Assembly (NCBI RefSeq): GCF_004364175.1
Contig: NZ_SNZW01000011.1
Span: 372,001-436,000 of the forward strand
Origin: Maribacter caenipelagi
GTDB taxonomy: Bacteria; Bacteroidota; Bacteroidia; Flavobacteriales; Flavobacteriaceae
DNA: 64,000 nt
Direction of reading: 5' to 3'
Made by a program: the position numbers and the translations under genes
In this document: positions 1 through 64,000 of the stretch, piece after piece
How positions within the stretch are numbered: position 1 is the stretch's first letter
Layout: every line of letters starts with the position of its first letter
Notes under the pieces: generated by a model
Database searches by the model: none
Seen by the model: the letters and a program-made list of their open reading frames with translations, nothing else
What the model was told of the DNA's origin: nothing

Positions 1-392
1 AAGTACTCTGCTCTTAAAGAAAGCAAAGAAGTAAGGGTACCTGCACCCGCAATTAACGGAAAGGCTATAGGTACAATAGAAGCACTTTCGGGTTCGTCAT
101 CTTTATATAAAGTGATGCCCAATATCATTTCAATAGCTAAAAAGAAAATAATGAAGGCCCCGGCTACGGCAAATGAATTTACATCAATGCCAATAAGATT
201 TAAAATTTCTTCACCAAGAAATAAAAATGCGACCATTATAACCGCAGCCACAACAGATGCTTTCTCAGACTGAATATGTCCGACCTTTTTTCTCAAGCCA
301 ATTATAATGGGAATACTGCCCAAAATATCAATAACGGCAAACAATACCATACTAGCGGTTGCAATCTCCCTTAAATCAAAATGAAACTCCAT
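1..392 (-). CDS. MarC family integral membrane protein (3' part cut off by window edge)
   Basis: The first 130 codons are visible on the minus strand, starting at the ATG at 390-392; the rest lies to the left of the window. The translation begins MEFHFDLREIATAS and runs through hydrophobic helices containing VLFAVIDILGSIPI and the later PLIAGAGTLTSLL segment, both typical of the MarC/UPF0056 family of six-helix inner-membrane proteins. The physiological role of this family is unsettled; the old link to multiple antibiotic resistance has not held up. A TAAATTTG box (408-415, minus strand) fits a Bacteroidota -7 element about 16 bases before the start, but no clear -33 TTG is present. The gene diverges from the DUF3109 gene at 508. 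Confidence 0.85.
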   Translation of the reverse strand, partial: MEFHFDLREIATASMVLFAVIDILGSIPIIIGLRKKVGHIQSEKASVVAAVIMVAFLFLGEEILNLIGIDVNSFAVAGAFIIFFLAIEMILGITLYKDDEPESASIVPIAFPLIAGAGTLTSLLSLRAEY

Positions 393-507
393 ACTTCAAA
401 TTTTTTGCAAATTTACGTTTATAAATATGCACTTAGACGTTTATTCTTAAAATTTTCTGGGACCATTACTTTTTAAAAAATGTATCTTGCGTCCTTTAAA
501 TTAGGTC

Positions 508-1077
508 ATGTTTCAATTAGGGAAAACCATAGTATCTGAAGAGATCATAGAAAACGATTTTGTTTGCAACCTTAGTGCGTGTAAAGGTGGTTGCTGTGTA
601 GATGGCGAAGCCGGTGCCCCAGTAGAAGATTCAGAAACCGAGATTATGGTCGATATCTACGCAAAAGTCAAACCTTTTCTAAGACCCGAAGGTATCGCTG
701 TAATTGAAGAACAAGGTGCTTTTGTTAAGGGTGAAGATGGTGAGTGGGAAACCCCTTTAGTAAATGGAAGTGAATGTGCCTATGTTTTTTTCGATGAAAA
801 GAAGATAGCTAAATGTGGTATAGAAGAAGCGTATAACCAAGGCGAAATTAACTGGAAAAAACCTGTCTCTTGTCATTTGTACCCAATAAGAGTGCGAGAG
901 TATACCGAGCTAACAGCAGTTAACTATCATAAATGGCAAATTTGTGATCCAGCATGTGCTTTAGGTGATGAGTTAAAAGTGCCTATTTATAAATTCGTTA
1001 AAGAAGCTTTAATTAGAAAATTTGGCGAAGTGTGGTATGGCGAATTAGAAGAGGTTGCTAAAGAGCATCTTAAATAG
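508..1077 (+). CDS. DUF3109 family protein (cysteine-rich, probable metal binding)
   Basis: This 189-residue cytosolic protein has the DUF3109 hallmark near its N-terminus: Cys20, Cys25 and the Cys29-Cys30 pair inside NLSACKGGCCVDGEAGAP. More cysteines follow in SECAYVFF, VSCHLYPIR and ICDPACALG. The arrangement resembles YkgJ-type zinc or iron-chelating proteins, so metal binding is likely, but no reaction is known. There is no signal peptide or membrane helix. A TATCTTGC box at 483-490 lies where the -7 element should be, one T short of the TAnnTTTG consensus. The 3' end overlaps the convergent histidine kinase gene by 8 bases, so the two mRNAs must be antisense to each other there. Family assignment is firm; function is unknown. 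Confidence 0.85.
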   Translation: MFQLGKTIVSEEIIENDFVCNLSACKGGCCVDGEAGAPVEDSETEIMVDIYAKVKPFLRPEGIAVIEEQGAFVKGEDGEWETPLVNGSECAYVFFDEKKIAKCGIEEAYNQGEINWKKPVSCHLYPIRVREYTELTAVNYHKWQICDPACALGDELKVPIYKFVKEALIRKFGEVWYGELEEVAKEHLK

Positions 1078-3007
1078 TAGGTATATATATTACTATCTGT
1101 GTACCTATTGGGTTGGTATCATCGTCAAACTTATCAATGATATCTACATGAAAAAAATTTTCAAAATCACGAGAAAAATTTGCTAGTCGCTCTTTGGTAA
1201 TATCAATACCTACCGACTTTCTCTTAAGAACCTTGCTATCCTTTATTCTTTCGGCAGCATTTCTACCCACACCATTGTCAGTAATGATTATTTCAATAAA
1301 CCCGCTTTTACCTTTTTTAACATCTAAATCTATATTTTTCGCTCCATCTTTAGAAGATAGACCATGCCATAAGGCATTTTCTAAAAATGGCTGTAGAATT
1401 AGAGATGGTACTTTAATATTGTGGGTGTCTATGTCGTCTTTGATATCAATATTAAAATTGATTTCATTTGAAAATCTAATGTTTTCAATATTCATATACA
1501 GTGCTACCGTTTCTAACTCTTCTGCCAAAGAAATTTCTCGTTGAGACGATGCTTCAAGAATTTTACGTACCAATTTTGAAAATTTATTTAGATAATGAAC
1601 AGCATTCTTTTTCTCATTATTAATAATGTATAGTTTAATCGAGTTTAGGGAATTGAATAAAAAATGAGGATTCATTTGACTTCGTAACATACTTTGCTCT
1701 AATGTCAAAAGTTTTTTCTCGGCATTTAATTGACTCTGTCTGTATAGAATATATAAAATGCCAATAAGTAGAATTAAGAAGACACCAATGATAATTAGCA
1801 TGGTCCTATTTTTCTTTAACTTTAAACGTACAGATTCATTTTCTTCTGCTAATCGCTCTAATTGGTTCGCTCTCATTTGAGATTCGTACCGTAAAATCAT
1901 ATCATTTACATACCGTAGATTAAGAGAGTTGGTAATGCGTTCTTCGTACTTTTTAGATTCCTTAAAGTATTGCATACCTTTCTGGTAATCGTCTCGCTTG
2001 ATCCAAAGCTCGGATAAGAATTTATTAGCTTCTGATATTTCTGCATTTAGTCCATTTGATATTGCTAAACTTAAACCAGCCTCTAGATTGGTTTCTGCTG
2101 CGTCGTAATTGCCCAAACGTATCAATGACCATCCTAGGTTTATATAAATAGTGGTTATGATTTTTTGGTCTGCAATAGAGATGGCTTTTAATAGATTGTT
2201 TTCTAAAATAGAAATTGCTTCTTCGATTTTGCCCATGTGAACATATACATGTGCTATACTATAATTACATATTATTTTTCCGCGGTTAGAATCAATAATT
2301 TCATTGTAAACAAGTGCTTTTCTGAAGTTTTTTAAAGCAGGTTTAAGCTCTCCTTGGTATTCATAGCTCTCGCCTAAATTTTGATGGCTAATGGCAAGTC
2401 CTTGTTTGTCGTCCAATTCTTTTTGAAGAATCATCGACCTTTTATATTTCTCAATGGCCAAGTTATATTGTTCTAGCATTTGATATATTCCGCCGATACT
2501 GTTTAGAGATTCACTAATGCTTCTTTTTAAATGGTTATTAGGTTCGCTAACAGTTTCTGCCAATTCTAATGCTTCTTGACTATAGTCTAATGCAGATTTT
2601 ATAGCATCAGTACGTCTATATACGGTACTTAGCATATTTAGACTATGTACCCTGAGCTCAATATTATTGGCTTCAACAGATATATTTAAGGCATCTTGGT
2701 AAAGATCTAGTGCTTTTGGGTATAAAGTCAAGTCACGATAGAGAGTTCCTAGTTGGTTTAATGCGTAAGCTTCACCTAAAAGATACTTGTTAGTTGTTGA
2801 CTTGTTTTCAATGTAGCGCAAAGCAATACTATCATTACTAAATATTGCTAAGGTCGAATGTATTTTTTTATATTCTCGTGGAGGTTTGGATAGCAGGCTA
2901 TCTACTATTTCTTTTAAATTTTCTGGTATATCTTGAGAGTAACTATGGTGTTGAGGTACTAAAGTATACAGAAGAAAAAATAGAATTTTGAACTTGAATT
3001 TATACAC
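1070..3007 (-). CDS. TPR-containing LytS-type sensor histidine kinase
   Basis: This 645-residue protein has a signal peptide, then a run of tetratricopeptide repeats over roughly residues 40-380 (for example AYALNQLGTLYRDL and ISHQNLGESYEYQG). A single membrane helix follows near 402-420 (LIIIGVFLILLIGILYIL), and then a His_kinase domain of the LytS/YehU type. The phosphoacceptor box is MNPHFLFNSLNSIK, with His near residue 449, and the ATPase G1 box is DNGVGRNAAE. The sensor TPRs are therefore periplasmic and the kinase cytosolic. It is transcribed after the LytTR regulator gene (gap 52 bases), so the two form a two-component operon. The signal sensed is unknown. TPR-His_kinase proteins are very common in Flavobacteriia. 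Confidence 0.93.
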   Translation of the reverse strand: MYKFKFKILFFLLYTLVPQHHSYSQDIPENLKEIVDSLLSKPPREYKKIHSTLAIFSNDSIALRYIENKSTTNKYLLGEAYALNQLGTLYRDLTLYPKALDLYQDALNISVEANNIELRVHSLNMLSTVYRRTDAIKSALDYSQEALELAETVSEPNNHLKRSISESLNSIGGIYQMLEQYNLAIEKYKRSMILQKELDDKQGLAISHQNLGESYEYQGELKPALKNFRKALVYNEIIDSNRGKIICNYSIAHVYVHMGKIEEAISILENNLLKAISIADQKIITTIYINLGWSLIRLGNYDAAETNLEAGLSLAISNGLNAEISEANKFLSELWIKRDDYQKGMQYFKESKKYEERITNSLNLRYVNDMILRYESQMRANQLERLAEENESVRLKLKKNRTMLIIIGVFLILLIGILYILYRQSQLNAEKKLLTLEQSMLRSQMNPHFLFNSLNSIKLYIINNEKKNAVHYLNKFSKLVRKILEASSQREISLAEELETVALYMNIENIRFSNEINFNIDIKDDIDTHNIKVPSLILQPFLENALWHGLSSKDGAKNIDLDVKKGKSGFIEIIITDNGVGRNAAERIKDSKVLKRKSVGIDITKERLANFSRDFENFFHVDIIDKFDDDTNPIGTQIVIYIPTI

Positions 3008-3059
3008 TATAATATTTAAAATATGCTTAAGATTTATACGAGAATAGCTTTTTAGTATG

Positions 3060-3794
3060 CTACAACATGTCTAAGAAATCAGATTTTTTTTGTCTTGAGA
3101 CAGGTATTTTGTGATTTGATTTTAGCACCACATAACCATCTGTTTTTAAGAATTCTTTTATTTTATTCAAATTGATGATATATGAATTGTGAATTCTAAA
3201 AAAAGAATCTGCCGGAAGCAATTCGTTAACCTCCTTTAGTTTTTTGGTAAGTACTATTTTTTGACCGTCGGTTAAAAATATGGTACTGTAATTACCGTCA
3301 GATTCTGCATAGAGAATCTCATCACTCTCTAAAAACAATAATTTACCATCGGTGTTTAATGTAATACGTTTATGTAATGATCTTGAGTTATAATTTAAGA
3401 GTGCTTTTTCTAATTTTTCAACAGAAAAATTCTTGCTATTAAATTTTTTTATTTTGACAATAGTCTCTTCTAGATCATCGGTATCAATCGGTTTTAACAG
3501 ATAATCTAAAGCCTGACTTTTTATAGCTTTTAGTGCATATTGATTATAAGCGGTAGTGATAACAACAGGGAAATTCTTATTGGTGAGTTTTCTAATAAAC
3601 TGAAAACCGTCCATAGTGGGCATTTCGATATCTAAAAAGAGGCAGTCTGGAGTATTTTTTTCTAAGTAAGAAAGTGCTTCATTGGGGTTCGTAAATGAGG
3701 CGATAACATTGATTTCATCGCTGAAATTAGTAAGCTCCCATGTTAAGCTCTGAAGGGCTTTAATTTCATCATCAACTATTACAGCTTGTAACAT
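3060..3794 (-). CDS. LytTR family response regulator
   Basis: This 244-residue regulator has an N-terminal receiver domain (acidic pair in IVDDE, phosphoacceptor Asp55 in LFLDIEMPTMDG, a late Lys in LLKPID). A LytTR DNA-binding domain occupies about residues 140-244, with the family signature FFRIHNSYIINLNKI and the terminal KIPVSRQKK. It is the upstream gene of the pair with the TPR sensor kinase at 1070-3007, which should phosphorylate it. LytTR proteins bind paired direct repeats upstream of target promoters and often control secreted or cell-surface genes. The divergent pair of small envelope proteins at 3979-4821 is the nearest candidate target, but that is inference only. No clear TAnnTTTG box precedes the gene. 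Confidence 0.93.
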   Translation of the reverse strand: MLQAVIVDDEIKALQSLTWELTNFSDEINVIASFTNPNEALSYLEKNTPDCLFLDIEMPTMDGFQFIRKLTNKNFPVVITTAYNQYALKAIKSQALDYLLKPIDTDDLEETIVKIKKFNSKNFSVEKLEKALLNYNSRSLHKRITLNTDGKLLFLESDEILYAESDGNYSTIFLTDGQKIVLTKKLKEVNELLPADSFFRIHNSYIINLNKIKEFLKTDGYVVLKSNHKIPVSRQKKSDFLDML

Positions 3795-3978
3795 ATAAAA
3801 TCTGGTATCAAGTTAGGAAGTTATGAAAAAATAAGCTTTTGCGTTGTTTTCAATTGCTAATTTGTATCAATGGAAGAAATATTAGTGTAATCGGTATATA
3901 AAGCGCTAAAGGTGTTAATTTTTATTAAATACTTACATTAATAAAGAAAAAGACTACAAATAAACAATTTTATTAAAT

Positions 3979-4242
3979 ATGCCTGAAATTCATTTTCCGA
4001 TTATACATAAAATGGAACAGGTTATACAATATAGACATTTGCTTTTTCAGCTTAAAATTATCTTTAGCAAAGAACTTCAGTATGTTATAAATAAATTTGA
4101 CGTGAAAAAGTGCGGTATAATGTTAGCATTATTTATTGTGGTCTTAATGGTCGCTTCGCAATTTATGCAAGATAAAGATGGGTTAAATGAAAACATTACT
4201 GTTGCACTTGAAGCTCAAAAACGAAATAAGATTAGACCATAA
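3979..4242 (+). CDS. Small single-pass membrane protein, unknown
   Basis: An 87-residue open frame begins MPEIHFPIIHK, with a second possible start at residue 12 (position 4012, MEQVIQYRHLL). Its only recognisable feature is one hydrophobic helix at about residues 46-62 (CGIMLALFIVVLMVASQF), followed by a short charged tail ending KRNKIRP. I do not recognise a family. It lies divergent to the lytT gene and 21 bases upstream of another unknown exported protein, so the two are probably co-transcribed. Codon use looks native and the frame is clean, which supports a real gene, but start and function are uncertain. Confidence 0.55.
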   Translation: MPEIHFPIIHKMEQVIQYRHLLFQLKIIFSKELQYVINKFDVKKCGIMLALFIVVLMVASQFMQDKDGLNENITVALEAQKRNKIRP

Positions 4243-4263
4243 CTATAACAATTTCTTACAACC

Positions 4264-4821
4264 ATGCTTAAGCTAATTCAGTTTTCCGGTAAGTTTTTGA
4301 AAATATTCTTTTTTGGAATAATACCATTTATTTTACTGTCTGGTGGGTCAAAAGGAGATGTTGATTACTTAAGAATTGAAAAAGGAACTTGCAGTTTTAA
4401 TGTTGAAGGGAATATTAATTTTCATTTAGATGGTTTGGCCACCTTTACAAATGTAACAGAGCAAGATAAATTCGGCAATACAACAGACAAGTTGTTGTTG
4501 AGTTTTACGTCAGGTACTGATGGTGAGATACAAACTTTGGAGTTTATTATAGCAGCTAAATCAAAAAAGCATCATGGAGTAACATTAGGTGTACATAGAA
4601 TAAAAAATTTAGACCGTTTACTTAATAGGTTTAGCGGTGTTTACGGTTTTGCAGATCTAGGTAGTGTAAGTGAACTGCCTTTTTTTATAAAATCTGGTGA
4701 TATTATTATCACCGAAATATTTTCTAACAAAGTCGATGGCAAGTTAGAAGTGCAATTAGAAAATGCTAATGGAGAAACTTTGAATGTTGAAGGTTCTTTT
4801 AATGCAGATATAAAAGTTTAA
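4264..4821 (+). CDS. Exported beta-rich protein, unknown
   Basis: This 185-residue protein starts with a hydrophobic export segment (FLKIFFFGIIPFILLSGG, about residues 11-28). A mature part rich in alternating polar and hydrophobic residues follows, as expected for a small beta-sandwich. Motifs are few: FNVEGNINFHLDG, LLLSFTSGTDG and VEGSFNADIKV at the end. I cannot assign a family. It follows the 87-residue membrane protein at 21 bases and is the last gene before a gap of more than 900 bases. A periplasmic or surface role is inferred from the leader only. Confidence 0.6.
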   Translation: MLKLIQFSGKFLKIFFFGIIPFILLSGGSKGDVDYLRIEKGTCSFNVEGNINFHLDGLATFTNVTEQDKFGNTTDKLLLSFTSGTDGEIQTLEFIIAAKSKKHHGVTLGVHRIKNLDRLLNRFSGVYGFADLGSVSELPFFIKSGDIIITEIFSNKVDGKLEVQLENANGETLNVEGSFNADIKV

Positions 4822-5226
4822 AATTTAGTACGGTTCTTTATAAGGTAGTGTATGTTATCTTATATCTAATGTTTGAGCGCCAAAATAAGTATAACTACGA
4901 TTCGTCGTATGATTACGTTCTAAGAAAAGGTTTCGGGGGAACTACCTTAATTAGGCTTGGTGGGCATTTTTCATAAAAGAAGCATTAGTGGGACCGTACA
5001 TTTTTTATGCCAAAAAGTAAATCTCATACTAATTTTAATTCAAGATTCTAAGATTATATAGTATGTTTTTTCATTCCAGTAGTTTGAAATTCGTTAGTTA
5101 TTTTATTGGGTTTTAAAATTCAAAAAAGCTACTTGGAATTGAAATTTGTCGCTAGCGCGTATGTTTATAATCAAAATTTAAATTAAGAAATGATTTATAC
5201 TTAAGGTCATTTCGCAATATGAAAAT

Positions 5227-5257
5227 AAAAAAGACCCCACATTATGGGGTCTTTTTT
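5227..5257. terminator. Bidirectional intrinsic terminator
   Basis: The 9-bp stem AAGACCCCA / TGGGGTCTT (5231-5239 with 5245-5253) closes a 5-base loop. It is flanked by an A run on the left and a T run on the right, so it can terminate either strand. It lies 35 bases beyond the stop of the 29-codon minus-strand frame at 5293, which favours that frame being transcribed. It is about 400 bases beyond the plus-strand gene ending at 4821. Confidence 0.8.
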
Positions 5258-5292
5258 AAATACGGCTAAGCCGAGGTTAAGTAAGGGGAATC

Positions 5293-5382
5293 TTATTTAT
5301 CGTTTTTGATATAAGGCTTTAATACAGTCGAAAATAACAACGCTGCAGCGTATATCATCAATATTGTAATATAATTTTCCAT
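5293..5382 (-). CDS. Candidate 29-residue small membrane protein
   Basis: The frame reads MENYITILMIYAAALLFSTV followed by LKPYIKNDK and a TAA stop. It has one clear hydrophobic helix (about residues 4-20) with a positively charged tail, the usual shape of bacterial small membrane proteins such as KdpF or CydX, though it does not match either. A bidirectional terminator lies directly downstream on the same strand. No exact TAnnTTTG box precedes it. Supporting points are position, hydrophobicity pattern and terminator; no homolog is recognised. Confidence 0.4.
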   Translation of the reverse strand: MENYITILMIYAAALLFSTVLKPYIKNDK

Positions 5383-5672
5383 AGCTTATGTATTAGACTA
5401 TAAGTTATATACGCAACAAAATCCTTTTTGGATTACGGAAATTTGATAGTATTATTAAAAAAACTATGATACGTTAATCTAATGGTACTTTTAAGATTGA
5501 ACCATTTAAAATTTAATCTCATTTTAAACAATTCAAACGAATTTGACTTTATCTTTTTATAGAAATAAAAAGATAATTTTGATGCCAAAAGTAAACCGGC
5601 ATAAACGAGTAATGTGTGTAGGTAATGGGACATATACAAAAGAACGAATAAGTAGGTGAATTCTTACATATT

Positions 5673-5723
5673 AAAAATGCATTTCATCGAAAAAGTGATA
5701 ACTATTCGATAAAATGCATTTTA
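5673..5723. repeat. Long inverted repeat with internal ATGCAT palindromes
   Basis: Two 19-base arms (5673-5691 and 5705-5723) are complementary at 17 positions and enclose a 13-base loop. Each arm contains the self-complementary core AAATGCATTT (5675-5684 and 5712-5721), so the cores are both inverted and direct repeats. Read on the minus strand, the hairpin follows the stop of the TIM-barrel gene (5758) by about 35 bases and ends in TTTTTAA, so it can serve as that gene's terminator. Confidence 0.7.
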
Positions 5724-5757
5724 TGCTACTTTGTTATGCTTGTTAATATAAATGGTA

Positions 5758-6681
5758 TTAAAGAAAACTATCTACTTTTTTATACGCTTCTATTACAGCG
5801 AGTTCACCTTCTTTACCATCTCTTGAGTTTCCGTGCTCCATACCTAATACACCAGTAAAGCCTTGCTCATGAATCCATTTAAAAACATTGTGGTAGTTAA
5901 TTTCACCGGTAGTTGGCTCATTTCTACCAGGGTTGTCACCTATTTGAATATAGGCTATCTCTGACCAAGAGGCTTCCATATTCGGAATCAAGTTTCCTTC
6001 TTGAATTTGTTGATGATAGATATCAAATAATATTTTGCATGCAGGAGAATTTACCGCTTTGCATATTTCAAAGGCCTGTGGAGAATCGGTCAAAAATAAC
6101 CCAGGGTGATTTCTGAAGTTCAATGGCTCTAGAACCATAGTAATATTATGTGGTTCTAATAGGGCAGAGGCTTGTTTAAGACTTTCGACTACATTGGCTG
6201 TTTGGTACCCCATTTTCAATTTAAGGTCTACATGACCGGGTACTACTGTCATCCATTTTGCATTTACTCGCTTTGCTACTTCAATTGAGCTTTTTATATC
6301 ATTTAAAAATTCTTCTCGTTTAGTTAAATCTCCTGATGCTAGATTTGGTGTTTTCCAATGAATTTCATGAGCTACAAAAACACCCATTTCAATACGACGT
6401 TTTTTCATTGTTGCCGCCATTTTTTCTTGCTGTTCAATGGGGCGTTTGCGCATCTCATTATCTTCAAAGGCAGTATAACCTTGATCGGCCATAAAGTTCA
6501 ATTGGTCAATTGGATCATCGCCTGCAAGGTGTTTGAACATACCTAAGTGGGGCGCATATTTTAAATTGTATTTATGCGTCGTTGTATTGTTGCTTAACGT
6601 ATTGGCAAATGATACGGTACTTGCTACTGAAAGTGCACCTGTAGTTAATGCAGATTTTTGAATGAAGCTTCTTCTTTTCAT
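5758..6681 (-). CDS. Tat-exported hydroxypyruvate-isomerase-like TIM-barrel protein
   Basis: This 307-residue protein belongs to the xylose-isomerase-like TIM-barrel superfamily. It begins with a twin-arginine leader (MKRRSFIQKSALTTGAL, cleavage probably after SFA), so it should be periplasmic. The second half has the hydroxypyruvate isomerase signature: LEPLNFRNHPG, ILFDIYHQQ, YIQIGDNPGRNEPTTGEINY and LGMEHG. The metal ligands are expected in the Glu, Asp, His and Glu of these motifs. Genuine Hyi enzymes are cytosolic and act on hydroxypyruvate. A Tat-exported relative beside glucoside-dehydrogenase-like genes more likely acts on a keto-sugar, which is inference. It lies 80 bases downstream of the small dehydrogenase subunit on the same strand and ends at a hairpin terminator. 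Confidence 0.85.
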   Translation of the reverse strand: MKRRSFIQKSALTTGALSVASTVSFANTLSNNTTTHKYNLKYAPHLGMFKHLAGDDPIDQLNFMADQGYTAFEDNEMRKRPIEQQEKMAATMKKRRIEMGVFVAHEIHWKTPNLASGDLTKREEFLNDIKSSIEVAKRVNAKWMTVVPGHVDLKLKMGYQTANVVESLKQASALLEPHNITMVLEPLNFRNHPGLFLTDSPQAFEICKAVNSPACKILFDIYHQQIQEGNLIPNMEASWSEIAYIQIGDNPGRNEPTTGEINYHNVFKWIHEQGFTGVLGMEHGNSRDGKEGELAVIEAYKKVDSFL

Positions 6682-6761
6682 GAGTAGTGTATTAAAATGA
6701 AAATAGCCAAGAGCGATAATAAATCATACTCTTGGCTATTAAATATTAGAATATTATTTGG

Positions 6762-7409
6762 CTATAAGGACCATGCCTTACCGCCTGTAAGCTCTTGTAG
6801 ATCGCCACAAGGTACATATTCTCCTGGTACAGGTAGATAAGCTAAAACTTCTTCACCAACATATTCTGAAGCTTTATAGCCCCAAATAGTCATACCTCTT
6901 AAATTATTTGCAAAGGCAAATCTTGAAATTTCGTCACCTATTTCTGTAGTAGTGCCTTCAGAGATTGCTTTAGTGTAGCTATTTATGGTCTCGAACATTT
7001 CTGCTTGTTGCTCTTTAGTATACTTTAAAGAACTAGCTATAACAGGTTCAAGATCTTCGGTAGTTAAATCTTCAGCTTTTTCCTTACCAGAATCTGCCAA
7101 GGCTTTATCGATAAACTTGTTCATAGACATTTTAAGGAAATCTTGTTGCTCCGTTTCCATTACATCTTTAGCAAACTTGTCTATAAAAATATCTACTTGT
7201 ACTTCTGTAGCAGAAGGAGTGTCTGTTTTAGGTAAAATTATATCAACCAATTTAGAGAGAACAGACCCTTCGTTTTGAGCTAAAAATTCAGGTGTCCAAG
7301 TAATTGCTGGTTCACTTTTACAACTTTGTACTATTGATAATAAAGTTGGGGTGGCCACCATATATCCAAGTGACATCCCCATATTTTTTAATACGCGTCT
7401 TCTATCCAT
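6762..7409 (-). CDS. Gluconate 2-dehydrogenase subunit 3 family protein (Tat-type small subunit of the GMC dehydrogenase)
   Basis: This 215-residue protein starts MDRRRVLKNMGMSLGYMVATP, a twin-arginine-like leader that also carries a lipobox-like IVQSC at about residue 30. The mature part is mainly helical and fits the gluconate 2-dehydrogenase subunit 3 family. In characterised three-subunit FAD dehydrogenases, such as bacterial glucose and glucoside 3-dehydrogenases, this small subunit carries the Tat signal and escorts the signal-less catalytic subunit across the inner membrane. Here its ATG overlaps the stop codon of the GMC gene by one base (TAATG), indicating translational coupling and a complex. 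No cytochrome c subunit with CxxCH is encoded nearby. Confidence 0.87.
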   Translation of the reverse strand: MDRRRVLKNMGMSLGYMVATPTLLSIVQSCKSEPAITWTPEFLAQNEGSVLSKLVDIILPKTDTPSATEVQVDIFIDKFAKDVMETEQQDFLKMSMNKFIDKALADSGKEKAEDLTTEDLEPVIASSLKYTKEQQAEMFETINSYTKAISEGTTTEIGDEISRFAFANNLRGMTIWGYKASEYVGEEVLAYLPVPGEYVPCGDLQELTGGKAWSL

Positions 7410-9118
7410 TATATGTTTCCTTTTTTAAGTTCTTTAACTGCATGGTCTGCAGCTCTGGCCGTAAAAGCCATATAAGTTAATGATGGGTTTACACAACTGG
7501 CAGAGGTCATAAATGACCCATCTGTTACATATACATTAGGTACATCATGTAATTGGTTGTTTCCGTTTAAAACAGATGTTTTTCTGTCTCTTCCCATACG
7601 GGCAGTTCCCATCTCGTGAATACCCAAGCCTAAAGCACTTTCATTATCATACCCTTTTACATCTCTTAGTCCGGCTTTTTCTAACATATCTACAGCAGAT
7701 TCTAAGATATCTTTACGCATTTTAAGTTCATTCTCTTGAAGTTCTGCATCAAAAGTAACTGTAGGTAGACCCCAATCATCTAACTTGTCGTAGTCTAAGG
7801 TAAATCTGTTGTTTTCATATGGTAGTACTTCTCCAAAGCCCATCATACCAAACGTCCATCCACCTGGTTTTAAAACAGCATCTTTTAAATCTTTACCATG
7901 AGATAGTTCGGCAATAGATTCTTCCCAGTTACCTCTAGAAGCACTACCTTGATAGCCAAACCCTCTCTTATAATCTCTGTCAGTATCTCCACCTAAGTTT
8001 CTAAATCTTGGAATGTAGATTCCACTTGGTTTTCTTCCTTTATAGTATTTATCTTCAAAGCCATCAAATTTACCAGAGGCACCTACTTGAAGTTGGTGGT
8101 CCATTATGTTACGGCCTAATTGATCAGATTCATTACCCATACCATTAGGGAAGGTTTCAGATTTAGATTGCATTAATATAGAAGTAGATGCAATTGCAGA
8201 TGCACATAAGAAAATAACTTTCGCCTTAAATTCAAAAGTTTCTTTCGTATTTGCATCGATAACTTTTACACCTGTAGCTTTCTTTGTCTTTGGGTCATAG
8301 ATTACTTCATGTACAATAGAATCTGGTCTCAATGTCATATTACCTGTAGCTTCTGCTGCTGGTAATGTAGAAGATAAACTACTGAAATATGCTCCAAAAG
8401 GACACCCTCTAATACATCTATTTCTAAATTGACATTTACTTCTTCCGTCAAATTGTTTTGTACCTGTAATATGTGCTGTTCTACCTGCGGTTACTACACG
8501 GCCATCAAAATTTTCGGCAACTTTTTCTCTGAACTCTTGCTCTACACAGTTAAGTTCCATCATCGGTAAAAATTGACCGTCGGGCAACTGCTCTAAACCT
8601 AAATTTTCACCACTTACACCGATAAAGGTTTCTACCTTATCATACCAAGGTGCGATGTCTTTATAACGTACGGGCCAATCTACGGCAATCCCTTCTTTTT
8701 TGTTAGCTTCAAAATCGATATCGCTTAAACGGTAACTTTGACGGCCCCACTGTAAAGAACGACCACCTAAATGGTACCCTCTCATCCAATCAAAACGCTT
8801 TGTTTCGTTGTATGGATGTTTAAGGTCATTTACAAACCACATATTACTAGCTTGGCTCGTAGTATAACCAGTTCTGTTTTGTTTTGGTTGTTGTTCTATG
8901 ATTTCTTTGGTCGGTTCGCCTGCATTTGGGAAATCCCAAGGGTCTTTATTCGCAGTCTCATAGTCATCGATATGTTTAACCATTCTACCACGTTCTAAAA
9001 CCAATGTTTTAAGGCCTGCCTCGCATAGTTCTTTTGCGGCCCAACCACCACTTATACCTGTTCCTACGACAATTGCGTCATAGGACTCTTGTTCTTCGTT
9101 GTAATAAAATTTGCTCAT
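7409..9118 (-). CDS. GMC-family FAD dehydrogenase, probable glucoside 3-dehydrogenase catalytic subunit
   Basis: This 569-residue protein has the FAD-binding AIVVGTGISGGWAAKEL (Rossmann GxGxxG), a GGRSLQWGRQSYR segment, and the GMC active-site pair: His in GLGIHEMG and Asn in CVNPSLT. Cysteines 229, 235 and 239 form C-x5-C-x3-C, the spacing of the [3Fe-4S] ligands in the catalytic subunit of Burkholderia FAD glucose dehydrogenase. It should therefore pass electrons onward rather than react with oxygen. There is no signal peptide; export by the coupled Tat-type subunit is expected. Related enzymes oxidise the 3-hydroxyl of glucosides, and the neighbouring DUF1080 and isomerase genes fit that use. 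A paralog lies at 13878-15581. Confidence 0.88.
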   Translation of the reverse strand: MSKFYYNEEQESYDAIVVGTGISGGWAAKELCEAGLKTLVLERGRMVKHIDDYETANKDPWDFPNAGEPTKEIIEQQPKQNRTGYTTSQASNMWFVNDLKHPYNETKRFDWMRGYHLGGRSLQWGRQSYRLSDIDFEANKKEGIAVDWPVRYKDIAPWYDKVETFIGVSGENLGLEQLPDGQFLPMMELNCVEQEFREKVAENFDGRVVTAGRTAHITGTKQFDGRSKCQFRNRCIRGCPFGAYFSSLSSTLPAAEATGNMTLRPDSIVHEVIYDPKTKKATGVKVIDANTKETFEFKAKVIFLCASAIASTSILMQSKSETFPNGMGNESDQLGRNIMDHQLQVGASGKFDGFEDKYYKGRKPSGIYIPRFRNLGGDTDRDYKRGFGYQGSASRGNWEESIAELSHGKDLKDAVLKPGGWTFGMMGFGEVLPYENNRFTLDYDKLDDWGLPTVTFDAELQENELKMRKDILESAVDMLEKAGLRDVKGYDNESALGLGIHEMGTARMGRDRKTSVLNGNNQLHDVPNVYVTDGSFMTSASCVNPSLTYMAFTARAADHAVKELKKGNI

Positions 9119-9290
9119 AAAAGTTGTTTATTCTCTAAATTTATTAAATATAAAATTAATTCTATACATTTAATGTCCTTACTTCTTGCAAAATTCGCTA
9201 AAACTAGCATCAAGTTAGAATAATGTACCAATTCATAATTTTAACGTTAACAGTTAAGGTTATATTTCAAACAACAACAAACTACCAAAA

Positions 9291-10283
9291 ATGAAAAGAA
9301 AAAAATTTATTCGTATTGCCTCTATTGTAGGTATTGGAATCTCGTTATTAGGAACTTACGCTTGTAAGGAAACTAAAAAAGAAAAAGTTGAAAATTCTGA
9401 AGTCGTAGTAAAAGGCAGCAAAGCTGAGCCATTTTTTAAATTATCTCTAGCACAATGGTCGATGCATAAAATGATCAGAGAAGATGGCGTTGATCCATAT
9501 TCTTTTGCTGAAAAAGCTAAAAAATGGGGATTTACTGGTTTAGAATACGTTAGCCAATTGTATAATCCTGAATTAGAAGAAGCAGGTTATTCTGAAGAAG
9601 CAATGGCAAATTTCGTAGCAAAATCTAATGCTGAAGCTGAAAAATACGGAATGACAAATGTATTGATCATGATTGATGGTCAAGGTAATTTAGCGGTTAA
9701 TGATGAAGCTGAAAGAAATGAAACGGTAGAGAAGCATAAAAAATGGGTAGATGCCGCTGCAGCTATGGGTTGCCATGCTATAAGGGTTAATCTAAACGGT
9801 AGCAATGTACCAGAAGAATGGATCAAGAACTCTGTCGATGGTCTTACCAAATTAGCGACTTATGCAAAAACCAAAAATATTAATGTATTGGTAGAAAATC
9901 ATGGCGGATTGTCTTCTAACGGAGAATTACATGCGCAAGTGATGAAAACAGTTAATATGGATAACTGTGGAAGTTTACCTGATTTTGGTAACTTCTGTAT
10001 AGAGCGTAAGCCTGATAGTTGGGACTGCTTAAAGGAGTATGACAAATATAAAGGTGTAAAAGAATTAATGCCATACGCTAAAGCAGTGAGTGCAAAATCT
10101 AATAATTTTGATGCAGACGGATATGATACAGGAATTAACTATGTACAAATGCTTGAAATTGTAAAAGAAGCAGGTTATACAGGTTTTATTGGTGTGGAAT
10201 TTGAAGGGTCTGAAATTAGGGAAGAAGCAGGTATAATTGCTACTAGAGATCTTTTGTTGAAAGCGGCAAAAGAAATAGAATAA
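9291..10283 (+). CDS. Lipoprotein sugar isomerase/epimerase-like TIM-barrel protein
   Basis: This 330-residue protein has a lipoprotein leader (ISLLGTYAC, Cys25) and then a xylose-isomerase-like barrel. Recognisable stretches are FKLSLAQWSMHKM, HAIRVNLNGS, VLVENHGGLSSNG, CGSLPDFGNFC and FIGVEFEGS, which carry the Glu, Asp, His and Glu metal ligands expected of this superfamily. It should be anchored in the envelope facing the periplasm. It heads a plus-strand run with DinB and MFS genes (15-base and 0-base gaps) and diverges from the GMC dehydrogenase. The substrate is unknown; a 3-keto-sugar or its enediol product is a reasonable guess from context. A perfect 10-bp palindrome TTAACGTTAA (9241-9250) and a near -7 box TATATTTC (9261-9268) precede it. 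Confidence 0.83.
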   Translation: MKRKKFIRIASIVGIGISLLGTYACKETKKEKVENSEVVVKGSKAEPFFKLSLAQWSMHKMIREDGVDPYSFAEKAKKWGFTGLEYVSQLYNPELEEAGYSEEAMANFVAKSNAEAEKYGMTNVLIMIDGQGNLAVNDEAERNETVEKHKKWVDAAAAMGCHAIRVNLNGSNVPEEWIKNSVDGLTKLATYAKTKNINVLVENHGGLSSNGELHAQVMKTVNMDNCGSLPDFGNFCIERKPDSWDCLKEYDKYKGVKELMPYAKAVSAKSNNFDADGYDTGINYVQMLEIVKEAGYTGFIGVEFEGSEIREEAGIIATRDLLLKAAKEIE

Positions 10284-10298
10284 TCAAGAGTATGATTT

Positions 10299-10742
10299 AT
10301 GGAGACTTTTTTTAATGAAATATTCGATTATAACTTTCACTGCAACAAGAAATTGATAGAACAGTCTTTGGCACTAAATACAGTACCACCAGAAACGATG
10401 CGTTTATTTAGTCATATCTTAAATGCGCATCATATTTGGAACGCAAGAATCTTAGGTAAACCAAGTGATTATGGGGTTTGGCAAGAACATGATATAAAAA
10501 AATGGGCAGATATTCATTATGAAAATCAGCGTAGCTCTTTTGAAATTATCACTAATGCCGATAATTTTGATAAACGTATAGATTATGAGAATACCGAAGG
10601 GCGATTGTTCACCAATACGTTGCAAGATATTCTTTTTCATATCATCAATCATTCTACAAATCATAGAGGGCAAATTGCTGTAGATTTTAGAAATAATGGT
10701 GAAATTCCTATGAGTTCAGATTATGTTTATTATAAAAGATAG
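10299..10742 (+). CDS. DinB family protein
   Basis: This 147-residue protein fits the DinB/YfiT-like four-helix bundle. Histidines in SHILNAHHIWN and in the C-terminal HIINHSTNHRGQ are placed as the three-His metal site of the family. DinB relatives include thiol-transferases and many uncharacterised proteins; no signal peptide is present, so it should be cytosolic. Its TAG stop is followed immediately by the ATG of the MFS gene at 10743. The pair, and probably the upstream lipoprotein gene, form one operon. A role in sugar use is suggested only by that linkage. Confidence 0.82.
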   Translation: METFFNEIFDYNFHCNKKLIEQSLALNTVPPETMRLFSHILNAHHIWNARILGKPSDYGVWQEHDIKKWADIHYENQRSSFEIITNADNFDKRIDYENTEGRLFTNTLQDILFHIINHSTNHRGQIAVDFRNNGEIPMSSDYVYYKR

Positions 10743-11972
10743 ATGAAAAATCAAGTCAGAGTGCAGCTTTGCTTCATGATGTTTTTAGAATTTTTTATTT
10801 GGGGTGCTTGGTTCGTAACTCTAGGTACATTTTTAGGAAACAACTTAAAAGCAACAGATGGTGAGATAGCCTTGGCATTTTCAACACAATCATGGGGAGC
10901 TATCATTGCTCCCTTTGTTATTGGTATAATAGCCGATAGATACTTTAATGCAGAAAGAATTTTGGGGGTTTTACATCTTCTAGGTGCGGTGCTTATGTAT
11001 TTCATGTACCAGAGCTCCGACTTCGATAATTTCTATATGTTGGTTTTGGCATATATGATCTTGTATATGCCCACATTAGCATTGGTTAATTCGGTTTCTT
11101 TTAATCAGATGAAAAATCCGGCTAAGGAGTTTTCTTTGGTTCGTGTTTTTGGAACTGCAGGATGGATTATTTCCGGACTCTCAATTAGCTATGTTTTTAA
11201 CTGGGACCAAGGTGAAAACATAGGGCAGGGTTTATTGAAAAATACTTTTTTAATGACTGCTATAGCCTCTTTAATTTTAGGTTTTTTTAGCTTTACGTTA
11301 CCTAAAACACCGCCAAAAGCGGCAAGTTCAGAGAAACTTGGAGTGAAAGAAATTTTAGGTTTAGATTCTTTAAGTTTATTTAAGGATAAGAACTTTTTAA
11401 TATTCTTTATTTCGTCGGTCTTAATATGTATTCCATTGGCATTTTATTATCAAAATGCGAATCCGTTTTTGGTGGAAATTGGTATGGATAATCCGACAGG
11501 GAAAATGACCTTAGGTCAAATTTCTGAAATTGCCTTTATGTTATTACTACCGTATTTTTTTACAAAATTCGGCTTTAAGAAAACCATTCTTGTAGCTATG
11601 GTGGCGTGGGTAGTTCGTTATTTATTATTTGCATTTGGTGATGTAAATGAACTTGGGTTCATGCTCATAATCGGTATTGCACTACATGGTATATGTTATG
11701 ATTTTTTCTTTGTCTCAGGGCAAATCTATACCGATAGCAAAGCAGGTGAAAAGTTTAAAAGCTCAGCACAGGGTCTTATAACACTGGCAACTTACGGTGT
11801 GGGTATGTTAATTGGGTTTTGGGTCGCAGGTAAAATATCTACCACATATCTTATAGAAGACGGTAAACACATTTGGGAAACCATTTGGATGTATCCGGCT
11901 GGTTTTGCGCTGGCTGTATTTATTTTGTTCGCGATTTTCTTTAAAACCGAGAAAATAGAATATCAGTCTTAG
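10743..11972 (+). CDS. MFS transporter of the nucleoside permease (NupG-like) family
   Basis: This 409-residue protein has about twelve membrane helices. Its N-terminus, VRVQLCFMMFLEFFIWGAW, is characteristic of the nucleoside:H+ symporter family of the major facilitator superfamily, and IIAPFVIGIIADRYF matches the loop after helix 2. In Bacteroidota, members of this family commonly sit among Gfo/Idh/MocA, TIM-barrel and GMC genes, where they are more likely to carry a sugar or keto-sugar than a nucleoside. Substrate cannot be read from the sequence. It starts directly after the DinB stop codon. The 169 bases downstream contain no terminator that I can see. Confidence 0.87.
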   Translation: MKNQVRVQLCFMMFLEFFIWGAWFVTLGTFLGNNLKATDGEIALAFSTQSWGAIIAPFVIGIIADRYFNAERILGVLHLLGAVLMYFMYQSSDFDNFYMLVLAYMILYMPTLALVNSVSFNQMKNPAKEFSLVRVFGTAGWIISGLSISYVFNWDQGENIGQGLLKNTFLMTAIASLILGFFSFTLPKTPPKAASSEKLGVKEILGLDSLSLFKDKNFLIFFISSVLICIPLAFYYQNANPFLVEIGMDNPTGKMTLGQISEIAFMLLLPYFFTKFGFKKTILVAMVAWVVRYLLFAFGDVNELGFMLIIGIALHGICYDFFFVSGQIYTDSKAGEKFKSSAQGLITLATYGVGMLIGFWVAGKISTTYLIEDGKHIWETIWMYPAGFALAVFILFAIFFKTEKIEYQS

Positions 11973-12141
11973 ATAAATTCTTTAATTTAAACGCCTGAAA
12001 ATTGTTTCCATGAAATGCCATAGCTATTTTTTAATGGATAAATCAGATAAAAATTTTTAGATAACAAAACGAATGTAAATCCAACAGGATTTTAAACAAT
12101 ACTATTTTCAATAACAAACAACAACTTAAACAACAACAAAA

Positions 12142-13281
12142 ATGCCAAAGAAAATACGATTAGGAATATTAGGTGGTGGTGGAGATTCGCTTATAGGAGT
12201 GTTACATAGGGTAGCTTCTTTTATCAATGACAATTATCAAATAACAGGAGCTGTTTTTAATCCTGATTATGATGCCAGTATTGAATTTGCAAAAGAAATT
12301 GATGTGCCTTTAAACCGAATCTATAAAGATTTTGATACATTAATTGAAGAGGAATTAAAACTACCAGAAGATGAACGTATTCAAGTATGTTCTATACTAA
12401 CACCCAACTTTTTGCATTACCCAATGGCTAAGAAGTTGTTGGATAACGGTTTCCACGTCATTTGTGAAAAGCCGATGACCACAACTTTAGATGAAGCAAA
12501 AGACTTACAGAAATCTCATGAGAAGGCAGGTACCGTTTTCGCTTTAACGCATACCTATACAGGTTACCCAATGGTGCGCCAAATGCGCGAAATGATCAAG
12601 GCTGGTGCTTTAGGTAAAATACATAAGGTTGATGCGGTGTATTACCAAGGTTGGATTAATACTATTATTCACGATAAAGAGAAAAGATCTTCTGTTTGGA
12701 GGTTAGATCCAAAGAAAGCAGGTATTAGCTCGTGCATGGGCGATATCGGTGTTCATGCTTTTAATATGGTTGAATATACCACAGGGCTTAAGGTAAACGA
12801 ACTACTTTGTGACTTCAACTACCTTTATGAAGATAACCAGATGGATGTAGACGGTACTGTTCTTATACGTATGGGAAACCATGTAAAAGGTGTTATTAGA
12901 GGTAGTCAAGTAGCTACTGGTGAAGAAAACGGACTAGCCATTGCAATATATGGTGAGAAAGGCGCTTTTCGTTGGGAGCAAGAACGCCCTAACTTTTTAT
13001 ATAAATTAAGCGATACAGAACCAACGCAAATCTATAAGCCTGGTCATGCCTATAATTCTGAATTGTCTTTAGATGGCACTAAATTACCTGCTGGTCACCC
13101 AGAGGGTATTTTTGATTCTATGGCAAACATTTATAAAGGTGTAGCGAAAGCAATTAGAGGCCAAGAATATAATAGTGGAGAATTCCCAACTATGTCAGAC
13201 GGTGTACGTGGTATGAACTTTATTGAAGCAACAGTAGATTCACATAAAAGCGGAAATACCTGGGTAGCTTTAGAGAATTAA
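12142..13281 (+). CDS. Gfo/Idh/MocA family NAD(P)-dependent oxidoreductase
   Basis: This 379-residue protein begins with a Rossmann fold (LGILGGGGDSLIG), has the family EKP signature (HVICEKPMTTT) and a C-terminal sugar-binding half with CMGDIGVHAFN, whose Asp and His usually take part in catalysis. There is no export signal, so it works in the cytosol. Family members oxidise or reduce hydroxyls of sugars, inositols and glycosides; some create or reduce 3-keto-glycosides. In this locus it could close the pathway by reducing a keto-sugar after uptake. The leader is rich in CAACAA repeats, and a strong terminator follows at 13301-13329. It stands alone between the MFS gene and the convergent ASCH gene. 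Confidence 0.9.
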   Translation: MPKKIRLGILGGGGDSLIGVLHRVASFINDNYQITGAVFNPDYDASIEFAKEIDVPLNRIYKDFDTLIEEELKLPEDERIQVCSILTPNFLHYPMAKKLLDNGFHVICEKPMTTTLDEAKDLQKSHEKAGTVFALTHTYTGYPMVRQMREMIKAGALGKIHKVDAVYYQGWINTIIHDKEKRSSVWRLDPKKAGISSCMGDIGVHAFNMVEYTTGLKVNELLCDFNYLYEDNQMDVDGTVLIRMGNHVKGVIRGSQVATGEENGLAIAIYGEKGAFRWEQERPNFLYKLSDTEPTQIYKPGHAYNSELSLDGTKLPAGHPEGIFDSMANIYKGVAKAIRGQEYNSGEFPTMSDGVRGMNFIEATVDSHKSGNTWVALEN

Positions 13282-13300
13282 ATTATAATTAGATAGTATA

Positions 13301-13330
13301 AAAAAGAGCCGCAATTTGCGGCTCTTTTTG
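13301..13330. terminator. Bidirectional intrinsic terminator
   Basis: A 12-bp perfect stem AAAAAGAGCCGC / GCGGCTCTTTTT (13301-13312 with 13318-13329) closes a 5-base loop. It separates the convergent Gfo/Idh/MocA and ASCH genes and can end both transcripts. Confidence 0.92.
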
Positions 13331-13351
13331 TTTTATAAATTTTAATGATAC

Positions 13352-13813
13352 TTAAGAGTTTACTACTTTAAAATGTTGGCATATAACTATCATACTTTCT
13401 CTTGGTTCTCTTTTAAATTCTTGTAATTCTCTGGTAAAAAAGTCCCAATGATATTTTTTCCAGCTTTCTAAAGATGTATCTCCATTTGCTTCTAATTGAG
13501 CATAAGTAGAATCAATACTGAAATACGGTTTAAGAGAAACTGCTGTGGTAGCAACTATGCATTGTGCTTCACCACTCCAATTTGTAACCACTACATAATC
13601 TCCTATTTTTGGTAAAGGTTCATTTCTATTTTGTAAACCTAGTAATGAATGTGAGATTGCCTTTTTAGCTCCACTCTTTATTAATCTGGCATTTTCGTTG
13701 GCATCTTGTTCATTGTCGCCAAAATACATCGTTTTTGGTGTCTCATGAAAGACATCTTCAAGGTGATTTTTTAGATAATTCCCCCACATGTTTCTGGCTG
13801 AAGCATTTTCCAT
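13352..13813 (-). CDS. ASCH domain-containing protein
   Basis: This 153-residue cytosolic protein matches the ASCH fold (related to PUA). It has GAKKAISHSLLGL, the basic and tight-turn segment PKIGDYVVVTNWSGEAQCIV, and the later WKKYHWDFFTRELQEF. ASCH proteins are thought to bind RNA or nucleosides; one characterised bacterial member deaminates or hydrolyses modified nucleosides. It lies between the Gfo/Idh/MocA gene (convergent, sharing a terminator) and the second GMC gene (same strand, 64 bases upstream). Its leader is AAAACAACAACTT before the ATG. Whether it belongs functionally to the sugar locus is unclear. Confidence 0.82.
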   Translation of the reverse strand: MENASARNMWGNYLKNHLEDVFHETPKTMYFGDNEQDANENARLIKSGAKKAISHSLLGLQNRNEPLPKIGDYVVVTNWSGEAQCIVATTAVSLKPYFSIDSTYAQLEANGDTSLESWKKYHWDFFTRELQEFKREPRESMIVICQHFKVVNS

Positions 13814-13877
13814 AAGTTGTTGTTTTCTTTAATCTATAGGATTTAATAAACGTAATTCTTTCTAATTAATTTTAAAT

Positions 13878-15581
13878 TCAGGAAAATATACCTGCTTTTA
13901 ATTGTTCGGCTGCATGATTTGCTGCTCTTGCGGTAAATGCCATATAGGTCAATGACGGGTTTACGCAACTAGAAGAGGACATAAAAGCGCCGTCGGTCAC
14001 GTACACATTAGGTACTAAATGCACTTGATTGTACTTGTTTATAATAGAGGTTTTTGCGCTGTGCCCCATTCTAGCCCCACCCATTTCATGAATACCTAAG
14101 CCAGGTCCACTAGACTCTTCATAAGATGCAACATCTTTAAAGCCAGCTTCTTCGAACATTGTCACAATTTCTTTTTTAATGTCTTTGCGCATTTTGTATT
14201 CATTCTCTTTAAACTCAACATCAAAAGCCAATTGCGGTAAACCCCATTTGTCTTTTTCTGATGGGCTAAGGGTAACTCTATTATCATCATAAGGTAAAAA
14301 CTCTCCAAATCCGGTTACGCCGATTGTCCATCGACCTGGTTTTAGTACAGATTCTTTTAACTCTTTTCCGTAACCTAGTTCGCCAATTTCTTGCGACCAA
14401 TCTCCTCTGCTTGCAGTACCTTGGTAACCGAAGCCTCGTAAATAACCTTCCCGTTTTGTTTTCTCGTTTAAGTTTACAAAGCGAGGTATATAGAAGCCGT
14501 TTGCACGTCTGCCTTTATAATATTTATCTAGGTAGCCATCAACTTTAGCTGTTGCTCCAAGTTTGTAATGATGATCCATGATACCTCTTCCTAAAGCATC
14601 AGAATCATTACCCAATCCGTTAGGGAAACGTTCAGATTTAGATTGTAATAATATGCCAACAGAAGCCATGGCCGAAGCACAAAGAAAGATGATTTTAGCT
14701 TTGAATTCTAATTTTTCATTGGTTTCAGTATCAATAACTCTTACGCCTGTTGCTTTTTTAGTAGTATCATCATAGATAATTTCATGAACAATAGAATTTG
14801 GTCTCAAGGTCATATTGCCAGTACGTTCGGCTGCAGGCAAAGTAGATGAGTTACTGCTAAAATAGCCTCCAAAAGGGCAGCCTCGCCAGCAACGATCTCT
14901 ATTTTGACATGTGCCACGACCTTCAAATTTTGCATTAGGGTCGGTAATATGTGCCGCCCGACCTATGGTAATCAGCCTACCATCATCGAATTTATCTGCG
15001 GTAATTTTTTTGAAATCCTCTTCTACGCAGTTTAATTTCATCGCTGGTTGAAATTTGCCATCGGGTAAGACCTCTAAACCTAATGCTTCACCACTTACTC
15101 CGATATACTCCTCAACCTTGTCATACCATGGGGAGATATCTTTGTACCGCACTGGCCAGTCTACTCCAACGCCTTCTTTTTTATTTGCTTCGAAATCAAT
15201 ATCGCTCAATCGGTAGCTTTGTCGCCCCCAAGTAAGTGATCTACCACCTACTTGATAACCTCGTATCCAATCAAAACGTTTGGTTTCTACATATGGGTGA
15301 TCTAGGTCGTTTACGAAAAAATGTTTCGAATCTTCTGTTGGTGCCCAATTTACTCTTTTTTGTACATGATATTTTTTTTCATCCTCCTTGGATAACTGAC
15401 CTTTCAAAGGGTAATCCCAAGGATCGTCGTGCATGGTAGGATAATCTTCTATATGCTTCACCATTGGACCGCGTTCCAAAACAAGTGTTTTTAAGCCCTT
15501 CTCTGTTAATTCCTTAGCAGCCCAACCGCCACTAATTCCTGTTCCGACAACAATTGCGTCGAATATTTCATCCTGATTCAT
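13878..15581 (-). CDS. Second GMC-family FAD dehydrogenase (paralog without adjacent small subunit)
   Basis: This 567-residue protein is a close paralog of the GMC enzyme at 7409-9118. The FAD motif AIVVGTGISGGWAAKEL is identical, as is the EANKKEG segment, and the catalytic His (GLGIHEMGGARMG) and Asn (CVNPSLT) are kept. The cluster motif C-x5-C-x3-C is present at Cys225, Cys231 and Cys235. It too lacks a signal peptide. Unlike its paralog it has no subunit-3 gene beside it, so it must share the Tat-type subunit from 6762-7409, use one elsewhere, or stay in the cytosol. It is divergent from the isomerase-DUF1080 operon at 15742, pointing to joint regulation. Different substrate range is the likely reason for two copies. 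Confidence 0.88.
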   Translation of the reverse strand: MNQDEIFDAIVVGTGISGGWAAKELTEKGLKTLVLERGPMVKHIEDYPTMHDDPWDYPLKGQLSKEDEKKYHVQKRVNWAPTEDSKHFFVNDLDHPYVETKRFDWIRGYQVGGRSLTWGRQSYRLSDIDFEANKKEGVGVDWPVRYKDISPWYDKVEEYIGVSGEALGLEVLPDGKFQPAMKLNCVEEDFKKITADKFDDGRLITIGRAAHITDPNAKFEGRGTCQNRDRCWRGCPFGGYFSSNSSTLPAAERTGNMTLRPNSIVHEIIYDDTTKKATGVRVIDTETNEKLEFKAKIIFLCASAMASVGILLQSKSERFPNGLGNDSDALGRGIMDHHYKLGATAKVDGYLDKYYKGRRANGFYIPRFVNLNEKTKREGYLRGFGYQGTASRGDWSQEIGELGYGKELKESVLKPGRWTIGVTGFGEFLPYDDNRVTLSPSEKDKWGLPQLAFDVEFKENEYKMRKDIKKEIVTMFEEAGFKDVASYEESSGPGLGIHEMGGARMGHSAKTSIINKYNQVHLVPNVYVTDGAFMSSSSCVNPSLTYMAFTARAANHAAEQLKAGIFS

Positions 15582-15741
15582 GCTTGAATTTTTATCTTTT
15601 TCTGATGGTATTCCCTATATTTATAGCAAATCTCCAAAGTATTGAGAAGAACCTGATACAATTCTTAAATATAAGATTTTTTGATAGATGTGACATCTCA
15701 AACACAACAACAAATTCAAACAACAACAGATAGTAAATTTT

Positions 15742-16794
15742 ATGAAAACAATCAAAGGACCAGCCGTATTCTTGGCGCAGTTTGTAGACAGTAAAGCTCC
15801 ATTTAATTCCTTGGACGGAATGTGTAAATGGGCAGCTGATCTAGGTTATAAAGGAATTCAAATTCCTACATGGGAAAGTTTTTTAATTGACTTGGATAAA
15901 GCAGCTGAAAGTCAGACGTATTGCGATGAGCTAAAAGCCAAAGTAAACTCTTATGGGTTGGAAATAACAGAACTTTCAACGCACTTACAAGGGCAATTAG
16001 TCGCAGTAAACCCGGCATACGACTTAATGTTCGATTCTTTTGCCCCTAAAAATGTTCACGGAAACCCGAAAGCAAGAACAGAGTGGGCAGTAGAAACCGT
16101 AAAGAAAGCAGCAACGGCTAGTAGAAGACTTGGGTTAAATGCGCATGCTACATTTTCTGGCTCTTTATTATGGCATACCATGCACCCTTGGCCACAGAGA
16201 CCAGCTGGTTTAGTGGAAATGGGCTTTGAAGAATTGGCAAAAAGATGGACACCGATCTTAAATCATTTCGATAAAGAAGGTGTAGATGTTTGTTATGAAA
16301 TTCATCCTGGTGAAGATTTACACGATGGTGATACCTTTGAGCGTTTTCTAGCAGCTACAGGTAATCATAAAAGAGTAAATATTCTTTATGATCCAAGCCA
16401 TTTTGTATTGCAACAATTAGATTATATCACATACATAGATCACTATCATGAGTTTATAAAGTCTTTTCATGTTAAGGATTCTGAGTTTAACCCTACGGGT
16501 AAAAAAGGTGCTTTTGGCGGTTATAACGATTGGAGCGATAGAGCTGGTAGATACCGTTCATTGGGTGATGGTCAAATTGATTTCAAAACGATATTTTCTA
16601 AATTAACACAATACGGTTGCGATGTTTGGGCGGTAATGGAATGGGAATGTTGTATTAAGAGCCCTGAACAAGGTGCGCGTGAAGGTGCTAAATTTATTGC
16701 AGACCATATTATCGAAGCTACTGAAAAGACCTTTGATGATTTTGCAGGGGCAGAAATCGATAAAGAAATGTTGAAGAAAATGTTAGGGCTTTAA
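15742..16794 (+). CDS. Cytosolic sugar phosphate isomerase/epimerase-like TIM-barrel protein
   Basis: This 350-residue protein is a third xylose-isomerase-like barrel, here without any signal peptide. Motifs include GYKGIQIPTWESF, LNAHATFSGSLLWHTMHPWPQ, VCYEIHPGEDLHDG, ILYDPSHFVLQ, SFHVKDSEF and AVMEWEC, supplying the usual Glu, Asp, His and Glu metal site. Proteins of this type accompany Gfo/Idh/MocA oxidoreductases in many Bacteroidota sugar loci and are often annotated as epimerases without proof. Related proteins in 3-keto-glycoside pathways hydrate the lyase product. It leads an operon with two DUF1080 lipoproteins (gaps 1 and 12 bases). A 13-bp palindrome AGATGTGACATCT lies upstream at 15686-15698. 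Confidence 0.85.
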   Translation: MKTIKGPAVFLAQFVDSKAPFNSLDGMCKWAADLGYKGIQIPTWESFLIDLDKAAESQTYCDELKAKVNSYGLEITELSTHLQGQLVAVNPAYDLMFDSFAPKNVHGNPKARTEWAVETVKKAATASRRLGLNAHATFSGSLLWHTMHPWPQRPAGLVEMGFEELAKRWTPILNHFDKEGVDVCYEIHPGEDLHDGDTFERFLAATGNHKRVNILYDPSHFVLQQLDYITYIDHYHEFIKSFHVKDSEFNPTGKKGAFGGYNDWSDRAGRYRSLGDGQIDFKTIFSKLTQYGCDVWAVMEWECCIKSPEQGAREGAKFIADHIIEATEKTFDDFAGAEIDKEMLKKMLGL

Positions 16795-16795
16795 A

Positions 16796-17545
16796 ATGAA
16801 GAGGATGAAAAAATATATAATTAGTACAGCTTGTTTATTAGCATTTGTTGCATGTAAGCAAGAGAAAAAAGAAACAACTGAAGCAGCCGTTGTTGAAGAA
16901 GTTGCCGTTGTACATAATGAATGGGAAGTATTGTTTGACGGTACTTCTTTAGATAAATGGAAAGAATTTAAAACAGACGACGTAAGTGATGCTTGGAAAA
17001 TAGAAGATGATGCATTGGTATATACACCGCCTGCTGAAGGTGAGGAGAATAAAAATCATGATCTTGTTACTAGGCAAGAGTATACTAATTTTGTATTAAG
17101 CTTAGATTGGAAAATATCTGAAGCTGGTAACAGTGGAGTATTTTGGGGTGTAAGTGAAGATGAAAAATTTGGAACCGGTTACCAAACGGGTCCAGAAATT
17201 CAAATTTTAGATAATGAAAAACACCCAGATGCAAAAGCGGGTACAACACATCAAGCAGGTGCTTTGTATGATATGGTTTCACCGGCCAAAGATGTTACTA
17301 ACTCAGTGGGGGATTGGAACACAATGGTCATTACAGTAGATCATAATGCACACGTAGGTAGTGTTACCTTAAACGGTACTGTAATGGTTACATTCCCAGT
17401 AGCAAATGCAGAATGGGACGCTTTGGTAGCAAAATCTAAATTTGCTGATTGGGACGGATTTGGAAAATACACTACCGGTAAAATCGGATTACAAGATCAT
17501 GGTAATGTAGTAGCGTTCAGAAATATAAAAATTAAACAACTTTAA
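16796..17545 (+). CDS. DUF1080 lipoprotein, probable 3-keto-disaccharide hydrolase or keto-glycoside lyase
   Basis: This 249-residue lipoprotein has its lipobox at AFVACK (Cys20), so it is anchored in the envelope. The DUF1080 domain is a concanavalin-like jelly roll. It opens with EVLFDGTSLDKWKEF, carries the conserved NSGVFWGV, and closes with LQDHGNVVAFRNIKI. The family is annotated as 3-keto-disaccharide hydrolase, and relatives in gut Bacteroides cleave 3-keto-glucosides by beta-elimination. It should act on the product of the GMC dehydrogenases. The start is one base after the isomerase stop; an ATG two codons downstream (MKKYIIS) is an equally good start. A second DUF1080 gene follows at 12 bases. 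Confidence 0.88.
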   Translation: MKRMKKYIISTACLLAFVACKQEKKETTEAAVVEEVAVVHNEWEVLFDGTSLDKWKEFKTDDVSDAWKIEDDALVYTPPAEGEENKNHDLVTRQEYTNFVLSLDWKISEAGNSGVFWGVSEDEKFGTGYQTGPEIQILDNEKHPDAKAGTTHQAGALYDMVSPAKDVTNSVGDWNTMVITVDHNAHVGSVTLNGTVMVTFPVANAEWDALVAKSKFADWDGFGKYTTGKIGLQDHGNVVAFRNIKIKQL

Positions 17546-17557
17546 TAGCATTTACGT

Positions 17558-18382
17558 ATGAAAAATAGATACTCATTACTACTGTTAGTTGCTTCTTTGG
17601 GAGTAATATCTTGTCAAGAAAAAGTAACTGTCGCTGCTGACGCAAGTATGGAGGCTGTAAAGGATAGTGTAATCGTTCATGAAGAATACATGGGCGAGGA
17701 ACCTACTACGCCCGAAGAAACTGAATTCTACGAACCAAAAGTTGTCGTTGTTAAACCTGCAACTGCTAGTTCTGCCCCAAGTGATGCTATTGTGCTTTTT
17801 AATGGCACCAATTTAGATAATTGGATAAGTACAAATGATAGTACTGCGGCTAAATGGCATTTGAACAAAGATGGTAGTATGACGGTAAATGATAAAACCG
17901 GAAACATTCAGACAAAGCAGAATTTTGGTGATGTACAGTTGCATTTAGAATGGAAATCTCCGCTGCCAGTACAGAGAGATAATCAGAATAGAGCAAATAG
18001 CGGTGTGTTTCTTAACGGAATATATGAGGTGCAGATTTTGGATCAAAATGATAATCCTACTTATGTAAATGGGCAAGTAGGTTCTATTTACAAGCAACAT
18101 GTGCCATTAGCGATGGCATCTGTGCCAACAGGTGAGTGGAATACGTATGATATTATTTATCACGCGCCAGAATTTAATGTGGATGGTGGTAAAATAAAAT
18201 CTGGTGATATTACTGTAATTCATAACGGTGTATTGGTTCAAGACCATGTTGAGTTAAAAGGAACTACCCCTTATATTGGTTGGCCTAAAAACCCTGCTCA
18301 TGGTAAGGGACCATTATTGTTACAAGATCACGGCGATGATAGTCGTGTTAGTTTTAGAAATATTTGGGTCAGGGAACTTTAA
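17558..18382 (+). CDS. Second DUF1080 lipoprotein
   Basis: This 274-residue lipoprotein (lipobox GVISC, Cys19) has an acidic, low-complexity linker of about 55 residues (rich in Glu, Thr and Val). The DUF1080 domain follows, with IVLFNGTNLDNW at its start, ANSGVFLNGIYEVQILD in the middle and LQDHGDDSRVSFRNI at the end. It is clearly divergent from the preceding copy at 16796, so the pair may handle alpha and beta linkages or successive steps. The long linker would let the domain reach away from the membrane. It is the last gene of the operon and is followed by a 13-bp hairpin terminator at 18403-18437. Confidence 0.88.
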   Translation: MKNRYSLLLLVASLGVISCQEKVTVAADASMEAVKDSVIVHEEYMGEEPTTPEETEFYEPKVVVVKPATASSAPSDAIVLFNGTNLDNWISTNDSTAAKWHLNKDGSMTVNDKTGNIQTKQNFGDVQLHLEWKSPLPVQRDNQNRANSGVFLNGIYEVQILDQNDNPTYVNGQVGSIYKQHVPLAMASVPTGEWNTYDIIYHAPEFNVDGGKIKSGDITVIHNGVLVQDHVELKGTTPYIGWPKNPAHGKGPLLLQDHGDDSRVSFRNIWVREL

Positions 18383-18402
18383 TATTTTATCGATTAGAAT
18401 TT

Positions 18403-18437
18403 AAGGAGTAAACAAGATATTTTTTTGTTTACTCCTT
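18403..18437 (+). terminator. Intrinsic terminator of the isomerase-DUF1080 operon
   Basis: A perfect 13-bp stem AAGGAGTAAACAA / TTGTTTACTCCTT (18403-18415 with 18425-18437) closes a 9-base loop. It lies 20 bases after the second DUF1080 stop and upstream of the yicC promoter. Confidence 0.8.
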
Positions 18438-18461
18438 TATTAATTTTGTAAGGTGAGATGA

Positions 18462-18494
18462 TTGACATTGAAATTTTCATTTACCTTACCTTTG
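18462..18494 (+). promoter_or_regulatory. Bacteroidota-type promoter of yicC-gmk-nadD
   Basis: TTG at 18462-18464 is followed after 22 bases by TACCTTTG at 18487-18494, matching the TTG / TAnnTTTG consensus of the primary sigma factor in this phylum. Transcription should start near 18500, leaving a leader of about 15 bases before the yicC ATG at 18515. Confidence 0.75.
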
Positions 18495-18514
18495 TCTTAT
18501 TCTAAAATGTATTT

Positions 18515-19372
18515 ATGATTCAATCAATGACCGGCTTTGGAAAGCATGTAGTTCAATTACCCAATAAAAAGATTACGGTAGAAATAAAATCGCTGAATAG
18601 TAAGAGCATTGATTTAAATGCACGTATGCCTTCAAGTTATCGCGAAAAAGAATTAGAACTAAGAAAATTGGTCGCTAATTCATTATTGCGTGGTAAGGTG
18701 GACTTTAACCTATATGTGGAGCTTACAGGAGACACAACTTCTACTCAGGTTAATGAAGTTGCTGTTAAACAATATATGAATCAGTTAAAAAGCATAGCTG
18801 ACGGGGATGATATGAGATTGTTGGAAATGGCATTGCGTTTTCCTGATGCTATGAAGACGGATAAGGAAGATATCGATGAATCGGAATATGAAGCTATAAA
18901 AGAAGCTTTAAAAGGAGCTTTGGTAGAGATTAATGAGTTCAGGTCAGAAGAGGGGAGTGTCTTGGAAAAAGATTTTTTAGAAAGAATAGCTTCTTTGAAA
19001 AAATTGCTAGATGAGGTTGTGAGTATCGATCCAGATAGACAAGCTACAATACGTGAGCGATTAGAAAAAGCGGTGCAAGATCTTAAAGCAGATGTTGATG
19101 CAAATAGATTTGAGCAAGAGCTTATTTACTATTTAGAAAAGTATGATATTACCGAAGAAAAGGTACGCCTAGCAAATCATTTAGACTACTTCAGTAAAAC
19201 ATTACAATCAGACGATAGTAATGGTAAAAAATTAGGTTTTATTTCTCAAGAAATCGGTCGTGAAATCAATACGATCGGTTCCAAAGCAAACTATGCACCT
19301 ATGCAACAAATAGTTGTGCAAATGAAAGATGAGCTAGAGAAGATTAAAGAACAAATGTTAAACGTACTATAG
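18515..19372 (+). CDS. YicC family endoribonuclease-like protein
   Basis: This 285-residue protein has the complete YicC layout. The N-terminus is MIQSMTGFGKHVVQLPNKKITVEIKSLN (start shown only in part), with the conserved SLNSKSIDLNARMPSSYR region, and the C-terminal DUF1732 half has KKLGFISQEIGREINTIGSKAN. E. coli YicC is reported to be an endoribonuclease involved in small RNA turnover. The stop is followed at once by the ATG of gmk, so translation is coupled; yicC-gmk linkage is conserved across many bacteria. A good promoter lies just upstream. Confidence 0.92.
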   Translation: MIQSMTGFGKHVVQLPNKKITVEIKSLNSKSIDLNARMPSSYREKELELRKLVANSLLRGKVDFNLYVELTGDTTSTQVNEVAVKQYMNQLKSIADGDDMRLLEMALRFPDAMKTDKEDIDESEYEAIKEALKGALVEINEFRSEEGSVLEKDFLERIASLKKLLDEVVSIDPDRQATIRERLEKAVQDLKADVDANRFEQELIYYLEKYDITEEKVRLANHLDYFSKTLQSDDSNGKKLGFISQEIGREINTIGSKANYAPMQQIVVQMKDELEKIKEQMLNVL

Positions 19373-19954
19373 ATGAAAGGTGGAAAACTAATCATTTTTT
19401 CTGCGCCCTCAGGTAGTGGGAAAACAACCATTGTACGCCATTTATTGGCACAGCCAGAATTGAATTTGGCTTTTTCGGTATCGGCCACTTCGCGCCCTAG
19501 AAGGGGAAAAGAAAAGAATAAAGAACATTATTATTTCATGTCGGTATCCGAGTTTAAAAATCATATTAAGAATGATGATTTTTTGGAGTGGGAAGAAGTT
19601 TACAGAGATAATTTTTACGGGACATTAAAAAGTGAAGTAGAACGACTTTGGGCAGAAGGCAAGAACGTCATTTTTGATATTGACGTTGTTGGCGGTTTAA
19701 GAATTAAAAAGAAGTTTCCTGATCAAACATTGGCTGTTTTTGTAAAACCACCAAGTGTCGATGAACTAAAGATTAGACTTAAAAAGCGAAGCACCGAAAG
19801 TGAAGACAAAATAAACATGCGTATCGCCAAAGCGTCTGTAGAATTGGCAACAGCACCACAGTTCGATAAGATAATTAAGAATTATGATCTTGATGTTGCT
19901 TTGCAAGAAGCAATAGACTTGGTAGCTGACTTTGTTTCTGAAGATAAAGAATAA
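19373..19954 (+). CDS. gmk: Guanylate kinase
   Basis: This 193-residue enzyme phosphorylates GMP to GDP with ATP. The P-loop is SAPSGSGKTT near the N-terminus. The GMP-binding region is seen in SATSRPRRGKEKNKEHYYF and FLEWEEVYRDNFYGT, and IFDIDVVGGLRIK provides the next conserved strand. Length and motif order are those of typical Gmk. It abuts yicC without a gap and nadD follows 6 bases later, so all three are one operon for nucleotide and cofactor supply. Confidence 0.96.
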   Translation: MKGGKLIIFSAPSGSGKTTIVRHLLAQPELNLAFSVSATSRPRRGKEKNKEHYYFMSVSEFKNHIKNDDFLEWEEVYRDNFYGTLKSEVERLWAEGKNVIFDIDVVGGLRIKKKFPDQTLAVFVKPPSVDELKIRLKKRSTESEDKINMRIAKASVELATAPQFDKIIKNYDLDVALQEAIDLVADFVSEDKE

Positions 19955-19960
19955 CTGCAC

Positions 19961-20545
19961 ATGAAAAAGGTAGGATTATACTTTGGTACCTTTAACCCTA
20001 TTCATATCGGTCATTTGGTTATAGCGAACCATATGGTAGAGTTTTCAGACTTAGATGAGGTTTGGTTTGTAGTAACACCTCAAAGCCCATTTAAGACCAA
20101 GAAAACGCTTCTAGATAATCATCAAAGATTCGAAATGGTGTATGAAGCTACAAAGGAGTATACCAAGTTGAAGCCAAGTAATATTGAGTTTAAGCTTCCA
20201 CAACCGAATTACACGATAAATACGCTTGTTCATTTGGCTGAAAAGTATCCAAAAGGATATGATTTCTCGTTAATAATGGGCGAAGACAATTTAAAAGGAC
20301 TTCATAAATGGAAGAACTATGAAGCCATCTTAGAACTTCATCATTTGTATGTGTATCCAAGAATATCTGATGGGGCTATTGAGCATCAATTTAAGGAGCA
20401 TGAAAAGATTCATCATGTAAATGCACCTATCATGGAAATTTCTTCTACGTTTATTCGTAAAGAGCATAAAAACGGAAAAAACATCAAACCGTTATTACCA
20501 CCAGAAGTTTGGAAATATATGGATGAAATGAATTTTTATAGATAA
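19961..20545 (+). CDS. nadD: Nicotinate-nucleotide adenylyltransferase
   Basis: This 194-residue enzyme transfers AMP to nicotinate mononucleotide in NAD synthesis. The nucleotidyltransferase motif GTFNPIHIGHLVIAN is at the N-terminus, the middle has FSLIMGEDNLKGLHKWKNY, and the ISSTxxR motif appears as EISSTFIRKE near the C-terminus. Length is normal for NadD. It is the third gene of yicC-gmk-nadD and ends 22 bases before the convergent Tim44-like gene. No terminator hairpin is visible in that short gap. Confidence 0.95.
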   Translation: MKKVGLYFGTFNPIHIGHLVIANHMVEFSDLDEVWFVVTPQSPFKTKKTLLDNHQRFEMVYEATKEYTKLKPSNIEFKLPQPNYTINTLVHLAEKYPKGYDFSLIMGEDNLKGLHKWKNYEAILELHHLYVYPRISDGAIEHQFKEHEKIHHVNAPIMEISSTFIRKEHKNGKNIKPLLPPEVWKYMDEMNFYR

Positions 20546-20567
20546 AAAGTAGTGATTTTAACCCAAG

Positions 20568-21287
20568 TTATGGTGAGGGAACTAAGTTAGCAGGAATTAT
20601 ATTTTTAGTCTTCGCAAAAGCAAGAGATAATTGCCCGTCTTGAATATCATCTAGCACCCAGTTGCCATTAGTATACTCCATTACCCAAATTTTTTCTTCA
20701 TCATCAAATTTACTACTGCCTTGTACAATTTTATTAGTGTCTTTGTCCTTAAGATAATCCATTATGTTTGCTGTAATTAAGAACGCAATTCTAGATCCTT
20801 CTAAACTTTCCTCTTCAGAAATTTCTAGATATAATGGTTTAACAGACTTTATACCATTTACCTTACAGACATTTTTAAGGTTGTCTTTTTTCCATTCATC
20901 TAAATGTACCAACTGTTGATTTTGCCAGTACCAGTGGCTGATGTAACTTGATGCTTCTTTTAAATCTTGATTATTCCAAGCTATGTATACACGAGAGAAT
21001 ATATTACGCACATTCTTATCTAAATTCAACCAAGAGAAATCTTTGTTTCTTTTTCCTAATAGTAACAACTCTTTTTTACATTTTCTTATGGTAAAGTATT
21101 CTCTAAGATATACATAAATCGTAAGAGGAAGTAAAACAATGGCTATGATACTCATGAGAACTTTACCCCACCAAGTCTTAAAAATTGCCTTTACCACGGT
21201 TCCACCTGGACCGGCATACATAGGGTCAATATCAAAAAGAATTAAGGCAATAACCAGTACTAAAAGTATAAAATGACTCTTTTTCAT
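20568..21287 (-). CDS. Tim44-like domain membrane protein
   Basis: This 239-residue protein has an N-terminal signal or anchor (HFILLVLVIALILFDIDP), a second helix near residues 42-62 (GKVLMSIIAIVLLPLTIYVYL) and then a C-terminal domain of about 150 residues. Segments such as IFSRVYIAWNNQDLKEASSY and HLDEWKKDNLKNV fit the Tim44-like fold. In bacteria this domain is found in membrane proteins of unclear role; the mitochondrial relative docks Hsp70 to the import channel. It is the third gene downstream of the PiT transporter (61 bases after the preceding gene), so it may share its regulation. Confidence 0.75.
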   Translation of the reverse strand: MKKSHFILLVLVIALILFDIDPMYAGPGGTVVKAIFKTWWGKVLMSIIAIVLLPLTIYVYLREYFTIRKCKKELLLLGKRNKDFSWLNLDKNVRNIFSRVYIAWNNQDLKEASSYISHWYWQNQQLVHLDEWKKDNLKNVCKVNGIKSVKPLYLEISEEESLEGSRIAFLITANIMDYLKDKDTNKIVQGSSKFDDEEKIWVMEYTNGNWVLDDIQDGQLSLAFAKTKNIIPANLVPSP

Positions 21288-21348
21288 AACTAGATTTAAT
21301 TAGGGTTCATTAAATAACTAGAAAAGAAGTGTTTTTAGTATGTTAATA

Positions 21349-22068
21349 CTAATCTATACTATTCGTTTTAAGAAGATTATCTGTTGCAAGAAAAACGTCT
21401 CCCTTGTTATAATACCACTTGCGTACTTTAGGTAATTTGATTCCGTTTACCGTAATTATTTCAGAAAGTAAAATATATTCTCCGTCATTCTTACTTTCGT
21501 CATGAAAAAATTGATAGACTTCCATGGCGTAAGTCTTGGGGTCAAAATAGAAGTACCAAGTGTCGTTGCCGACTTCTTTTTCATAAGTGGCTTTAAGTAC
21601 TAGATACTCCTTTCCTTTAAATTTTTTTTTAACTACTTTGTTATCTATTAGAGTACCAGGGTCTTTTAATTTCATAGGTAGTCCGTATAGATATGTATAG
21701 TAGTTTTTCATCATTTTAGCACGATCACAGCTAATGTTTAAACTATCTTTTATCTTAGGGAAAATAGAGGTGCTACCATTTAATTTTAACGTGCACTCCT
21801 CATTATTCAATTCAGATTCAATAACATAATTGTCTTTTGTAACGGTAGTTTTGAAATAATTGTCAGGTAATTTCATTTCTACAACTGTACGGCGAGGGCT
21901 CCCTTTTGGATTCTCCATTTCTATGAGCATTTTGCCCTTAAAGGATGACCAATTGTTTTCTGGGTCATGAAATGCTATAGCTTTTTCTAATAATTCATTA
22001 CCACTTATTTCTTGTGCGTGGTTGTAAATTCCTGAAAGTAGAAAAGCAAACAAGACTAAATATTTCAT
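21349..22068 (-). CDS. DUF6503-like exported protein
   Basis: This 239-residue protein has a signal peptide (YLVLFAFLLSGIYNHA) and a beta-rich body resembling the LolA/outer-membrane lipoprotein sorting superfold. Typical stretches are KGKMLIEMENPKG, KFKGKEYLVLKATYEKEVG, WYFYFDPKTYAMEVYQF and LPKVRKWYYNKGD. Such proteins in Flavobacteriia are grouped as DUF6503 and have no proven role. It follows the PiT gene at 31 bases and precedes the Tim44-like gene. The PHO-box-like element upstream of the PiT gene may therefore control it too. Confidence 0.72.
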   Translation of the reverse strand: MKYLVLFAFLLSGIYNHAQEISGNELLEKAIAFHDPENNWSSFKGKMLIEMENPKGSPRRTVVEMKLPDNYFKTTVTKDNYVIESELNNEECTLKLNGSTSIFPKIKDSLNISCDRAKMMKNYYTYLYGLPMKLKDPGTLIDNKVVKKKFKGKEYLVLKATYEKEVGNDTWYFYFDPKTYAMEVYQFFHDESKNDGEYILLSEIITVNGIKLPKVRKWYYNKGDVFLATDNLLKTNSID

Positions 22069-22099
22069 AAATGTATTTTAGTTCAATAGAAAATGAGAG

Positions 22100-24370
22100 T
22101 TAATCTAAGGTTGCTGGTGCAACATCGGCATCATGTTCCTTATAATATAATTCTAGCAGATTCATTGTTGCAGTCATTAAATCTTTGGTTTCAAGCAAGA
22201 TGGTGAAATACAATGTTGTGTTTTTAGGACTAGATTCTTCTGACCTTGTGCGCTCTACTTGTAGGCTTATTTTTTGAGAAACCAAATCATATAATTCTTG
22301 CTTATTATTTAGAATATTACCAATTTTTTCAAATGACCTTTCTTCAAAAGCATGGTAGGTATTGTCTAAAATCTCCGCTAGTTTTATATCTATTTGTTTA
22401 AGCTCTTTTATTTGATTGTATTTTAATTTCTTATGGTTGTTGTTGACATGCTTGTGGCTTACTTTACCTATATATTCCAATGATTGTGAAATATCGGTTA
22501 AGTGACCCATGGCATTGATATAGAAATTACTGGCACCAATATGAGCTTCTTCTAAGTTCTTAATAAAATAGAAGGTGTGATTTCTTAAATCTTCAATCTC
22601 GTTTGCCAATTTAGCGCCCTGCTTCTTATTTTTATGAAGCGAGTTGAGGTCTTGTTTTGCCAATCCATTAATAGAATTAGAGTATATTTTATTTGCTCTT
22701 TTTACAACGTTGGCAATGTTCTTTGCACTCTCTTCAATAACCCCTTGAATAGAGCTACTTTCTGCTCGTTCTAAAATCTCTTCTTCTTTAGTCTCTTTTA
22801 ATTTCTTAGTATGAGATAAGTAGTTTTTACCAATCAAAACAAAAGCAAAAATCAGTAATGCGCTAATTGCCCAAATACCACCTAAGTGAATAATGTAAGC
22901 TATTATGGCGGCAGCAACAAAAGCTACTATTGCGGTAAAGAACCATCCGCCAATAACATTAAGTACACCTGCAACTCTGTAAACGGCACTTTCTGAACCC
23001 CAAGCTCTGTCTGCTAAAGATGTTCCCATAGCAACCATAAAGGTTACGTATGTAGTAGATAGCGGTAGTTTTAATGAGGTTGCAAGAGAAATTAGTACAC
23101 TTGCCACCATTAAATTTACCGAAGCTCTAATAAGGTCAAAAGCTGGTTGATCTTTTGCTTTTGCCTTTTGGGCATATGAAGTTGGTTTAACAAATTGGGT
23201 GTTTATTCTGTTTTGTAATGAAACAGGGATTAATCCGTTTAAATTATCGGATGCTTTGATAGAAAATTTTACAATTTGTCTAGAAAGATAATTAGGTTCA
23301 AAACGTTCATCACCCTCATCTTGTCTAGAAAGGTCCACACTTGTTTTTACAACATTCTTCGCTTTTGAAGAAAACCATAATGTCACTACCATAATCACTC
23401 CTGATGCTAATAGTAAATAGGTCGGTGTTTGTACTGCAACAGCCAAACCTTTCATATTATATTCGGAAGCCAATTGACCAGAATCTGACCAGCTTAAAAA
23501 AGATTCGTATGCCGCTAAAGGCACACCAATAAAGTTAACCAAATCATTGCCGGCAAAGGCCATTGCCAAAGCAAACGTACCTAATATAATAATGATGGTG
23601 TAAATGTTCCATTTCATGAAGGTGGTTGCCAGCCATGATAGTGTAAACCATAATATAAAGTTTCCTAATAGGAATAATTCAGGGTTTTCACCAATAAACA
23701 TAGATGCTTCTGGGCTAATAATAGAAGTTCCTTTAAGACCTTTAATAAGTATAAAATAAATAATTGCCGTGATGGCCATACCACCAAAAATAGCACCGAC
23801 CCATTTCGGTTTATCGTTGAATTTGAATGAAATCAATACTCTTGTTAAGAATTGTACAATGGCACCAATGGTAAATGCAATGACCACTGATAATAGAATA
23901 CCTATAATAATTTCGGTAGCCTTGTCGGTATTTATGTAGTTGGATAGATGGGTAAAATTTCCGTCTCCTGAATATATTTTAACCAATGATATGGCTACTG
24001 CAGCACCTAATAATTCAAAAACGATAGATACCGTAGTTGAAGTTGGCATACCTAATGTATTGAAAAAATCTAGTAAGAGAATATCGGTAATCATAACCGC
24101 CATAAATACAATCATGATTTCAGCAAATACAAATTCCGAAGGGTTAAATATCCCTTTTCTAGCCACTTCCATCATTCCGCTTGAAGAAACTGCCCCGAAG
24201 GCAATACCTACACTGGCTACAAGCATGATGGTTTTAAAAGAAATCGCTTTTGAACCTATTGCCGAATTTAAAAAGTTGACAGCATCATTACTAACACCAA
24301 CAATTAAATCTGTTATTGCTAAAACTGCTAAAGCAATAATCATGAATAAATATATGTTCTCTCCCATCAA
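22100..24370 (-). CDS. PiT-family inorganic phosphate transporter with C-terminal PhoU-like domain
   Basis: This 756-residue protein carries the two inverted PiT signature repeats, VSNDAVNFLNSAIGSKA near residue 25-45 and LSTTYVTFMVAMGTSLAD in the second half, within about a dozen membrane helices. After the last helix (near residue 510) about 240 residues form a helical PhoU-like domain with many heptad-like stretches (EESAKNIANVVKRANKIY, HKKLKYNQIKELKQID). PiT proteins import phosphate with cations, and PhoU-like proteins usually modulate such uptake; here both are one chain. AAGGTTA repeats 11 bp apart lie at 24413-24430, followed towards the gene by a CATTTTTG -7-like box (24387-24394, minus strand). 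Confidence 0.92.
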   Translation of the reverse strand: MMGENIYLFMIIALAVLAITDLIVGVSNDAVNFLNSAIGSKAISFKTIMLVASVGIAFGAVSSSGMMEVARKGIFNPSEFVFAEIMIVFMAVMITDILLLDFFNTLGMPTSTTVSIVFELLGAAVAISLVKIYSGDGNFTHLSNYINTDKATEIIIGILLSVVIAFTIGAIVQFLTRVLISFKFNDKPKWVGAIFGGMAITAIIYFILIKGLKGTSIISPEASMFIGENPELFLLGNFILWFTLSWLATTFMKWNIYTIIIILGTFALAMAFAGNDLVNFIGVPLAAYESFLSWSDSGQLASEYNMKGLAVAVQTPTYLLLASGVIMVVTLWFSSKAKNVVKTSVDLSRQDEGDERFEPNYLSRQIVKFSIKASDNLNGLIPVSLQNRINTQFVKPTSYAQKAKAKDQPAFDLIRASVNLMVASVLISLATSLKLPLSTTYVTFMVAMGTSLADRAWGSESAVYRVAGVLNVIGGWFFTAIVAFVAAAIIAYIIHLGGIWAISALLIFAFVLIGKNYLSHTKKLKETKEEEILERAESSSIQGVIEESAKNIANVVKRANKIYSNSINGLAKQDLNSLHKNKKQGAKLANEIEDLRNHTFYFIKNLEEAHIGASNFYINAMGHLTDISQSLEYIGKVSHKHVNNNHKKLKYNQIKELKQIDIKLAEILDNTYHAFEERSFEKIGNILNNKQELYDLVSQKISLQVERTRSEESSPKNTTLYFTILLETKDLMTATMNLLELYYKEHDADVAPATLD

Positions 24371-24412
24371 AAAATTAAATAAGGAACAAAAATGATACTA
24401 TAAATTATCATT

Positions 24413-24430
24413 AAGGTTAAAATAAGGTTA
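24413..24430 (-). promoter_or_regulatory. PHO-box-like direct repeat upstream of the PiT gene
   Basis: AAGGTTA occurs at 24413-24419 and 24424-24430, separated by AAAT. This is two 7-mers with an 11-base period, the geometry of a PhoB box. In gene orientation it reads TAACCTTATTTTAACCTT. It covers the expected -33 region of the PiT promoter, whose -7-like box CATTTTTG is at 24387-24394. The same element recurs at 25023-25040. Confidence 0.6.
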
Positions 24431-24600
24431 TGAAGTTAATTTTGTAAAAGTTGTAATAATGTTTAACTATTACATAGAAACTGAATTTTGTGGATGAAAA
24501 TACTAATTTCTTTTTGAAAAAGTATTTTTTGTTCTGTATTCTAATAGGCTTTTTCAAATGAAAAAGTCAACTAATACCTTTACATTAAAAAAATGTAAGC

Positions 24601-24990
24601 TTATTTCGCTTTGTTTGTCACTAATTGTAAAGCATCTTCTGTAGTGGAGCTTACTTTAGCGGTAGAAGGCATTGGTAGACTTTTAGCGTATAACGTCTCT
24701 AATATTTCAGTTTGTTCTCCTTCTTTAACCGTAATTTTTAGGTGCATTGGTTCATATCCTACGAATTGGACTAAGACATTATGCGTACCTGCAGCAATGT
24801 CGTTAAATTCAAAATTGCCTCTAAAATTTGTTTGTGTAGAAAGAGTGGCGTTGTCTATGCTTACTGAAGCCATAAGTAATGGTTCATTAAAAAACTCGCC
24901 GTCTAAAATTTTACCTTTAATAGAACTGGTCTCCTGTGCAAAAGACAAAGAGCAAATCATTAAAGCGAATAGAATATATAATTTTTTCAT
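24601..24990 (-). CDS. Solitary carboxypeptidase-regulatory-like domain protein, exported
   Basis: This 129-residue protein has a signal peptide (LYILFALMICSLSFA) followed by one CarboxypepD_reg-like beta-sandwich: SSIKGKILDGEFFNEPLLMA, FRGNFEFNDIAAGTHNV and VQFVGYEPMHLKI. A short C-terminal tail follows. The domain is the one that normally starts SusC-like TonB receptors, but no plug or barrel follows here. It may be a stand-alone periplasmic domain or the remnant of a receptor; the clean frame and native stop favour the former. Its upstream region has the same AAGGTTA tandem repeat as the PiT gene, so phosphate control is likely. A weak -7 box TTTCTTTG (25008-25015, minus) is present. Confidence 0.72.
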   Translation of the reverse strand: MKKLYILFALMICSLSFAQETSSIKGKILDGEFFNEPLLMASVSIDNATLSTQTNFRGNFEFNDIAAGTHNVLVQFVGYEPMHLKITVKEGEQTEILETLYAKSLPMPSTAKVSSTTEDALQLVTNKAK

Positions 24991-25022
24991 GTGTTAAATA
25001 ACTTACACAAAGAAAACAACCC

Positions 25023-25040
25023 AAGGTTAAGATAAGGTTA
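25023..25040 (-). promoter_or_regulatory. PHO-box-like direct repeat upstream of the solitary domain protein
   Basis: AAGGTTA is at 25023-25029 and 25034-25040 with the spacer AGAT, an 11-base period identical to that before the PiT gene. Degenerate copies continue at 25044-25050 and a further AAGGTTAAGGTT at 25067-25078. The distance to the -7-like box is one 11-base unit shorter than at the PiT promoter, so helical phase is kept. Confidence 0.55.
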
Positions 25041-25163
25041 CCTAAGGATTATTAATACATGTTTTAAAGGTTAAGGTTCTAGTACATAATAAATTAGTCT
25101 AATTTATACTTTCGGCATCAAAATGAGCAAATGCTGTATCTTGCACGCTTTAAAATAACGAAC

Positions 25164-26507
25164 ATGAATTGGGAGCAATTACTTTCTTTACGAAGACAAG
25201 GCGATAAAAATAAGAGGTTACGAAATGAACAAGATGAAACTCGTTTAGGTTTCGATGTTGATTATGATCGTATTATATTTTCATCTGCCTTTAGAAGTCT
25301 TCAAGATAAGACCCAGGTCATACCGCTTTCAAAAACCGATTTTGTCCACACCAGACTAACCCATAGTCTTGAAGTTTCTGTTGTGGGTAGAAGTTTAGGT
25401 AGATTGGCGGGAAAAAAAATAATAGAGAAACACCCGTATCTAAAAGAGGTTCATGGGTATCAATTCAATGATTTTGGGGGTATTGTAGCTGCAGCAGCTT
25501 TGGCCCATGATATTGGTAACCCGCCTTTTGGACACAGTGGAGAAAAAGCCATAGGCGAATATTTTAAAACCGGAAACGGATTGAAATTTAAGGATCTACT
25601 TTCTGAAGTGGAATACCAGGATATTATTGATTTTGAAGGTAATGCTAACGGATTTCGATTAATGACCCAAGATAGGGCAGGAGTTTCTGGCGGACTCCGT
25701 CTTAGCTATGCCACTTTGGGTGCTTTTATGAAATACCCTAAAGAGTCGTTGCCTAAAAAACCAAGTAACCATATCTGTGATAAGAAGTTCGGATTCTTTC
25801 AAAGTGAAAAACATATTTTTGATGAAGTAGCCCAAGATTTAGGACTGCCGATGAGAAGTAAAGACGGCACCATTTCTTATGGTAGGCACCCATTGACATT
25901 TTTGGTCGAAGCTGCAGATGACATTTGTTATACTATAATTGATTTCGAAGATGGCATTAACCTAGGTCTTATATCTGAAGATTATGCTTTAGAATATCTG
26001 ATAAAACTAGTTAAGGATACCATAAATACCAAGAAGTATAATTCTTTGGAGTATATGGAAGATAGGCTTAGTTACTTACGAGCCTTAGCGATTAATACAC
26101 TTATACAAGATGCAGTTTCTATATTTATCGCAAATGAAGAAAGTATCTTAAACGGCACTTTTGAGGTGTCTTTAATGGATAAAAGTGGATTTAAAGCACA
26201 AATTGAAGATATTATAAGCCTAAGTATTCAGAAAATCTATCAATCTCAAGAAGTGGTAGAAAAAGAAATCGCCGGTTATACCATAATTTCTGATATTCTA
26301 GACGTTTACATCGATGCTTTAATTGGCAAGAAAAACAATGCGGCATCTAATTATCATAAACTGATTTTGCGAACCTTGCCTGGTTTATATCAGCAAACCA
26401 ATACTTCGCTTTACCAAATAGTATTGAATACTTGTTGCTACGTTGCTAGCCTATCTGATAGTGCAGCGGTACATATTCACAATAAGATAAAGGGAAGGCA
26501 GCTTTAG
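25164..26507 (+). CDS. dgt: Deoxyguanosinetriphosphate triphosphohydrolase family protein (dGTPase)
   Basis: This protein of about 447 residues hydrolyses dGTP (or other dNTPs) to the nucleoside and triphosphate. It has the HD-domain metal ligands in HTRLTHSLE and ALAHDIGNPPFGHSGE and a later Asp in EAADDICYTIIDFEDG. I place the start at 25164 (MNWEQLLSLRRQGDKNKR). An upstream in-frame ATG at 25131 precedes the -7-like box TATCTTGC at 25137-25144, and so would lie before the transcription start. The stop overlaps the convergent DUF3078 gene by 4 bases. Confidence 0.93.
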   Translation: MNWEQLLSLRRQGDKNKRLRNEQDETRLGFDVDYDRIIFSSAFRSLQDKTQVIPLSKTDFVHTRLTHSLEVSVVGRSLGRLAGKKIIEKHPYLKEVHGYQFNDFGGIVAAAALAHDIGNPPFGHSGEKAIGEYFKTGNGLKFKDLLSEVEYQDIIDFEGNANGFRLMTQDRAGVSGGLRLSYATLGAFMKYPKESLPKKPSNHICDKKFGFFQSEKHIFDEVAQDLGLPMRSKDGTISYGRHPLTFLVEAADDICYTIIDFEDGINLGLISEDYALEYLIKLVKDTINTKKYNSLEYMEDRLSYLRALAINTLIQDAVSIFIANEESILNGTFEVSLMDKSGFKAQIEDIISLSIQKIYQSQEVVEKEIAGYTIISDILDVYIDALIGKKNNAASNYHKLILRTLPGLYQQTNTSLYQIVLNTCCYVASLSDSAAVHIHNKIKGRQL

Positions 26508-27622
26508 AAGCCGTAGAGGATACCTACGCCTAGTACTTGCTTAAACTGTATTTTTGGCACACCAGGGTTTACTATGGTGCCGTTATCGTTTTTGACCACA
26601 TCAAAAAGAATATCGTCATCATAAATCATTTGTGTGCCTAAGCTTGTACTTATAAATTTATTTACTTTCATGTTAAGTGTAAGTTCCCAGTCAACATCAA
26701 TGTTACCAAAGCTTTTTATATAATCTGTGTACAGATTAAGTCTGCTTTTTAATTCAATATTATCAGCAACGGTATAATTGAAATTGTTGGTAATAAGTAT
26801 ACCGATTTCCAATAAATGATTTTCTCCGGGAGTAAGAACATTGCCTTCTGCATCTAAAATAGCTTCTTGAACACCAAAAGATCCATTGTCAGCTAAATCT
26901 TGGTCTAGTACAAAAGTTGATTTCTGGGTTAATGGAGATAGGTAAAGGTTGAACTTTTCATCTTTACTGATATACGATGTACCCGCACCAAACAGTAAAT
27001 AGCCAGGTGCCATAAATCTTGAAATTGGTGTATCTCTATCAGGGTACTTGTAACCGTTAGAGAATTGTGTGTTAAAATTCAGCTGTACGGAATAAAACCA
27101 TCTACTATCATTATCTTTCTTAAAACCTAAGTTTGAACTTAAACGAATAACATCTTCAGTTTTTCTAAGCTTACGTCCTTCTTGTGCATTTAATCCGTAT
27201 CGTAATTCTAGGTTATTATCCCATTGAAAACTGCTAAATTTATATTTTCGCGCAAACTTTAAAAATCCCAAACCACTAACGGCATTATCACCACCCGCGT
27301 TCCAGTTTATAAAAGCTACTTCGCTAATATTAATACCAAAGCTGTTTTCTGTTTCCCAAAAAGACGGTACTCGAAAACGTTGAAAACCTTTCTGAAGAGT
27401 TTTTGTTTTTTTAAAATCAATATTGGGTATTTGTAGATTTACATCTTTTCTTGGTGAGTAAATTTTATCTACCGTTCTACGAATTACGATGGTATCTACT
27501 GCGACACTATCTACAGTAACGCTATCTACTATAATGGGTGCCGGTATCGAATCTTGACCAAACGAAAGTGATGTTACCAAAAGAAGTAACAGAAATAAGA
27601 ATTTAAACGATTTTGAAGCCAT
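26504..27622 (-). CDS. DUF3078 exported beta-barrel-like protein
   Basis: This 372-residue protein has a signal peptide (FKFLFLLLLLVTSLSFG), a Val/Asp/Thr-rich linker, and then the DUF3078 region with FWETENSFGINISEVAFINWNAGG (here cut to the key part) and NNLELRYGLNAQEG. Alternating amphipathic strands run to a terminal VLGVGILYGF, an outer-membrane barrel pattern. The role of DUF3078 is unknown. The gene starts 5 bases after dxs and is presumably its operon partner, although no functional link to isoprenoid synthesis is evident. Confidence 0.85.
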   Translation of the reverse strand: MASKSFKFLFLLLLLVTSLSFGQDSIPAPIIVDSVTVDSVAVDTIVIRRTVDKIYSPRKDVNLQIPNIDFKKTKTLQKGFQRFRVPSFWETENSFGINISEVAFINWNAGGDNAVSGLGFLKFARKYKFSSFQWDNNLELRYGLNAQEGRKLRKTEDVIRLSSNLGFKKDNDSRWFYSVQLNFNTQFSNGYKYPDRDTPISRFMAPGYLLFGAGTSYISKDEKFNLYLSPLTQKSTFVLDQDLADNGSFGVQEAILDAEGNVLTPGENHLLEIGILITNNFNYTVADNIELKSRLNLYTDYIKSFGNIDVDWELTLNMKVNKFISTSLGTQMIYDDDILFDVVKNDNGTIVNPGVPKIQFKQVLGVGILYGF

Positions 27623-27627
27623 TATAT

Positions 27628-29394
27628 TTATAGAAATTGTTGTACATATTGTTTTACGGACATCTTATCTATCCCTGCTTTTATATACAATTTTTCGGTA
27701 GCACCGTGTGTAAGAAAGGCATCAGGAATGCCAAATATCTTAATTATTTTATGGATTCCAATATTATTTGCAAATTCTAACAAACCACTCCCAAATCCGC
27801 CAATTGCTGAACCATCTTCTAATGTGATGATATGATCGAATTTCTGAAGTATCTCTTCTAGTAAGTTTGCATCTAAAGGTTTTATAAATGGGAAGTTATA
27901 ATGGGCGATTGCAGGGTTGTTATCGAATTCATTTATTAGTTCAGAAATCATGTTTCCAATCGGCCCTGTGCTTAGAATAGCAATTTTATTCCCTTCTTTT
28001 AAAAGTTGCCCATCTCCTATATTAATATTTTTCATTGGAATTTGCCAGTTCAATTCGTTTCCACGTCCACGTGGATATCTTATAGCAATAGGATGGTCTA
28101 AACCTAACTGAGCAGTGAACATGATGTTTCTGAGCTCTATTTCATTTAAAGGAGAACAAACGATTAGGTTAGGTATACATCTTAAATATGAAATATCGAA
28201 GACACCGTGATGCGTTGGTCCGTCTTCACCTACTAAACCTGCACGATCTAAACAGAAGATAACGGGTAGATTTTGTATAGCTACATCGTGTATGACTTGA
28301 TCGTAAGCTCGTTGTAAAAAAGTAGAATAAATATTACAGAATACTATTAAACCATCAGTTGCCATACCTGCAGCCATGGTTACCGCATGCTGTTCGGCAA
28401 TACCAACATCGAAAGCTCGATCCGGAATAGCCTCCATCATAAATTTTAAAGAACTACCTGTGGGCATAGCAGGAGTAATCCCTACTATTTTTTTATTTTT
28501 TAATGCAAGTTCCACTAAAGTCTTACCGAACACATCTTGAAACTTAGGCGGTTCGATAGTATTAGTTTTCTTTTGTAATTCACCAGTTTGTTTATTGAAC
28601 TTACCAGGCGCATGGTAGGTTACTTGATTTTCTTCTGCCTTTTGCAACCCTTTGCCCTTGGTGGTGATTACGTGTAGTAATTTAGGACCTTCAATATTCT
28701 TTAGACGTTCCAATTCTTTTACCAAAACAGGCAAGTCATGACCGTCTACAGGACCAGTGTAATCAAAATTAAGACACTCGAAAATATTCTCTTCTTTTGC
28801 GGTTCCTGTTTTTACATTGGTGAGGTATTTTTTTAATGCACCTACACTTGGGTCTATACCCATGGCATTGTCATTAAGCACAACAAGAATATTCGCATTG
28901 GTTACCCCTGCATGATTTAAGCCTTCAAATGCCATACCGCTGGCAATAGATGCATCACCAATAACGGCAATGTGTTGTCGTCGTAATTTTCCTTGTAATT
29001 GTGCGGCCAAAGCCATACCTAACAAAGCTGAAATAGAGGTAGAGCTATGACCAGTGCCAAAAGCATCATACTCGCTTTCTTGCATTTTAGGAAATCCACT
29101 TATACCACCTAATTGCCTATTGGTATCAAAAACATCTTTTCTGCCGGTCAGTATTTTATGGCCGTAAGCTTGGTGACCAACATCCCAAATAAGTTTGTCT
29201 ACTGGTGTGTTGAAAACATGATGCAGTGCAATAGTCAATTCTATAACACCTAAACTAGCACCCAAATGACCTTCTTTAACCGATACAATATCAATAATGA
29301 ACTCACGTAATTCGATAGCCAGACGCTCTAAATCTTTTATAGTTAAAGTTTTTAGGTCGTTAGGTGATTTGATATGTTCGAGAATCGATTTCAA
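27628..29394 (-). CDS. dxs: 1-deoxy-D-xylulose-5-phosphate synthase
   Basis: This 588-residue thiamine-diphosphate enzyme joins pyruvate and glyceraldehyde 3-phosphate, the first step of the MEP isoprenoid pathway. Motifs are DVGHQAYGHKILTGR, the TPP site GDASIASGMAFEGLNHAG to NDNAMGI, the pyrimidine-domain DVGIAEQHAVTMAAGMA and the transketolase C-terminal LEDGSAIGGFGSG. It is slightly shorter than many Dxs proteins (about 620) but complete. A perfect -7 box TATTTTTG lies on the minus strand at 29415-29422, inside the divergent promoter region shared with tadA. It would supply precursors for the polyprenyl synthase and crtY genes at 56-58 kb. Confidence 0.96.
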   Translation of the reverse strand: MKSILEHIKSPNDLKTLTIKDLERLAIELREFIIDIVSVKEGHLGASLGVIELTIALHHVFNTPVDKLIWDVGHQAYGHKILTGRKDVFDTNRQLGGISGFPKMQESEYDAFGTGHSSTSISALLGMALAAQLQGKLRRQHIAVIGDASIASGMAFEGLNHAGVTNANILVVLNDNAMGIDPSVGALKKYLTNVKTGTAKEENIFECLNFDYTGPVDGHDLPVLVKELERLKNIEGPKLLHVITTKGKGLQKAEENQVTYHAPGKFNKQTGELQKKTNTIEPPKFQDVFGKTLVELALKNKKIVGITPAMPTGSSLKFMMEAIPDRAFDVGIAEQHAVTMAAGMATDGLIVFCNIYSTFLQRAYDQVIHDVAIQNLPVIFCLDRAGLVGEDGPTHHGVFDISYLRCIPNLIVCSPLNEIELRNIMFTAQLGLDHPIAIRYPRGRGNELNWQIPMKNINIGDGQLLKEGNKIAILSTGPIGNMISELINEFDNNPAIAHYNFPFIKPLDANLLEEILQKFDHIITLEDGSAIGGFGSGLLEFANNIGIHKIIKIFGIPDAFLTHGATEKLYIKAGIDKMSVKQYVQQFL

Positions 29395-29445
29395 ATTGTG
29401 CGTTATAATGGGAACAAAAATACTTTTTTAAAAATGAAACTATCG

Positions 29446-29453
29446 TATTTTTG
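29446..29453 (+). promoter_or_regulatory. -7 element of tadA, very close to the start codon
   Basis: TATTTTTG matches TAnnTTTG exactly and ends five bases before the tadA ATG (29459). Transcription would begin at or next to the start codon, so the mRNA would be leaderless or nearly so. No obvious -33 TTG is present. Confidence 0.5.
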
Positions 29454-29458
29454 AAGCT

Positions 29459-29902
29459 ATGGTTTTACCTTACGATGATACTTATTTTATGAAAAAGGCA
29501 CTTCAAGAAGCAGTATATGCTCTTGAAGCTGGTGAAGTGCCTGTAGGCGCTGTAATTGTAGTGCAAGACAGGATTATTGCAAGAGCTCATAATTTGACCG
29601 AAAAATTGAATGATGTTACGGCACATGCAGAAATGCAAGCCATAACATCTGCAGCTAATTTTTTAGGTGGAAAGTATTTAAAAGACTGTACGTTGTATGT
29701 AACCTTAGAGCCTTGCCAAATGTGTGCTGGTGCTTTGTATTGGAGCCAGATCGGTAAAATCGTTTATGGCGCTACAGATGAACAACGTGGTTGCGGAGTT
29801 ATGGGAACAAAACTTCACCCTAAAACCAAAATATCTGGAGGTGTTTTAGAAGATGAAGCTGCACGTTTGTTGCTACAGTTTTTTGCAAAAAAAAGAAAAT
29901 AG
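29459..29902 (+). CDS. tadA: tRNA-specific adenosine deaminase family nucleoside deaminase
   Basis: This 147-residue enzyme has the cytidine-deaminase-like zinc site: HAE in VTAHAEMQAI and PCxxC in LEPCQMCAGALYWSQ. With FMKKALQEAVYALEAGEVPVGAVIV at the N-terminus it matches TadA, which converts A34 to inosine in tRNA-Arg. Related guanine deaminases share the fold, but the ALxEA start and the overall length favour TadA. The chosen ATG at 29459 is just 5 bases past a perfect -7 box; a second ATG at 29489 (MKKALQ) would give a short leader but remove conserved residues. A small hairpin follows at 29934-29951. Confidence 0.9.
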   Translation: MVLPYDDTYFMKKALQEAVYALEAGEVPVGAVIVVQDRIIARAHNLTEKLNDVTAHAEMQAITSAANFLGGKYLKDCTLYVTLEPCQMCAGALYWSQIGKIVYGATDEQRGCGVMGTKLHPKTKISGGVLEDEAARLLLQFFAKKRK

Positions 29903-29933
29903 CAGTTTAGTTTAGAATAAATAACCACGCGAA

Positions 29934-29963
29934 AGCGTGGTCATCTAATTTTTTAAAAGAGAA
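29934..29963 (+). terminator. Probable terminator of tadA
   Basis: The 7-bp stem ACCACGC / GCGTGGT (29934-29940 with 29945-29951) closes a GAAA tetraloop. A T tract follows only after 8 more bases, so termination may be partial. It lies in the convergent gap between tadA and the cold-shock gene. Confidence 0.6.
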
Positions 29964-29966
29964 ATA

Positions 29967-30158
29967 TTATAATACCTGCACTTGCCCGGCAACCGTACCT
30001 TTTCTTCCTTCTTCCTCTTCATAGCTCACTTTATCACCTTCTCTAATTTCGGTGCCATGTAAAGCGGTGGCGTGAACAAAAATATCTTTTCCAGTTTCTT
30101 CATTGGTTATAAATCCATAACCCTTAGATTCATTGTAAAATTTGACGGTACCAATCAT
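29967..30158 (-). CDS. Cold-shock domain protein (CspA family)
   Basis: This 63-residue single OB-fold protein has the RNA-binding motifs RNP1 (KGYGFI) and RNP2 (DIFVHA) and the typical opening GTVKFYNESKG. Such proteins melt RNA structures as chaperones or antiterminators. It lies 67 bases downstream of an 89-residue membrane protein on the same strand. No long cold-shock type 5' leader is evident, so induction by cold is not implied by the sequence. Confidence 0.95.
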   Translation of the reverse strand: MIGTVKFYNESKGYGFITNEETGKDIFVHATALHGTEIREGDKVSYEEEEGRKGTVAGQVQVL

Positions 30159-30225
30159 TGTATTGAAATTTTAATATTAACATTCTAATTTAATATATTT
30201 TTGCTTTGATTGGTAGTGAAACGGA

Positions 30226-30495
30226 TTATAAATTTTTCGGAGTATCTTGATTATCAGTGTTTCTAGGCTTTTTTCCTTGCATTTTTCGCACATTCTCATC
30301 AGTAAGCATGTAGTCATTGAATTTTTTACCCTTACTTTCTTTTATTAGAAAAAGTGGCATTGCAAGTAAAAACAATCCTAAGGTTCCTGACCCTATATAT
30401 TTATGTGATAGCGCTTCTTGACCGGCATCTAAACTAAATCCGTAAATAATCAGTCCCAGGGAAATTAAGACTATGATGGTTATAATGTATTTCAT
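30226..30495 (-). CDS. Small two-helix membrane protein, unknown
   Basis: This 89-residue protein has two hydrophobic helices, YIITIIVLISLGLIIYGFS (about residues 3-21) and YIGSGTLGLFLLAMPLFLI (about 33-51). A basic, polar C-terminal tail follows, including DYMLTDENVRKMQG. The layout suggests both ends in the cytosol. I cannot name a function. It sits 34 bases downstream of the ClC gene and upstream of the cold-shock gene, all on the minus strand. Confidence 0.75.
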   Translation of the reverse strand: MKYIITIIVLISLGLIIYGFSLDAGQEALSHKYIGSGTLGLFLLAMPLFLIKESKGKKFNDYMLTDENVRKMQGKKPRNTDNQDTPKNL

Positions 30496-30529
30496 GTCTG
30501 AATTTTTTTCGTCAGTTTTATTGCTTGAA

Positions 30530-32314
30530 TTATTTTGTAAATCTAATTAGCTCTCTTCTATAGGCGGTCAACAGTTTTGATTTCGACACAAAGCCCATGT
30601 ACTTTCCATTCTTGACCACGGGTAAATTCCATGCTCCGCTATCTTGAAATTTCTGCATTACAATTTGCATACTATCCAGTCCGTAATAAATATGATCTGG
30701 GGCTTTATGAGTAAATGTCTCCACCTTTGTGGTGTTATAAAGTTTGGTGTCGAACATAAACTCCCGTATATCGTCCAATAGAATTATACCTAAAAATTTT
30801 TGATTGGTATCCACTACAGGAAAAATATTTCGAGCAGATTTTGCGACGGAATCATGTAGCATTTCACCTAAGGTCATATCTGGGTGTACGGTTTTAAAGT
30901 TGGTTTCTATTACAGTATCCAAATCCATAAGGGTAAGTACTGCTTGATCTTTATTATGGGTTAATAGATCTCCACTTTCTGCCAATTCTCTTGTATAAAT
31001 GGTGTAATCAACGGTGTTTTTTGTGATGATATAAGATATGGATGCCGTTATCATCAAAGGTACAAATAGGGCATAACCACCTGTAATTTCAGCAATAAGG
31101 AAAATAGCCGTTAGGGGAGCATGCTGTACACCGGCAATAAGACCTGCCATTCCTATTAAAGTGAAGTTGCTTTCAGATACCGAAAACCCTAACCCGGAGT
31201 TGTTTATCAGTTTTGCCACTACATTACCTAAAGCACTACCCATAACCATTGTGGGAATAAAAATTCCCCCTGCTCCACCTGCTGCCAGTGTTGTGGTCAT
31301 TGCTACCGCCTTGAAAATAGTAATACCTACCAAAAGTGCTATTACTACCCAAATATTATCCATGTAGGCGTCAAATGGAGTTTTGCCCAGCGCTTTTATA
31401 TGATCACCTATTAAAAGGTCGTTAATGAATGAAAAACCTTCACCATACAACGGAGGGATCATATACAACATGATACCAATAGCTAGACCACCCACTAGTA
31501 ATCGATATTTGGGACTTTTCAATGGTTTAAAAAGATTAATAATACCAAAGTACATCTTGGTAAAGTAAATAGAGGCTATGGCAGTGCCAACTCCTAAAAC
31601 TATATAAAACAAGGTGTCTTTAACTTCAAAAGGTTCAGTAATAGAAAAGTTGAAAAGTACCTCGTTGCCCATAAAAAAATAGGAGGTAAGTACACCGCTG
31701 ATAGAAGCTAATAAAAGCGGTAGCATAGAAATCATGGTAAGATCTAAACTAAAAACTTCAACGGCAAAAATGATGGCCGCAATCGGTGACTGAAATATAG
31801 ATGAAATCGCACCTGCCGATGCGCAGGCAATTAATAAAGAACGGGTTTTGCTATTAATATGAAAAAGTCTACCTAAATTAGAGCTAATAGCTGCACCTGT
31901 AGCCACTGCGGGACCAAGTAAACCTACAGAACCACCAAAACCAACGGTCAACGGAGCTATGATTAATTGGGTATATACCTGTTTTACATCTATGCGCCCC
32001 TTATTTTTTGAAAGTGAAAATAGAATGGAAGAAACAGCATGTTTTAACTTCTCTTTATGCACATATTTTACATATAGATACACTAATGTTAAACCAATAA
32101 TTGGGAGAATGAAATACAGTTGATTACTGGAGAATATGATCCCTTTTTCAAGAGAAGCTTCAATAAAGTAGGTGATATTCTTAAGGGTTACCGACGCCAA
32201 ACCTGCTAAAAGACCTACAACTACACTTAAAATGTAAATAAAGGTTTTTTGAGAGATATGTTTATATCTCCATTTGTAAATGCTTTTTAAAATTTTATTC
32301 CTTTGGATGGGCAT
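30530..32314 (-). CDS. ClC-family chloride channel/transporter with C-terminal CBS pair, gating glutamate absent
   Basis: This 594-residue protein has about ten to twelve membrane helices followed by two CBS domains (about residues 460-590; PVVDTNQKFLGIILLDDI and LPVVKNGKYMGFVSKSKLL). The helix-N region GGAGGIFIPTMVMGSALG is canonical. In the helix-F motif, usually GREGP or GLEGP, this protein has VGLLGPAVATG. The external gating glutamate (Glu148 of the E. coli exchanger) is therefore leucine, near residue 132. That change normally uncouples proton exchange, so this may be a passive channel or have another substrate. A TACCTTTG -7 box lies on the minus strand at 32341-32348. Confidence 0.92.
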   Translation of the reverse strand: MPIQRNKILKSIYKWRYKHISQKTFIYILSVVVGLLAGLASVTLKNITYFIEASLEKGIIFSSNQLYFILPIIGLTLVYLYVKYVHKEKLKHAVSSILFSLSKNKGRIDVKQVYTQLIIAPLTVGFGGSVGLLGPAVATGAAISSNLGRLFHINSKTRSLLIACASAGAISSIFQSPIAAIIFAVEVFSLDLTMISMLPLLLASISGVLTSYFFMGNEVLFNFSITEPFEVKDTLFYIVLGVGTAIASIYFTKMYFGIINLFKPLKSPKYRLLVGGLAIGIMLYMIPPLYGEGFSFINDLLIGDHIKALGKTPFDAYMDNIWVVIALLVGITIFKAVAMTTTLAAGGAGGIFIPTMVMGSALGNVVAKLINNSGLGFSVSESNFTLIGMAGLIAGVQHAPLTAIFLIAEITGGYALFVPLMITASISYIITKNTVDYTIYTRELAESGDLLTHNKDQAVLTLMDLDTVIETNFKTVHPDMTLGEMLHDSVAKSARNIFPVVDTNQKFLGIILLDDIREFMFDTKLYNTTKVETFTHKAPDHIYYGLDSMQIVMQKFQDSGAWNLPVVKNGKYMGFVSKSKLLTAYRRELIRFTK

Positions 32315-32442
32315 GGTTGAGCCATATCAGTGATAGGGTTCAAAGGTATTTAATTACTTGCTATGATTTCGGTTTTAAGTTCTTCTAAATCTTCAAGGTT
32401 TGTTTTATGTAAAGTTTCCATTGTTCAAGAATCCATAGTTAA

Positions 32443-32475
32443 AAAAATATCCTGCTCAGAGGCAGGATTTTTTTT
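32443..32475. terminator. Bidirectional terminator downstream of aspS
   Basis: The 7-bp stem ATCCTGC / GCAGGAT (32449-32455 with 32462-32468) has an A run to the left and a T run to the right, so it works on both strands. It separates aspS from the ClC gene. Confidence 0.8.
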
Positions 32476-32494
32476 ATGATTTGATCAAGATTTA

Positions 32495-34249
32495 CTATTC
32501 TTGAATATCCAACTTCAAGTTTAATTCTTTCAATTGTTCGTTATCAATCGGGGCAGGAGCATCGATCATTACATCGCGCCCACTATTGTTCTTAGGGAAG
32601 GCAATAAAATCTCTAATAGTTTCTTGTCCGCCTAAAATAGCAACAAGCCTATCTAAACCAAATGCTAGCCCGCCATGTGGTGGTGCACCGTATTGGAAGG
32701 CATCCATTAAGAACCCGAATTGTGCTTTTGCTTCCTCCGGAGTAAAACCTAAATGCCTGAACATGGTTGCCTGCATATCTTTATCGTGAATACGAATAGA
32801 TCCACCGCCAATTTCGTTACCGTTCAATACCAAATCGTAAGCATTTGCACGTACAGCACCTGGATCAGTATCCAATAATTCTAACTGACCTGGTTTTGGT
32901 GATGTAAACGGGTGGTGCATTGCATGGTAATGACCAGTTTCTTCATCAAGCTCCAATAATGGGAAATCTACTACCCATAATGGTGCAAATTCGTTTGGTT
33001 TTCTTAGTCCCAGTCTAGTAGCCATTTCCATACGTAAGGCACTTAATTGTGTTCTTGTTTTATTGGCATCGCCAGAAAGTACACATATAAGGTCACCAGC
33101 TTTGGCGTCAGTTGCTTCTGCCCACTTAGCCAAATCATCTTGGTCATAAAATTTATCTACGGTAGATTTAAAGCTTCCGTCTTCATTACATTTTACGTAA
33201 ACCATACCATTGGCACCAACTTGAGGGCGCTTAACCCAGTTTACTAAAGCATCTAATTCTTTACGTGTGTAAGACGCTGCACCTGGCACCGCAATACCTA
33301 CTACCAATTCGGCAGAATTAAACACTCCGAATTCTTTATGTTGGGCAATACTGTTTAATTCAGCGAATTCCATTCCAAAACGAATATCTGGCTTATCGTT
33401 ACCATATTTAGCCATGGCATCATCATAAGTCATTCTTGGGAACGAATCGATCTTAACACCATTCACTTCTTTTAAAAGGTACTTGGTCAAATTTTCGAAT
33501 ACGTTAAGTATATCTTCTTGCTCAACAAATGCCATTTCACAATCTATCTGTGTAAACTCTGGCTGTCTGTCGGCACGTAAATCTTCATCTCTAAAACACT
33601 TTACAATTTGAAAGTATTTATCCATACCACCAACCATAAGCAATTGCTTAAATGTTTGTGGCGATTGTGGCAAGGCGTAAAACTGACCTTCGTTCATACG
33701 ACTTGGTACCACAAAATCACGAGCACCTTCTGGTGTAGATTTTATTAAATACGGAGTCTCAACTTCTATAAAGCCTTCGCCAGATAAAAACTTGCGAACG
33801 GCCATAGTTACCTTGCTTCTAAAAATAAGATTGTTTTTTACAGGATTTCTACGGATGTCTAAATACCTATATTTCATTCGTAGGTCTTCACCACCATCGG
33901 TTTCGTTCTCGATAGTGAACGGCGGAGTCTTAGATTCGTTTAAAATGGTCAATTCAGAAACTAAAACCTCAATATTACCCGTTGGGATGTTAGCATTTTT
34001 TGAAGCTCTTTCAATAACCTCACCTTTTATTTGAATAACAAACTCTCTACCCAAATTTCTTGCCTGTTCTAAAAGCTCAGCACTGGTGCGATTTTCATCA
34101 AGTACCAATTGTGTAATACCATAGCGATCTCTTAAATCTACCCAAACTACGAAACCTTTGTCTCTAGTTTTTGCTACCCAACCGGATAGTGTAACCGTTT
34201 GGCCAATATGTGATTCTCTTAGTTCCCCGCAGGAATGGCTTCTATACAT
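32495..34249 (-). CDS. aspS: Aspartate--tRNA ligase
   Basis: This 584-residue class II synthetase charges tRNA-Asp. It has an N-terminal OB-fold anticodon domain ([15 protein letters not shown]), motif 2 [18 protein letters not shown], the bacterial GAD insertion in the middle, and motif 3 [15 protein letters not shown] at the C-terminus. Length is normal. A perfect -7 box TAAATTTG lies on the minus strand at 34272-34279, about 23 bases before the ATG, though without a clear -33 partner. The gene is monocistronic, ending at a strong hairpin. Confidence 0.97.
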
Positions 34250-34432
34250 AGTACTTGCTTTAATGAATTGGCAAATTTAAGAAGTCTATTTCATTATAGA
34301 TCTATTTAGCTGGTAGCTTTTACACGATGACCAGTTGTGCCTATGTTAAACATGAATTGTTGTTAAAATACTGTAAAATAGAACATTATAAGCCCAATGT
34401 AAATTTAATGTAAACTAAAAGTTACCAAAACA

Positions 34433-34462
34433 TTGATTAATTGGAAAATAAATGTATATTTG
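34433..34462 (+). promoter_or_regulatory. Bacteroidota-type promoter of the MORN protein gene
   Basis: TTG at 34433-34435, a 19-base spacer and TATATTTG at 34455-34462 fit the consensus exactly. Predicted initiation near 34469 gives a leader of about 38 bases before the ATG at 34507. Confidence 0.8.
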
Positions 34463-34506
34463 TAACGTTAGTGTTAAGGAAGAAATTAATTTAAAAAATA
34501 TATCCC

Positions 34507-34854
34507 ATGAAAAAAATCTTAATTATAGCTGTAATGGCATTGTCTTTAGGAGCATATGCTCAAGTTGATCCTACTTTTGAAAAAGAGGGTGATAAAGTAA
34601 AAGCTACATATTTTCACGCCAATGGAGAAAAGTCTCAAGAGGGCTATTTTTTAAATGAAAAGTTGGAAGGACAATGGAAAATGTTCAATGAAAAAGGAGA
34701 GAAGATTGCAATGGGTAACTATGATAATGGTGTAAGAACCGGTAAGTGGTTATTTTGGGAAGGTGATGTAACGAGTGAAGTAAACTTCGATAATAATAGA
34801 ATTGCTAGTGTAAATAAAGCTAGTAAAAAAGATCCTGTTGTAAGCAATAAATAA
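34507..34854 (+). CDS. Exported MORN-repeat (YwqK-like) protein
   Basis: This 115-residue protein has a signal peptide (ILIIAVMALSLGAYA) followed by MORN-type repeats: ANGEKSQEGYFLNEKLEGQW, NEKGEKIAMGNYDNGVRTGKW and WEGDVTSEVNFDNNRI. These repeats appear in proteins labelled as YwqK antitoxins, but that label rests on one Bacillus gene; no toxin lies nearby. A periplasmic or surface location is expected. It has its own near-perfect promoter and ends at a strong terminator, so it is a single-gene unit. Confidence 0.85.
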   Translation: MKKILIIAVMALSLGAYAQVDPTFEKEGDKVKATYFHANGEKSQEGYFLNEKLEGQWKMFNEKGEKIAMGNYDNGVRTGKWLFWEGDVTSEVNFDNNRIASVNKASKKDPVVSNK

Positions 34855-34872
34855 TCTCAATCAACAACAATA

Positions 34873-34906
34873 AAAAAGCCCCGTATCATTTGATACGGGG
34901 CTTTTT
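34873..34906. terminator. Bidirectional intrinsic terminator
   Basis: A 16-bp perfect dyad running from AAAAAGCCCCGTATC to its complement GATACGGGGCTTTTT (34873-34906) lies between the MORN gene and the convergent RND efflux operon. It should end both transcripts. Confidence 0.93.
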
Positions 34907-34924
34907 ACTTTAGTTATTTTGTGG

Positions 34925-37900
34925 TTATGCCACTTGTTCTAATTGTTTATTTTCTTCATTACTATTACTGCCGAAACCGCTAAACTTTATTTTTATACGG
35001 TATACTATGTTGAATAATACTGGCACGATTATAAGGGTTAAGAAAGTCGCAACGATTAATCCGAAGATAACCGTCCATGCTAATGGTCCCCAGAAAATTA
35101 CGTTGTCACCACCAATGTATATATGCGGATTAAACTCTGTGAATAGCGCAAAGAAATCAATGTTGAGTCCGATTGCAAGCGGAATCAATCCTAATACGGT
35201 GGTAATTGCTGTTAATATTACTGGGCGTAATCTTGCCTTACCACCAACAATCATGGAATCGGTTGCATCTTCCATGGTTAACAGATCACTGTCTTCCATA
35301 CCAAGACGCACTTTTTTACGATCTATCAGAATTTGGGTGTAATCTAGGAGTACCACTCCGTTATTTACCACAATACCGGCTAACGAAATAATACCCATCA
35401 TAGTCATCATAATTACGAAAGACCATCCGGTAATCATCAATCCTCCAAATACACCTATAAAACTTAAGAAAATAGCGATCATAATAATCAAAGGTTTAGA
35501 AATGCCACCAAATTGGAATATTAGAATAAGCATAATCAATCCTAATCCTGAGAAAAAGGCACCTATTAAGAAAGCTTGTTGCTTAGCTTGCTCTTCTAAT
35601 TGACCTGTGTAATCAATTTTAACGGTTGCGGGAGTTCCATCAAAACTTTCCATCTCATTTTGAATCTCGGCCACAATAGCACCGGCATCTGTAAAACCAG
35701 GTTTTAATCCGGAATAAATAGTTACTACTCGTTTTCCGTCTCGGTGTTTAATAGCACTATAACCAGATGTGTTTTTCTCGGTGGCTACAGCAGAAATCGG
35801 AATCTCCTTAATCTGCCCGTTAGAAGGATCTCTAAAAATGATATTTTGATTGAATAACGCACTCTTATTGTATCTCAAATCTTCATTGAATCGAATGTTG
35901 ATATCATAATCTTCACCATCTTCTTTATAAACACCTGCCTTTTCACCAAAAATAGAACGTCTTAACTGGTTACCAACTTGACCAACGGCAACACCCAGTT
36001 CACCTGCTTTTTCGCGATCTACAATTACCTGCATGGCAGGTTTGCCTTTGTTTACATCGATTTTCAATTCTTCAATACCGGCAATGTTTTTGGTGTTGAT
36101 GAAGTTTTTAACGTCTTCGGCGGTATTGATCAGTTCATCATAATCATTACCTTCAAGCTCAATATTAATAGGAAAACCAGCTGGTGGACCATTGGCATCT
36201 TTTTCTACAGAAATGGCAACACCTGGGTAAACACCCTGTAAGGCAGCCTGCACACGACCACGAATATCCTCGGTATTTAGGCCATTACGATATTTATACT
36301 CACTAAAGTTTACGGTTACCTTACCCTTATGTGGCATTTCTGCAGATGACCCACCATCTGTAAGCGGATTACCAGCACCTTCGCCAACAACAGATACAGC
36401 TGAGGCCATCATAAAGTTTTTACCATCTGCATTCTTGTACCTATCATCATCCATGATAGCGTACACCTGCTTTTCGACCTCTTTGGTGATTTCATTGGTT
36501 TTCTCAATAGAGGTACCTTCAGGATATTCTACATACACATAGATTTCATTTGGTTTATTATCAGGGAAGAATTCAATTTTGGTTCTGCCACTACCTACAG
36601 ACATTCCAAATAACATAAATACACCAATCAACATTAAAAAAGTTACACCAAAATACCAGTATACATTACTACCTCTTAAGGCATGTTTTAAACGACGCTC
36701 ATACCAATTTTCGAAATGAGCCATTGTATTCTTTTGAAATCTAATTGCAGATCCCTTAATGATATATTTGTATGCCCAGAACATGATTCCGGTCAATATC
36801 AACACAGAACCCAAGCCACGCATGGCGCCACCAAAAATTAGTATTAAGGCACCTAGGCCACCTAGAATAGCACTCATTCTAATCAATTGCTTTAAGGTCA
36901 GTTCTTTTTCATCTGTACTCATGAATTTCGAAACTAACATAGAGTTCATGAAAATTGCCACAAACAATGACGATCCTAAAACCACAGAAAGTGTAATAGG
37001 GAAGTAGATCATAAACTGCCCGAAAATACCAGGCCAAAGACCTAATGGTACAAACGCTGCCACAGTTGTAGCTGTCGATATGATAATTGGGTAGGCAATT
37101 TCACCGATACCTTTTTTAGCAGCTTCGATTCTAGACATGCCTTCGTCCATTAAACGATATACGTTTTCTACTACAACAATACCGTTATCAACCAACATAC
37201 CAAGCCCCATAATCATTCCGAAAAGGATCATTGTGTTTAAAGTGTAGCCAAGCCATGAAAGAATTACGAAAGACATGAACATAGACATAGGTATCGCAAA
37301 ACCAACGAATAATGCATTTCTAAAGCCTAGGAAAAACATTAAAACGGTTACAACTAGAATAATACCAAAGATGATATTATTGACCAAATCATCTACTTGG
37401 TTCAGTGTACGTGTAGAAGAATCATTGGCAATAGAAATATTTAAATCTGGAGGAAAGTAATCTGCTTTCTCCTTTTTTACCAACGCCTTTATTTTATCAG
37501 CTGCTGAGATTGAATTTCTACCTGCTCTCTTTTTAACATCGAGCATCACTACATTATTACCAAATTCTCTAGCATATGTAGTTTTATCTTTTGCTTGAAA
37601 GTTGATGGTTGCAATATCTTTCAAGTATACGGCGCCATTTTCAGATTTGACTACAAAGTTGTTCAATTCTTTAGGGTCCTCTACTTCACCAAGAATACGA
37701 ATGGTTCGTCTTTGTCCTACGGTTTTTAAATTACCTGCAGACATGGTCATATTACCATTATTTATTGCATTTATGACATCTTGAAAGCTAATTTTTGCAG
37801 CCATCATTTTATAGATGTCTACACCAACTTCTACCTCTAAATCTTGTGCACCACGTATATCCGCTTGTTTGATTTCAGGTAGATCTTCTACTTCATCCTG

Positions 37901-38428
37901 TAAATATTCGGCGAACTCTTTTAATTTTTCTACAGGATAATCACCTGTAAAGTTGATGTTCATAATAGGTACCTCTTCTGAAAAGTTGAGGTCAAAGACA
38001 TTAGGCTCAACCTTTGCCCCATTGAAAGTAGGCCAGTCTTCACTAGCTTTTTCACTATCAACTTCATCTTTTATCTTTTGCTTTGCCTGTTCAACGGTTA
38101 TCTCTTCATCGAACTCGATAGTTACAATGGCGTAATCTTCTTGAGAAGTTGATGTAACTTCTACAACATTACTTACATTCTTTAATCTATCTTCTAAAGG
38201 ATCTGTAATCAGTTTTTCAATATCCTCAGCAGTGTTACCTGGGTAAGGTGTACTAATGTAGATTTTAGTTTCTATGATCTCAGGAAAATCTTCTCTTGGC
38301 ATGGCCATGTAGGCGCTGAATCCTAGCCAAAGAAAAATGGCTATCATGACATAAATAACCGAAGGGTTATCAATGGCCCAAGACGATAAACCGAATTCCT
38401 TATCGGCGTTCTTTTGTACTTTGCTCAT
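34925..38428 (-). CDS. RND-family efflux transporter permease (AcrB type)
   Basis: This 1167-residue inner-membrane pump belongs to the HAE/AcrB-like RND family: a first helix near residues 23-43, the PN1 opening AMPREDFPEI, a large periplasmic domain, helices 2-6, and the same order repeated. In helix 4 the usual Asp-Asp proton relay is GMLVDNGIVVVENV, that is Asp followed by Asn. Residues about 508-556 insert two extra hydrophobic stretches between the two halves (LKQLIRMSAILGGLGALILI and GLGSVLILTGIMFWAY), which AcrB does not have. It follows the adaptor gene by 6 bases and is last in the operon TetR-TolC-adaptor-permease. Substrate unknown. Confidence 0.93.
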   Translation of the reverse strand: MSKVQKNADKEFGLSSWAIDNPSVIYVMIAIFLWLGFSAYMAMPREDFPEIIETKIYISTPYPGNTAEDIEKLITDPLEDRLKNVSNVVEVTSTSQEDYAIVTIEFDEEITVEQAKQKIKDEVDSEKASEDWPTFNGAKVEPNVFDLNFSEEVPIMNINFTGDYPVEKLKEFAEYLQDEVEDLPEIKQADIRGAQDLEVEVGVDIYKMMAAKISFQDVINAINNGNMTMSAGNLKTVGQRRTIRILGEVEDPKELNNFVVKSENGAVYLKDIATINFQAKDKTTYAREFGNNVVMLDVKKRAGRNSISAADKIKALVKKEKADYFPPDLNISIANDSSTRTLNQVDDLVNNIIFGIILVVTVLMFFLGFRNALFVGFAIPMSMFMSFVILSWLGYTLNTMILFGMIMGLGMLVDNGIVVVENVYRLMDEGMSRIEAAKKGIGEIAYPIIISTATTVAAFVPLGLWPGIFGQFMIYFPITLSVVLGSSLFVAIFMNSMLVSKFMSTDEKELTLKQLIRMSAILGGLGALILIFGGAMRGLGSVLILTGIMFWAYKYIIKGSAIRFQKNTMAHFENWYERRLKHALRGSNVYWYFGVTFLMLIGVFMLFGMSVGSGRTKIEFFPDNKPNEIYVYVEYPEGTSIEKTNEITKEVEKQVYAIMDDDRYKNADGKNFMMASAVSVVGEGAGNPLTDGGSSAEMPHKGKVTVNFSEYKYRNGLNTEDIRGRVQAALQGVYPGVAISVEKDANGPPAGFPINIELEGNDYDELINTAEDVKNFINTKNIAGIEELKIDVNKGKPAMQVIVDREKAGELGVAVGQVGNQLRRSIFGEKAGVYKEDGEDYDINIRFNEDLRYNKSALFNQNIIFRDPSNGQIKEIPISAVATEKNTSGYSAIKHRDGKRVVTIYSGLKPGFTDAGAIVAEIQNEMESFDGTPATVKIDYTGQLEEQAKQQAFLIGAFFSGLGLIMLILIFQFGGISKPLIIMIAIFLSFIGVFGGLMITGWSFVIMMTMMGIISLAGIVVNNGVVLLDYTQILIDRKKVRLGMEDSDLLTMEDATDSMIVGGKARLRPVILTAITTVLGLIPLAIGLNIDFFALFTEFNPHIYIGGDNVIFWGPLAWTVIFGLIVATFLTLIIVPVLFNIVYRIKIKFSGFGSNSNEENKQLEQVA

Positions 38429-38434
38429 CGATAT

Positions 38435-39601
38435 TTATTTTTGGATTTTTACTTTTTGACCATCCTTTACACTTCTAGCACCTTCTTTAATGATTTGGTT
38501 GCCATCTGCTAAACCAGATAATACTTCAATATTCGCACCCTGAGTTTTACCAGTTATGATAACGCTTCTTTTTACCAAAGCCTCACCATCTGCATTCGGC
38601 TCTTCTGCAACAAAAACATACTGCTCACCATCTGCATTTTCTGAAATTATACTAGTCGGTATTAATATGGCATCTTCACTTGTATAGTCATTAATAGCTA
38701 CCTTTGCGGAAAGATTAGGTTTAATTTTACCTTCTTTATTTGGTACAGGTATTTCTACCTCAAAAGATCTGTTCGAGGGATTGATAAAATTGCCTGTTTC
38801 TCTAATTTTTGTAATGATACTATCACCTAAAACAGGAAAGTATACTAAAGCTTCTTTACCTTTAGAAACACTACCTATATATGTTTCTGGCACTTCTACC
38901 TCAATGTACATATCAGATAGATTTACGATACGAAATACCTCTGAACCTTGCCCGGGTGCAACTACGGTACCTTGATCTTTTATTACATTGTCAATGATAC
39001 CGGAGAAAGGAGCTCTTATAGTAGATTTCCCTAATTGACTTTGGGCTTGAGACACCATATTTTCTGCAGCTTCATAATTGGTCTTAGCTTGTAAAAATTG
39101 AATTTCTGAACCTATATTCTGATTCCATAAGCGTTCTTGACGCTCAAATGTAGTTTTGGCTAAATCAGCTTGTGATTTTAATTGGCTTAGTTGGCTTGAC
39201 ATTCCGCCGTCGTCAATAGTCGCTAATATCTGTCCTCTAGAAACTTTGTCCCCCTCTTTAACATAGACTTTTTGTAGCGTACCGGCCATTTCTGGGTATA
39301 TCAATACATTTTGTTTGGTAGATACATCACCTTGTAATTCTAAGTAGTGATTAAATAGCTCTTTTTTAGCAGTTAAGGTATTTACCAAAGGTAATTTCTC
39401 TTCATTACCCAAAATAGCAATAGCAGAATCTAAAGATTTCAGTTGTGCATCAATCAGTTTTTGTTGTGAGGTAATATCATTTTTTTTAGCCCTTATCGCC
39501 TCTAGGTCTTGCTGTGCGATAATATCTGTTACCGATTGCTCACCACTGCCACATGAGTATATGCCAACGGTTGCAATAAATAAAACTAGTATTTTCTTCA
39601 T
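38435..39601 (-). CDS. RND efflux periplasmic adaptor lipoprotein (membrane fusion protein)
   Basis: This 388-residue lipoprotein (lipobox GIYSCG, Cys17) links the inner-membrane pump to the outer-membrane channel. After the lipid anchor there is a coiled-coil pair (about residues 30-75 and 135-185), lipoyl halves VYVKEGDKVSRGQILATID and STIRAPFSGIIDNVIKDQGT, a beta-barrel (PETYIGSVSKGKEALVYF), and a membrane-proximal domain ending VKDGQKVKI. It starts 25 bases after the TolC gene and ends 6 before the permease. Assignment is secure; drug specificity cannot be inferred. Confidence 0.94.
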   Translation of the reverse strand: MKKILVLFIATVGIYSCGSGEQSVTDIIAQQDLEAIRAKKNDITSQQKLIDAQLKSLDSAIAILGNEEKLPLVNTLTAKKELFNHYLELQGDVSTKQNVLIYPEMAGTLQKVYVKEGDKVSRGQILATIDDGGMSSQLSQLKSQADLAKTTFERQERLWNQNIGSEIQFLQAKTNYEAAENMVSQAQSQLGKSTIRAPFSGIIDNVIKDQGTVVAPGQGSEVFRIVNLSDMYIEVEVPETYIGSVSKGKEALVYFPVLGDSIITKIRETGNFINPSNRSFEVEIPVPNKEGKIKPNLSAKVAINDYTSEDAILIPTSIISENADGEQYVFVAEEPNADGEALVKRSVIITGKTQGANIEVLSGLADGNQIIKEGARSVKDGQKVKIQK

Positions 39602-39626
39602 GATTTTATTTTTAATGATTGATTAT

Positions 39627-40967
39627 TTAGTCTTTTGTATTTAAAATGATTTCTAATTCGGTTTTGTTATTAATTACCTCTACCATTGACTGTAAGTATT
39701 CTTGTTGGGTAGTATATAATTGTGTTTGTGCCTGTCTCAGTTCAAAACTTGAAGCAAGACCTTCTTTATATTTGATTTGGTTTTTGTTTTCAATACGTTC
39801 AGATAGTGTTAGGTTTTGCTTTGCAGTTTCGTAATTATCAATCGCCAGTGTATAATTGTTTTTTGCATTCTCTAACTGTAATCTAATTTGTTGTTCAGCT
39901 TCGGTTAATTGTGTTTTTGATTTTTCTAAAGCAATTTTGGCACGTTGCGTACTTGCACTTCTTTTAAATGAACTGAAAATTGGAATATTTAAATCAAATC
40001 CTAAGATCGAAGAATCGAACCATTGTTGGTCTCCACTGAAAAAATCGAAGTTTTCTGAGAAGGCAGAGCTTCCGTAGTTTACATACGCATTTAAGGTCGG
40101 CAATGCGCGGCTTCGTGCCAATTTCCATTCAAAAAAACGCTGTTCGTTTAAATTTTCTGCCAGCTTATAATCAACGTTATCATTGATGTTGAAGTCGATA
40201 GCAAGAATACCTAACTCCATTTTTGACATGGTAAGATCTTCTAAGTTTTCTTGCAATTGTGTAGGTGCATTAAGGTCTAGACCCATGCTTACATTCAACA
40301 TCTGTAATGTAATGTCCTTTAGTCTAAGAGCACTTTGTAATTGATTTTCAACAGACGATAAGGTAATTTGAAGCTGATCAACGCTTTCTTCATCTCCTAG
40401 TCCGTTTTCAAACAATTTAGAAGTTTCGTAAACATTTTTCTCTAGTGTAGTTTTATTCTTTTCTAAAATAGCAACGCTCTCTTCTGCTAATAGCACATTG
40501 CCATAAGCTTCAACAACTTGTTTTCTAACGTCTAACTCTGTTTTTTCTTTATTATTCGCACTATAACTTAAAAATGCTTTGGTTGCTTGCACGCCAACAA
40601 TGTAAGAACCATCAAAAATTTGTTGGGTCAATGTTGCGGTCGCCGTGGCAGATTGAGGCTGGGAAAAAATAACTGGTATAAATGTACCAGCTTCTCCACC
40701 TGCCAGTTCTGCAGGTAATAAGGATACGGGTTGTTTTAATTGATTTTGATAACCAACAGATCCGTTAACTTGAGGAAGTCCGCCGGCAATAGTTTCCCAT
40801 TTTTGCTTTTGTGCGTCTATAATATCTCTATTTGCATTAATTGCCGAATAGTTATTTTCTAGTGCAAATTGAATTGCTTCTTCTAACGTAAACGAATAGG
40901 TTTGCTCTTGTGAATATCCTAAACTAATACTTAGAATAGTGATTAATACTAATAATTGATGTCGCAT
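39627..40967 (-). CDS. TolC-family outer-membrane efflux protein
   Basis: This 446-residue protein has a signal peptide (QLLVLITILSISLGYS), then the TolC layout of two repeats of long helices with short strands: YSFTLEEAIQFALENNYSAI at the start and ALPTLNAYVNYGSSAFSENF in the second half. Long heptad-rich helices run up to YLQSMVEVINNKTELE. It forms the trimeric outer-membrane duct of the RND system. The ATG follows the TetR stop codon without a gap, so regulator and channel are translationally linked. Confidence 0.93.
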   Translation of the reverse strand: MRHQLLVLITILSISLGYSQEQTYSFTLEEAIQFALENNYSAINANRDIIDAQKQKWETIAGGLPQVNGSVGYQNQLKQPVSLLPAELAGGEAGTFIPVIFSQPQSATATATLTQQIFDGSYIVGVQATKAFLSYSANNKEKTELDVRKQVVEAYGNVLLAEESVAILEKNKTTLEKNVYETSKLFENGLGDEESVDQLQITLSSVENQLQSALRLKDITLQMLNVSMGLDLNAPTQLQENLEDLTMSKMELGILAIDFNINDNVDYKLAENLNEQRFFEWKLARSRALPTLNAYVNYGSSAFSENFDFFSGDQQWFDSSILGFDLNIPIFSSFKRSASTQRAKIALEKSKTQLTEAEQQIRLQLENAKNNYTLAIDNYETAKQNLTLSERIENKNQIKYKEGLASSFELRQAQTQLYTTQQEYLQSMVEVINNKTELEIILNTKD

Positions 40968-41573
40968 TTATTCTTGATTTGAATTGATGATGTTATTTAA
41001 TATGGTTTTTCCTTTTGGTGTTATAATCCCTCTTAAGTGATATTCTAAAAATGAGTCCATAAGTTTACCTATTGGAAACTGTTCTAATGGAAAAATGTTT
41101 TGATCTTTAATACTGTTCATGCCGGTAAAATATATACGAGCAACAAACTCCGGATTTATATTATCTCTAAACAAGCCTTGTCTTAAACCACCTTCAACAT
41201 TCAATAATATGCACTTATGCATTTTATCGAATTGTAGTAGCTTAAGGTTTTTATGAATTTTCGGATAGTATTTCATTAATTGGTACTGAGGAGAGCTTTT
41301 TTCATTATTTAAATGAGACATTACATACTTTTTAATCTCATAAAGTTCTTCAATAGCGTTTTTCTCCATCGCTATAATTAAGTCGATACCGTTGCTTAAA
41401 TCACAGAACTTATTCATTACGCAATCTTCTACTAACGAAGTCTTATTGCTGTATTCGCTGTAAATGGTTTTTTTTGACATGCCAATCTCATTGGCAATAT
41501 CGTCCATGGTAATACTTTTAAAACCACGTTCTAAGAATAGCTGTGAAGCTGTATCTCTAATTTTTTCTTTCAT
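40968..41573 (-). CDS. TetR family regulator of the efflux operon
   Basis: This 201-residue repressor has an N-terminal helix-turn-helix (MKEKIRDTASQLFLERGFK, then ITMDDIANEIGMSKKTIYSEY) and a helical ligand-binding domain. It is the first gene of the efflux operon, which is therefore autoregulated. The -7 box TATATTTG lies on the minus strand at 41582-41589, and the inverted repeat GGAAACTTT-N10-AAAGTTTCC (41595-41622) sits right behind it, placed to block polymerase. The inducer is unknown. Confidence 0.94.
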   Translation of the reverse strand: MKEKIRDTASQLFLERGFKSITMDDIANEIGMSKKTIYSEYSNKTSLVEDCVMNKFCDLSNGIDLIIAMEKNAIEELYEIKKYVMSHLNNEKSSPQYQLMKYYPKIHKNLKLLQFDKMHKCILLNVEGGLRQGLFRDNINPEFVARIYFTGMNSIKDQNIFPLEQFPIGKLMDSFLEYHLRGIITPKGKTILNNIINSNQE

Positions 41574-41594
41574 AAGGGCTACAAATATACATCA

Positions 41595-41622
41595 GGAAAC
41601 TTTAGAAACTAAAAAAGTTTCC
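41595..41622. promoter_or_regulatory. Candidate TetR operator
   Basis: Two perfect 9-base arms GGAAACTTT (41595-41603) and AAAGTTTCC (41614-41622) flank a 10-base spacer. A second nested dyad GAAACT / AGTTTC (41605-41610 and 41616-41621) lies within. The site lies 5 bases behind the -7 box TATATTTG (41582-41589, minus) of the tetR gene. Confidence 0.65.
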
Positions 41623-41657
41623 AAAGTTTTACAATTTGTTAATGTCATATTTAAAGT

Positions 41658-42071
41658 TCACCCGTTGTTTATTGATTCATTTCTAGCAACATAATCTTTG
41701 TAGGCTTCTTCTCCTTCGTTTTTCCAGAATTCATCATAATGTTTCCATTTAGAAAAATCGTTTCTTAAGGGTTTGCATGGGTCAAATTTTGGAAACTTTT
41801 TGCGTTTGTTCTTTTTCTTGTTACCTGGTCCGTCTCCACCTCCAAAACCAAAGATTATTTTGGAGAAAAGAAGTATTCCAACAGCTTTCCAATAATCAAT
41901 TTGAGGTAATCCAAAAATATCTGGCATAAGCCAATTCCATAAGCGCATGACAATGTAGCCCACTAAAAAGGCTATCGCGAGACCTAGCAAAATAAATAGG
42001 AGAATTTTAAACGCTTTGTACACGTAGTGTTGCACTGATTTTTCCATGTTTTTTTCCAAATTAGATTTCAT
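41658..42071 (-). CDS. Small membrane protein encoded with the ECF sigma factor
   Basis: This 137-residue protein has one strong membrane helix (ILLFILLGLAIAFLVGYIVM, about residues 24-43) and a weaker one (WKAVGILLFSKIIFGFGGG, about 65-83). A Lys-rich stretch (NKKKNKRKKFP) and a charged tail follow. Its ATG is 11 bases past the sigma-factor stop, so it is co-transcribed. It has none of the usual anti-sigma features (no zinc-finger HxxxCxxC, no FecR domain), though a small membrane protein in this place could still hold the sigma factor. Homologs appear widespread in Bacteroidota as hypotheticals. Confidence 0.75.
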   Translation of the reverse strand: MKSNLEKNMEKSVQHYVYKAFKILLFILLGLAIAFLVGYIVMRLWNWLMPDIFGLPQIDYWKAVGILLFSKIIFGFGGGDGPGNKKKNKRKKFPKFDPCKPLRNDFSKWKHYDEFWKNEGEEAYKDYVARNESINNG

Positions 42072-42082
42072 AATGCTATTTT

Positions 42083-42607
42083 TTAATTTTCTATACTTTT
42101 AAGTAATATTGATAATGCTCTATGTCTCCTAGACATAAGTGTGCCTTGTGGTATGCCGGTTTCAAAGGCAATTTCTTTGTAACTATAATTTTCAAAATCT
42201 ACCGCGATGATAATGTCCCTATACACAGGTTTTAGTTCACTAATTGCAATCTTTAGCTTTTCGCGAACATGATGAGGATATTCGTTGGAAGTTTCATCAT
42301 AGAATAGGTTGGTGAAATCCGTCCAAAGTTCTTCTAGTTGATCTTGATCATCAAAGCGCGATTTTTTAGCGCGCAATATGTCGGTAATCTTATTTTTGAC
42401 AGCATTATATACATAACCGCCAATGTTATGTATAGGTAATGCATCAATAGGTCTAGAGAAAATACGTAATGCAACATCTTGTATAATGTCTTCTGCATCA
42501 CTTTCTGATGTTTGTTTAATTTTAGATTGAATATAGTACTTGATCGAGCTATATTCTTCTTCAAAAAAACTATTCAGGTTCTTGTTATCTTTTTGGTTGG
42601 ATGACAT
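42083..42607 (-). CDS. ECF-type RNA polymerase sigma factor
   Basis: This 174-residue sigma-70 family protein has region 2 (AEDIIQDVALRIFSRPI and NIGGYVYNAVKNKITDILR) and region 4 (ISELKPVYRDIIIAVDFENY, then YKEIAFETGIPQGTLMSRRHRAL). It lacks regions 1 and 3, as ECF factors do. The signal and target promoters are unknown; the downstream 137-residue membrane protein is the obvious candidate partner. The gene is separated by 115 bases from the end of the SusCD-haloperoxidase operon (same strand), so read-through from that operon is possible. Confidence 0.9.
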   Translation of the reverse strand: MSSNQKDNKNLNSFFEEEYSSIKYYIQSKIKQTSESDAEDIIQDVALRIFSRPIDALPIHNIGGYVYNAVKNKITDILRAKKSRFDDQDQLEELWTDFTNLFYDETSNEYPHHVREKLKIAISELKPVYRDIIIAVDFENYSYKEIAFETGIPQGTLMSRRHRALSILLKSIEN

Positions 42608-42722
42608 CCAAGAGTATTTTCAATTGGTCTTCCTATATAAAGACGAAGAAGTTGAAACCTATTGCATTTTTAAGAAATATTTTTTTAAAAGGGAAATCTA
42701 ATTGATGGTAAAGGTAATATAA

Positions 42723-44426
42723 TCAAACAGTTGTGTTTATTTTTTTGCGATATAAATATATCGTAACAATAATTAAAAGAAGTATGCTTAGAAGGTACCA
42801 GACATAAGATTGATTGTTTTTGGGTTGGGCAATTTCTATAATCTGTAGTTGTTGGTTGATCTCAACATTAGTCAATACCTGAGTATTGCCACCCGTCCAA
42901 TCTACAATAACAGAATCTATTTTTGTATTTGCTCCTAATCCGAAGTGTGCAATGACGGAGTTTTGAGACAAATGGCTGGATCCGCCACCATCTATTTCTC
43001 TAATAAATCTTTTTCCCTTGGCAATTACCGTAACCCTTGAACCTATTCCGTTGGCTTCGGCCTGTACACCTTTTAATGCCACTTTTAACCAGTTACCTGT
43101 AGCAATATCATTTCTAAAAAGGCGAGTGGTAGATGCTATTGGGTAATTTAAAATAGGATGTTGATTTACAACTAATAAATCCATATCGCCATCATTATCC
43201 ATGTCAAAAATTACCGATCCTCTGCCGATACCATAATTGTTTATGGCTAATTCCCTTCCTTTTTCAGTAAAGGTATTGTCGTTATTGTCAAAATAGAAAT
43301 TGCCCATTGGTGTGCAATTCGGATTCAGATCACCGTTAGAAACAAAAAGGTCTAAATCTTGATCATGGTCAAAATCTGCAAAATTGGCGCCCCAACTTAT
43401 GGCTAAATTATAAGTACCCAATTCTTTTGCCTTGTCTACAAATGGTTTGCCATTGCCTTGGTTATCCATTAGCATGTTGAACTTGATGTTGGTAATGTAA
43501 TAATCCATCCACCCATCGCCATTATAATCGCCCACAGCAGCTCCCATGGCGTTGATTTTCAAATCCATTTCGGTTTGCTTGCTTGTGTCTTCAAAATGGT
43601 CATCAGGATATTGATTTTGATATAGAAAGTTGGGAACTGCTTTATACCCAAAATCTTGATTAACCAATAGATCTTGATCATGGTCATTATCAAAGTCGGT
43701 GAAAACACCGCCAAAACCAAAACCTTTATGCCCTAAACCGTATTCATCATAAACGTTTTCGAAACTTTTGCCTCCTTTGTTTTCGAGTAAATAACTTCTT
43801 GCTGTTTGATTGGCGCTAACAATAGTAGCATCTTTTATGATACCTAGTTTGCCAGTAAATTCTTGAAAATAATTGCCTACAAATAAATCAGGATATCCAT
43901 CTGCATTAAAATCTCCAAAACTCGGTCCTGTACTAAAAGAGTTTAAGTCCTCTAAACCGTATTCATTCGTGACATCTTTAAAGGTGGCATCTCCATTATT
44001 TAAGAACAGTAAATTTTTAGCTCTTGGTATTATGCTTTTGCCATCTGTAGTTGTAATCGTGGTAATGAACAAATCTCTATACCCATCTTTATTAATATCG
44101 GCGCTTACAACACCTTGTGTAACATACTCGTCAGTAACTTCTAGTCCAGAACTCTTGAAAATATCTTTGAAAGTACCATCACCATTGTTAAGGTACAATC
44201 GATCGGATTTTATACCACTTGTTATATATAGATCTTCAAATCCGTCATTATTGACGTCAAATACGGTAACACCGCCGCCAAATGTTCCTTCATAGACTTC
44301 GTATTGGTGGTTAATACCAGCAGCTTCTGAAATATCAGTAAAAGTTTGTTGCGCATAACTCATCATTCCGAATACTAGAAAGAATATGCTAGTGCTTATT
44401 TTAATGGGTGCTGAATTATTTTTCAT
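42723..44426 (-). CDS. VCBS/FG-GAP repeat protein with ASPIC/UnbV domain and C-terminal membrane helix
   Basis: This 567-residue protein has a signal peptide (IFFLVFGMMSYA), then FG-GAP/VCBS repeats forming a beta-propeller. The calcium-binding loops are clear: DVNNDGFEDLYI, DINKDGYRDLFI, DFNADGYPDLFVG, DYNGDGWMDYYI and DMDNDGDMDLLV. An ASPIC/UnbV domain follows near residues 430-520 (GIGSRVTVIAKGKRF, HFGLGANTKIDSVIVDW). A single helix, WYLLSILLLIIVTIYLY, then RKK ends the chain, an unusual tail for an exported propeller. Its start overlaps the haloperoxidase stop by 11 bases, so it is the last gene of the five-gene SusC operon. Function unknown. Confidence 0.88.
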   Translation of the reverse strand: MKNNSAPIKISTSIFFLVFGMMSYAQQTFTDISEAAGINHQYEVYEGTFGGGVTVFDVNNDGFEDLYITSGIKSDRLYLNNGDGTFKDIFKSSGLEVTDEYVTQGVVSADINKDGYRDLFITTITTTDGKSIIPRAKNLLFLNNGDATFKDVTNEYGLEDLNSFSTGPSFGDFNADGYPDLFVGNYFQEFTGKLGIIKDATIVSANQTARSYLLENKGGKSFENVYDEYGLGHKGFGFGGVFTDFDNDHDQDLLVNQDFGYKAVPNFLYQNQYPDDHFEDTSKQTEMDLKINAMGAAVGDYNGDGWMDYYITNIKFNMLMDNQGNGKPFVDKAKELGTYNLAISWGANFADFDHDQDLDLFVSNGDLNPNCTPMGNFYFDNNDNTFTEKGRELAINNYGIGRGSVIFDMDNDGDMDLLVVNQHPILNYPIASTTRLFRNDIATGNWLKVALKGVQAEANGIGSRVTVIAKGKRFIREIDGGGSSHLSQNSVIAHFGLGANTKIDSVIVDWTGGNTQVLTNVEINQQLQIIEIAQPKNNQSYVWYLLSILLLIIVTIYLYRKKINTTV

Positions 44427-45777
44427 TATTGTTCTTCCATTCTAGGGCATAAATGTTTTTAGCAATTTCGACCCCTTTATTTAATCCTACTTCATTGTCT
44501 AATTGTGTATGTATTCCGCCATAAAATCTAGAATCTGCGGTTTCTAGCGCTGCATCCCAAAACGTATCAAAAGATCGAATTACAAAGTCGGTTTCTTTGT
44601 GTTCGTCACGTTCTCTGCCTTCGTGGGCTCTATCTATAAAGGTAAATTCTTTTCCAAAATTATGTTCTAACACGGTAGCTGCAGCTGCAGCTTGTATAGC
44701 ATGACCAGACGGAAATGATGGAAAAGGAGGGTCGGGCCAGAAAGACTCCCATTCTTCATCAATATATTTTGGTATAAACGTATTCGGGCGTTCAGTGAAA
44801 AATTGATATTTCCATTTCCAGCAATTCACGAAAGCATCTGATACTGCCATGCCTACTTGAGCAAATATTTTGGCGCTTTCAATAAGTGATATGTCATGCC
44901 CTTCTATGGCTAAAGTGGCGAAATAGTACGAATGCCCTGGTGGTGTAAAACTAACATCTGGGTCATCGCCCCACCAAATAGCTGCTTCTTTTTCAAGCTG
45001 TGTCAATTCTAAATCTTTCAGATATACATTTTCGAATTGCTTGTAGTAGGGCGAACCTGGTGTAGTGTCATACGGAATCATAATTGGATCCTTAAGTTCT
45101 TTATTCGTGGATGCAAACGTTCTATTTTCTCCCCAATGTGGGTGTAAAGGGTGGTGACTGAAAGATTGTGCGAATAAGGGCGGTTTCCATGCACCCGGTC
45201 TGTCTAGGTGTACCATTTCTTTATCAAAATTATTAAGATACCCTCTATGTCCACCATCGGTTTTGGACCATTCGAAAATAGTTTGTGCGACAGATCTACC
45301 AAACTCCACAGAACGTGAAACGGTTTCTTTATCTAGACCATCTTGAAATTGAGTGAAGATTACACGCTCTAAAGAATCAATTTTCTGAATATTTTCTTCG
45401 GATGTTTGAACGTAGATATTTTTTAGAATTTCTGATTGACCTGCATTTAATGCCAATACCCAATTATATTCTTTTAAATCATCAACAATTGGAAGCTGAT
45501 CTAAGCCATTTAATTGCCCATTCATTGATGTATACTCAGAAAAACCTGGTACTATAGCTTCGTACATGGCAAGACCGATATACCCAAATGCCCTAGATGC
45601 AAAAGTGGGGGAATTTGACGGGGTATATCTAGTAATGAATAAGGTCATATTTGCCCATTCTAAAGCAACTTCTTTACCACTCATTTTTGACTGCTCTGTA
45701 GTTGAACATGCCATTATAAATAATAGCGAGAGTAGAGTAGATATTCTTTTAAATATTGTGTTTAAAGTAATAGTCAT
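44416..45777 (-). CDS. Vanadium-dependent haloperoxidase / PAP2-family lipoprotein
   Basis: This 453-residue lipoprotein (lipobox FIMACS, Cys24) has the full active-site signature shared by vanadium haloperoxidases and type 2 phosphatidic acid phosphatases: Lys323-x6-Arg330-Pro331, Pro356-Ser357-Gly358-His359, and Ser416-Arg417-x5-His423-x3-Asp427. Helical regions before it match bacterial haloperoxidase-type proteins rather than the short membrane phosphatases. Vanadate haloperoxidases oxidise halides with H2O2, but the same site can hydrolyse phosphate esters, and sequence alone cannot decide. It starts 14 bases after the large VCBS gene and overlaps the next by 11. It is probably on the outer face of the outer membrane or in the periplasm. 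Confidence 0.87.
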   Translation of the reverse strand: MTITLNTIFKRISTLLSLLFIMACSTTEQSKMSGKEVALEWANMTLFITRYTPSNSPTFASRAFGYIGLAMYEAIVPGFSEYTSMNGQLNGLDQLPIVDDLKEYNWVLALNAGQSEILKNIYVQTSEENIQKIDSLERVIFTQFQDGLDKETVSRSVEFGRSVAQTIFEWSKTDGGHRGYLNNFDKEMVHLDRPGAWKPPLFAQSFSHHPLHPHWGENRTFASTNKELKDPIMIPYDTTPGSPYYKQFENVYLKDLELTQLEKEAAIWWGDDPDVSFTPPGHSYYFATLAIEGHDISLIESAKIFAQVGMAVSDAFVNCWKWKYQFFTERPNTFIPKYIDEEWESFWPDPPFPSFPSGHAIQAAAAATVLEHNFGKEFTFIDRAHEGRERDEHKETDFVIRSFDTFWDAALETADSRFYGGIHTQLDNEVGLNKGVEIAKNIYALEWKNNNEK

Positions 45778-45791
45778 TGTTAAATTAAGAG

Positions 45792-48700
45792 CTATTTTAA
45801 AAGTCCATAGGTTTCAGTTGGCGTGCCATAACTGGTTAGAATTAGTTCATCATTAATCAATATTGCATGGGTGTTGCTTCCTTTTATTGATAGTCCAGAT
45901 TTCGGTTGCGAAACATATTTAAAAGTACCGCCGCCGACACCAAGGAGTATGGTGCCGTAGTTGGCGTCAAATTTTCCTATTCTAAGTTTATAATAATCAT
46001 TGTTACCCAAAAGTAGTAAATCTGTATTACCATCATTGTTGAAATCTGAGCTAATGATTTCTGAAATAGGGGCGTATTGTGCTTGAATTGGCAACGGTTT
46101 GCTATGGTATTTACCGCCTGCACTGCTCATTAAAACAGTAGTTTCTTGATGTGTTATTGTTAGTTTACGGGCTTTCTGTAATTCAGTTTTATTGAAAATA
46201 TCGGTTATAGTTGCATCGGCATATTTTTCATAACTATTGAACTGTTGTCGTTTGCCTGAAAGTTGACCTAGCAATTCATCTCTTGTAATATAGGGGTAGC
46301 TAGTGCCATCCATATAATAATTCAAAATTGGATCTATAGAGCCGTTATTATCAAAATCTGAATAATACAATTCAGCGGGAGTATCAGTACTTAGTTTAAA
46401 CTGAGTATTAGTACCAATGTTACCTGCAATAATATCTGGTTTACCATCTTTATTAAGGTCGGTTACATGTAGGCTGGTCCATAATCCAGATAAAGGTTCG
46501 TCAAAAAACTGATTTGTTTTTTGAACCAATTTTCCATTTTTATTGAGGTAGATTGATATTGGCATCCATTCACCAACAACGATTAAATCTTCTATTTTGT
46601 CACCGTCCATGTCTGCCCATACAGCAGCAGTGGTCATGCCTATATTTTTTAGTTCTGACTGAATATCATCGGTCTTGTCAGTGAAATTGCCTTTGCCATC
46701 ATTTATTAGAATATAGCTTCTAGATGATTCAGGAAAACGACCAGGAATAATAGAACCACCAATAAAAATATCGAAGAGGGTATCGTTGTTAACATCTGAA
46801 AAAGCAACTGAACCTGTTGTTGTTTGCATATTTGGTAAAGAAGATTTAGACCTTGTAAAATTTCCTTTTCCGTCACCTAGATACAGTCGGTCTTGTAATA
46901 ATGGGTCATTTTGGGCAAAGTTATGGTAGCCAGCACTAGCAACGTACATATCTAGATTGCCATCCTTATTTACATCGAAAAGTGCTATATCTGAATCAAA
47001 ATGTGCTTTGTCTAAATCAAAACTGGCATTTACCTTTTGAGTAAATTTCTTGTTCTTGGTCTGTATGAATACAGATGTCGCTTGTTCAATGCCACCACCA
47101 ATGATAATATCTTCTAAGCCGTCATTATTGATGTCTCCTTTTGCCATTGGCGGCCCGTCATGCGATACTTGTTTCATTAGAAGCGACTGCCTCTTAAAGT
47201 CATTTACTGATGATGATTGGTGCTGATAGTTAATAGTACTCGAAACCTTTGAAAATAAGACGTCTGATTTATCTTTTACTAAAGCTGATTTTTTCGCATT
47301 ACTCTCTTCAAGTACCAATAGTCGATTTGTAGAAACTTGTTTAAGTGTTTCCTTTTTACCTGAATTCCAGCTAATTGTTAGGGAATCTATTGTGGTATTG
47401 TTGGCTAAACCAAAATGTAATATGGTAGATACGGTCGACAAATATCCCTGGGTAGGCATTTGTTCAATTACTTGTGTTTCTCCATTACTGAAAATACTCA
47501 CTTTAGAACCAATACCATGTTTATTCTTATCGCTGCCTTTAAGTTCTACACTCAAATAATTGTTGGTTTCATTTGGCGAATTGTTTCTGTAAATAAAAGC
47601 CGGTTTGTTGATGTTATTTACTACGAGATCCAAATCACCATCATTATCTAAGTCTGTATAAATGGCTCCGTTACTATTTGCAGGTTGATTTATACCGGCA
47701 TTTTTAGTGTTGTCAGTAAAATTTACACCGTCTTTATTACTATAAAAGAAATTAGTTAGGTTAGACGCTGGCATTTCTTTGATTAACTCTAAAACATCTT
47801 GTCGTTGTAACCTGCCTTTAGATTGAACGTAACTATCCATGTAGTTGATAAAATCTAAATTGGTGTAGTCTCTGAAATATCCGTTAGTAATAAACAGATC
47901 TTTAAATCCGTCATTATCGAAATCTGCAAATAGTGGAGCCCAGCTCCAATCTGTATTCGAGATACCGGATAATTGACCAATTTCACTAAAGGTGTCATCA
48001 CCATTGTTCAATTGGAGCATGTTGCGCATGTATTGATGATGAAAACCGCTTCTAATATTTAAATCAAATTTTTCATAATTATCTGGCGATAATAATAGCT
48101 TTTGGCGTTTATTATCTTTTGGCAACATATCTAAGGTGAAAATATCTTGTAGACCGTCATTATTAATATCTGCCACATTATTTCCCATAGAAAAGTGACT
48201 TGTATGCCCCATTTGTGAGCCTAATTGATCTGTGAACGTTCCGTTATTATTATTAATATACAAGTAATCTGGTACTGTATAATCATTGGAAATATAGAAA
48301 TCTTGCCATCCGTCGTTATTGATATCACTTATGGCAATACCTAATCCGTAGGTTAGGGCAGAACCGCTAATACCTGCTTTTTCGGTGATGTCGTAAAATT
48401 TATTATTTCTTTGTTCAAATAGACGAGTACCTTGAAACGGGTCATCTTTTTTTAAGAATTCTTTTGTACTTACTTCATTTAATACTGGCAGTGATTTCGG
48501 ATTATGATTTAGTAACAGCATGTCTAAATCGCCATCTTTATCATAATCAAAGAAATAGCCTTGGTTACTGAATGCGGCACTTGCCAAACCGTATTCTTCG
48601 GCTTGTTCTTTGAATATGGGAATATTGTTAGGGTCGTTACCTAGATTGATAAAAAGTTGATTTTTACGCTTAGCATCGGGCAATGCGCCTGAATAACATA

Positions 48701-49133
48701 AGTAGAGGTCTAATTTGCCGTCGCCATTAACATCTGCTGAAGTAATACCTGTTTTCCAGGGTCCAGTTCGGCCCGCTACTTTAGAGATTTTGGTGACATC
48801 ATTAAAAGAAAAATCTCCTTCGTTTAAATAGAATTTGTTTTCACCCATATTAGAGGTAAAATACAAATCTTGTAATCCGTCATTATTGAAGTCACCCGTA
48901 GCTACACCACCACCATTATATAAATACTCATATACTAATACATTTGCATTTAGCCCTTCTTTTAAAGTGTTCTGAAAAGTAATGTTTGTTATACTTTCAG
49001 GTAAAAGTGTAAATAAAGATGATTTTTCGACGGTATTGATAGTAGGTGTCACTTCGTCTTTATTAGCCTTCTCTTTGCAGCTTTGAAGAAGTATACATAT
49101 TATAAAAAGATAGAAAGTAAGATTTTTTGTCAT
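45792..49133 (-). CDS. Large VCBS/FG-GAP repeat lipoprotein with ASPIC/UnbV domain
   Basis: This 1113-residue lipoprotein (lipobox LLQSCK, Cys19) is built of two or more FG-GAP beta-propellers. More than ten DxDxDG-type calcium loops are visible (DFNNDGLQDLYF, DVNGDGKLDLYL, DYDKDGDLDMLLL, DFDNDGFKDLFITNG, DLDNDGDLDLVV, DVNKDGNLDMYV, DLNKDGKPDIIAG). An ASPIC/UnbV domain lies mid-chain near residues 530-610 (GIGSKVSIFSNGE, LHFGLANNTTIDSLTISW). Such proteins are surface-exposed and often co-encoded with SusCD; ligands are unproven. A 13-bp hairpin separates it from susD, and the haloperoxidase follows at 14 bases. Confidence 0.9.
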   Translation of the reverse strand: MTKNLTFYLFIICILLQSCKEKANKDEVTPTINTVEKSSLFTLLPESITNITFQNTLKEGLNANVLVYEYLYNGGGVATGDFNNDGLQDLYFTSNMGENKFYLNEGDFSFNDVTKISKVAGRTGPWKTGITSADVNGDGKLDLYLCYSGALPDAKRKNQLFINLGNDPNNIPIFKEQAEEYGLASAAFSNQGYFFDYDKDGDLDMLLLNHNPKSLPVLNEVSTKEFLKKDDPFQGTRLFEQRNNKFYDITEKAGISGSALTYGLGIAISDINNDGWQDFYISNDYTVPDYLYINNNNGTFTDQLGSQMGHTSHFSMGNNVADINNDGLQDIFTLDMLPKDNKRQKLLLSPDNYEKFDLNIRSGFHHQYMRNMLQLNNGDDTFSEIGQLSGISNTDWSWAPLFADFDNDGFKDLFITNGYFRDYTNLDFINYMDSYVQSKGRLQRQDVLELIKEMPASNLTNFFYSNKDGVNFTDNTKNAGINQPANSNGAIYTDLDNDGDLDLVVNNINKPAFIYRNNSPNETNNYLSVELKGSDKNKHGIGSKVSIFSNGETQVIEQMPTQGYLSTVSTILHFGLANNTTIDSLTISWNSGKKETLKQVSTNRLLVLEESNAKKSALVKDKSDVLFSKVSSTINYQHQSSSVNDFKRQSLLMKQVSHDGPPMAKGDINNDGLEDIIIGGGIEQATSVFIQTKNKKFTQKVNASFDLDKAHFDSDIALFDVNKDGNLDMYVASAGYHNFAQNDPLLQDRLYLGDGKGNFTRSKSSLPNMQTTTGSVAFSDVNNDTLFDIFIGGSIIPGRFPESSRSYILINDGKGNFTDKTDDIQSELKNIGMTTAAVWADMDGDKIEDLIVVGEWMPISIYLNKNGKLVQKTNQFFDEPLSGLWTSLHVTDLNKDGKPDIIAGNIGTNTQFKLSTDTPAELYYSDFDNNGSIDPILNYYMDGTSYPYITRDELLGQLSGKRQQFNSYEKYADATITDIFNKTELQKARKLTITHQETTVLMSSAGGKYHSKPLPIQAQYAPISEIISSDFNNDGNTDLLLLGNNDYYKLRIGKFDANYGTILLGVGGGTFKYVSQPKSGLSIKGSNTHAILINDELILTSYGTPTETYGLLK

Positions 49134-49146
49134 TTGCTTAAAAGTA

Positions 49147-49177
49147 AAAGATCTATCCCCTTTTGGGATAGATCTTT
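49147..49177 (-). terminator. Intercistronic hairpin between SusD and the VCBS gene
   Basis: A perfect 13-bp stem AAAGATCTATCCC / GGGATAGATCTTT (49147-49159 with 49165-49177) closes a 5-base loop in the 67-base gap. In the direction of transcription it is followed by only a weak T-rich stretch. It could be a partial terminator or an mRNA-stabilising 3' hairpin that raises SusCD output over the downstream genes. Confidence 0.7.
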
Positions 49178-49200
49178 AAATTAACTCAATTTAAACTAAA

Positions 49201-51090
49201 CTAATAACCTGGATTCTGAATCAATAGGTTATTTCTATTGATTTCATCTCTACTAATAGGCATGAAATACATTTTGTCATCCCAAGTTCTAGTTTCGTTA
49301 TCATTATTATCTACAACAGTGTAAGTATAATCATATACTGTTGGATCATATTGATAAGGGGTTCTTGGTGTAGCACCTGCTTTTAGTGCCGCAGTAACTT
49401 TCATTACTTTGATGCCTCTACCCAACGTTTGGTCAGCGATCATCCATCTTCTGGCATCATGGTATCTATGCTCTTCATATGCTAGCTCGACCCTTCTTTC
49501 GTTGATATAATCTTCTAAAAGCTCAGTACCCGATGATTCAATTGCCGGCATACCTGCTCTAAAACGAATCTTGTTCAACCAATTTCTAGCTTCACCTTCA
49601 TCCCCTAAAGCAATAGAAGCTTCTACATAGTTCAAGACTATTTCAGTATATCTGATAAATGGCCACGGTACAACTTGAGCACTAGATTGATTGTCAACTA
49701 AATTCGGGTCTGAATCAATAAATTTACGTACGTAATAACCTGTTCTACTTCCGTTCCAGTTTTCAATTGGTGAGTCTCTCATATCCACACCTGGCACAAT
49801 TATAGATTTACCTTCATTGTCTATACCTTCATATGTACCAGTCTGAATTTCATTAAAGGGGTCTATTCCAGCAACATCAGCTGGTCTTGGTTTCCAAGCA
49901 GCTCCATCATAAAGAATTGTTGCAGCTAATCTAGGGTCTCTATTCTCATACGGAGCAGCAGCGTGTTCAGGATTGTTCCAATCGAAATCAGAACCATCCA
50001 TCATCTGGTAATCATCTACCAATTGTTGAATTGGTGTATTACCTGCCCAGTTATGGTAACCGTTCGGGCCATTGTTGATCCCTTGGTGAATACCACCTAA
50101 CGGCCAGTTACTCTCGGCTGTAAATAAAGGTGAATGTGTTCTTTCGAATAAAAGTTCAGATCTTGCAGCAGCGTCACCAACAGTACTACCACCACCCATG
50201 GCTATAGAAATATAGTTTTCTGTAGCTTCTTCTGCTGATGCAGGTTCGGTTAAATTTAGTTTGTAGCCTGATACGTCATCTAAAATTTCTTTGGCAGCAT
50301 TTTTAGCAGCGTTCCATCTACTACTTCTATCACCGGAAGTATATGCAATCAATTCTGGATTGGAATATTGTTCTAATATAGAGGATTTAGCACGTACAGC
50401 TGTTTCATCTCTTAAATCACTAGCGGCATATAAAAGAACTCTAGATTTTAAACCCATTGCACTTAACGTTGAAGCTCTACCCGGCGTAATATCTTTTTCT
50501 TTTAATAAAGTAATAGCCTTTTCAATATCAGCTAAAACGAATTCGACATTTTCAGCATAGGTACTTCTTGCTATTGAATAATCATCATCAAGGCCATAAG
50601 GTGTATCTATTAAAGGTGCGCCACCATAATATCGCATTAATTGATGGTAATAATATGCTCTTAAAAAATGAGATTCACCCATTAACCTGTCCTTAAGCAA
50701 TTGGTCATCAAATGGAGCATTTGGTAATTCTTGTAATGCAATGTTTGCCTTACGAATTGCCGAGTATAGTTCATCCCATTGGGGAATTATAGTGGTATTT
50801 CCTGTGCTCGTTGGAGACAAAGTGCCTTCTGTTATAAAATTGATATTTCTTCCGGAATGTGTAAACATAGCTTCATCTGTTAATGATGCCAAGCTTTCTT
50901 CTTCAAAACCTCCATAACCTAGAGAAGCGTAAATGTTAAACACAAATGCCTGTGCCGTAGCACCATCTGCCCAAGTGGCATCTGCTGAGAGGGCATCTAA
51001 GGGTTCGGTTTCTAAGAAATCTTCATTGCAAGAAATAGGTACTAACGCGAGCGTTAGTATGCCTAAGAGTAATAGTTTTCTTTTTTTCAT
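49201..51090 (-). CDS. SusD/RagB-family nutrient-binding outer-membrane lipoprotein
   Basis: This 629-residue lipoprotein (lipobox VPISC, Cys21) has the SusD opening NEDFLETEPLDALSADATW, the TPR-like helical core (LKDRLMGESHFLRAYYYHQLMRYYGGAPLI), and the C-terminal RagB/SusD signature (FIRYTEIVLNYVEASIALG, INERRVELAYEEHRYHDARRW). It is longer than the typical 500-550 residues. It should form the lid over the SusC transporter encoded 10 bases upstream. There is no glycoside hydrolase in the operon, so the ligand need not be a polysaccharide. Confidence 0.95.
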   Translation of the reverse strand: MKKRKLLLLGILTLALVPISCNEDFLETEPLDALSADATWADGATAQAFVFNIYASLGYGGFEEESLASLTDEAMFTHSGRNINFITEGTLSPTSTGNTTIIPQWDELYSAIRKANIALQELPNAPFDDQLLKDRLMGESHFLRAYYYHQLMRYYGGAPLIDTPYGLDDDYSIARSTYAENVEFVLADIEKAITLLKEKDITPGRASTLSAMGLKSRVLLYAASDLRDETAVRAKSSILEQYSNPELIAYTSGDRSSRWNAAKNAAKEILDDVSGYKLNLTEPASAEEATENYISIAMGGGSTVGDAAARSELLFERTHSPLFTAESNWPLGGIHQGINNGPNGYHNWAGNTPIQQLVDDYQMMDGSDFDWNNPEHAAAPYENRDPRLAATILYDGAAWKPRPADVAGIDPFNEIQTGTYEGIDNEGKSIIVPGVDMRDSPIENWNGSRTGYYVRKFIDSDPNLVDNQSSAQVVPWPFIRYTEIVLNYVEASIALGDEGEARNWLNKIRFRAGMPAIESSGTELLEDYINERRVELAYEEHRYHDARRWMIADQTLGRGIKVMKVTAALKAGATPRTPYQYDPTVYDYTYTVVDNNDNETRTWDDKMYFMPISRDEINRNNLLIQNPGY

Positions 51091-51100
51091 GATTTTTTTT

Positions 51101-54100
51101 TTAAAATGTTAAGCTAAAACCTGTGTTAATAATCGACTGTTGTGGGTAGAACTGACCACTATTACTAGTCGATTCAGGGTCATAGATATCTTGTGCTGCC
51201 CATGTAGCCAAGTTAAGACCGCTCATGTATACCTTAAATTTAGATAGACCAAATTGATCTATCATTTCTGATGGAAAATTATATGCTAGTTGAACGTTCT
51301 TAAGTCTTAAATAATCTTTACTGAATAGATTGTAAGTATTATCTCCATATTCACCACCTGAATAATACGTATCTCCACGACTTGCTAGTCTTGGGTGAAC
51401 GCTACTTGGGTTATCTGGGCTCCATCTATTATCATAACTGTACTTTAAAAAGTTACCAATATCTCCTGATTCTGTTTGAATAAATAATTTGGCACCCGTT
51501 GCACCCTGTAATAAAACTGAAAGGTCAAAGTTCTTGTAAGAAGCATTGAAGGTAACACCAAAGTTGAAATTAGGATTGATACTATTTTTTAATCTTACTT
51601 GATCTAAATCATTAATAGCACCATCACCATTAACATCTTTAAACTTCATGTCGCCAGGTTCTAAGGTAGTTTTAACAGCGCTATAATCTAATGGGTCAGC
51701 GTCTATGGCAGCTTGGTCAATAAAAACCCCGTCAGATTCATATACCAAATACGATCCAATTGGCTTTCCTTCTCGTAATTGATAGCTTGGAGCTCCAGGA
51801 ATTTCATCTAAAAACTCTACCGTGTTTTGTGCATAACCACCATTAACACCTACATCCCACTTAAAGCCATCTACATTACCACCAAAATAGTTTAATGCAA
51901 ATTCGAAACCTTCATTATTTACTTTACCTGCGTTTACCGGCGGTAATAAATCAGATATACCAGAAGATCCGGGTGTAGATCCTGTTTTCTGAATAAGTAT
52001 CTGGTCACGTTTGTTCAAGAAGTATTCTAAAGTGAAGCTTAATTTACCATCAAGCACGATACCATCTAAACCTATGTTATAGTTCTTAGCACGCTCCCAA
52101 GTAAAACTAGGGTTAGCTAATAAAGGTTCAGAAAGTATTGTTTGAACTTGTCCATTAATTGGATACTGACCAAACTCGTAAATAGATCTATATGCGTATT
52201 CCTGTAATTCATCGTCAGTAATTTCTCCATCTTCATTTATATCAAAAGAAACTTGGTCATTACCCATTTCACCGTATGAAGCTCTAAGTTTTAAGTAGCT
52301 TATAGAATCTACATTAAACCAATCTTCATTGTTAATGTTCCACCCAACTAATAAACCAGGGAAGAATCCGAAACGATCGTTACCTGGGAAAATATAAGAA
52401 CCATCATACCTCCAAATAAACTCAGCTAAGTACTTCTCTTTAAAGTTATATTGAGCACGACCATAGTATCCTAAACGTGTTCTATTGTAGCCATAACCAT
52501 CGGTTTCTTGTGCAATTTCACCACCAACACCTAGCTGATCAACTGCTGTAGAAAGGTAGTTTCTTCTAAATGCCGAGAAAAATTCACCTTGAAAATTTTC
52601 TCGGGTAACACCAGCTAAAAGACCAATATTATGATCCTCACCAAGCGTTCTGTCATAAGTTAAAAGACCGGTAAGGTTAGTATTCAGTATATTGTTAGAT
52701 GATTGTAATAATCTGGCATCTGTAAAGTTAGATCTGATAGCTCCTTCAAGTACAGGGTTACCGGTTTCAATGTAGTTATCACGATTTAATGAATATAGAG
52801 TCCATGGTGTTTGCCATAATTTTCTACGTAACTGGCTTTGATCTACACCTGCCAATAGTGTTAATTTCAAACCTTCTACCCATGGGTTCGTAATATCTAC
52901 AGAACCTGTAAATTGTAGGTAATCTGTTGGTTGTTTGTCATAGCCAGTGGCATTGGTAGTAACAACAACAGGTTGTTGTCCATTTTCAATATCTGGACCC
53001 GGTAAACCGTTTGGCCAAATTGCAGGTTCGTTTGGTCTACCTCTCATTAACATTCTAAAAATAGCACCTGCACCTTCAGTTGGGAATGTTCTATCTTCCT
53101 TTCTGTATGCCATGCTCAACTTTGTAGAAATGTATTCATTAATTCTAGCATCGGTATTCAATCTAAAATTATATTGCTGATATCTATTTGCAGAATTCTT
53201 GTAGATAGCGCCTTGGTCAGAATACCCTAAAGAAGCATAATACTTTAAATCTTCATTACCACCACTTATAGATAGATTATGTCTTTGTTGTTCTGCCCAA
53301 TCTTTAAAAGTTGCACCGAACCAATCTGTGTCTGGGTATAACCATGGGTCTGCACTAGTTCTATGATTATTGATAGTTTCTGGACTAAAAGCTGCATTTA
53401 CAGTTTCTGCAGGACTACTGCCAGGTATGGTATAGCTGCCGGTAGTTTGAAAAGCAGTATTAGCTGTGCCCCATTGCGATGCTGGTATATTGCTGTTGTA
53501 AATGGCCAGTTCGTTCATTATAGTTTGGTATTCGACGGCACTCGCCATTTCTGGTACTCTAGTCGGTCTTGTAAGTCCGAAATCGGCTTTATAGTTTATT
53601 TGCATTTTACCAACATTACCAGTTTTGGTAGTAACGATAATTGCTCCGTTTGCAGCTCTTGCACCATAAATTGCAGCAGAGGCATCTTTAAGTACAGAAA
53701 TATTTGCAATGTCATCTGCATTGATACGACCTATACCACCATCTCTATCTGGTATACCATCAATTACAATCAATGGTTGGTTGTTACCTAATGTGTTTGT
53801 ACCACGAATACTAATAGTTGATTCGTCATTACCAGGCTCACCACTAGTTTGTACAATAACAACCCCAGGTAGTCTACCAGCCAATGAGTTGGATACACTA
53901 ATAGCGGGCGAACTTTCTAGAACTGGACCTTGTACTGCCGTAACTGCACCAGTTACGGTCGCTTTTTTCTGGGTACCGTAACCAACGACAACTACTTCGT
54001 CTAAGTTTGCAACGTCTTCTTCTAGAGAAACGTTGAGGGTACTTTTGTTATTTACGGGTACTACTAAAGTTTTAAAGCCGATATAGCTAAATCGTAAACT

Positions 54101-54352
54101 GGTACTGCCATCATCTACGGTAATTGTAAAGTTACCGTCAAAATCTGCTTGTACTCCCGTTGTTGGGTTATTTGCATCAATGACTGATACACCAGGTAAC
54201 GGCATGTTATCTGAAGCTGATGTAACAGTTCCAGAAACGGTTGTTTGTGCGTGGAGACTGAATAGGAGGAATCCACTAAAAAATAAAATCATCGTTAAGC
54301 TTGCACGATTTCGAATCATGGAAAACTTAGAAAAGTTTTTTTGATAATTCAT
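51101..54352 (-). CDS. SusC/RagA-family TonB-dependent outer-membrane transporter
   Basis: This 1083-residue receptor has a signal peptide (LTMILFFSGFLLFSLHA), a CarboxypepD_reg-like domain (VSGTVTSASDNMPLPGVSV), the SusC TonB-box region LDEVVVVGYGTQKKATVTGA, a plug (LAGRLPGVVIVQTSGEPG, ISVLKDASAAIYGARAANG) and the C-terminal barrel ending TGFSLTF. Start could also be Met12 (54319). A perfect -7 box TATATTTG lies on the minus strand at 54457-54464, giving a leader of about 100 bases that contains nested dyads (54397-54438). It is the first gene of a five-gene operon and faces a divergent GntR-type regulator. Confidence 0.95.
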   Translation of the reverse strand: MNYQKNFSKFSMIRNRASLTMILFFSGFLLFSLHAQTTVSGTVTSASDNMPLPGVSVIDANNPTTGVQADFDGNFTITVDDGSTSLRFSYIGFKTLVVPVNNKSTLNVSLEEDVANLDEVVVVGYGTQKKATVTGAVTAVQGPVLESSPAISVSNSLAGRLPGVVIVQTSGEPGNDESTISIRGTNTLGNNQPLIVIDGIPDRDGGIGRINADDIANISVLKDASAAIYGARAANGAIIVTTKTGNVGKMQINYKADFGLTRPTRVPEMASAVEYQTIMNELAIYNSNIPASQWGTANTAFQTTGSYTIPGSSPAETVNAAFSPETINNHRTSADPWLYPDTDWFGATFKDWAEQQRHNLSISGGNEDLKYYASLGYSDQGAIYKNSANRYQQYNFRLNTDARINEYISTKLSMAYRKEDRTFPTEGAGAIFRMLMRGRPNEPAIWPNGLPGPDIENGQQPVVVTTNATGYDKQPTDYLQFTGSVDITNPWVEGLKLTLLAGVDQSQLRRKLWQTPWTLYSLNRDNYIETGNPVLEGAIRSNFTDARLLQSSNNILNTNLTGLLTYDRTLGEDHNIGLLAGVTRENFQGEFFSAFRRNYLSTAVDQLGVGGEIAQETDGYGYNRTRLGYYGRAQYNFKEKYLAEFIWRYDGSYIFPGNDRFGFFPGLLVGWNINNEDWFNVDSISYLKLRASYGEMGNDQVSFDINEDGEITDDELQEYAYRSIYEFGQYPINGQVQTILSEPLLANPSFTWERAKNYNIGLDGIVLDGKLSFTLEYFLNKRDQILIQKTGSTPGSSGISDLLPPVNAGKVNNEGFEFALNYFGGNVDGFKWDVGVNGGYAQNTVEFLDEIPGAPSYQLREGKPIGSYLVYESDGVFIDQAAIDADPLDYSAVKTTLEPGDMKFKDVNGDGAINDLDQVRLKNSINPNFNFGVTFNASYKNFDLSVLLQGATGAKLFIQTESGDIGNFLKYSYDNRWSPDNPSSVHPRLASRGDTYYSGGEYGDNTYNLFSKDYLRLKNVQLAYNFPSEMIDQFGLSKFKVYMSGLNLATWAAQDIYDPESTSNSGQFYPQQSIINTGFSLTF

Positions 54353-54799
54353 AAAGTTAGTTGTTACAGTTGTTAGTTATTGTTGTTGGCATTCGAATCA
54401 TAATCTCATGGAAGCATTTTGAGATAAAATACTATGATACACTATGCTACTATAAACAAATATATAAATTAATGTTAATTTAATAAATTTTGTTATGATA
54501 TTTTTTGAATATGATATTTGAATCACAAAATATTGAGGATCTATCACTGTTAGCTTTTCATTAGGACTCCCTACTTGTAGGGGTTTTTTCTTTGGAGATA
54601 GGTTTTTTTAATCAAAAAATATTTTTTTAAAAAAATGTTTCATGTGAACGTTTCACTTCAATTTTTAATGATTGTTAATTTTGGATGTTTTATTAACTCT
54701 TCTCTGCTGAACTACGGTTTATGAGTGAACTAAAAATGGAAGAACTTTGATATATTTTATTAAATTGTATATTGACGGCTCTTAATTTGATTATAATTT
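54353..54799. promoter_or_regulatory. Divergent control region between susC and the GntR-type regulator
   Basis: This 447-base gap holds several signals. On the minus strand, TATATTTG (54457-54464) is the likely susC -7 element. The susC leader has two nested dyads, ATCATA/TATGAT (54397-54402 with 54433-54438) and ATCTCA/TGAGAT (54403-54408 with 54420-54425). On the plus strand a possible promoter (TTTTG 54488-54492, 20-base spacer, GATATTTG 54513-54520) is followed by a terminator hairpin (54566-54589). A CG-centred near-palindrome GTGAACGTTTCAC (54644-54656) is a candidate operator. No coding frame is convincing. Confidence 0.6.
54566..54589 (+). terminator. Orphan intrinsic terminator inside the susC-regulator gap
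   Basis: The stem TCCCTA / TAGGGG (54568-54573 with 54578-54583; outermost pair T-G) closes a 4-base loop and is followed by six Ts on the plus strand. No plus-strand gene ends here; the nearest upstream plus-strand promoter candidate is at 54488-54520. It would end a short RNA or attenuate the regulator gene. Confidence 0.6.
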
Positions 54800-55816
54800 A
54801 TGCCGGTTATTAGTAAAATTTTAAACCTAACCCACAATAATAACCTTACAAAACACGAACAATTGGTTCAGGGAGTTATTGAATCAATTGAAGAAGGTAA
54901 ATTGACCGTCGGTGACCGCTTACCTTCTATAAATATTATGGTTGAGGAAATTGGTTATGCTCGAAAAACTATTTTTAAAGCGTACGAAGAACTTAAAAAT
55001 AGAGGTCTCATTGAGTCGAGACAGTTAAAAGGGTATTTTGTAATAAGTCAGGCAACAAACATTACTAAAAGAATGGCTTTGTTGTTGTTTGCTTTTCAAA
55101 GCTATCAAGAAGAATTTTACAAAACCTTTCGAAAAGAAATGGGTAAACGATTTCAGATCGATGTATTTTTTCATCATAATAACACGACCGTTTTCGAGAC
55201 TATTATGACAAATATTAACGGTAAATATGGAATGTATGTCGTTGCGCCTATTGAAAATGAAAAGGCAGCTCTGTTACTACAAAATATTGAACCTAAAAAA
55301 TTATTACTAGTAGACCGTTATTTAAACTTGGGTAAGTCCTTTTCTTATATTTCTCAGGAATTTGAAAATGTTATTTATACTTCATTAGTAAAACTGCTCC
55401 CAGAAATTAAAAAATATAATAAGATCATACTTTATTTTAATGAAGAGAGCGATTATTCACCCATAACTATTAAAAGTGCATATGAGAGTTTCTTGAAAGA
55501 GTATTCAATTGAAGGTGAAGTTAAAAATAACTATACTATTGGTTCTGCAACTAAGGGCAATCTCTATTTTGCATTAGGAGATACTAATCTATGGCATATT
55601 TTACGTGATGCTGTTCGTAAAAATTTAGTTATTGGGGAAGATATTGGCATACTTTCTCAGAATGACAATGTTTCAAAAGAGATTGTTTTTGGTGGTATTA
55701 CTACCATTTCTACAGATTTTAATGAAATGGCCAAATTGGCGGCAAGACATATAAAAAATGAAAGTATTACGCAGTTAATTATGCCATCAAGGTTAATTAA
55801 ACGCGCTTCTTTATAA
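54800..55816 (+). CDS. GntR-type regulator with LacI-like sugar-sensing domain
   Basis: This 338-residue regulator has an N-terminal GntR winged helix (GVIESIEEGKLTVGDRLPSI, then RKTIFKAYEELKNRGLIESR). A periplasmic-binding-protein-like domain of about 250 residues follows (LLLFAFQSYQEEFYKTF, YVVAPIENEKAALLL, EDIGILSQNDNVSKEIVFGGITTIS, AARHIKN). This is the AraR architecture, but the ligand is not known. It is divergent from the SusC operon and almost certainly controls it. Its own promoter is unclear; TTAATTTG (54782-54789) would leave a very short leader. Confidence 0.9.
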   Translation: MPVISKILNLTHNNNLTKHEQLVQGVIESIEEGKLTVGDRLPSINIMVEEIGYARKTIFKAYEELKNRGLIESRQLKGYFVISQATNITKRMALLLFAFQSYQEEFYKTFRKEMGKRFQIDVFFHHNNTTVFETIMTNINGKYGMYVVAPIENEKAALLLQNIEPKKLLLVDRYLNLGKSFSYISQEFENVIYTSLVKLLPEIKKYNKIILYFNEESDYSPITIKSAYESFLKEYSIEGEVKNNYTIGSATKGNLYFALGDTNLWHILRDAVRKNLVIGEDIGILSQNDNVSKEIVFGGITTISTDFNEMAKLAARHIKNESITQLIMPSRLIKRASL

Positions 55817-55955
55817 AATAATTCTATCCAAAATTAAATTGTAGTTTACAATCTTTATTTTCTTGACTAAATGTTGGTTTAGAGATTTGTTCCTTCTAGT
55901 ACAAAAAAGGGGGTTTCAATCTTATTTGTTCTATTTTTGAAAAAAATTGCGAGGA

Positions 55956-56930
55956 ATGCATACTATTACTGAATATCGAGAAGAGTTTATTGCGTATTTG
56001 GACTCAATGAAAATTACAAAGGAACCTAGAAACCTTTATGAGCCCATTACTTATATTCTTGGTTTGGGCGGAAAGCGCTTAAGACCGGTTCTGGTATTAA
56101 TGACTGCTGAGATTTTTAAAGGCGATTTTAAAAAAGCTTTAGATGCAGCCGTGGCTATTGAGGTTTTTCATAATTTTTCTTTGGTTCATGATGATATTAT
56201 GGATGATGCTCCTGTTCGTAGAGGGCAAACTACCGTTCATGAAAAGTGGGATATAAATACAGGTATTCTTTCTGGTGATGCTATGCTGATTATGGCATAT
56301 CAGCTTTTTGAAAATTATGAGCCTAACGTTTTTAGGGACCTTGCTAAATTGTTTAGTAAAACAGCATTAGAAGTTTGTGAAGGTCAGCAGTATGATGTTG
56401 ATTTTGAAACTCGCGATGATGTTATGTTACCTGAATATCTGAAAATGATCGAATATAAAACAGCTGTTCTTGTTGCCGCTGCTTTAAAAATGGGTGCTAT
56501 TGTTGCCGGGGCCTCTGATACGGCACAAGAGCAAATGTATAATTTCGGATTAAATCTTGGTATAGCCTTTCAATTGCAAGATGATTACTTAGATGTATTT
56601 GGTGATCCAGAAACATTTGGAAAACAAGTGGGTGGCGATATCATTGAGAATAAGAAAACGTACCTATATCTAAAAGCATTGAATTCTGGTTCTGAAATGA
56701 TGACGAAAGAGCTAGAACATTTATATTCTATTCAGCCAAAAGAAGCAGATGCTAAAATTAAGGCTGTACGTTCAATTTTCGAGAAAACAGAAGCAGATAA
56801 GGCAACTAAAGTGGCTATTACAGACTACACGGCAAAAGCTTTTGAAGTATTGGATGGAATGGAAATAGAGCTTGAAAACAAAGATTTGTTAAAGCAATTC
56901 GGAGAAAACCTTATGAACAGAACGGTTTAA
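55956..56930 (+). CDS. Polyprenyl diphosphate synthase (trans-isoprenyl chain elongation)
   Basis: This protein of about 324 residues has both Asp-rich motifs of trans-prenyltransferases: FSLVHDDIMDDAPVRRG and FQLQDDYLDVFGD. It also has the LGLGGKRLRPVLVLM segment. It extends isoprenoid diphosphates; chain length (farnesyl, geranylgeranyl or longer) cannot be fixed safely from the sequence. The ATG at 55956 is preferred over an upstream TTG at 55947, because the perfect -7 box TATTTTTG at 55932-55939 puts transcription start near 55946. The 3' end overlaps crtY by 4 bases in convergent orientation. The nearby lycopene cyclase makes a geranylgeranyl role possible. Confidence 0.92.
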   Translation: MHTITEYREEFIAYLDSMKITKEPRNLYEPITYILGLGGKRLRPVLVLMTAEIFKGDFKKALDAAVAIEVFHNFSLVHDDIMDDAPVRRGQTTVHEKWDINTGILSGDAMLIMAYQLFENYEPNVFRDLAKLFSKTALEVCEGQQYDVDFETRDDVMLPEYLKMIEYKTAVLVAAALKMGAIVAGASDTAQEQMYNFGLNLGIAFQLQDDYLDVFGDPETFGKQVGGDIIENKKTYLYLKALNSGSEMMTKELEHLYSIQPKEADAKIKAVRSIFEKTEADKATKVAITDYTAKAFEVLDGMEIELENKDLLKQFGENLMNRTV

Positions 56931-58069
56931 AATAACCGTCTTAATAACGCTTTTATAAATGGCGTTTTGGGACAAGCATTTATGTAAATAATATCTTCCT
57001 TTAAACTGGTATTCTCGTCTAAGAATTTAAATACCAGTTGTGGTTTTATGGATTTGAATATAGATTCGAAAATTGCATGTCCGTTACCATTATTATGATG
57101 TAAAACATCTAAAAAAAGCATATCGTAAAACCAGAACTTATTTTTTAATTTCATTTTTTGAAGTGGCTCGCCTAGCTTTATATGTTCAATTAATTTCGGA
57201 ATCTTATTTGCCGTACTCATTAAAGTGTAGCCTGTGCTTGGTTTTGCCCATCCGCCTGCGGTTCCTATATATCGTATTCTTTTGGTGTGGTGTTCTCTAA
57301 AATCATAAGCGGTCATGGGTATACTACCCGCTTCCTTTTCAATAATTTCATAAGTATTGCATTGAAAACGGTCTACTATATATTCTTTTATCGCCGCTTC
57401 ATATTCGCCTTTTGGCAGTAATTGTTCTGAAAATAACGTGTATTCAATCAACGCGGTGTCATTTGAATAGGGCAGTACATACATAAAACGAGTATTACCT
57501 TTTTGAGGGATGGAAAAATCCATGTAGGTTACTTCACTAGCATTGAAAACGGGCTTATCAGTTTTAATTACCCAGCCCACAAAATGTTGCTGCAACACCG
57601 GATATTTTTTTTGCTTGGTTGCCATTTTATAGTCAAAAAGACTATTGAATATGTACTTGCTAGAATACGTGTTATTGGTAGTTTTTACTGTAACTTCAGT
57701 GGCTGACTCATTTAAGTCTACCATAGCTTCTTGAACAAAGGTTATGTTCGATGATTCTTTTATTCTACCTAAATAGTGATTGTAGAAATCAATACTCCTA
57801 ATCATTTTGTAGGAGTACGGCTTTATGTCTGTTCTTTTAAGAACATCTTTTCCTTGAAAGTGGATAGAATTCCATCTTTTATAAATGATTTCCTCGAATT
57901 GACCATTGCTTTCCTCCCAGAAACACCAAGTGCGGTCGTTCTTATTTTTTGGGTTTTTGTCAAGAAGTAATATCCTTTTTTGATCAAAGAACGAATCATT
58001 GAGCATGGCATCAGCCAGTAATAAGCCAGAAGCGCCTGCACCAATAATGATATAATCGTATTCGTTCAT
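56927..58069 (-). CDS. crtY: Lycopene beta-cyclase (CrtY type)
   Basis: This 380-residue flavoprotein has the N-terminal dinucleotide fold IIIGAGASGLLLADAML, the cyclase motif NDRTWCFWEE, the FQGKDVLKRTDIKPYSY region, and the FAD-proximal IRYIGTAGGWAKPSTGYTL. CrtY cyclises both ends of lycopene to beta-carotene, which fits the yellow-orange flavobacterial pigments (zeaxanthin or derivatives). No other crt genes are present here, so the cluster is split in this genome. A -7 box TATTTTTG lies on the minus strand at 58113-58120. Confidence 0.92.
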   Translation of the reverse strand: MNEYDYIIIGAGASGLLLADAMLNDSFFDQKRILLLDKNPKNKNDRTWCFWEESNGQFEEIIYKRWNSIHFQGKDVLKRTDIKPYSYKMIRSIDFYNHYLGRIKESSNITFVQEAMVDLNESATEVTVKTTNNTYSSKYIFNSLFDYKMATKQKKYPVLQQHFVGWVIKTDKPVFNASEVTYMDFSIPQKGNTRFMYVLPYSNDTALIEYTLFSEQLLPKGEYEAAIKEYIVDRFQCNTYEIIEKEAGSIPMTAYDFREHHTKRIRYIGTAGGWAKPSTGYTLMSTANKIPKLIEHIKLGEPLQKMKLKNKFWFYDMLFLDVLHHNNGNGHAIFESIFKSIKPQLVFKFLDENTSLKEDIIYINACPKTPFIKALLRRLF

Positions 58070-58144
58070 GAATTTTTAAAACTTTACTTCAGTTATTAAA
58101 TATTGAGAATCTCAAAAATACGAAATAGCAATTGTCTTTTGTGC

Positions 58145-60421
58145 TTAATTCAAGGTGTAACGTAATCCGAAAAATGATCTTATGCCCTGGTTAGGTCCGT
58201 AAACGTATGATGGGTCAAAAGTCAAAGCATTTGGGTTGTTTGGGGTAGCCACCGCATTACCATTATTATCAAAAGTTACTTCTTTATCAAATGGGTCGTT
58301 TGTACGTGCAATAATAAATGGATTTCCGCTATTAGGTGTCCAATCCAAAAGGTTTTTTACTCCTCCATAGAACTCAAAATTCTTTAAACCATCATATGTG
58401 AATTGGATATTTTGAATACTCCAAGCAGGTGAATAATCACTTCTTGGGTCGTTTTTACCTAAGGTAGGTAAACGCATAGGTCCGTATAAGTTTCCTGTAT
58501 AGTCTACAGATAAATCCCAAGCACGAATATCATAGCTAATACTCCAATTAGCAGAATAGCTTTCGGTAAGTATTTGTCTTTCTTTTACACCGTCTTCTGT
58601 ATTACTTACATTTTGTAATGTGCCGCCTAACATAAATTTTAAACCGTTGTAAAATGAAACATCTACATTGGCGCTAACTCCTTTTGAAATAGATGTTCCG
58701 TTTAAATTGTCATATATAATTTGATTAGGATTTGTATCATAATCTGGGATAATGACATTCTGAAAATTGGTGTAAAATACAGATGCATCTAAACTAACAA
58801 AAGTGCCATTGTCGCCATAAATTTTCTTTAAGTAATTCAGGTTTACATTAAACGAACGTTCTGGTTTTAATTTTTCGGCAATGATGACATCTCGCGAGCC
58901 TGTTAATGCAGCATGATCCTCGGTAAATAGATTTACTACCCTAAAACCTGTACCAGCATTTAAACGAATAATATCATTGTCAGTGAATTTAAAACGATAT
59001 GCGCCTCTGGGGGTAAAAATATTACCATGGCGGTCATCATAATCGTAACGACCACCTACTAGTAAAGAATGCTTTTTATTAAAAGCTATTTCATCTTGTA
59101 CATAAATACTTGGTATTAGAACTTCATCTGGTTCATTTCCATTGGCATTTAAGGTAGCCGGTGTGTTGTCATCATAATAATTGTATCGCAATGCAGTACC
59201 TGCTAAAAGACTATGTTTGCCTATAGTTTTGTCCCATGTTAATTGTGTAAAACCAATGCGCTGATCGGCTAGGTAGGGCACATCGCCATAAACAGAATTT
59301 TGTTTGTGGTCATTATAAGAAAAAGAAAGCATCAATTGTTCTTCTGTAGGGAGTTGATATTTACCTAGAACTTCCCATCTACGGGTGTAAATACTTTCTC
59401 CATAAATTTCATCTCCACCTCTAAATTCTGGGGTCCATTGCATTTCACCACCCCATCTATCTTCGTAAAAAAAGCGTCCGGCCAAAGAAAGAATTCTTGA
59501 GTTTTTTCTAGTGAAATTCCACTTTTGAAAAACTGAAATACGGTCTTGTAATGTAAGGTCTGTAAAATTATCTCCGTTATTATCAATAGGGTTATCATAC
59601 TTGAAATAGTTGGCACCTAAGAGTACAATGGTTTTTTTGCCTATATTAAATTTCGTGCCTACATCTAGGTTAAATTCTCCCCATGAGGTAACAAAACTAT
59701 CCGCAAAAAAATCGGGAGCAGTCAGGTTATTTTTTGTGATGATATTTATGAGTCCGCCAACGGCTTCACTTCCATAAAGTGTAGAAGCAGGACCTTTAAC
59801 CACTTCAATTTGTTCAATAAGCGAATTCGGAATACCTGATAATCCATAAACTGTTCCTAGTCCGCTTACAATCGGCATACCGTCAATTAATACCAAAGTG
59901 TACGGCCCTTCTAGACCATTTATATGAATATCACCCGTATTACAAACATTACAATTTATTTGTGGGCGTACACCATTTACATTCTGAAGCGCTTCAAAAA
60001 TACTGGCCGTAGGGTTTTTCTTGAAAAAAGTCGGTTTGTACACTTCTACGGGCACCGGACTCTCTAATCTACTAACAGGCTTTAAGGTTCCGGTAACGAC
60101 CATTTCATCTAAAGATTCGGTAGAAGGGGATAAGTTGATGTTTATAATTTGATCTTCGCCAGCAGAAATACTTATTGTTTTGTAAAATCTCTCGAACCCA
60201 ATGGTAGAAGCTATTAGCGTGTGTTTACCTATGGGTATATTTTTTAAAGTGTACTGTCCGTTTTCATCTGAAGCAGTACCAATTTCTGATCCCTTCAAAT
60301 AAATATTTACATAGACTTCTGAACCGTTTTTTGATAAAACAGTACCAGATATAGTAGAATTTTGCGCACTTATGATACCGAAAGATAAAATAGAGTAAGC
60401 AAAAAATATTATTTTAATCAT
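58145..60421 (-). CDS. TonB-dependent receptor, probable metal-chelate uptake
   Basis: This 758-residue receptor has a signal peptide (FFAYSILSFGIISA), a CarboxypepD_reg-like domain (STISGTVLSKNGSEVYVNIY), the TonB-box/plug start SLDEMVVTGTL, a plug with GVRPQINCNVCNTGDIHI (Cys157-x2-Cys160) and VVKGPASTLYGSEAVGGLI, then a 22-strand-type barrel ending SFFGLRYTL. The Cys pair in the plug is unusual and might bind a metal. It is divergent from a DtxR-family regulator. An 18-bp palindrome covers its -7 box TAGTTTTG (60439-60446, minus), which points to repression by metal-loaded regulator. Iron or manganese complexes are the likely cargo. Confidence 0.9.
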   Translation of the reverse strand: MIKIIFFAYSILSFGIISAQNSTISGTVLSKNGSEVYVNIYLKGSEIGTASDENGQYTLKNIPIGKHTLIASTIGFERFYKTISISAGEDQIININLSPSTESLDEMVVTGTLKPVSRLESPVPVEVYKPTFFKKNPTASIFEALQNVNGVRPQINCNVCNTGDIHINGLEGPYTLVLIDGMPIVSGLGTVYGLSGIPNSLIEQIEVVKGPASTLYGSEAVGGLINIITKNNLTAPDFFADSFVTSWGEFNLDVGTKFNIGKKTIVLLGANYFKYDNPIDNNGDNFTDLTLQDRISVFQKWNFTRKNSRILSLAGRFFYEDRWGGEMQWTPEFRGGDEIYGESIYTRRWEVLGKYQLPTEEQLMLSFSYNDHKQNSVYGDVPYLADQRIGFTQLTWDKTIGKHSLLAGTALRYNYYDDNTPATLNANGNEPDEVLIPSIYVQDEIAFNKKHSLLVGGRYDYDDRHGNIFTPRGAYRFKFTDNDIIRLNAGTGFRVVNLFTEDHAALTGSRDVIIAEKLKPERSFNVNLNYLKKIYGDNGTFVSLDASVFYTNFQNVIIPDYDTNPNQIIYDNLNGTSISKGVSANVDVSFYNGLKFMLGGTLQNVSNTEDGVKERQILTESYSANWSISYDIRAWDLSVDYTGNLYGPMRLPTLGKNDPRSDYSPAWSIQNIQFTYDGLKNFEFYGGVKNLLDWTPNSGNPFIIARTNDPFDKEVTFDNNGNAVATPNNPNALTFDPSYVYGPNQGIRSFFGLRYTLN

Positions 60422-60431
60422 CTAAATATTA

Positions 60432-60449
60432 TTTTAGACAAAACTAAAA
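60432..60449. promoter_or_regulatory. Candidate DtxR-family operator between TonB receptor and regulator
   Basis: TTTTAGACAAAACTAAAA is an interrupted palindrome (arms TTTTAG and CTAAAA, 6-base centre). It starts 11 bases upstream of the TonB receptor ATG, covers that gene's -7 box (60439-60446, minus strand) and ends 3 bases before the -33 TTG of the regulator promoter. The arms resemble the TTAG/CTAA half-sites of DtxR-type boxes. Confidence 0.65.
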
Positions 60450-60451
60450 AA

Positions 60452-60480
60452 TTGTTTTTACGTATAAAAATGTATTTTTG
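60452..60480 (+). promoter_or_regulatory. Promoter of the DtxR-family regulator
   Basis: TTG at 60452-60454, an 18-base spacer and TATTTTTG at 60473-60480 match the Bacteroidota consensus. Start of transcription near 60487 leaves about 12 leader bases before the ATG at 60499 and excludes the upstream TTG codon at 60478 as start. Confidence 0.75.
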
Positions 60481-60498
60481 TGTTTATATTGTTTTTAC

Positions 60499-61161
60499 AT
60501 GACATTATCTGAAGAAGATTACATAAAAGCTATTTATCATTTAAGCGAGTTCAATAGTAAGTCTGTTGCTACCAATGCCATAGCAGAGCAGATGAAGACG
60601 AAGCCGTCGTCAGTTACCGATATGATCAAAAAGCTAGCGGAAAAGTCTTTGGTGAATTATAAAAAGTACCAAGGTGTGTCACTTTCTGAAAAGGGAAGGT
60701 TGGTAGCACTCTCTATCATTAGAAAGCATCGTTTATGGGAAGTGTTTTTGGTAGACAAATTAAATTTTTCTTGGGATGAAGTCCACGTTGTAGCCGAGCA
60801 ATTGGAACATATAAAGAGCGATGCTTTAATAGATAAATTAGATGCTCATTTAGGGTTTCCGAAAGTGGATCCGCACGGAGACCCGATCCCTAATAAAGAC
60901 GGAGTGTTTACCAAATCTGTAAAAAAGTTAATAAGCGAATTACCAGTTGGTAGTCAAGGCGTTTGTGTTGGGGTTAATGATTCGTCGGCAGCTTTTTTAA
61001 AGTTTTTAGATAAAAATAAAATCTCTTTAGGCGATACTTTTAAAATATTGGAAATTGAAGAGTTTGATGAATCCGTTACTATTTCTACACGATCAGGGTC
61101 TATCAGAATATCCAAACAAATAGCAACGAATTTATTTTTAGAGATCGTAGATGTAGAGTAG
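60499..61161 (+). CDS. DtxR/MntR-family metal-dependent regulator with FeoA-like domain
   Basis: This regulator of about 220 residues has a winged helix (MTLSEEDYIKAIYHLSEF, SVATNAIAEQMKTKPSSVTDMIKKL), the dimerisation and metal-binding helices with His and Glu residues (RKHRLWEVFLVDKL, VHVVAEQLEHIKSDAL, HLGFPKVDPHGDPIP), and a C-terminal FeoA/SH3-like domain (LPVGSQGVCVGVNDSS). It represses metal-uptake genes when loaded with Mn(II) or Fe(II). It lies between a divergent TonB receptor and a downstream ZIP transporter (26 bases away). A palindrome at 60432-60449 is its likely site. Confidence 0.92.
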   Translation: MTLSEEDYIKAIYHLSEFNSKSVATNAIAEQMKTKPSSVTDMIKKLAEKSLVNYKKYQGVSLSEKGRLVALSIIRKHRLWEVFLVDKLNFSWDEVHVVAEQLEHIKSDALIDKLDAHLGFPKVDPHGDPIPNKDGVFTKSVKKLISELPVGSQGVCVGVNDSSAAFLKFLDKNKISLGDTFKILEIEEFDESVTISTRSGSIRISKQIATNLFLEIVDVE

Positions 61162-61187
61162 TTTTTAACTGATTAATTTTTGAAATT

Positions 61188-62009
61188 ATGGAAGAAATTA
61201 TAGCGTATTTTGAATCGATAGACCCAGTATTAGCTGCGTTTTATGCGACATTATTTACTTGGGGGCTAACTGCAGCCGGTGCTGCTTTGGTTTTTCTATT
61301 CAAGACAATGAACCGTGCTGTCTTAGATGGTATGTTGGGTTTCACTGGCGGAGTTATGGTTGCGGCAAGTTTCTGGAGCTTACTGGCGCCTGGTATAGAA
61401 ATGAGCCCAGGAGAAGGGTTTGTTAAGGTAATACCAGCAGCCGTTGGTTTTTTCTTAGGTGCCATGTTTATTTTTGGATTGGATAAAGTATTACCGCACT
61501 TACATATTAATTTTAAAGAGAGTGAAGCAGAAGGCGTAAAGACTCCTTGGCGTAGAACCACCTTGTTGACCTTAGCCATTACACTCCATAACATACCGGA
61601 AGGTTTAGCGGTCGGGGTTCTATTTGGCGGAGTAGCAGCTGGTTTTGATGGTGCATCTATTGGTGGTGCCGTCGCATTGGCGCTAGGTATAGGTTTGCAG
61701 AATTTTCCAGAGGGTTTCGCCGTAGCTATGCCGTTAAGAAGACATGGTTTAAGTAGAAGTAAGAGTTTTATGTTCGGTCAGGCATCTGCACTTGTAGAAC
61801 CAATTGCTGCTGTTTTAGGGGCATGGGCAGTGATGACTTTTCAGCCTATTTTACCTTATGCACTTTCATTTGCCGCTGGTGCAATGATTTTTGTTGTGGT
61901 GGAGGAAGTGATACCAGAAACGCAGCAAGATAAATACACCGATATTGCTACAATGGGCTTCATTGGCGGTTTTATAATTATGATGACTTTAGATGTTGGG
62001 TTAGGGTAA
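61188..62009 (+). CDS. ZIP-family metal transporter (GufA-like)
   Basis: This 273-residue protein has about eight membrane helices. The two metal-path motifs of GufA-type ZIP proteins are HNIPEGLAVGVLFGG in helix 4 and QNFPEGFAVAMPLRRHG in helix 5. A further EPIAAVLGAWA in helix 6 and VVEEVIPE in helix 7 add acidic ligands. ZIP proteins import Zn, Mn or Fe across the inner membrane. Co-transcription with the DtxR-type regulator suggests Mn or Fe and metal-repressed expression. Together with the TonB receptor it gives a full route across both membranes. Confidence 0.93.
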   Translation: MEEIIAYFESIDPVLAAFYATLFTWGLTAAGAALVFLFKTMNRAVLDGMLGFTGGVMVAASFWSLLAPGIEMSPGEGFVKVIPAAVGFFLGAMFIFGLDKVLPHLHINFKESEAEGVKTPWRRTTLLTLAITLHNIPEGLAVGVLFGGVAAGFDGASIGGAVALALGIGLQNFPEGFAVAMPLRRHGLSRSKSFMFGQASALVEPIAAVLGAWAVMTFQPILPYALSFAAGAMIFVVVEEVIPETQQDKYTDIATMGFIGGFIIMMTLDVGLG

Positions 62010-62072
62010 TAATTTAGTTTTAACTAACAGCAGTAATTTTATATTTGAACAATTAATTACATAATTAAGCGT

Positions 62073-63083
62073 ATGGGTATTTTAAAATATAGTTTTTTGC
62101 TTTCGGTGGTATTCTTAAAATGTGGTAAAGCTCAGGACATAGTAAATCCAGTAAATGATGAGCAAACTAGTATAGTTGACTCAGTAAACTACAGAGATGA
62201 AATGCGCTCGTTTGTTATTAATTTGAGCGAGTATGCCAAAAATGTAAAGCCTAGCTTTAATATTATTCCGCAAAATGGAATAGAATTAATTACTAAAAAA
62301 GAAGATGCTAAGGGTAGCGTTTACACAGATTATTTAAATGCCATAGACGCACAGGGTCAAGAAAATTTGTTTTACGGTTATAAAAGAGATAATGCAAAGA
62401 CACCTACCTCCGTTACCGATTATATGGTCAACTATTTAAAAGTATCACAAGATTATAACAATGAGATCTTTGTTATTGATTATTGTAAATCTGATAGTGA
62501 TGTTGAAAATGCTATAGAAAAAAACTTAGACCTGGATTTTATTCCATTTGCGGCACCAGAACGAGATTTAACGGTAATTCCTGAAATTTCTGAATCATTA
62601 CCAATATCTACAAAAAATATATCCTCTTTAAAAGATGCCAATAACTTTTTATTTTTTGTAAATTATTCTGATTATGATTCAAAAAATGATGTAATTGAAG
62701 CAATTTCAGCAACAGATTATGATGTAGTATTTATGGATTTGTTTTTCAATGACGGCTCTGAATTTGGAAGAACTATGATTGAACGTTTAAAAGTAAAATC
62801 AGATGGTACTAAGCGCTTAGTATTATGTTATATGAGTATAGGCGAAGCGGAAGATTACAGGTTTTATTGGAATACTGTATGGCATAATCAAAAACCGGTT
62901 TGGTTAGAGGAAGAGAATCCAAACTGGCCAGGAAACTATAAAGTAAAGTATTGGGATCCGGAATGGCAAAGTATTATTTTCGGTTCGGAAAATGCTTATT
63001 TAGACGCTATTTTAGCAGTGAACTTCGATGGTGTTTATTTAGATATTATCGATGGATTTGAGTATTTCGAAAACAAAAACTAG
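62073..63083 (+). CDS. GH114/TM1410-like exported glycosidase with apparently circularly permuted barrel
   Basis: This 336-residue exported protein (leader LKYSFLLSVVFLKCGKA) matches the endo-alpha-1,4-polygalactosaminidase (GH114, TM1410-like) family, but in rearranged order. Residues 40-170 hold what are normally strands 5-8 (NIIPQNG 63-69, ENLFYGY 97-103, IFVIDY 132-137, FIPFAAPERD 156-165). Residues 190-336 hold strands 1-4 (FLFFVNYSDYD, DVVFMDLF, LVLCYMSIGEAEDYRFYW, WPGNYKVKYWDPEW, GVYLDIIDGFEYF), and the stop follows directly. All eight strands are present once, so a complete barrel could form. A -7 box TATATTTG (62040-62047) precedes it. A PelF-like gene follows, suggesting a role on a galactosamine-rich exopolysaccharide. 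Confidence 0.82.
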   Translation: MGILKYSFLLSVVFLKCGKAQDIVNPVNDEQTSIVDSVNYRDEMRSFVINLSEYAKNVKPSFNIIPQNGIELITKKEDAKGSVYTDYLNAIDAQGQENLFYGYKRDNAKTPTSVTDYMVNYLKVSQDYNNEIFVIDYCKSDSDVENAIEKNLDLDFIPFAAPERDLTVIPEISESLPISTKNISSLKDANNFLFFVNYSDYDSKNDVIEAISATDYDVVFMDLFFNDGSEFGRTMIERLKVKSDGTKRLVLCYMSIGEAEDYRFYWNTVWHNQKPVWLEEENPNWPGNYKVKYWDPEWQSIIFGSENAYLDAILAVNFDGVYLDIIDGFEYFENKN

Positions 63084-63236
63084 TGCTATTTCTATTAGGT
63101 ATTTCATCGATCAGCACCTTGCTTTTAACCGTTAATAGATAAAATAAAGAACTTCAACAATTAATAATTAAAAGTCTTTTTATTAGCTTTTTCTTTGAAC
63201 TTGGGAGCAAAATTTCACTCTCTCAAAAAAAGTTTA

Positions 63237-64000
63237 ATGGATTCTGAAAATTCTAAGAAAGTACTTTTAATTTGTGAAGGAACATATCCCTTCAATACAG
63301 GGGGCGTTTCCACTTGGGCAAACGACCTTTGTACTCAAATTAAGGATACGGACTTTGTAATCTACTCTATAAATGCCAATGTAGAAGTACGCACAAAGTA
63401 CCCAATTGGCGATAATGTAAAAGATATTATTCAGGTACCTATGTGGTCTCCTGAGGAACCTTTAGACTGTGTAGATTACGATATTAAGTACTCGGATATA
63501 TTACAAAAAAAAGAGCGAACATCACCTAATGTAATTACAGCTCAATTTAAAAGCAATTTTCATTTATTTATTAATGAACTATACAAGCAGGAAACAAATA
63601 TATCTATTCTAAATAACTGTTTTTATCAGATGTGGTCTTACTTCCAAGAGTACGATTATAAGGCTACCATGTGCAGTAATATCATTTGGGAAACGTTTTG
63701 TGATGCTATAAAAGAATCTTTGCCTGAACATGAGTTAAGTGAGGTGACTCTGGAAGATATTACCATTGGCTTAAGATGGATTTATAGGTTCTTAATACCT
63801 ATGGCGGTCAAAGTACCAAAGGTAAATATTAGTCATGTAACCATTTCTGGAGTAGCGGTTATACCAGCGCTAGCATTAAAGTATCAATATAATACCCCCA
63901 TTTTAGTTACTGAACATGGCGTTTTTATTAGAGAAAGATTATTGGCTATAAGCTCTAGTGATTATTCTTATTTTTTAAAAGATATGCTTATTAAGTTTTC
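63237..64000 (+). CDS. PelF-like GT4 glycosyltransferase (DUF3492), 3' end outside window
   Basis: The first 254 codons are visible from the ATG at 63237. The start, KVLLICEGTYPFNTGGVSTW, matches the PelF/DUF3492 opening, and ISGVAVIPALALKYQY then PILVTEHGVFIRERLLAI matches the conserved TEHGIYxRER block. PelF is the cytosolic polymerase that makes the cationic, galactosamine-rich Pel exopolysaccharide from UDP-sugars. The rest of the GT4 domain and any PelG, PelE or PelD partners should lie to the right. It follows the GH114-like gene by 153 bases, with a weak -7 box TTTCTTTG at 63190-63197. Confidence 0.85.
   Translation, partial: MDSENSKKVLLICEGTYPFNTGGVSTWANDLCTQIKDTDFVIYSINANVEVRTKYPIGDNVKDIIQVPMWSPEEPLDCVDYDIKYSDILQKKERTSPNVITAQFKSNFHLFINELYKQETNISILNNCFYQMWSYFQEYDYKATMCSNIIWETFCDAIKESLPEHELSEVTLEDITIGLRWIYRFLIPMAVKVPKVNISHVTISGVAVIPALALKYQYNTPILVTEHGVFIRERLLAISSSDYSYFLKDMLIKF

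Follow-up and report, generated by a model that had tools for sequence, protein, structure and literature searches.

The window, a stretch of 64,000 nucleotides from Maribacter caenipelagi, contains near its end a gene for a protein related to the glycosidase TM1410. It lies downstream of a regulator gene and a transporter gene and directly precedes a gene for a PelF-type glycosyltransferase. The features of the locus are as follows.

60478-61161: iron-dependent-repressor family regulator with a FeoA domain, upstream of the permuted gene
61188-62009: ZIP-type transporter gene, upstream of the permuted gene
62073..63083, + strand: permuted GH191-like gene, 336 aa, ATG to TAG, intact frame
62073..62132, + strand: N-terminal signal sequence, residues 1-20; helix at 9-14 with low pLDDT in the model
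62190..62567, + strand: old C-terminal half (α4 40-58, β5 63-67, β6 93-97, β7 131-137, β8 157-161), from the DSSP assignment of the model and TIGR01370 positions 184-304
62361..62363, + strand: Glu97, putative acid/base at the end of β6, equivalent to Glu225 of TmGH191
62568..62645, + strand: seam between the old C terminus and the old N terminus, residues 166-191, from the model and the rotation test
62646..63068, + strand: old N-terminal half (β1 192-195, β2 218-221, β3 249-255, β4 320-324), from the DSSP assignment of the model and TIGR01370 positions 44-177
63042..63044, + strand: Asp324, putative nucleophile at the end of β4, 12 residues before the C terminus, equivalent to Asp156 of TmGH191
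63195..64000, + strand: PelF-type glycosyltransferase, the next gene downstream; runs past the window end, with an in-frame ATG at 63240

In a phmmer search against solved structures, residues 201-333 of the protein strongly match residues 25-151 of TM1410 (2aam), and residues 41-149 match 2aam residues 162-260 (i-Evalue 0.048, weak alone). Compared with 2aam, the halves are thus reversed. The NCBIfam TM1410 profile (TIGR01370) gives the same order with far stronger matches: profile positions 184-304 (2.0e-13) are found upstream of positions 44-177 (1.0e-40). The two stretches sum to 184.4 bits, above the cut-off of 181.25, which neither half reaches alone. The profile is not collinear along the protein, and we therefore name a permuted sister clade rather than treat the protein as an ordinary GH191/TM1410 member. 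Pfam GH114 (PF03537) covers the second half only (residues 213-333, profile 14-120 of 231) and gives no full-length match. The collinear order of canonical GH114/TM1410 proteins, named beforehand as the outcome that speaks against a permutation, was not seen when the halves were aligned to the profiles separately.

Doubling or rotating the sequence is a classical test of circular permutation. A canonical HMM of 281 positions, built from 11 canonical proteins, matches the native protein in two stretches (146.6 + 71.2 bits). On the doubled mature protein it gives a single stretch of 224.2 bits that spans profile positions 19-277 of 281 and runs across the seam. When the start was rotated in steps of four residues, the best new start was residue 181 (227.1 bits), and the minimum of 105.9 bits was found at residue 301. 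In an alignment of 69 permuted proteins, mostly from Bacteroidota (alignment A2), each row has 28-31 residues opposite residues 162-191 of the window protein.

The AlphaFold2 model is a confident (β/α)8 barrel with eight strands (pLDDT 91.4, pTM 0.86). The two halves close into one barrel in this prediction, and an unclosed barrel was not seen. The top-ranked structures in Foldseek are GH191 enzymes, with an alignment that spans only about half. The 50 rows listed for VIA-align hold pyruvate kinases, MTHFR and other barrels and no GH191 structure, an absence that carries little weight; we read it as a probable consequence of aligning a rotated barrel sequentially.

The profile order, the doubling and rotation test and the structure model agree on the reversal that a preliminary description of this DNA had proposed, with each strand present once and the signal sequence placed before strand 5. 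They also bear out the extent that it had given to both halves and to a linker at about residues 166-190. Its family call needs adjustment: the protein is a barrel glycosidase of TM1410 type, as suggested, but its nearest family is GH191 rather than GH114. GH191 was proposed in 2025 as a family distinct from GH114, according to the available part of PMC12054363. The claim of a break at exactly half a barrel holds for the strands, which are shared equally by the halves, but not for the helices, because the break falls between β4 and α4 and leaves α4 as the leading helix of the barrel. By sequence comparison, the protein is confirmed as a TM1410/GH191 barrel with the predicted order β5-8 followed by β1-4.

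The accessible text of PMC12054363 gives Asp156 and Glu225 as the putative active-site residues of TmGH191. Counting along the phmmer alignment, with the numbering of 9eux, maps them to Asp324 and Glu97, with which the canonical fourth and sixth strands end in the predicted model. Both acids are kept in 147/147 aligned permuted rows, among which the window protein is present twice, and Q67, N68 and R263 are kept alongside them. The chain ends 8-25 residues past the nucleophile, at a distance of 8-14 in 141/147 rows and of 8-17 in 145/147. Since it ends shortly after the Asp throughout the set, the break lies in the β4-α4 loop, beside the active site, at a position common to all rows.

The permuted form is a widespread clade found in several phyla, not an oddity of one genome. 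The 145 distinct permuted proteins (distinct by their last 200 residues) come from Bacteroidota, Spirochaetota, Fusobacteriota and records labelled with other phyla, some of these labels being derived from metagenome bins that may be misbinned. Among all fetched loci, 175 ORF rows are permuted (145 distinct), 11 canonical (9 distinct) and 26 match one half (25 distinct). Within the genus the gene is patchy: it is present in 4 of 60 scanned relatives including the window genome, all 4 among the 36 genomes of the genus. The family sample contains matches in 24/397 genomes. Seventeen of these (18 places) carry a full-length permuted gene and one (G353) a canonical gene; the remaining 6 matches are fragments, weak or divergent. 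One of these six (G345; L023 1126-2661, - strand) encodes a divergent permuted protein of 512 aa, in which a large insert separates the old halves and the match to the second half is interrupted by a gap.

A scan of the genome collection gave at least 549 relatives, of which the best 80 were kept. All 80 are permuted; as the top matches to a permuted query they are no measure of frequency, for which the samples searched with the family profile serve. The TM1410 profile matches 37/395 Bacteroidota genomes (24 permuted, 2 canonical over the cut-off, 11 weak or partial only) and 31/198 genomes in the phylum of a Spirochaetota record (27 permuted, 2 canonical over the cut-off, 2 weak). It matches 4/117 genomes in the phylum of a Cloacimonadota record and 4/40 in that of a Caldithrix record, each with 3 permuted and 1 canonical; seed genomes are counted within all these phylum samples. 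Fusobacterium and Cetobacterium also carry the permuted gene. One of the Fusobacterium copies (L031, NZ_CP084075.1) is found on a 2.1 Mb F. vincentii record that is labelled a plasmid, has one annotated feature and looks like a mislabelled chromosome. A search for a phage origin gave 0 matches in 50,697 phage records.

In the window locus, the gene following the permuted one matches PF11997 (DUF3492) at 3.6e-52 on the part inside the window, and the whole gene scores 169.1 bits to the NCBIfam PelF model (cut-off 100). The cluster continues beyond the window in the extended locus (L005) with four further genes, listed here in their order.

L005 6783-8387: 534-aa protein, membrane-like by eye
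L005 8374-9180 (G000:C1:438374-439180): GH114-like protein in canonical order, 268 aa; PF03537 at 1.4e-14 in one stretch, 14-228 of 231
L005 9173-11161: 662-aa protein, membrane-like by eye
L005 11158-15159: 1333-aa protein; DUF2194 at 30-546 only, the rest without a Pfam match

By profile, only PelF and the DUF2194 protein of this cluster are Pel-type. The 268-aa protein scores 33.3 bits to TIGR01370, below the cut-off. Two barrels of one Pfam family with opposite strand orders are found a few genes apart in this cluster. Neither the 534-aa nor the 662-aa protein matches a Pfam or NCBIfam family, and their homologs hold the same places in 16/80 scanned loci. The 534-aa protein was considered as a PelG: it sits in the position of PelG in Cetobacterium, but without a Pfam or NCBIfam match and without a match to annotated PelG this assignment was rejected. 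Judged by eye, the remainder of the 1333-aa protein may include TPR-like repeats followed by an outer-membrane barrel at the C terminus, and the protein may be a fusion of a PelA-type deacetylase with a PelB-like part. Upstream, homologs of the regulator and the ZIP transporter recur in 14/80 and 13/80 scanned loci.

PelF is a neighbour of the permuted gene at the window locus and at 16/80 scanned loci, which have the remaining window-cluster genes in common as well. In Cetobacterium the permuted gene is the first of the pel cluster and in Fusobacterium the last, so homologs of the same order beside PelF, which the preliminary description had advised searching for, are found in all three settings. 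None of the tested pel genes is nearby in 64/80 scanned loci, of which 25 hold less than 5 kb on a side and 39 hold more. No neighbour is common to more than a small group of these loci; a DnaK-like cluster (by eye), for example, is shared by 4.

Co-occurrence at the genome level extends further. In Bacteroidota, a PelF-type DUF3492 gene is present in 22/24 genomes with the permuted gene and in 5/371 without it, or in 10/12 against 2/159 when counted by genus. This signal is dominated by one family (f38), in which both genes are often on different contigs. The Spirochaetota sample gives 9/27 against 5/171 (Fisher p 5.6e-6); the tests take no account of kinship and presume one set of genomes behind both searches, which the genome labels suggest. 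A PelF match is absent from the other 18/27 permuted Spirochaetota genomes, and a role limited to Pel synthesis therefore does not fit all members. The Pel link of the permuted gene is real in statistics but not strict.

We propose that the permuted clade consists of (β/α)8 glycosidases of the TM1410/GH191 type that arose once by duplication, fusion and trimming, and that its members are exported endo-α-1,4-galactosaminidases that cut a Pel-like polymer. We put the probability of this reading at about 0.74. The predicted enzyme would be retaining, with Asp324 as the nucleophile and Glu97 as the acid/base, and would act on galactosamine-rich stretches of a Pel-like exopolysaccharide. In the window genome, where the gene lies just upstream of PelF, it would trim or release the chains made by the Pel-like machinery. 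Where the gene stands alone, it could degrade the Pel of its own cell or of neighbours.

The main competing reading keeps the permuted barrel and gives it another job, such as acting on a different (amino-)polysaccharide or scavenging a foreign polymer, with the Pel link being secondary. The small, scattered groups of neighbours outside Pel-type loci and the permuted Spirochaetota genomes without a PelF match are in its favour, and the available part of PMC12054363 leaves the substrate range of GH191 open. The conserved putative catalytic pair with its flanking residues argues against it, as does the co-occurrence with PelF in two phylum samples, where the genes are often unlinked. We consider such a role unlikely, though worth keeping in mind.

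Cys17 of the window protein (62121-62123), which is preceded by a Lys, is a possible lipidation site by homology. In A2 a Cys occupies the lipobox column in 68/69 proteins, and the residue before it is S, G or A in 64 of them. A stricter lipobox pattern is found in 91/147 rows of the wider permuted set. The lipobox Cys is absent in the two fusobacterial copies read (L031, L032). We infer that the permuted enzymes are probably exported and, in many members, lipid-anchored.

Residue 44 lies in α4, and the Cys is placed 11-41 residues before it (median 17) in 68/69 A2 rows. In a canonical GH191 lipoprotein, the anchor would precede β1 at the base of the barrel and the active site would point outwards from the membrane, whereas in the permuted proteins the anchor precedes α4. 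Since α4 starts at the rim of the active site and the Cys is close before it, an anchored cleft would face the membrane or the export machinery. This raises the idea that the permutation re-aims the enzyme: the cleft would be turned towards the membrane or the export machinery, the loop next to the nucleophile, now a free C-terminal tail, could gate it, and a single permutation would have produced a distinct, selected type that spread through several phyla. We regard the idea as doubtful. It would not hold for every member, as the fusobacterial L031 and L032 are without the Cys. Two proteins, in L113 and L022, look like canonical GH191 lipoproteins by eye.

To place the permuted proteins in a tree with canonical ones, their rows were recast in canonical order. 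One branch (SH-aLRT 98) splits 78 permuted representatives from the 11 canonical rows, and the tree of the first half agrees (SH-aLRT 99). In a free search, the second-half tree does not recover the clade unaided and needs three changes. When the permuted rows are held together, the second-half tree is 69 log units better and is not rejected (p-AU 0.934). These are quick trees rooted on the canonical rows, which number only 11 and include some long branches; a single origin of the permuted clade is favoured, not proven. Distant GH114-like relatives keep the canonical order, which favours it as the ancestral one; the trees themselves were rooted on canonical rows. In the Spirochaetota sample, the permuted copy L186 (G903) groups with the Fusobacterium copies (SH-aLRT 95-97), which suggests a possible transfer between phyla.

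The preliminary description had viewed the order as the outcome of a tandem duplication followed by trimming. No intermediate or remnant of such a duplication was found, as 0/212 matching ORF rows (duplicates included) contain more than one copy of a half, and this route is plausible but unproven. In one genome (G798), two canonical matches are located about 3 kb apart. The same product could also result if two half-barrel genes of different ancestry had fused, and the missing intermediate leaves room for this route. Both halves belong to the same family, however, and each fits one and the same clade. Furthermore, no stand-alone half was identified among the 26 one-half ORF rows (25 distinct) when these were rechecked with better profiles: 20 are canonical and collinear, 2 are permuted (L149, L023) and 4 are weak (L026, L027, L028 and a Thermus ORF in L204). 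We therefore consider separate halves improbable and favour the permutation of one canonical GH191 gene.

It is very improbable that the barrel is catalytically dead and has a binding or scaffolding role instead. With the loop next to the nucleophile opened by the break, the chain ends so close to this residue that the cut site is unusual for an enzyme, but the complete conservation of both acids, together with Q67, N68 and R263, argues for an active enzyme. An artefact of the window genome (a misjoin, a frameshift or a wrong gene call) has next to no probability: the window copy is known from one draft genome (4.28 Mb in 20 contigs, with the window on contig 1) and nothing else is in its favour, but the frame is intact, and independent assemblies refute the artefact of a single one, since the order recurs in 3 more genomes of the genus, 16 more of the family sample, 80/80 kept loci and other phyla.

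The closest known systems are the canonical members of CAZy GH191, TmGH191 (TM1410; 2aam, 9eux, 9euz) and Env-GH191 (9ep5). The permuted protein shares with them the sequence family, the barrel, the Asp on β4 and the Glu on β6. Their strand order is 1-8, while that of the permuted protein is 5-8-1-4. Judged from this order, the chain ends would be at the base of the barrel in canonical GH191 and at the rim of the active site in the permuted form. As described in the available sections of PMC12054363, Env-GH191 cleaves Pel with a preference for GalN-rich stretches, and the canonical T. maritima enzyme showed neither activity towards nor binding to fungal galactosaminogalactan (GAG). The T. maritima control genome contains a TM1410 match and a DUF3492 match. 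Canonical relatives are found near pelF in Cereibacter and Thermus too. On a Cereibacter plasmid (L143 5007-6464), a gene that lies two genes downstream from pelG encodes a canonical GH191-like protein with, by eye, a fused region of RTX-like repeats.

GH114 (Ega3), GH135 (Sph3) and GH166 (the hydrolase domain of PelA) share the fold and catalytic pair with GH191, according to the same partial source (PMC12054363), and act on α-1,4 galactosamine polymers; the Pfam GH114 model matches only one half of the permuted protein. PelA combines a hydrolase and a deacetylase in one protein (PMC12022489, available part). The preliminary description knew of no natural permutation described in this family. 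Our literature search, with subscription papers, bioRxiv and CAZy outside its scope, likewise found no description of a permuted GH114/GH191 enzyme among the papers listed, and permutation is not mentioned in the available parts of the GH191 paper (PMC12054363), the PelA paper (PMC12022489) and two pel-operon papers. Profile libraries see a half domain or two pieces, so a permuted protein is easily missed or misannotated.

Permutation is known from other exopolysaccharide and glucan enzymes. By a title cited in the available text of PMC10485009, the PgaB deacetylase (CE4) is a circularly permuted exopolysaccharide-modifying enzyme; it belongs to a different enzyme class and another pathway. 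Another parallel is GH70, a natural permuted (β/α)8 glycosidase when compared with GH13, which is explained by permutation by duplication in the accessible part of PMC4919382. In GH70 the chain starts at α3, with the break between β3 and α3; the enzymes carry extra domains, synthesise glucan and belong to another family. A permuted glycosidase barrel is thus already known, and the GH191-like clade differs from it in family and in the place of the break. To our knowledge, natural permutations of TIM-barrel glycosidases are few, GH70 being the one that our search met in print. The clade adds another, in a family that degrades biofilm polymers, retained across several phyla despite a break in the catalytic loop. 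The advantage to a barrel enzyme of having its chain ends shifted from the base to the rim of the active site can be studied here in a natural case.
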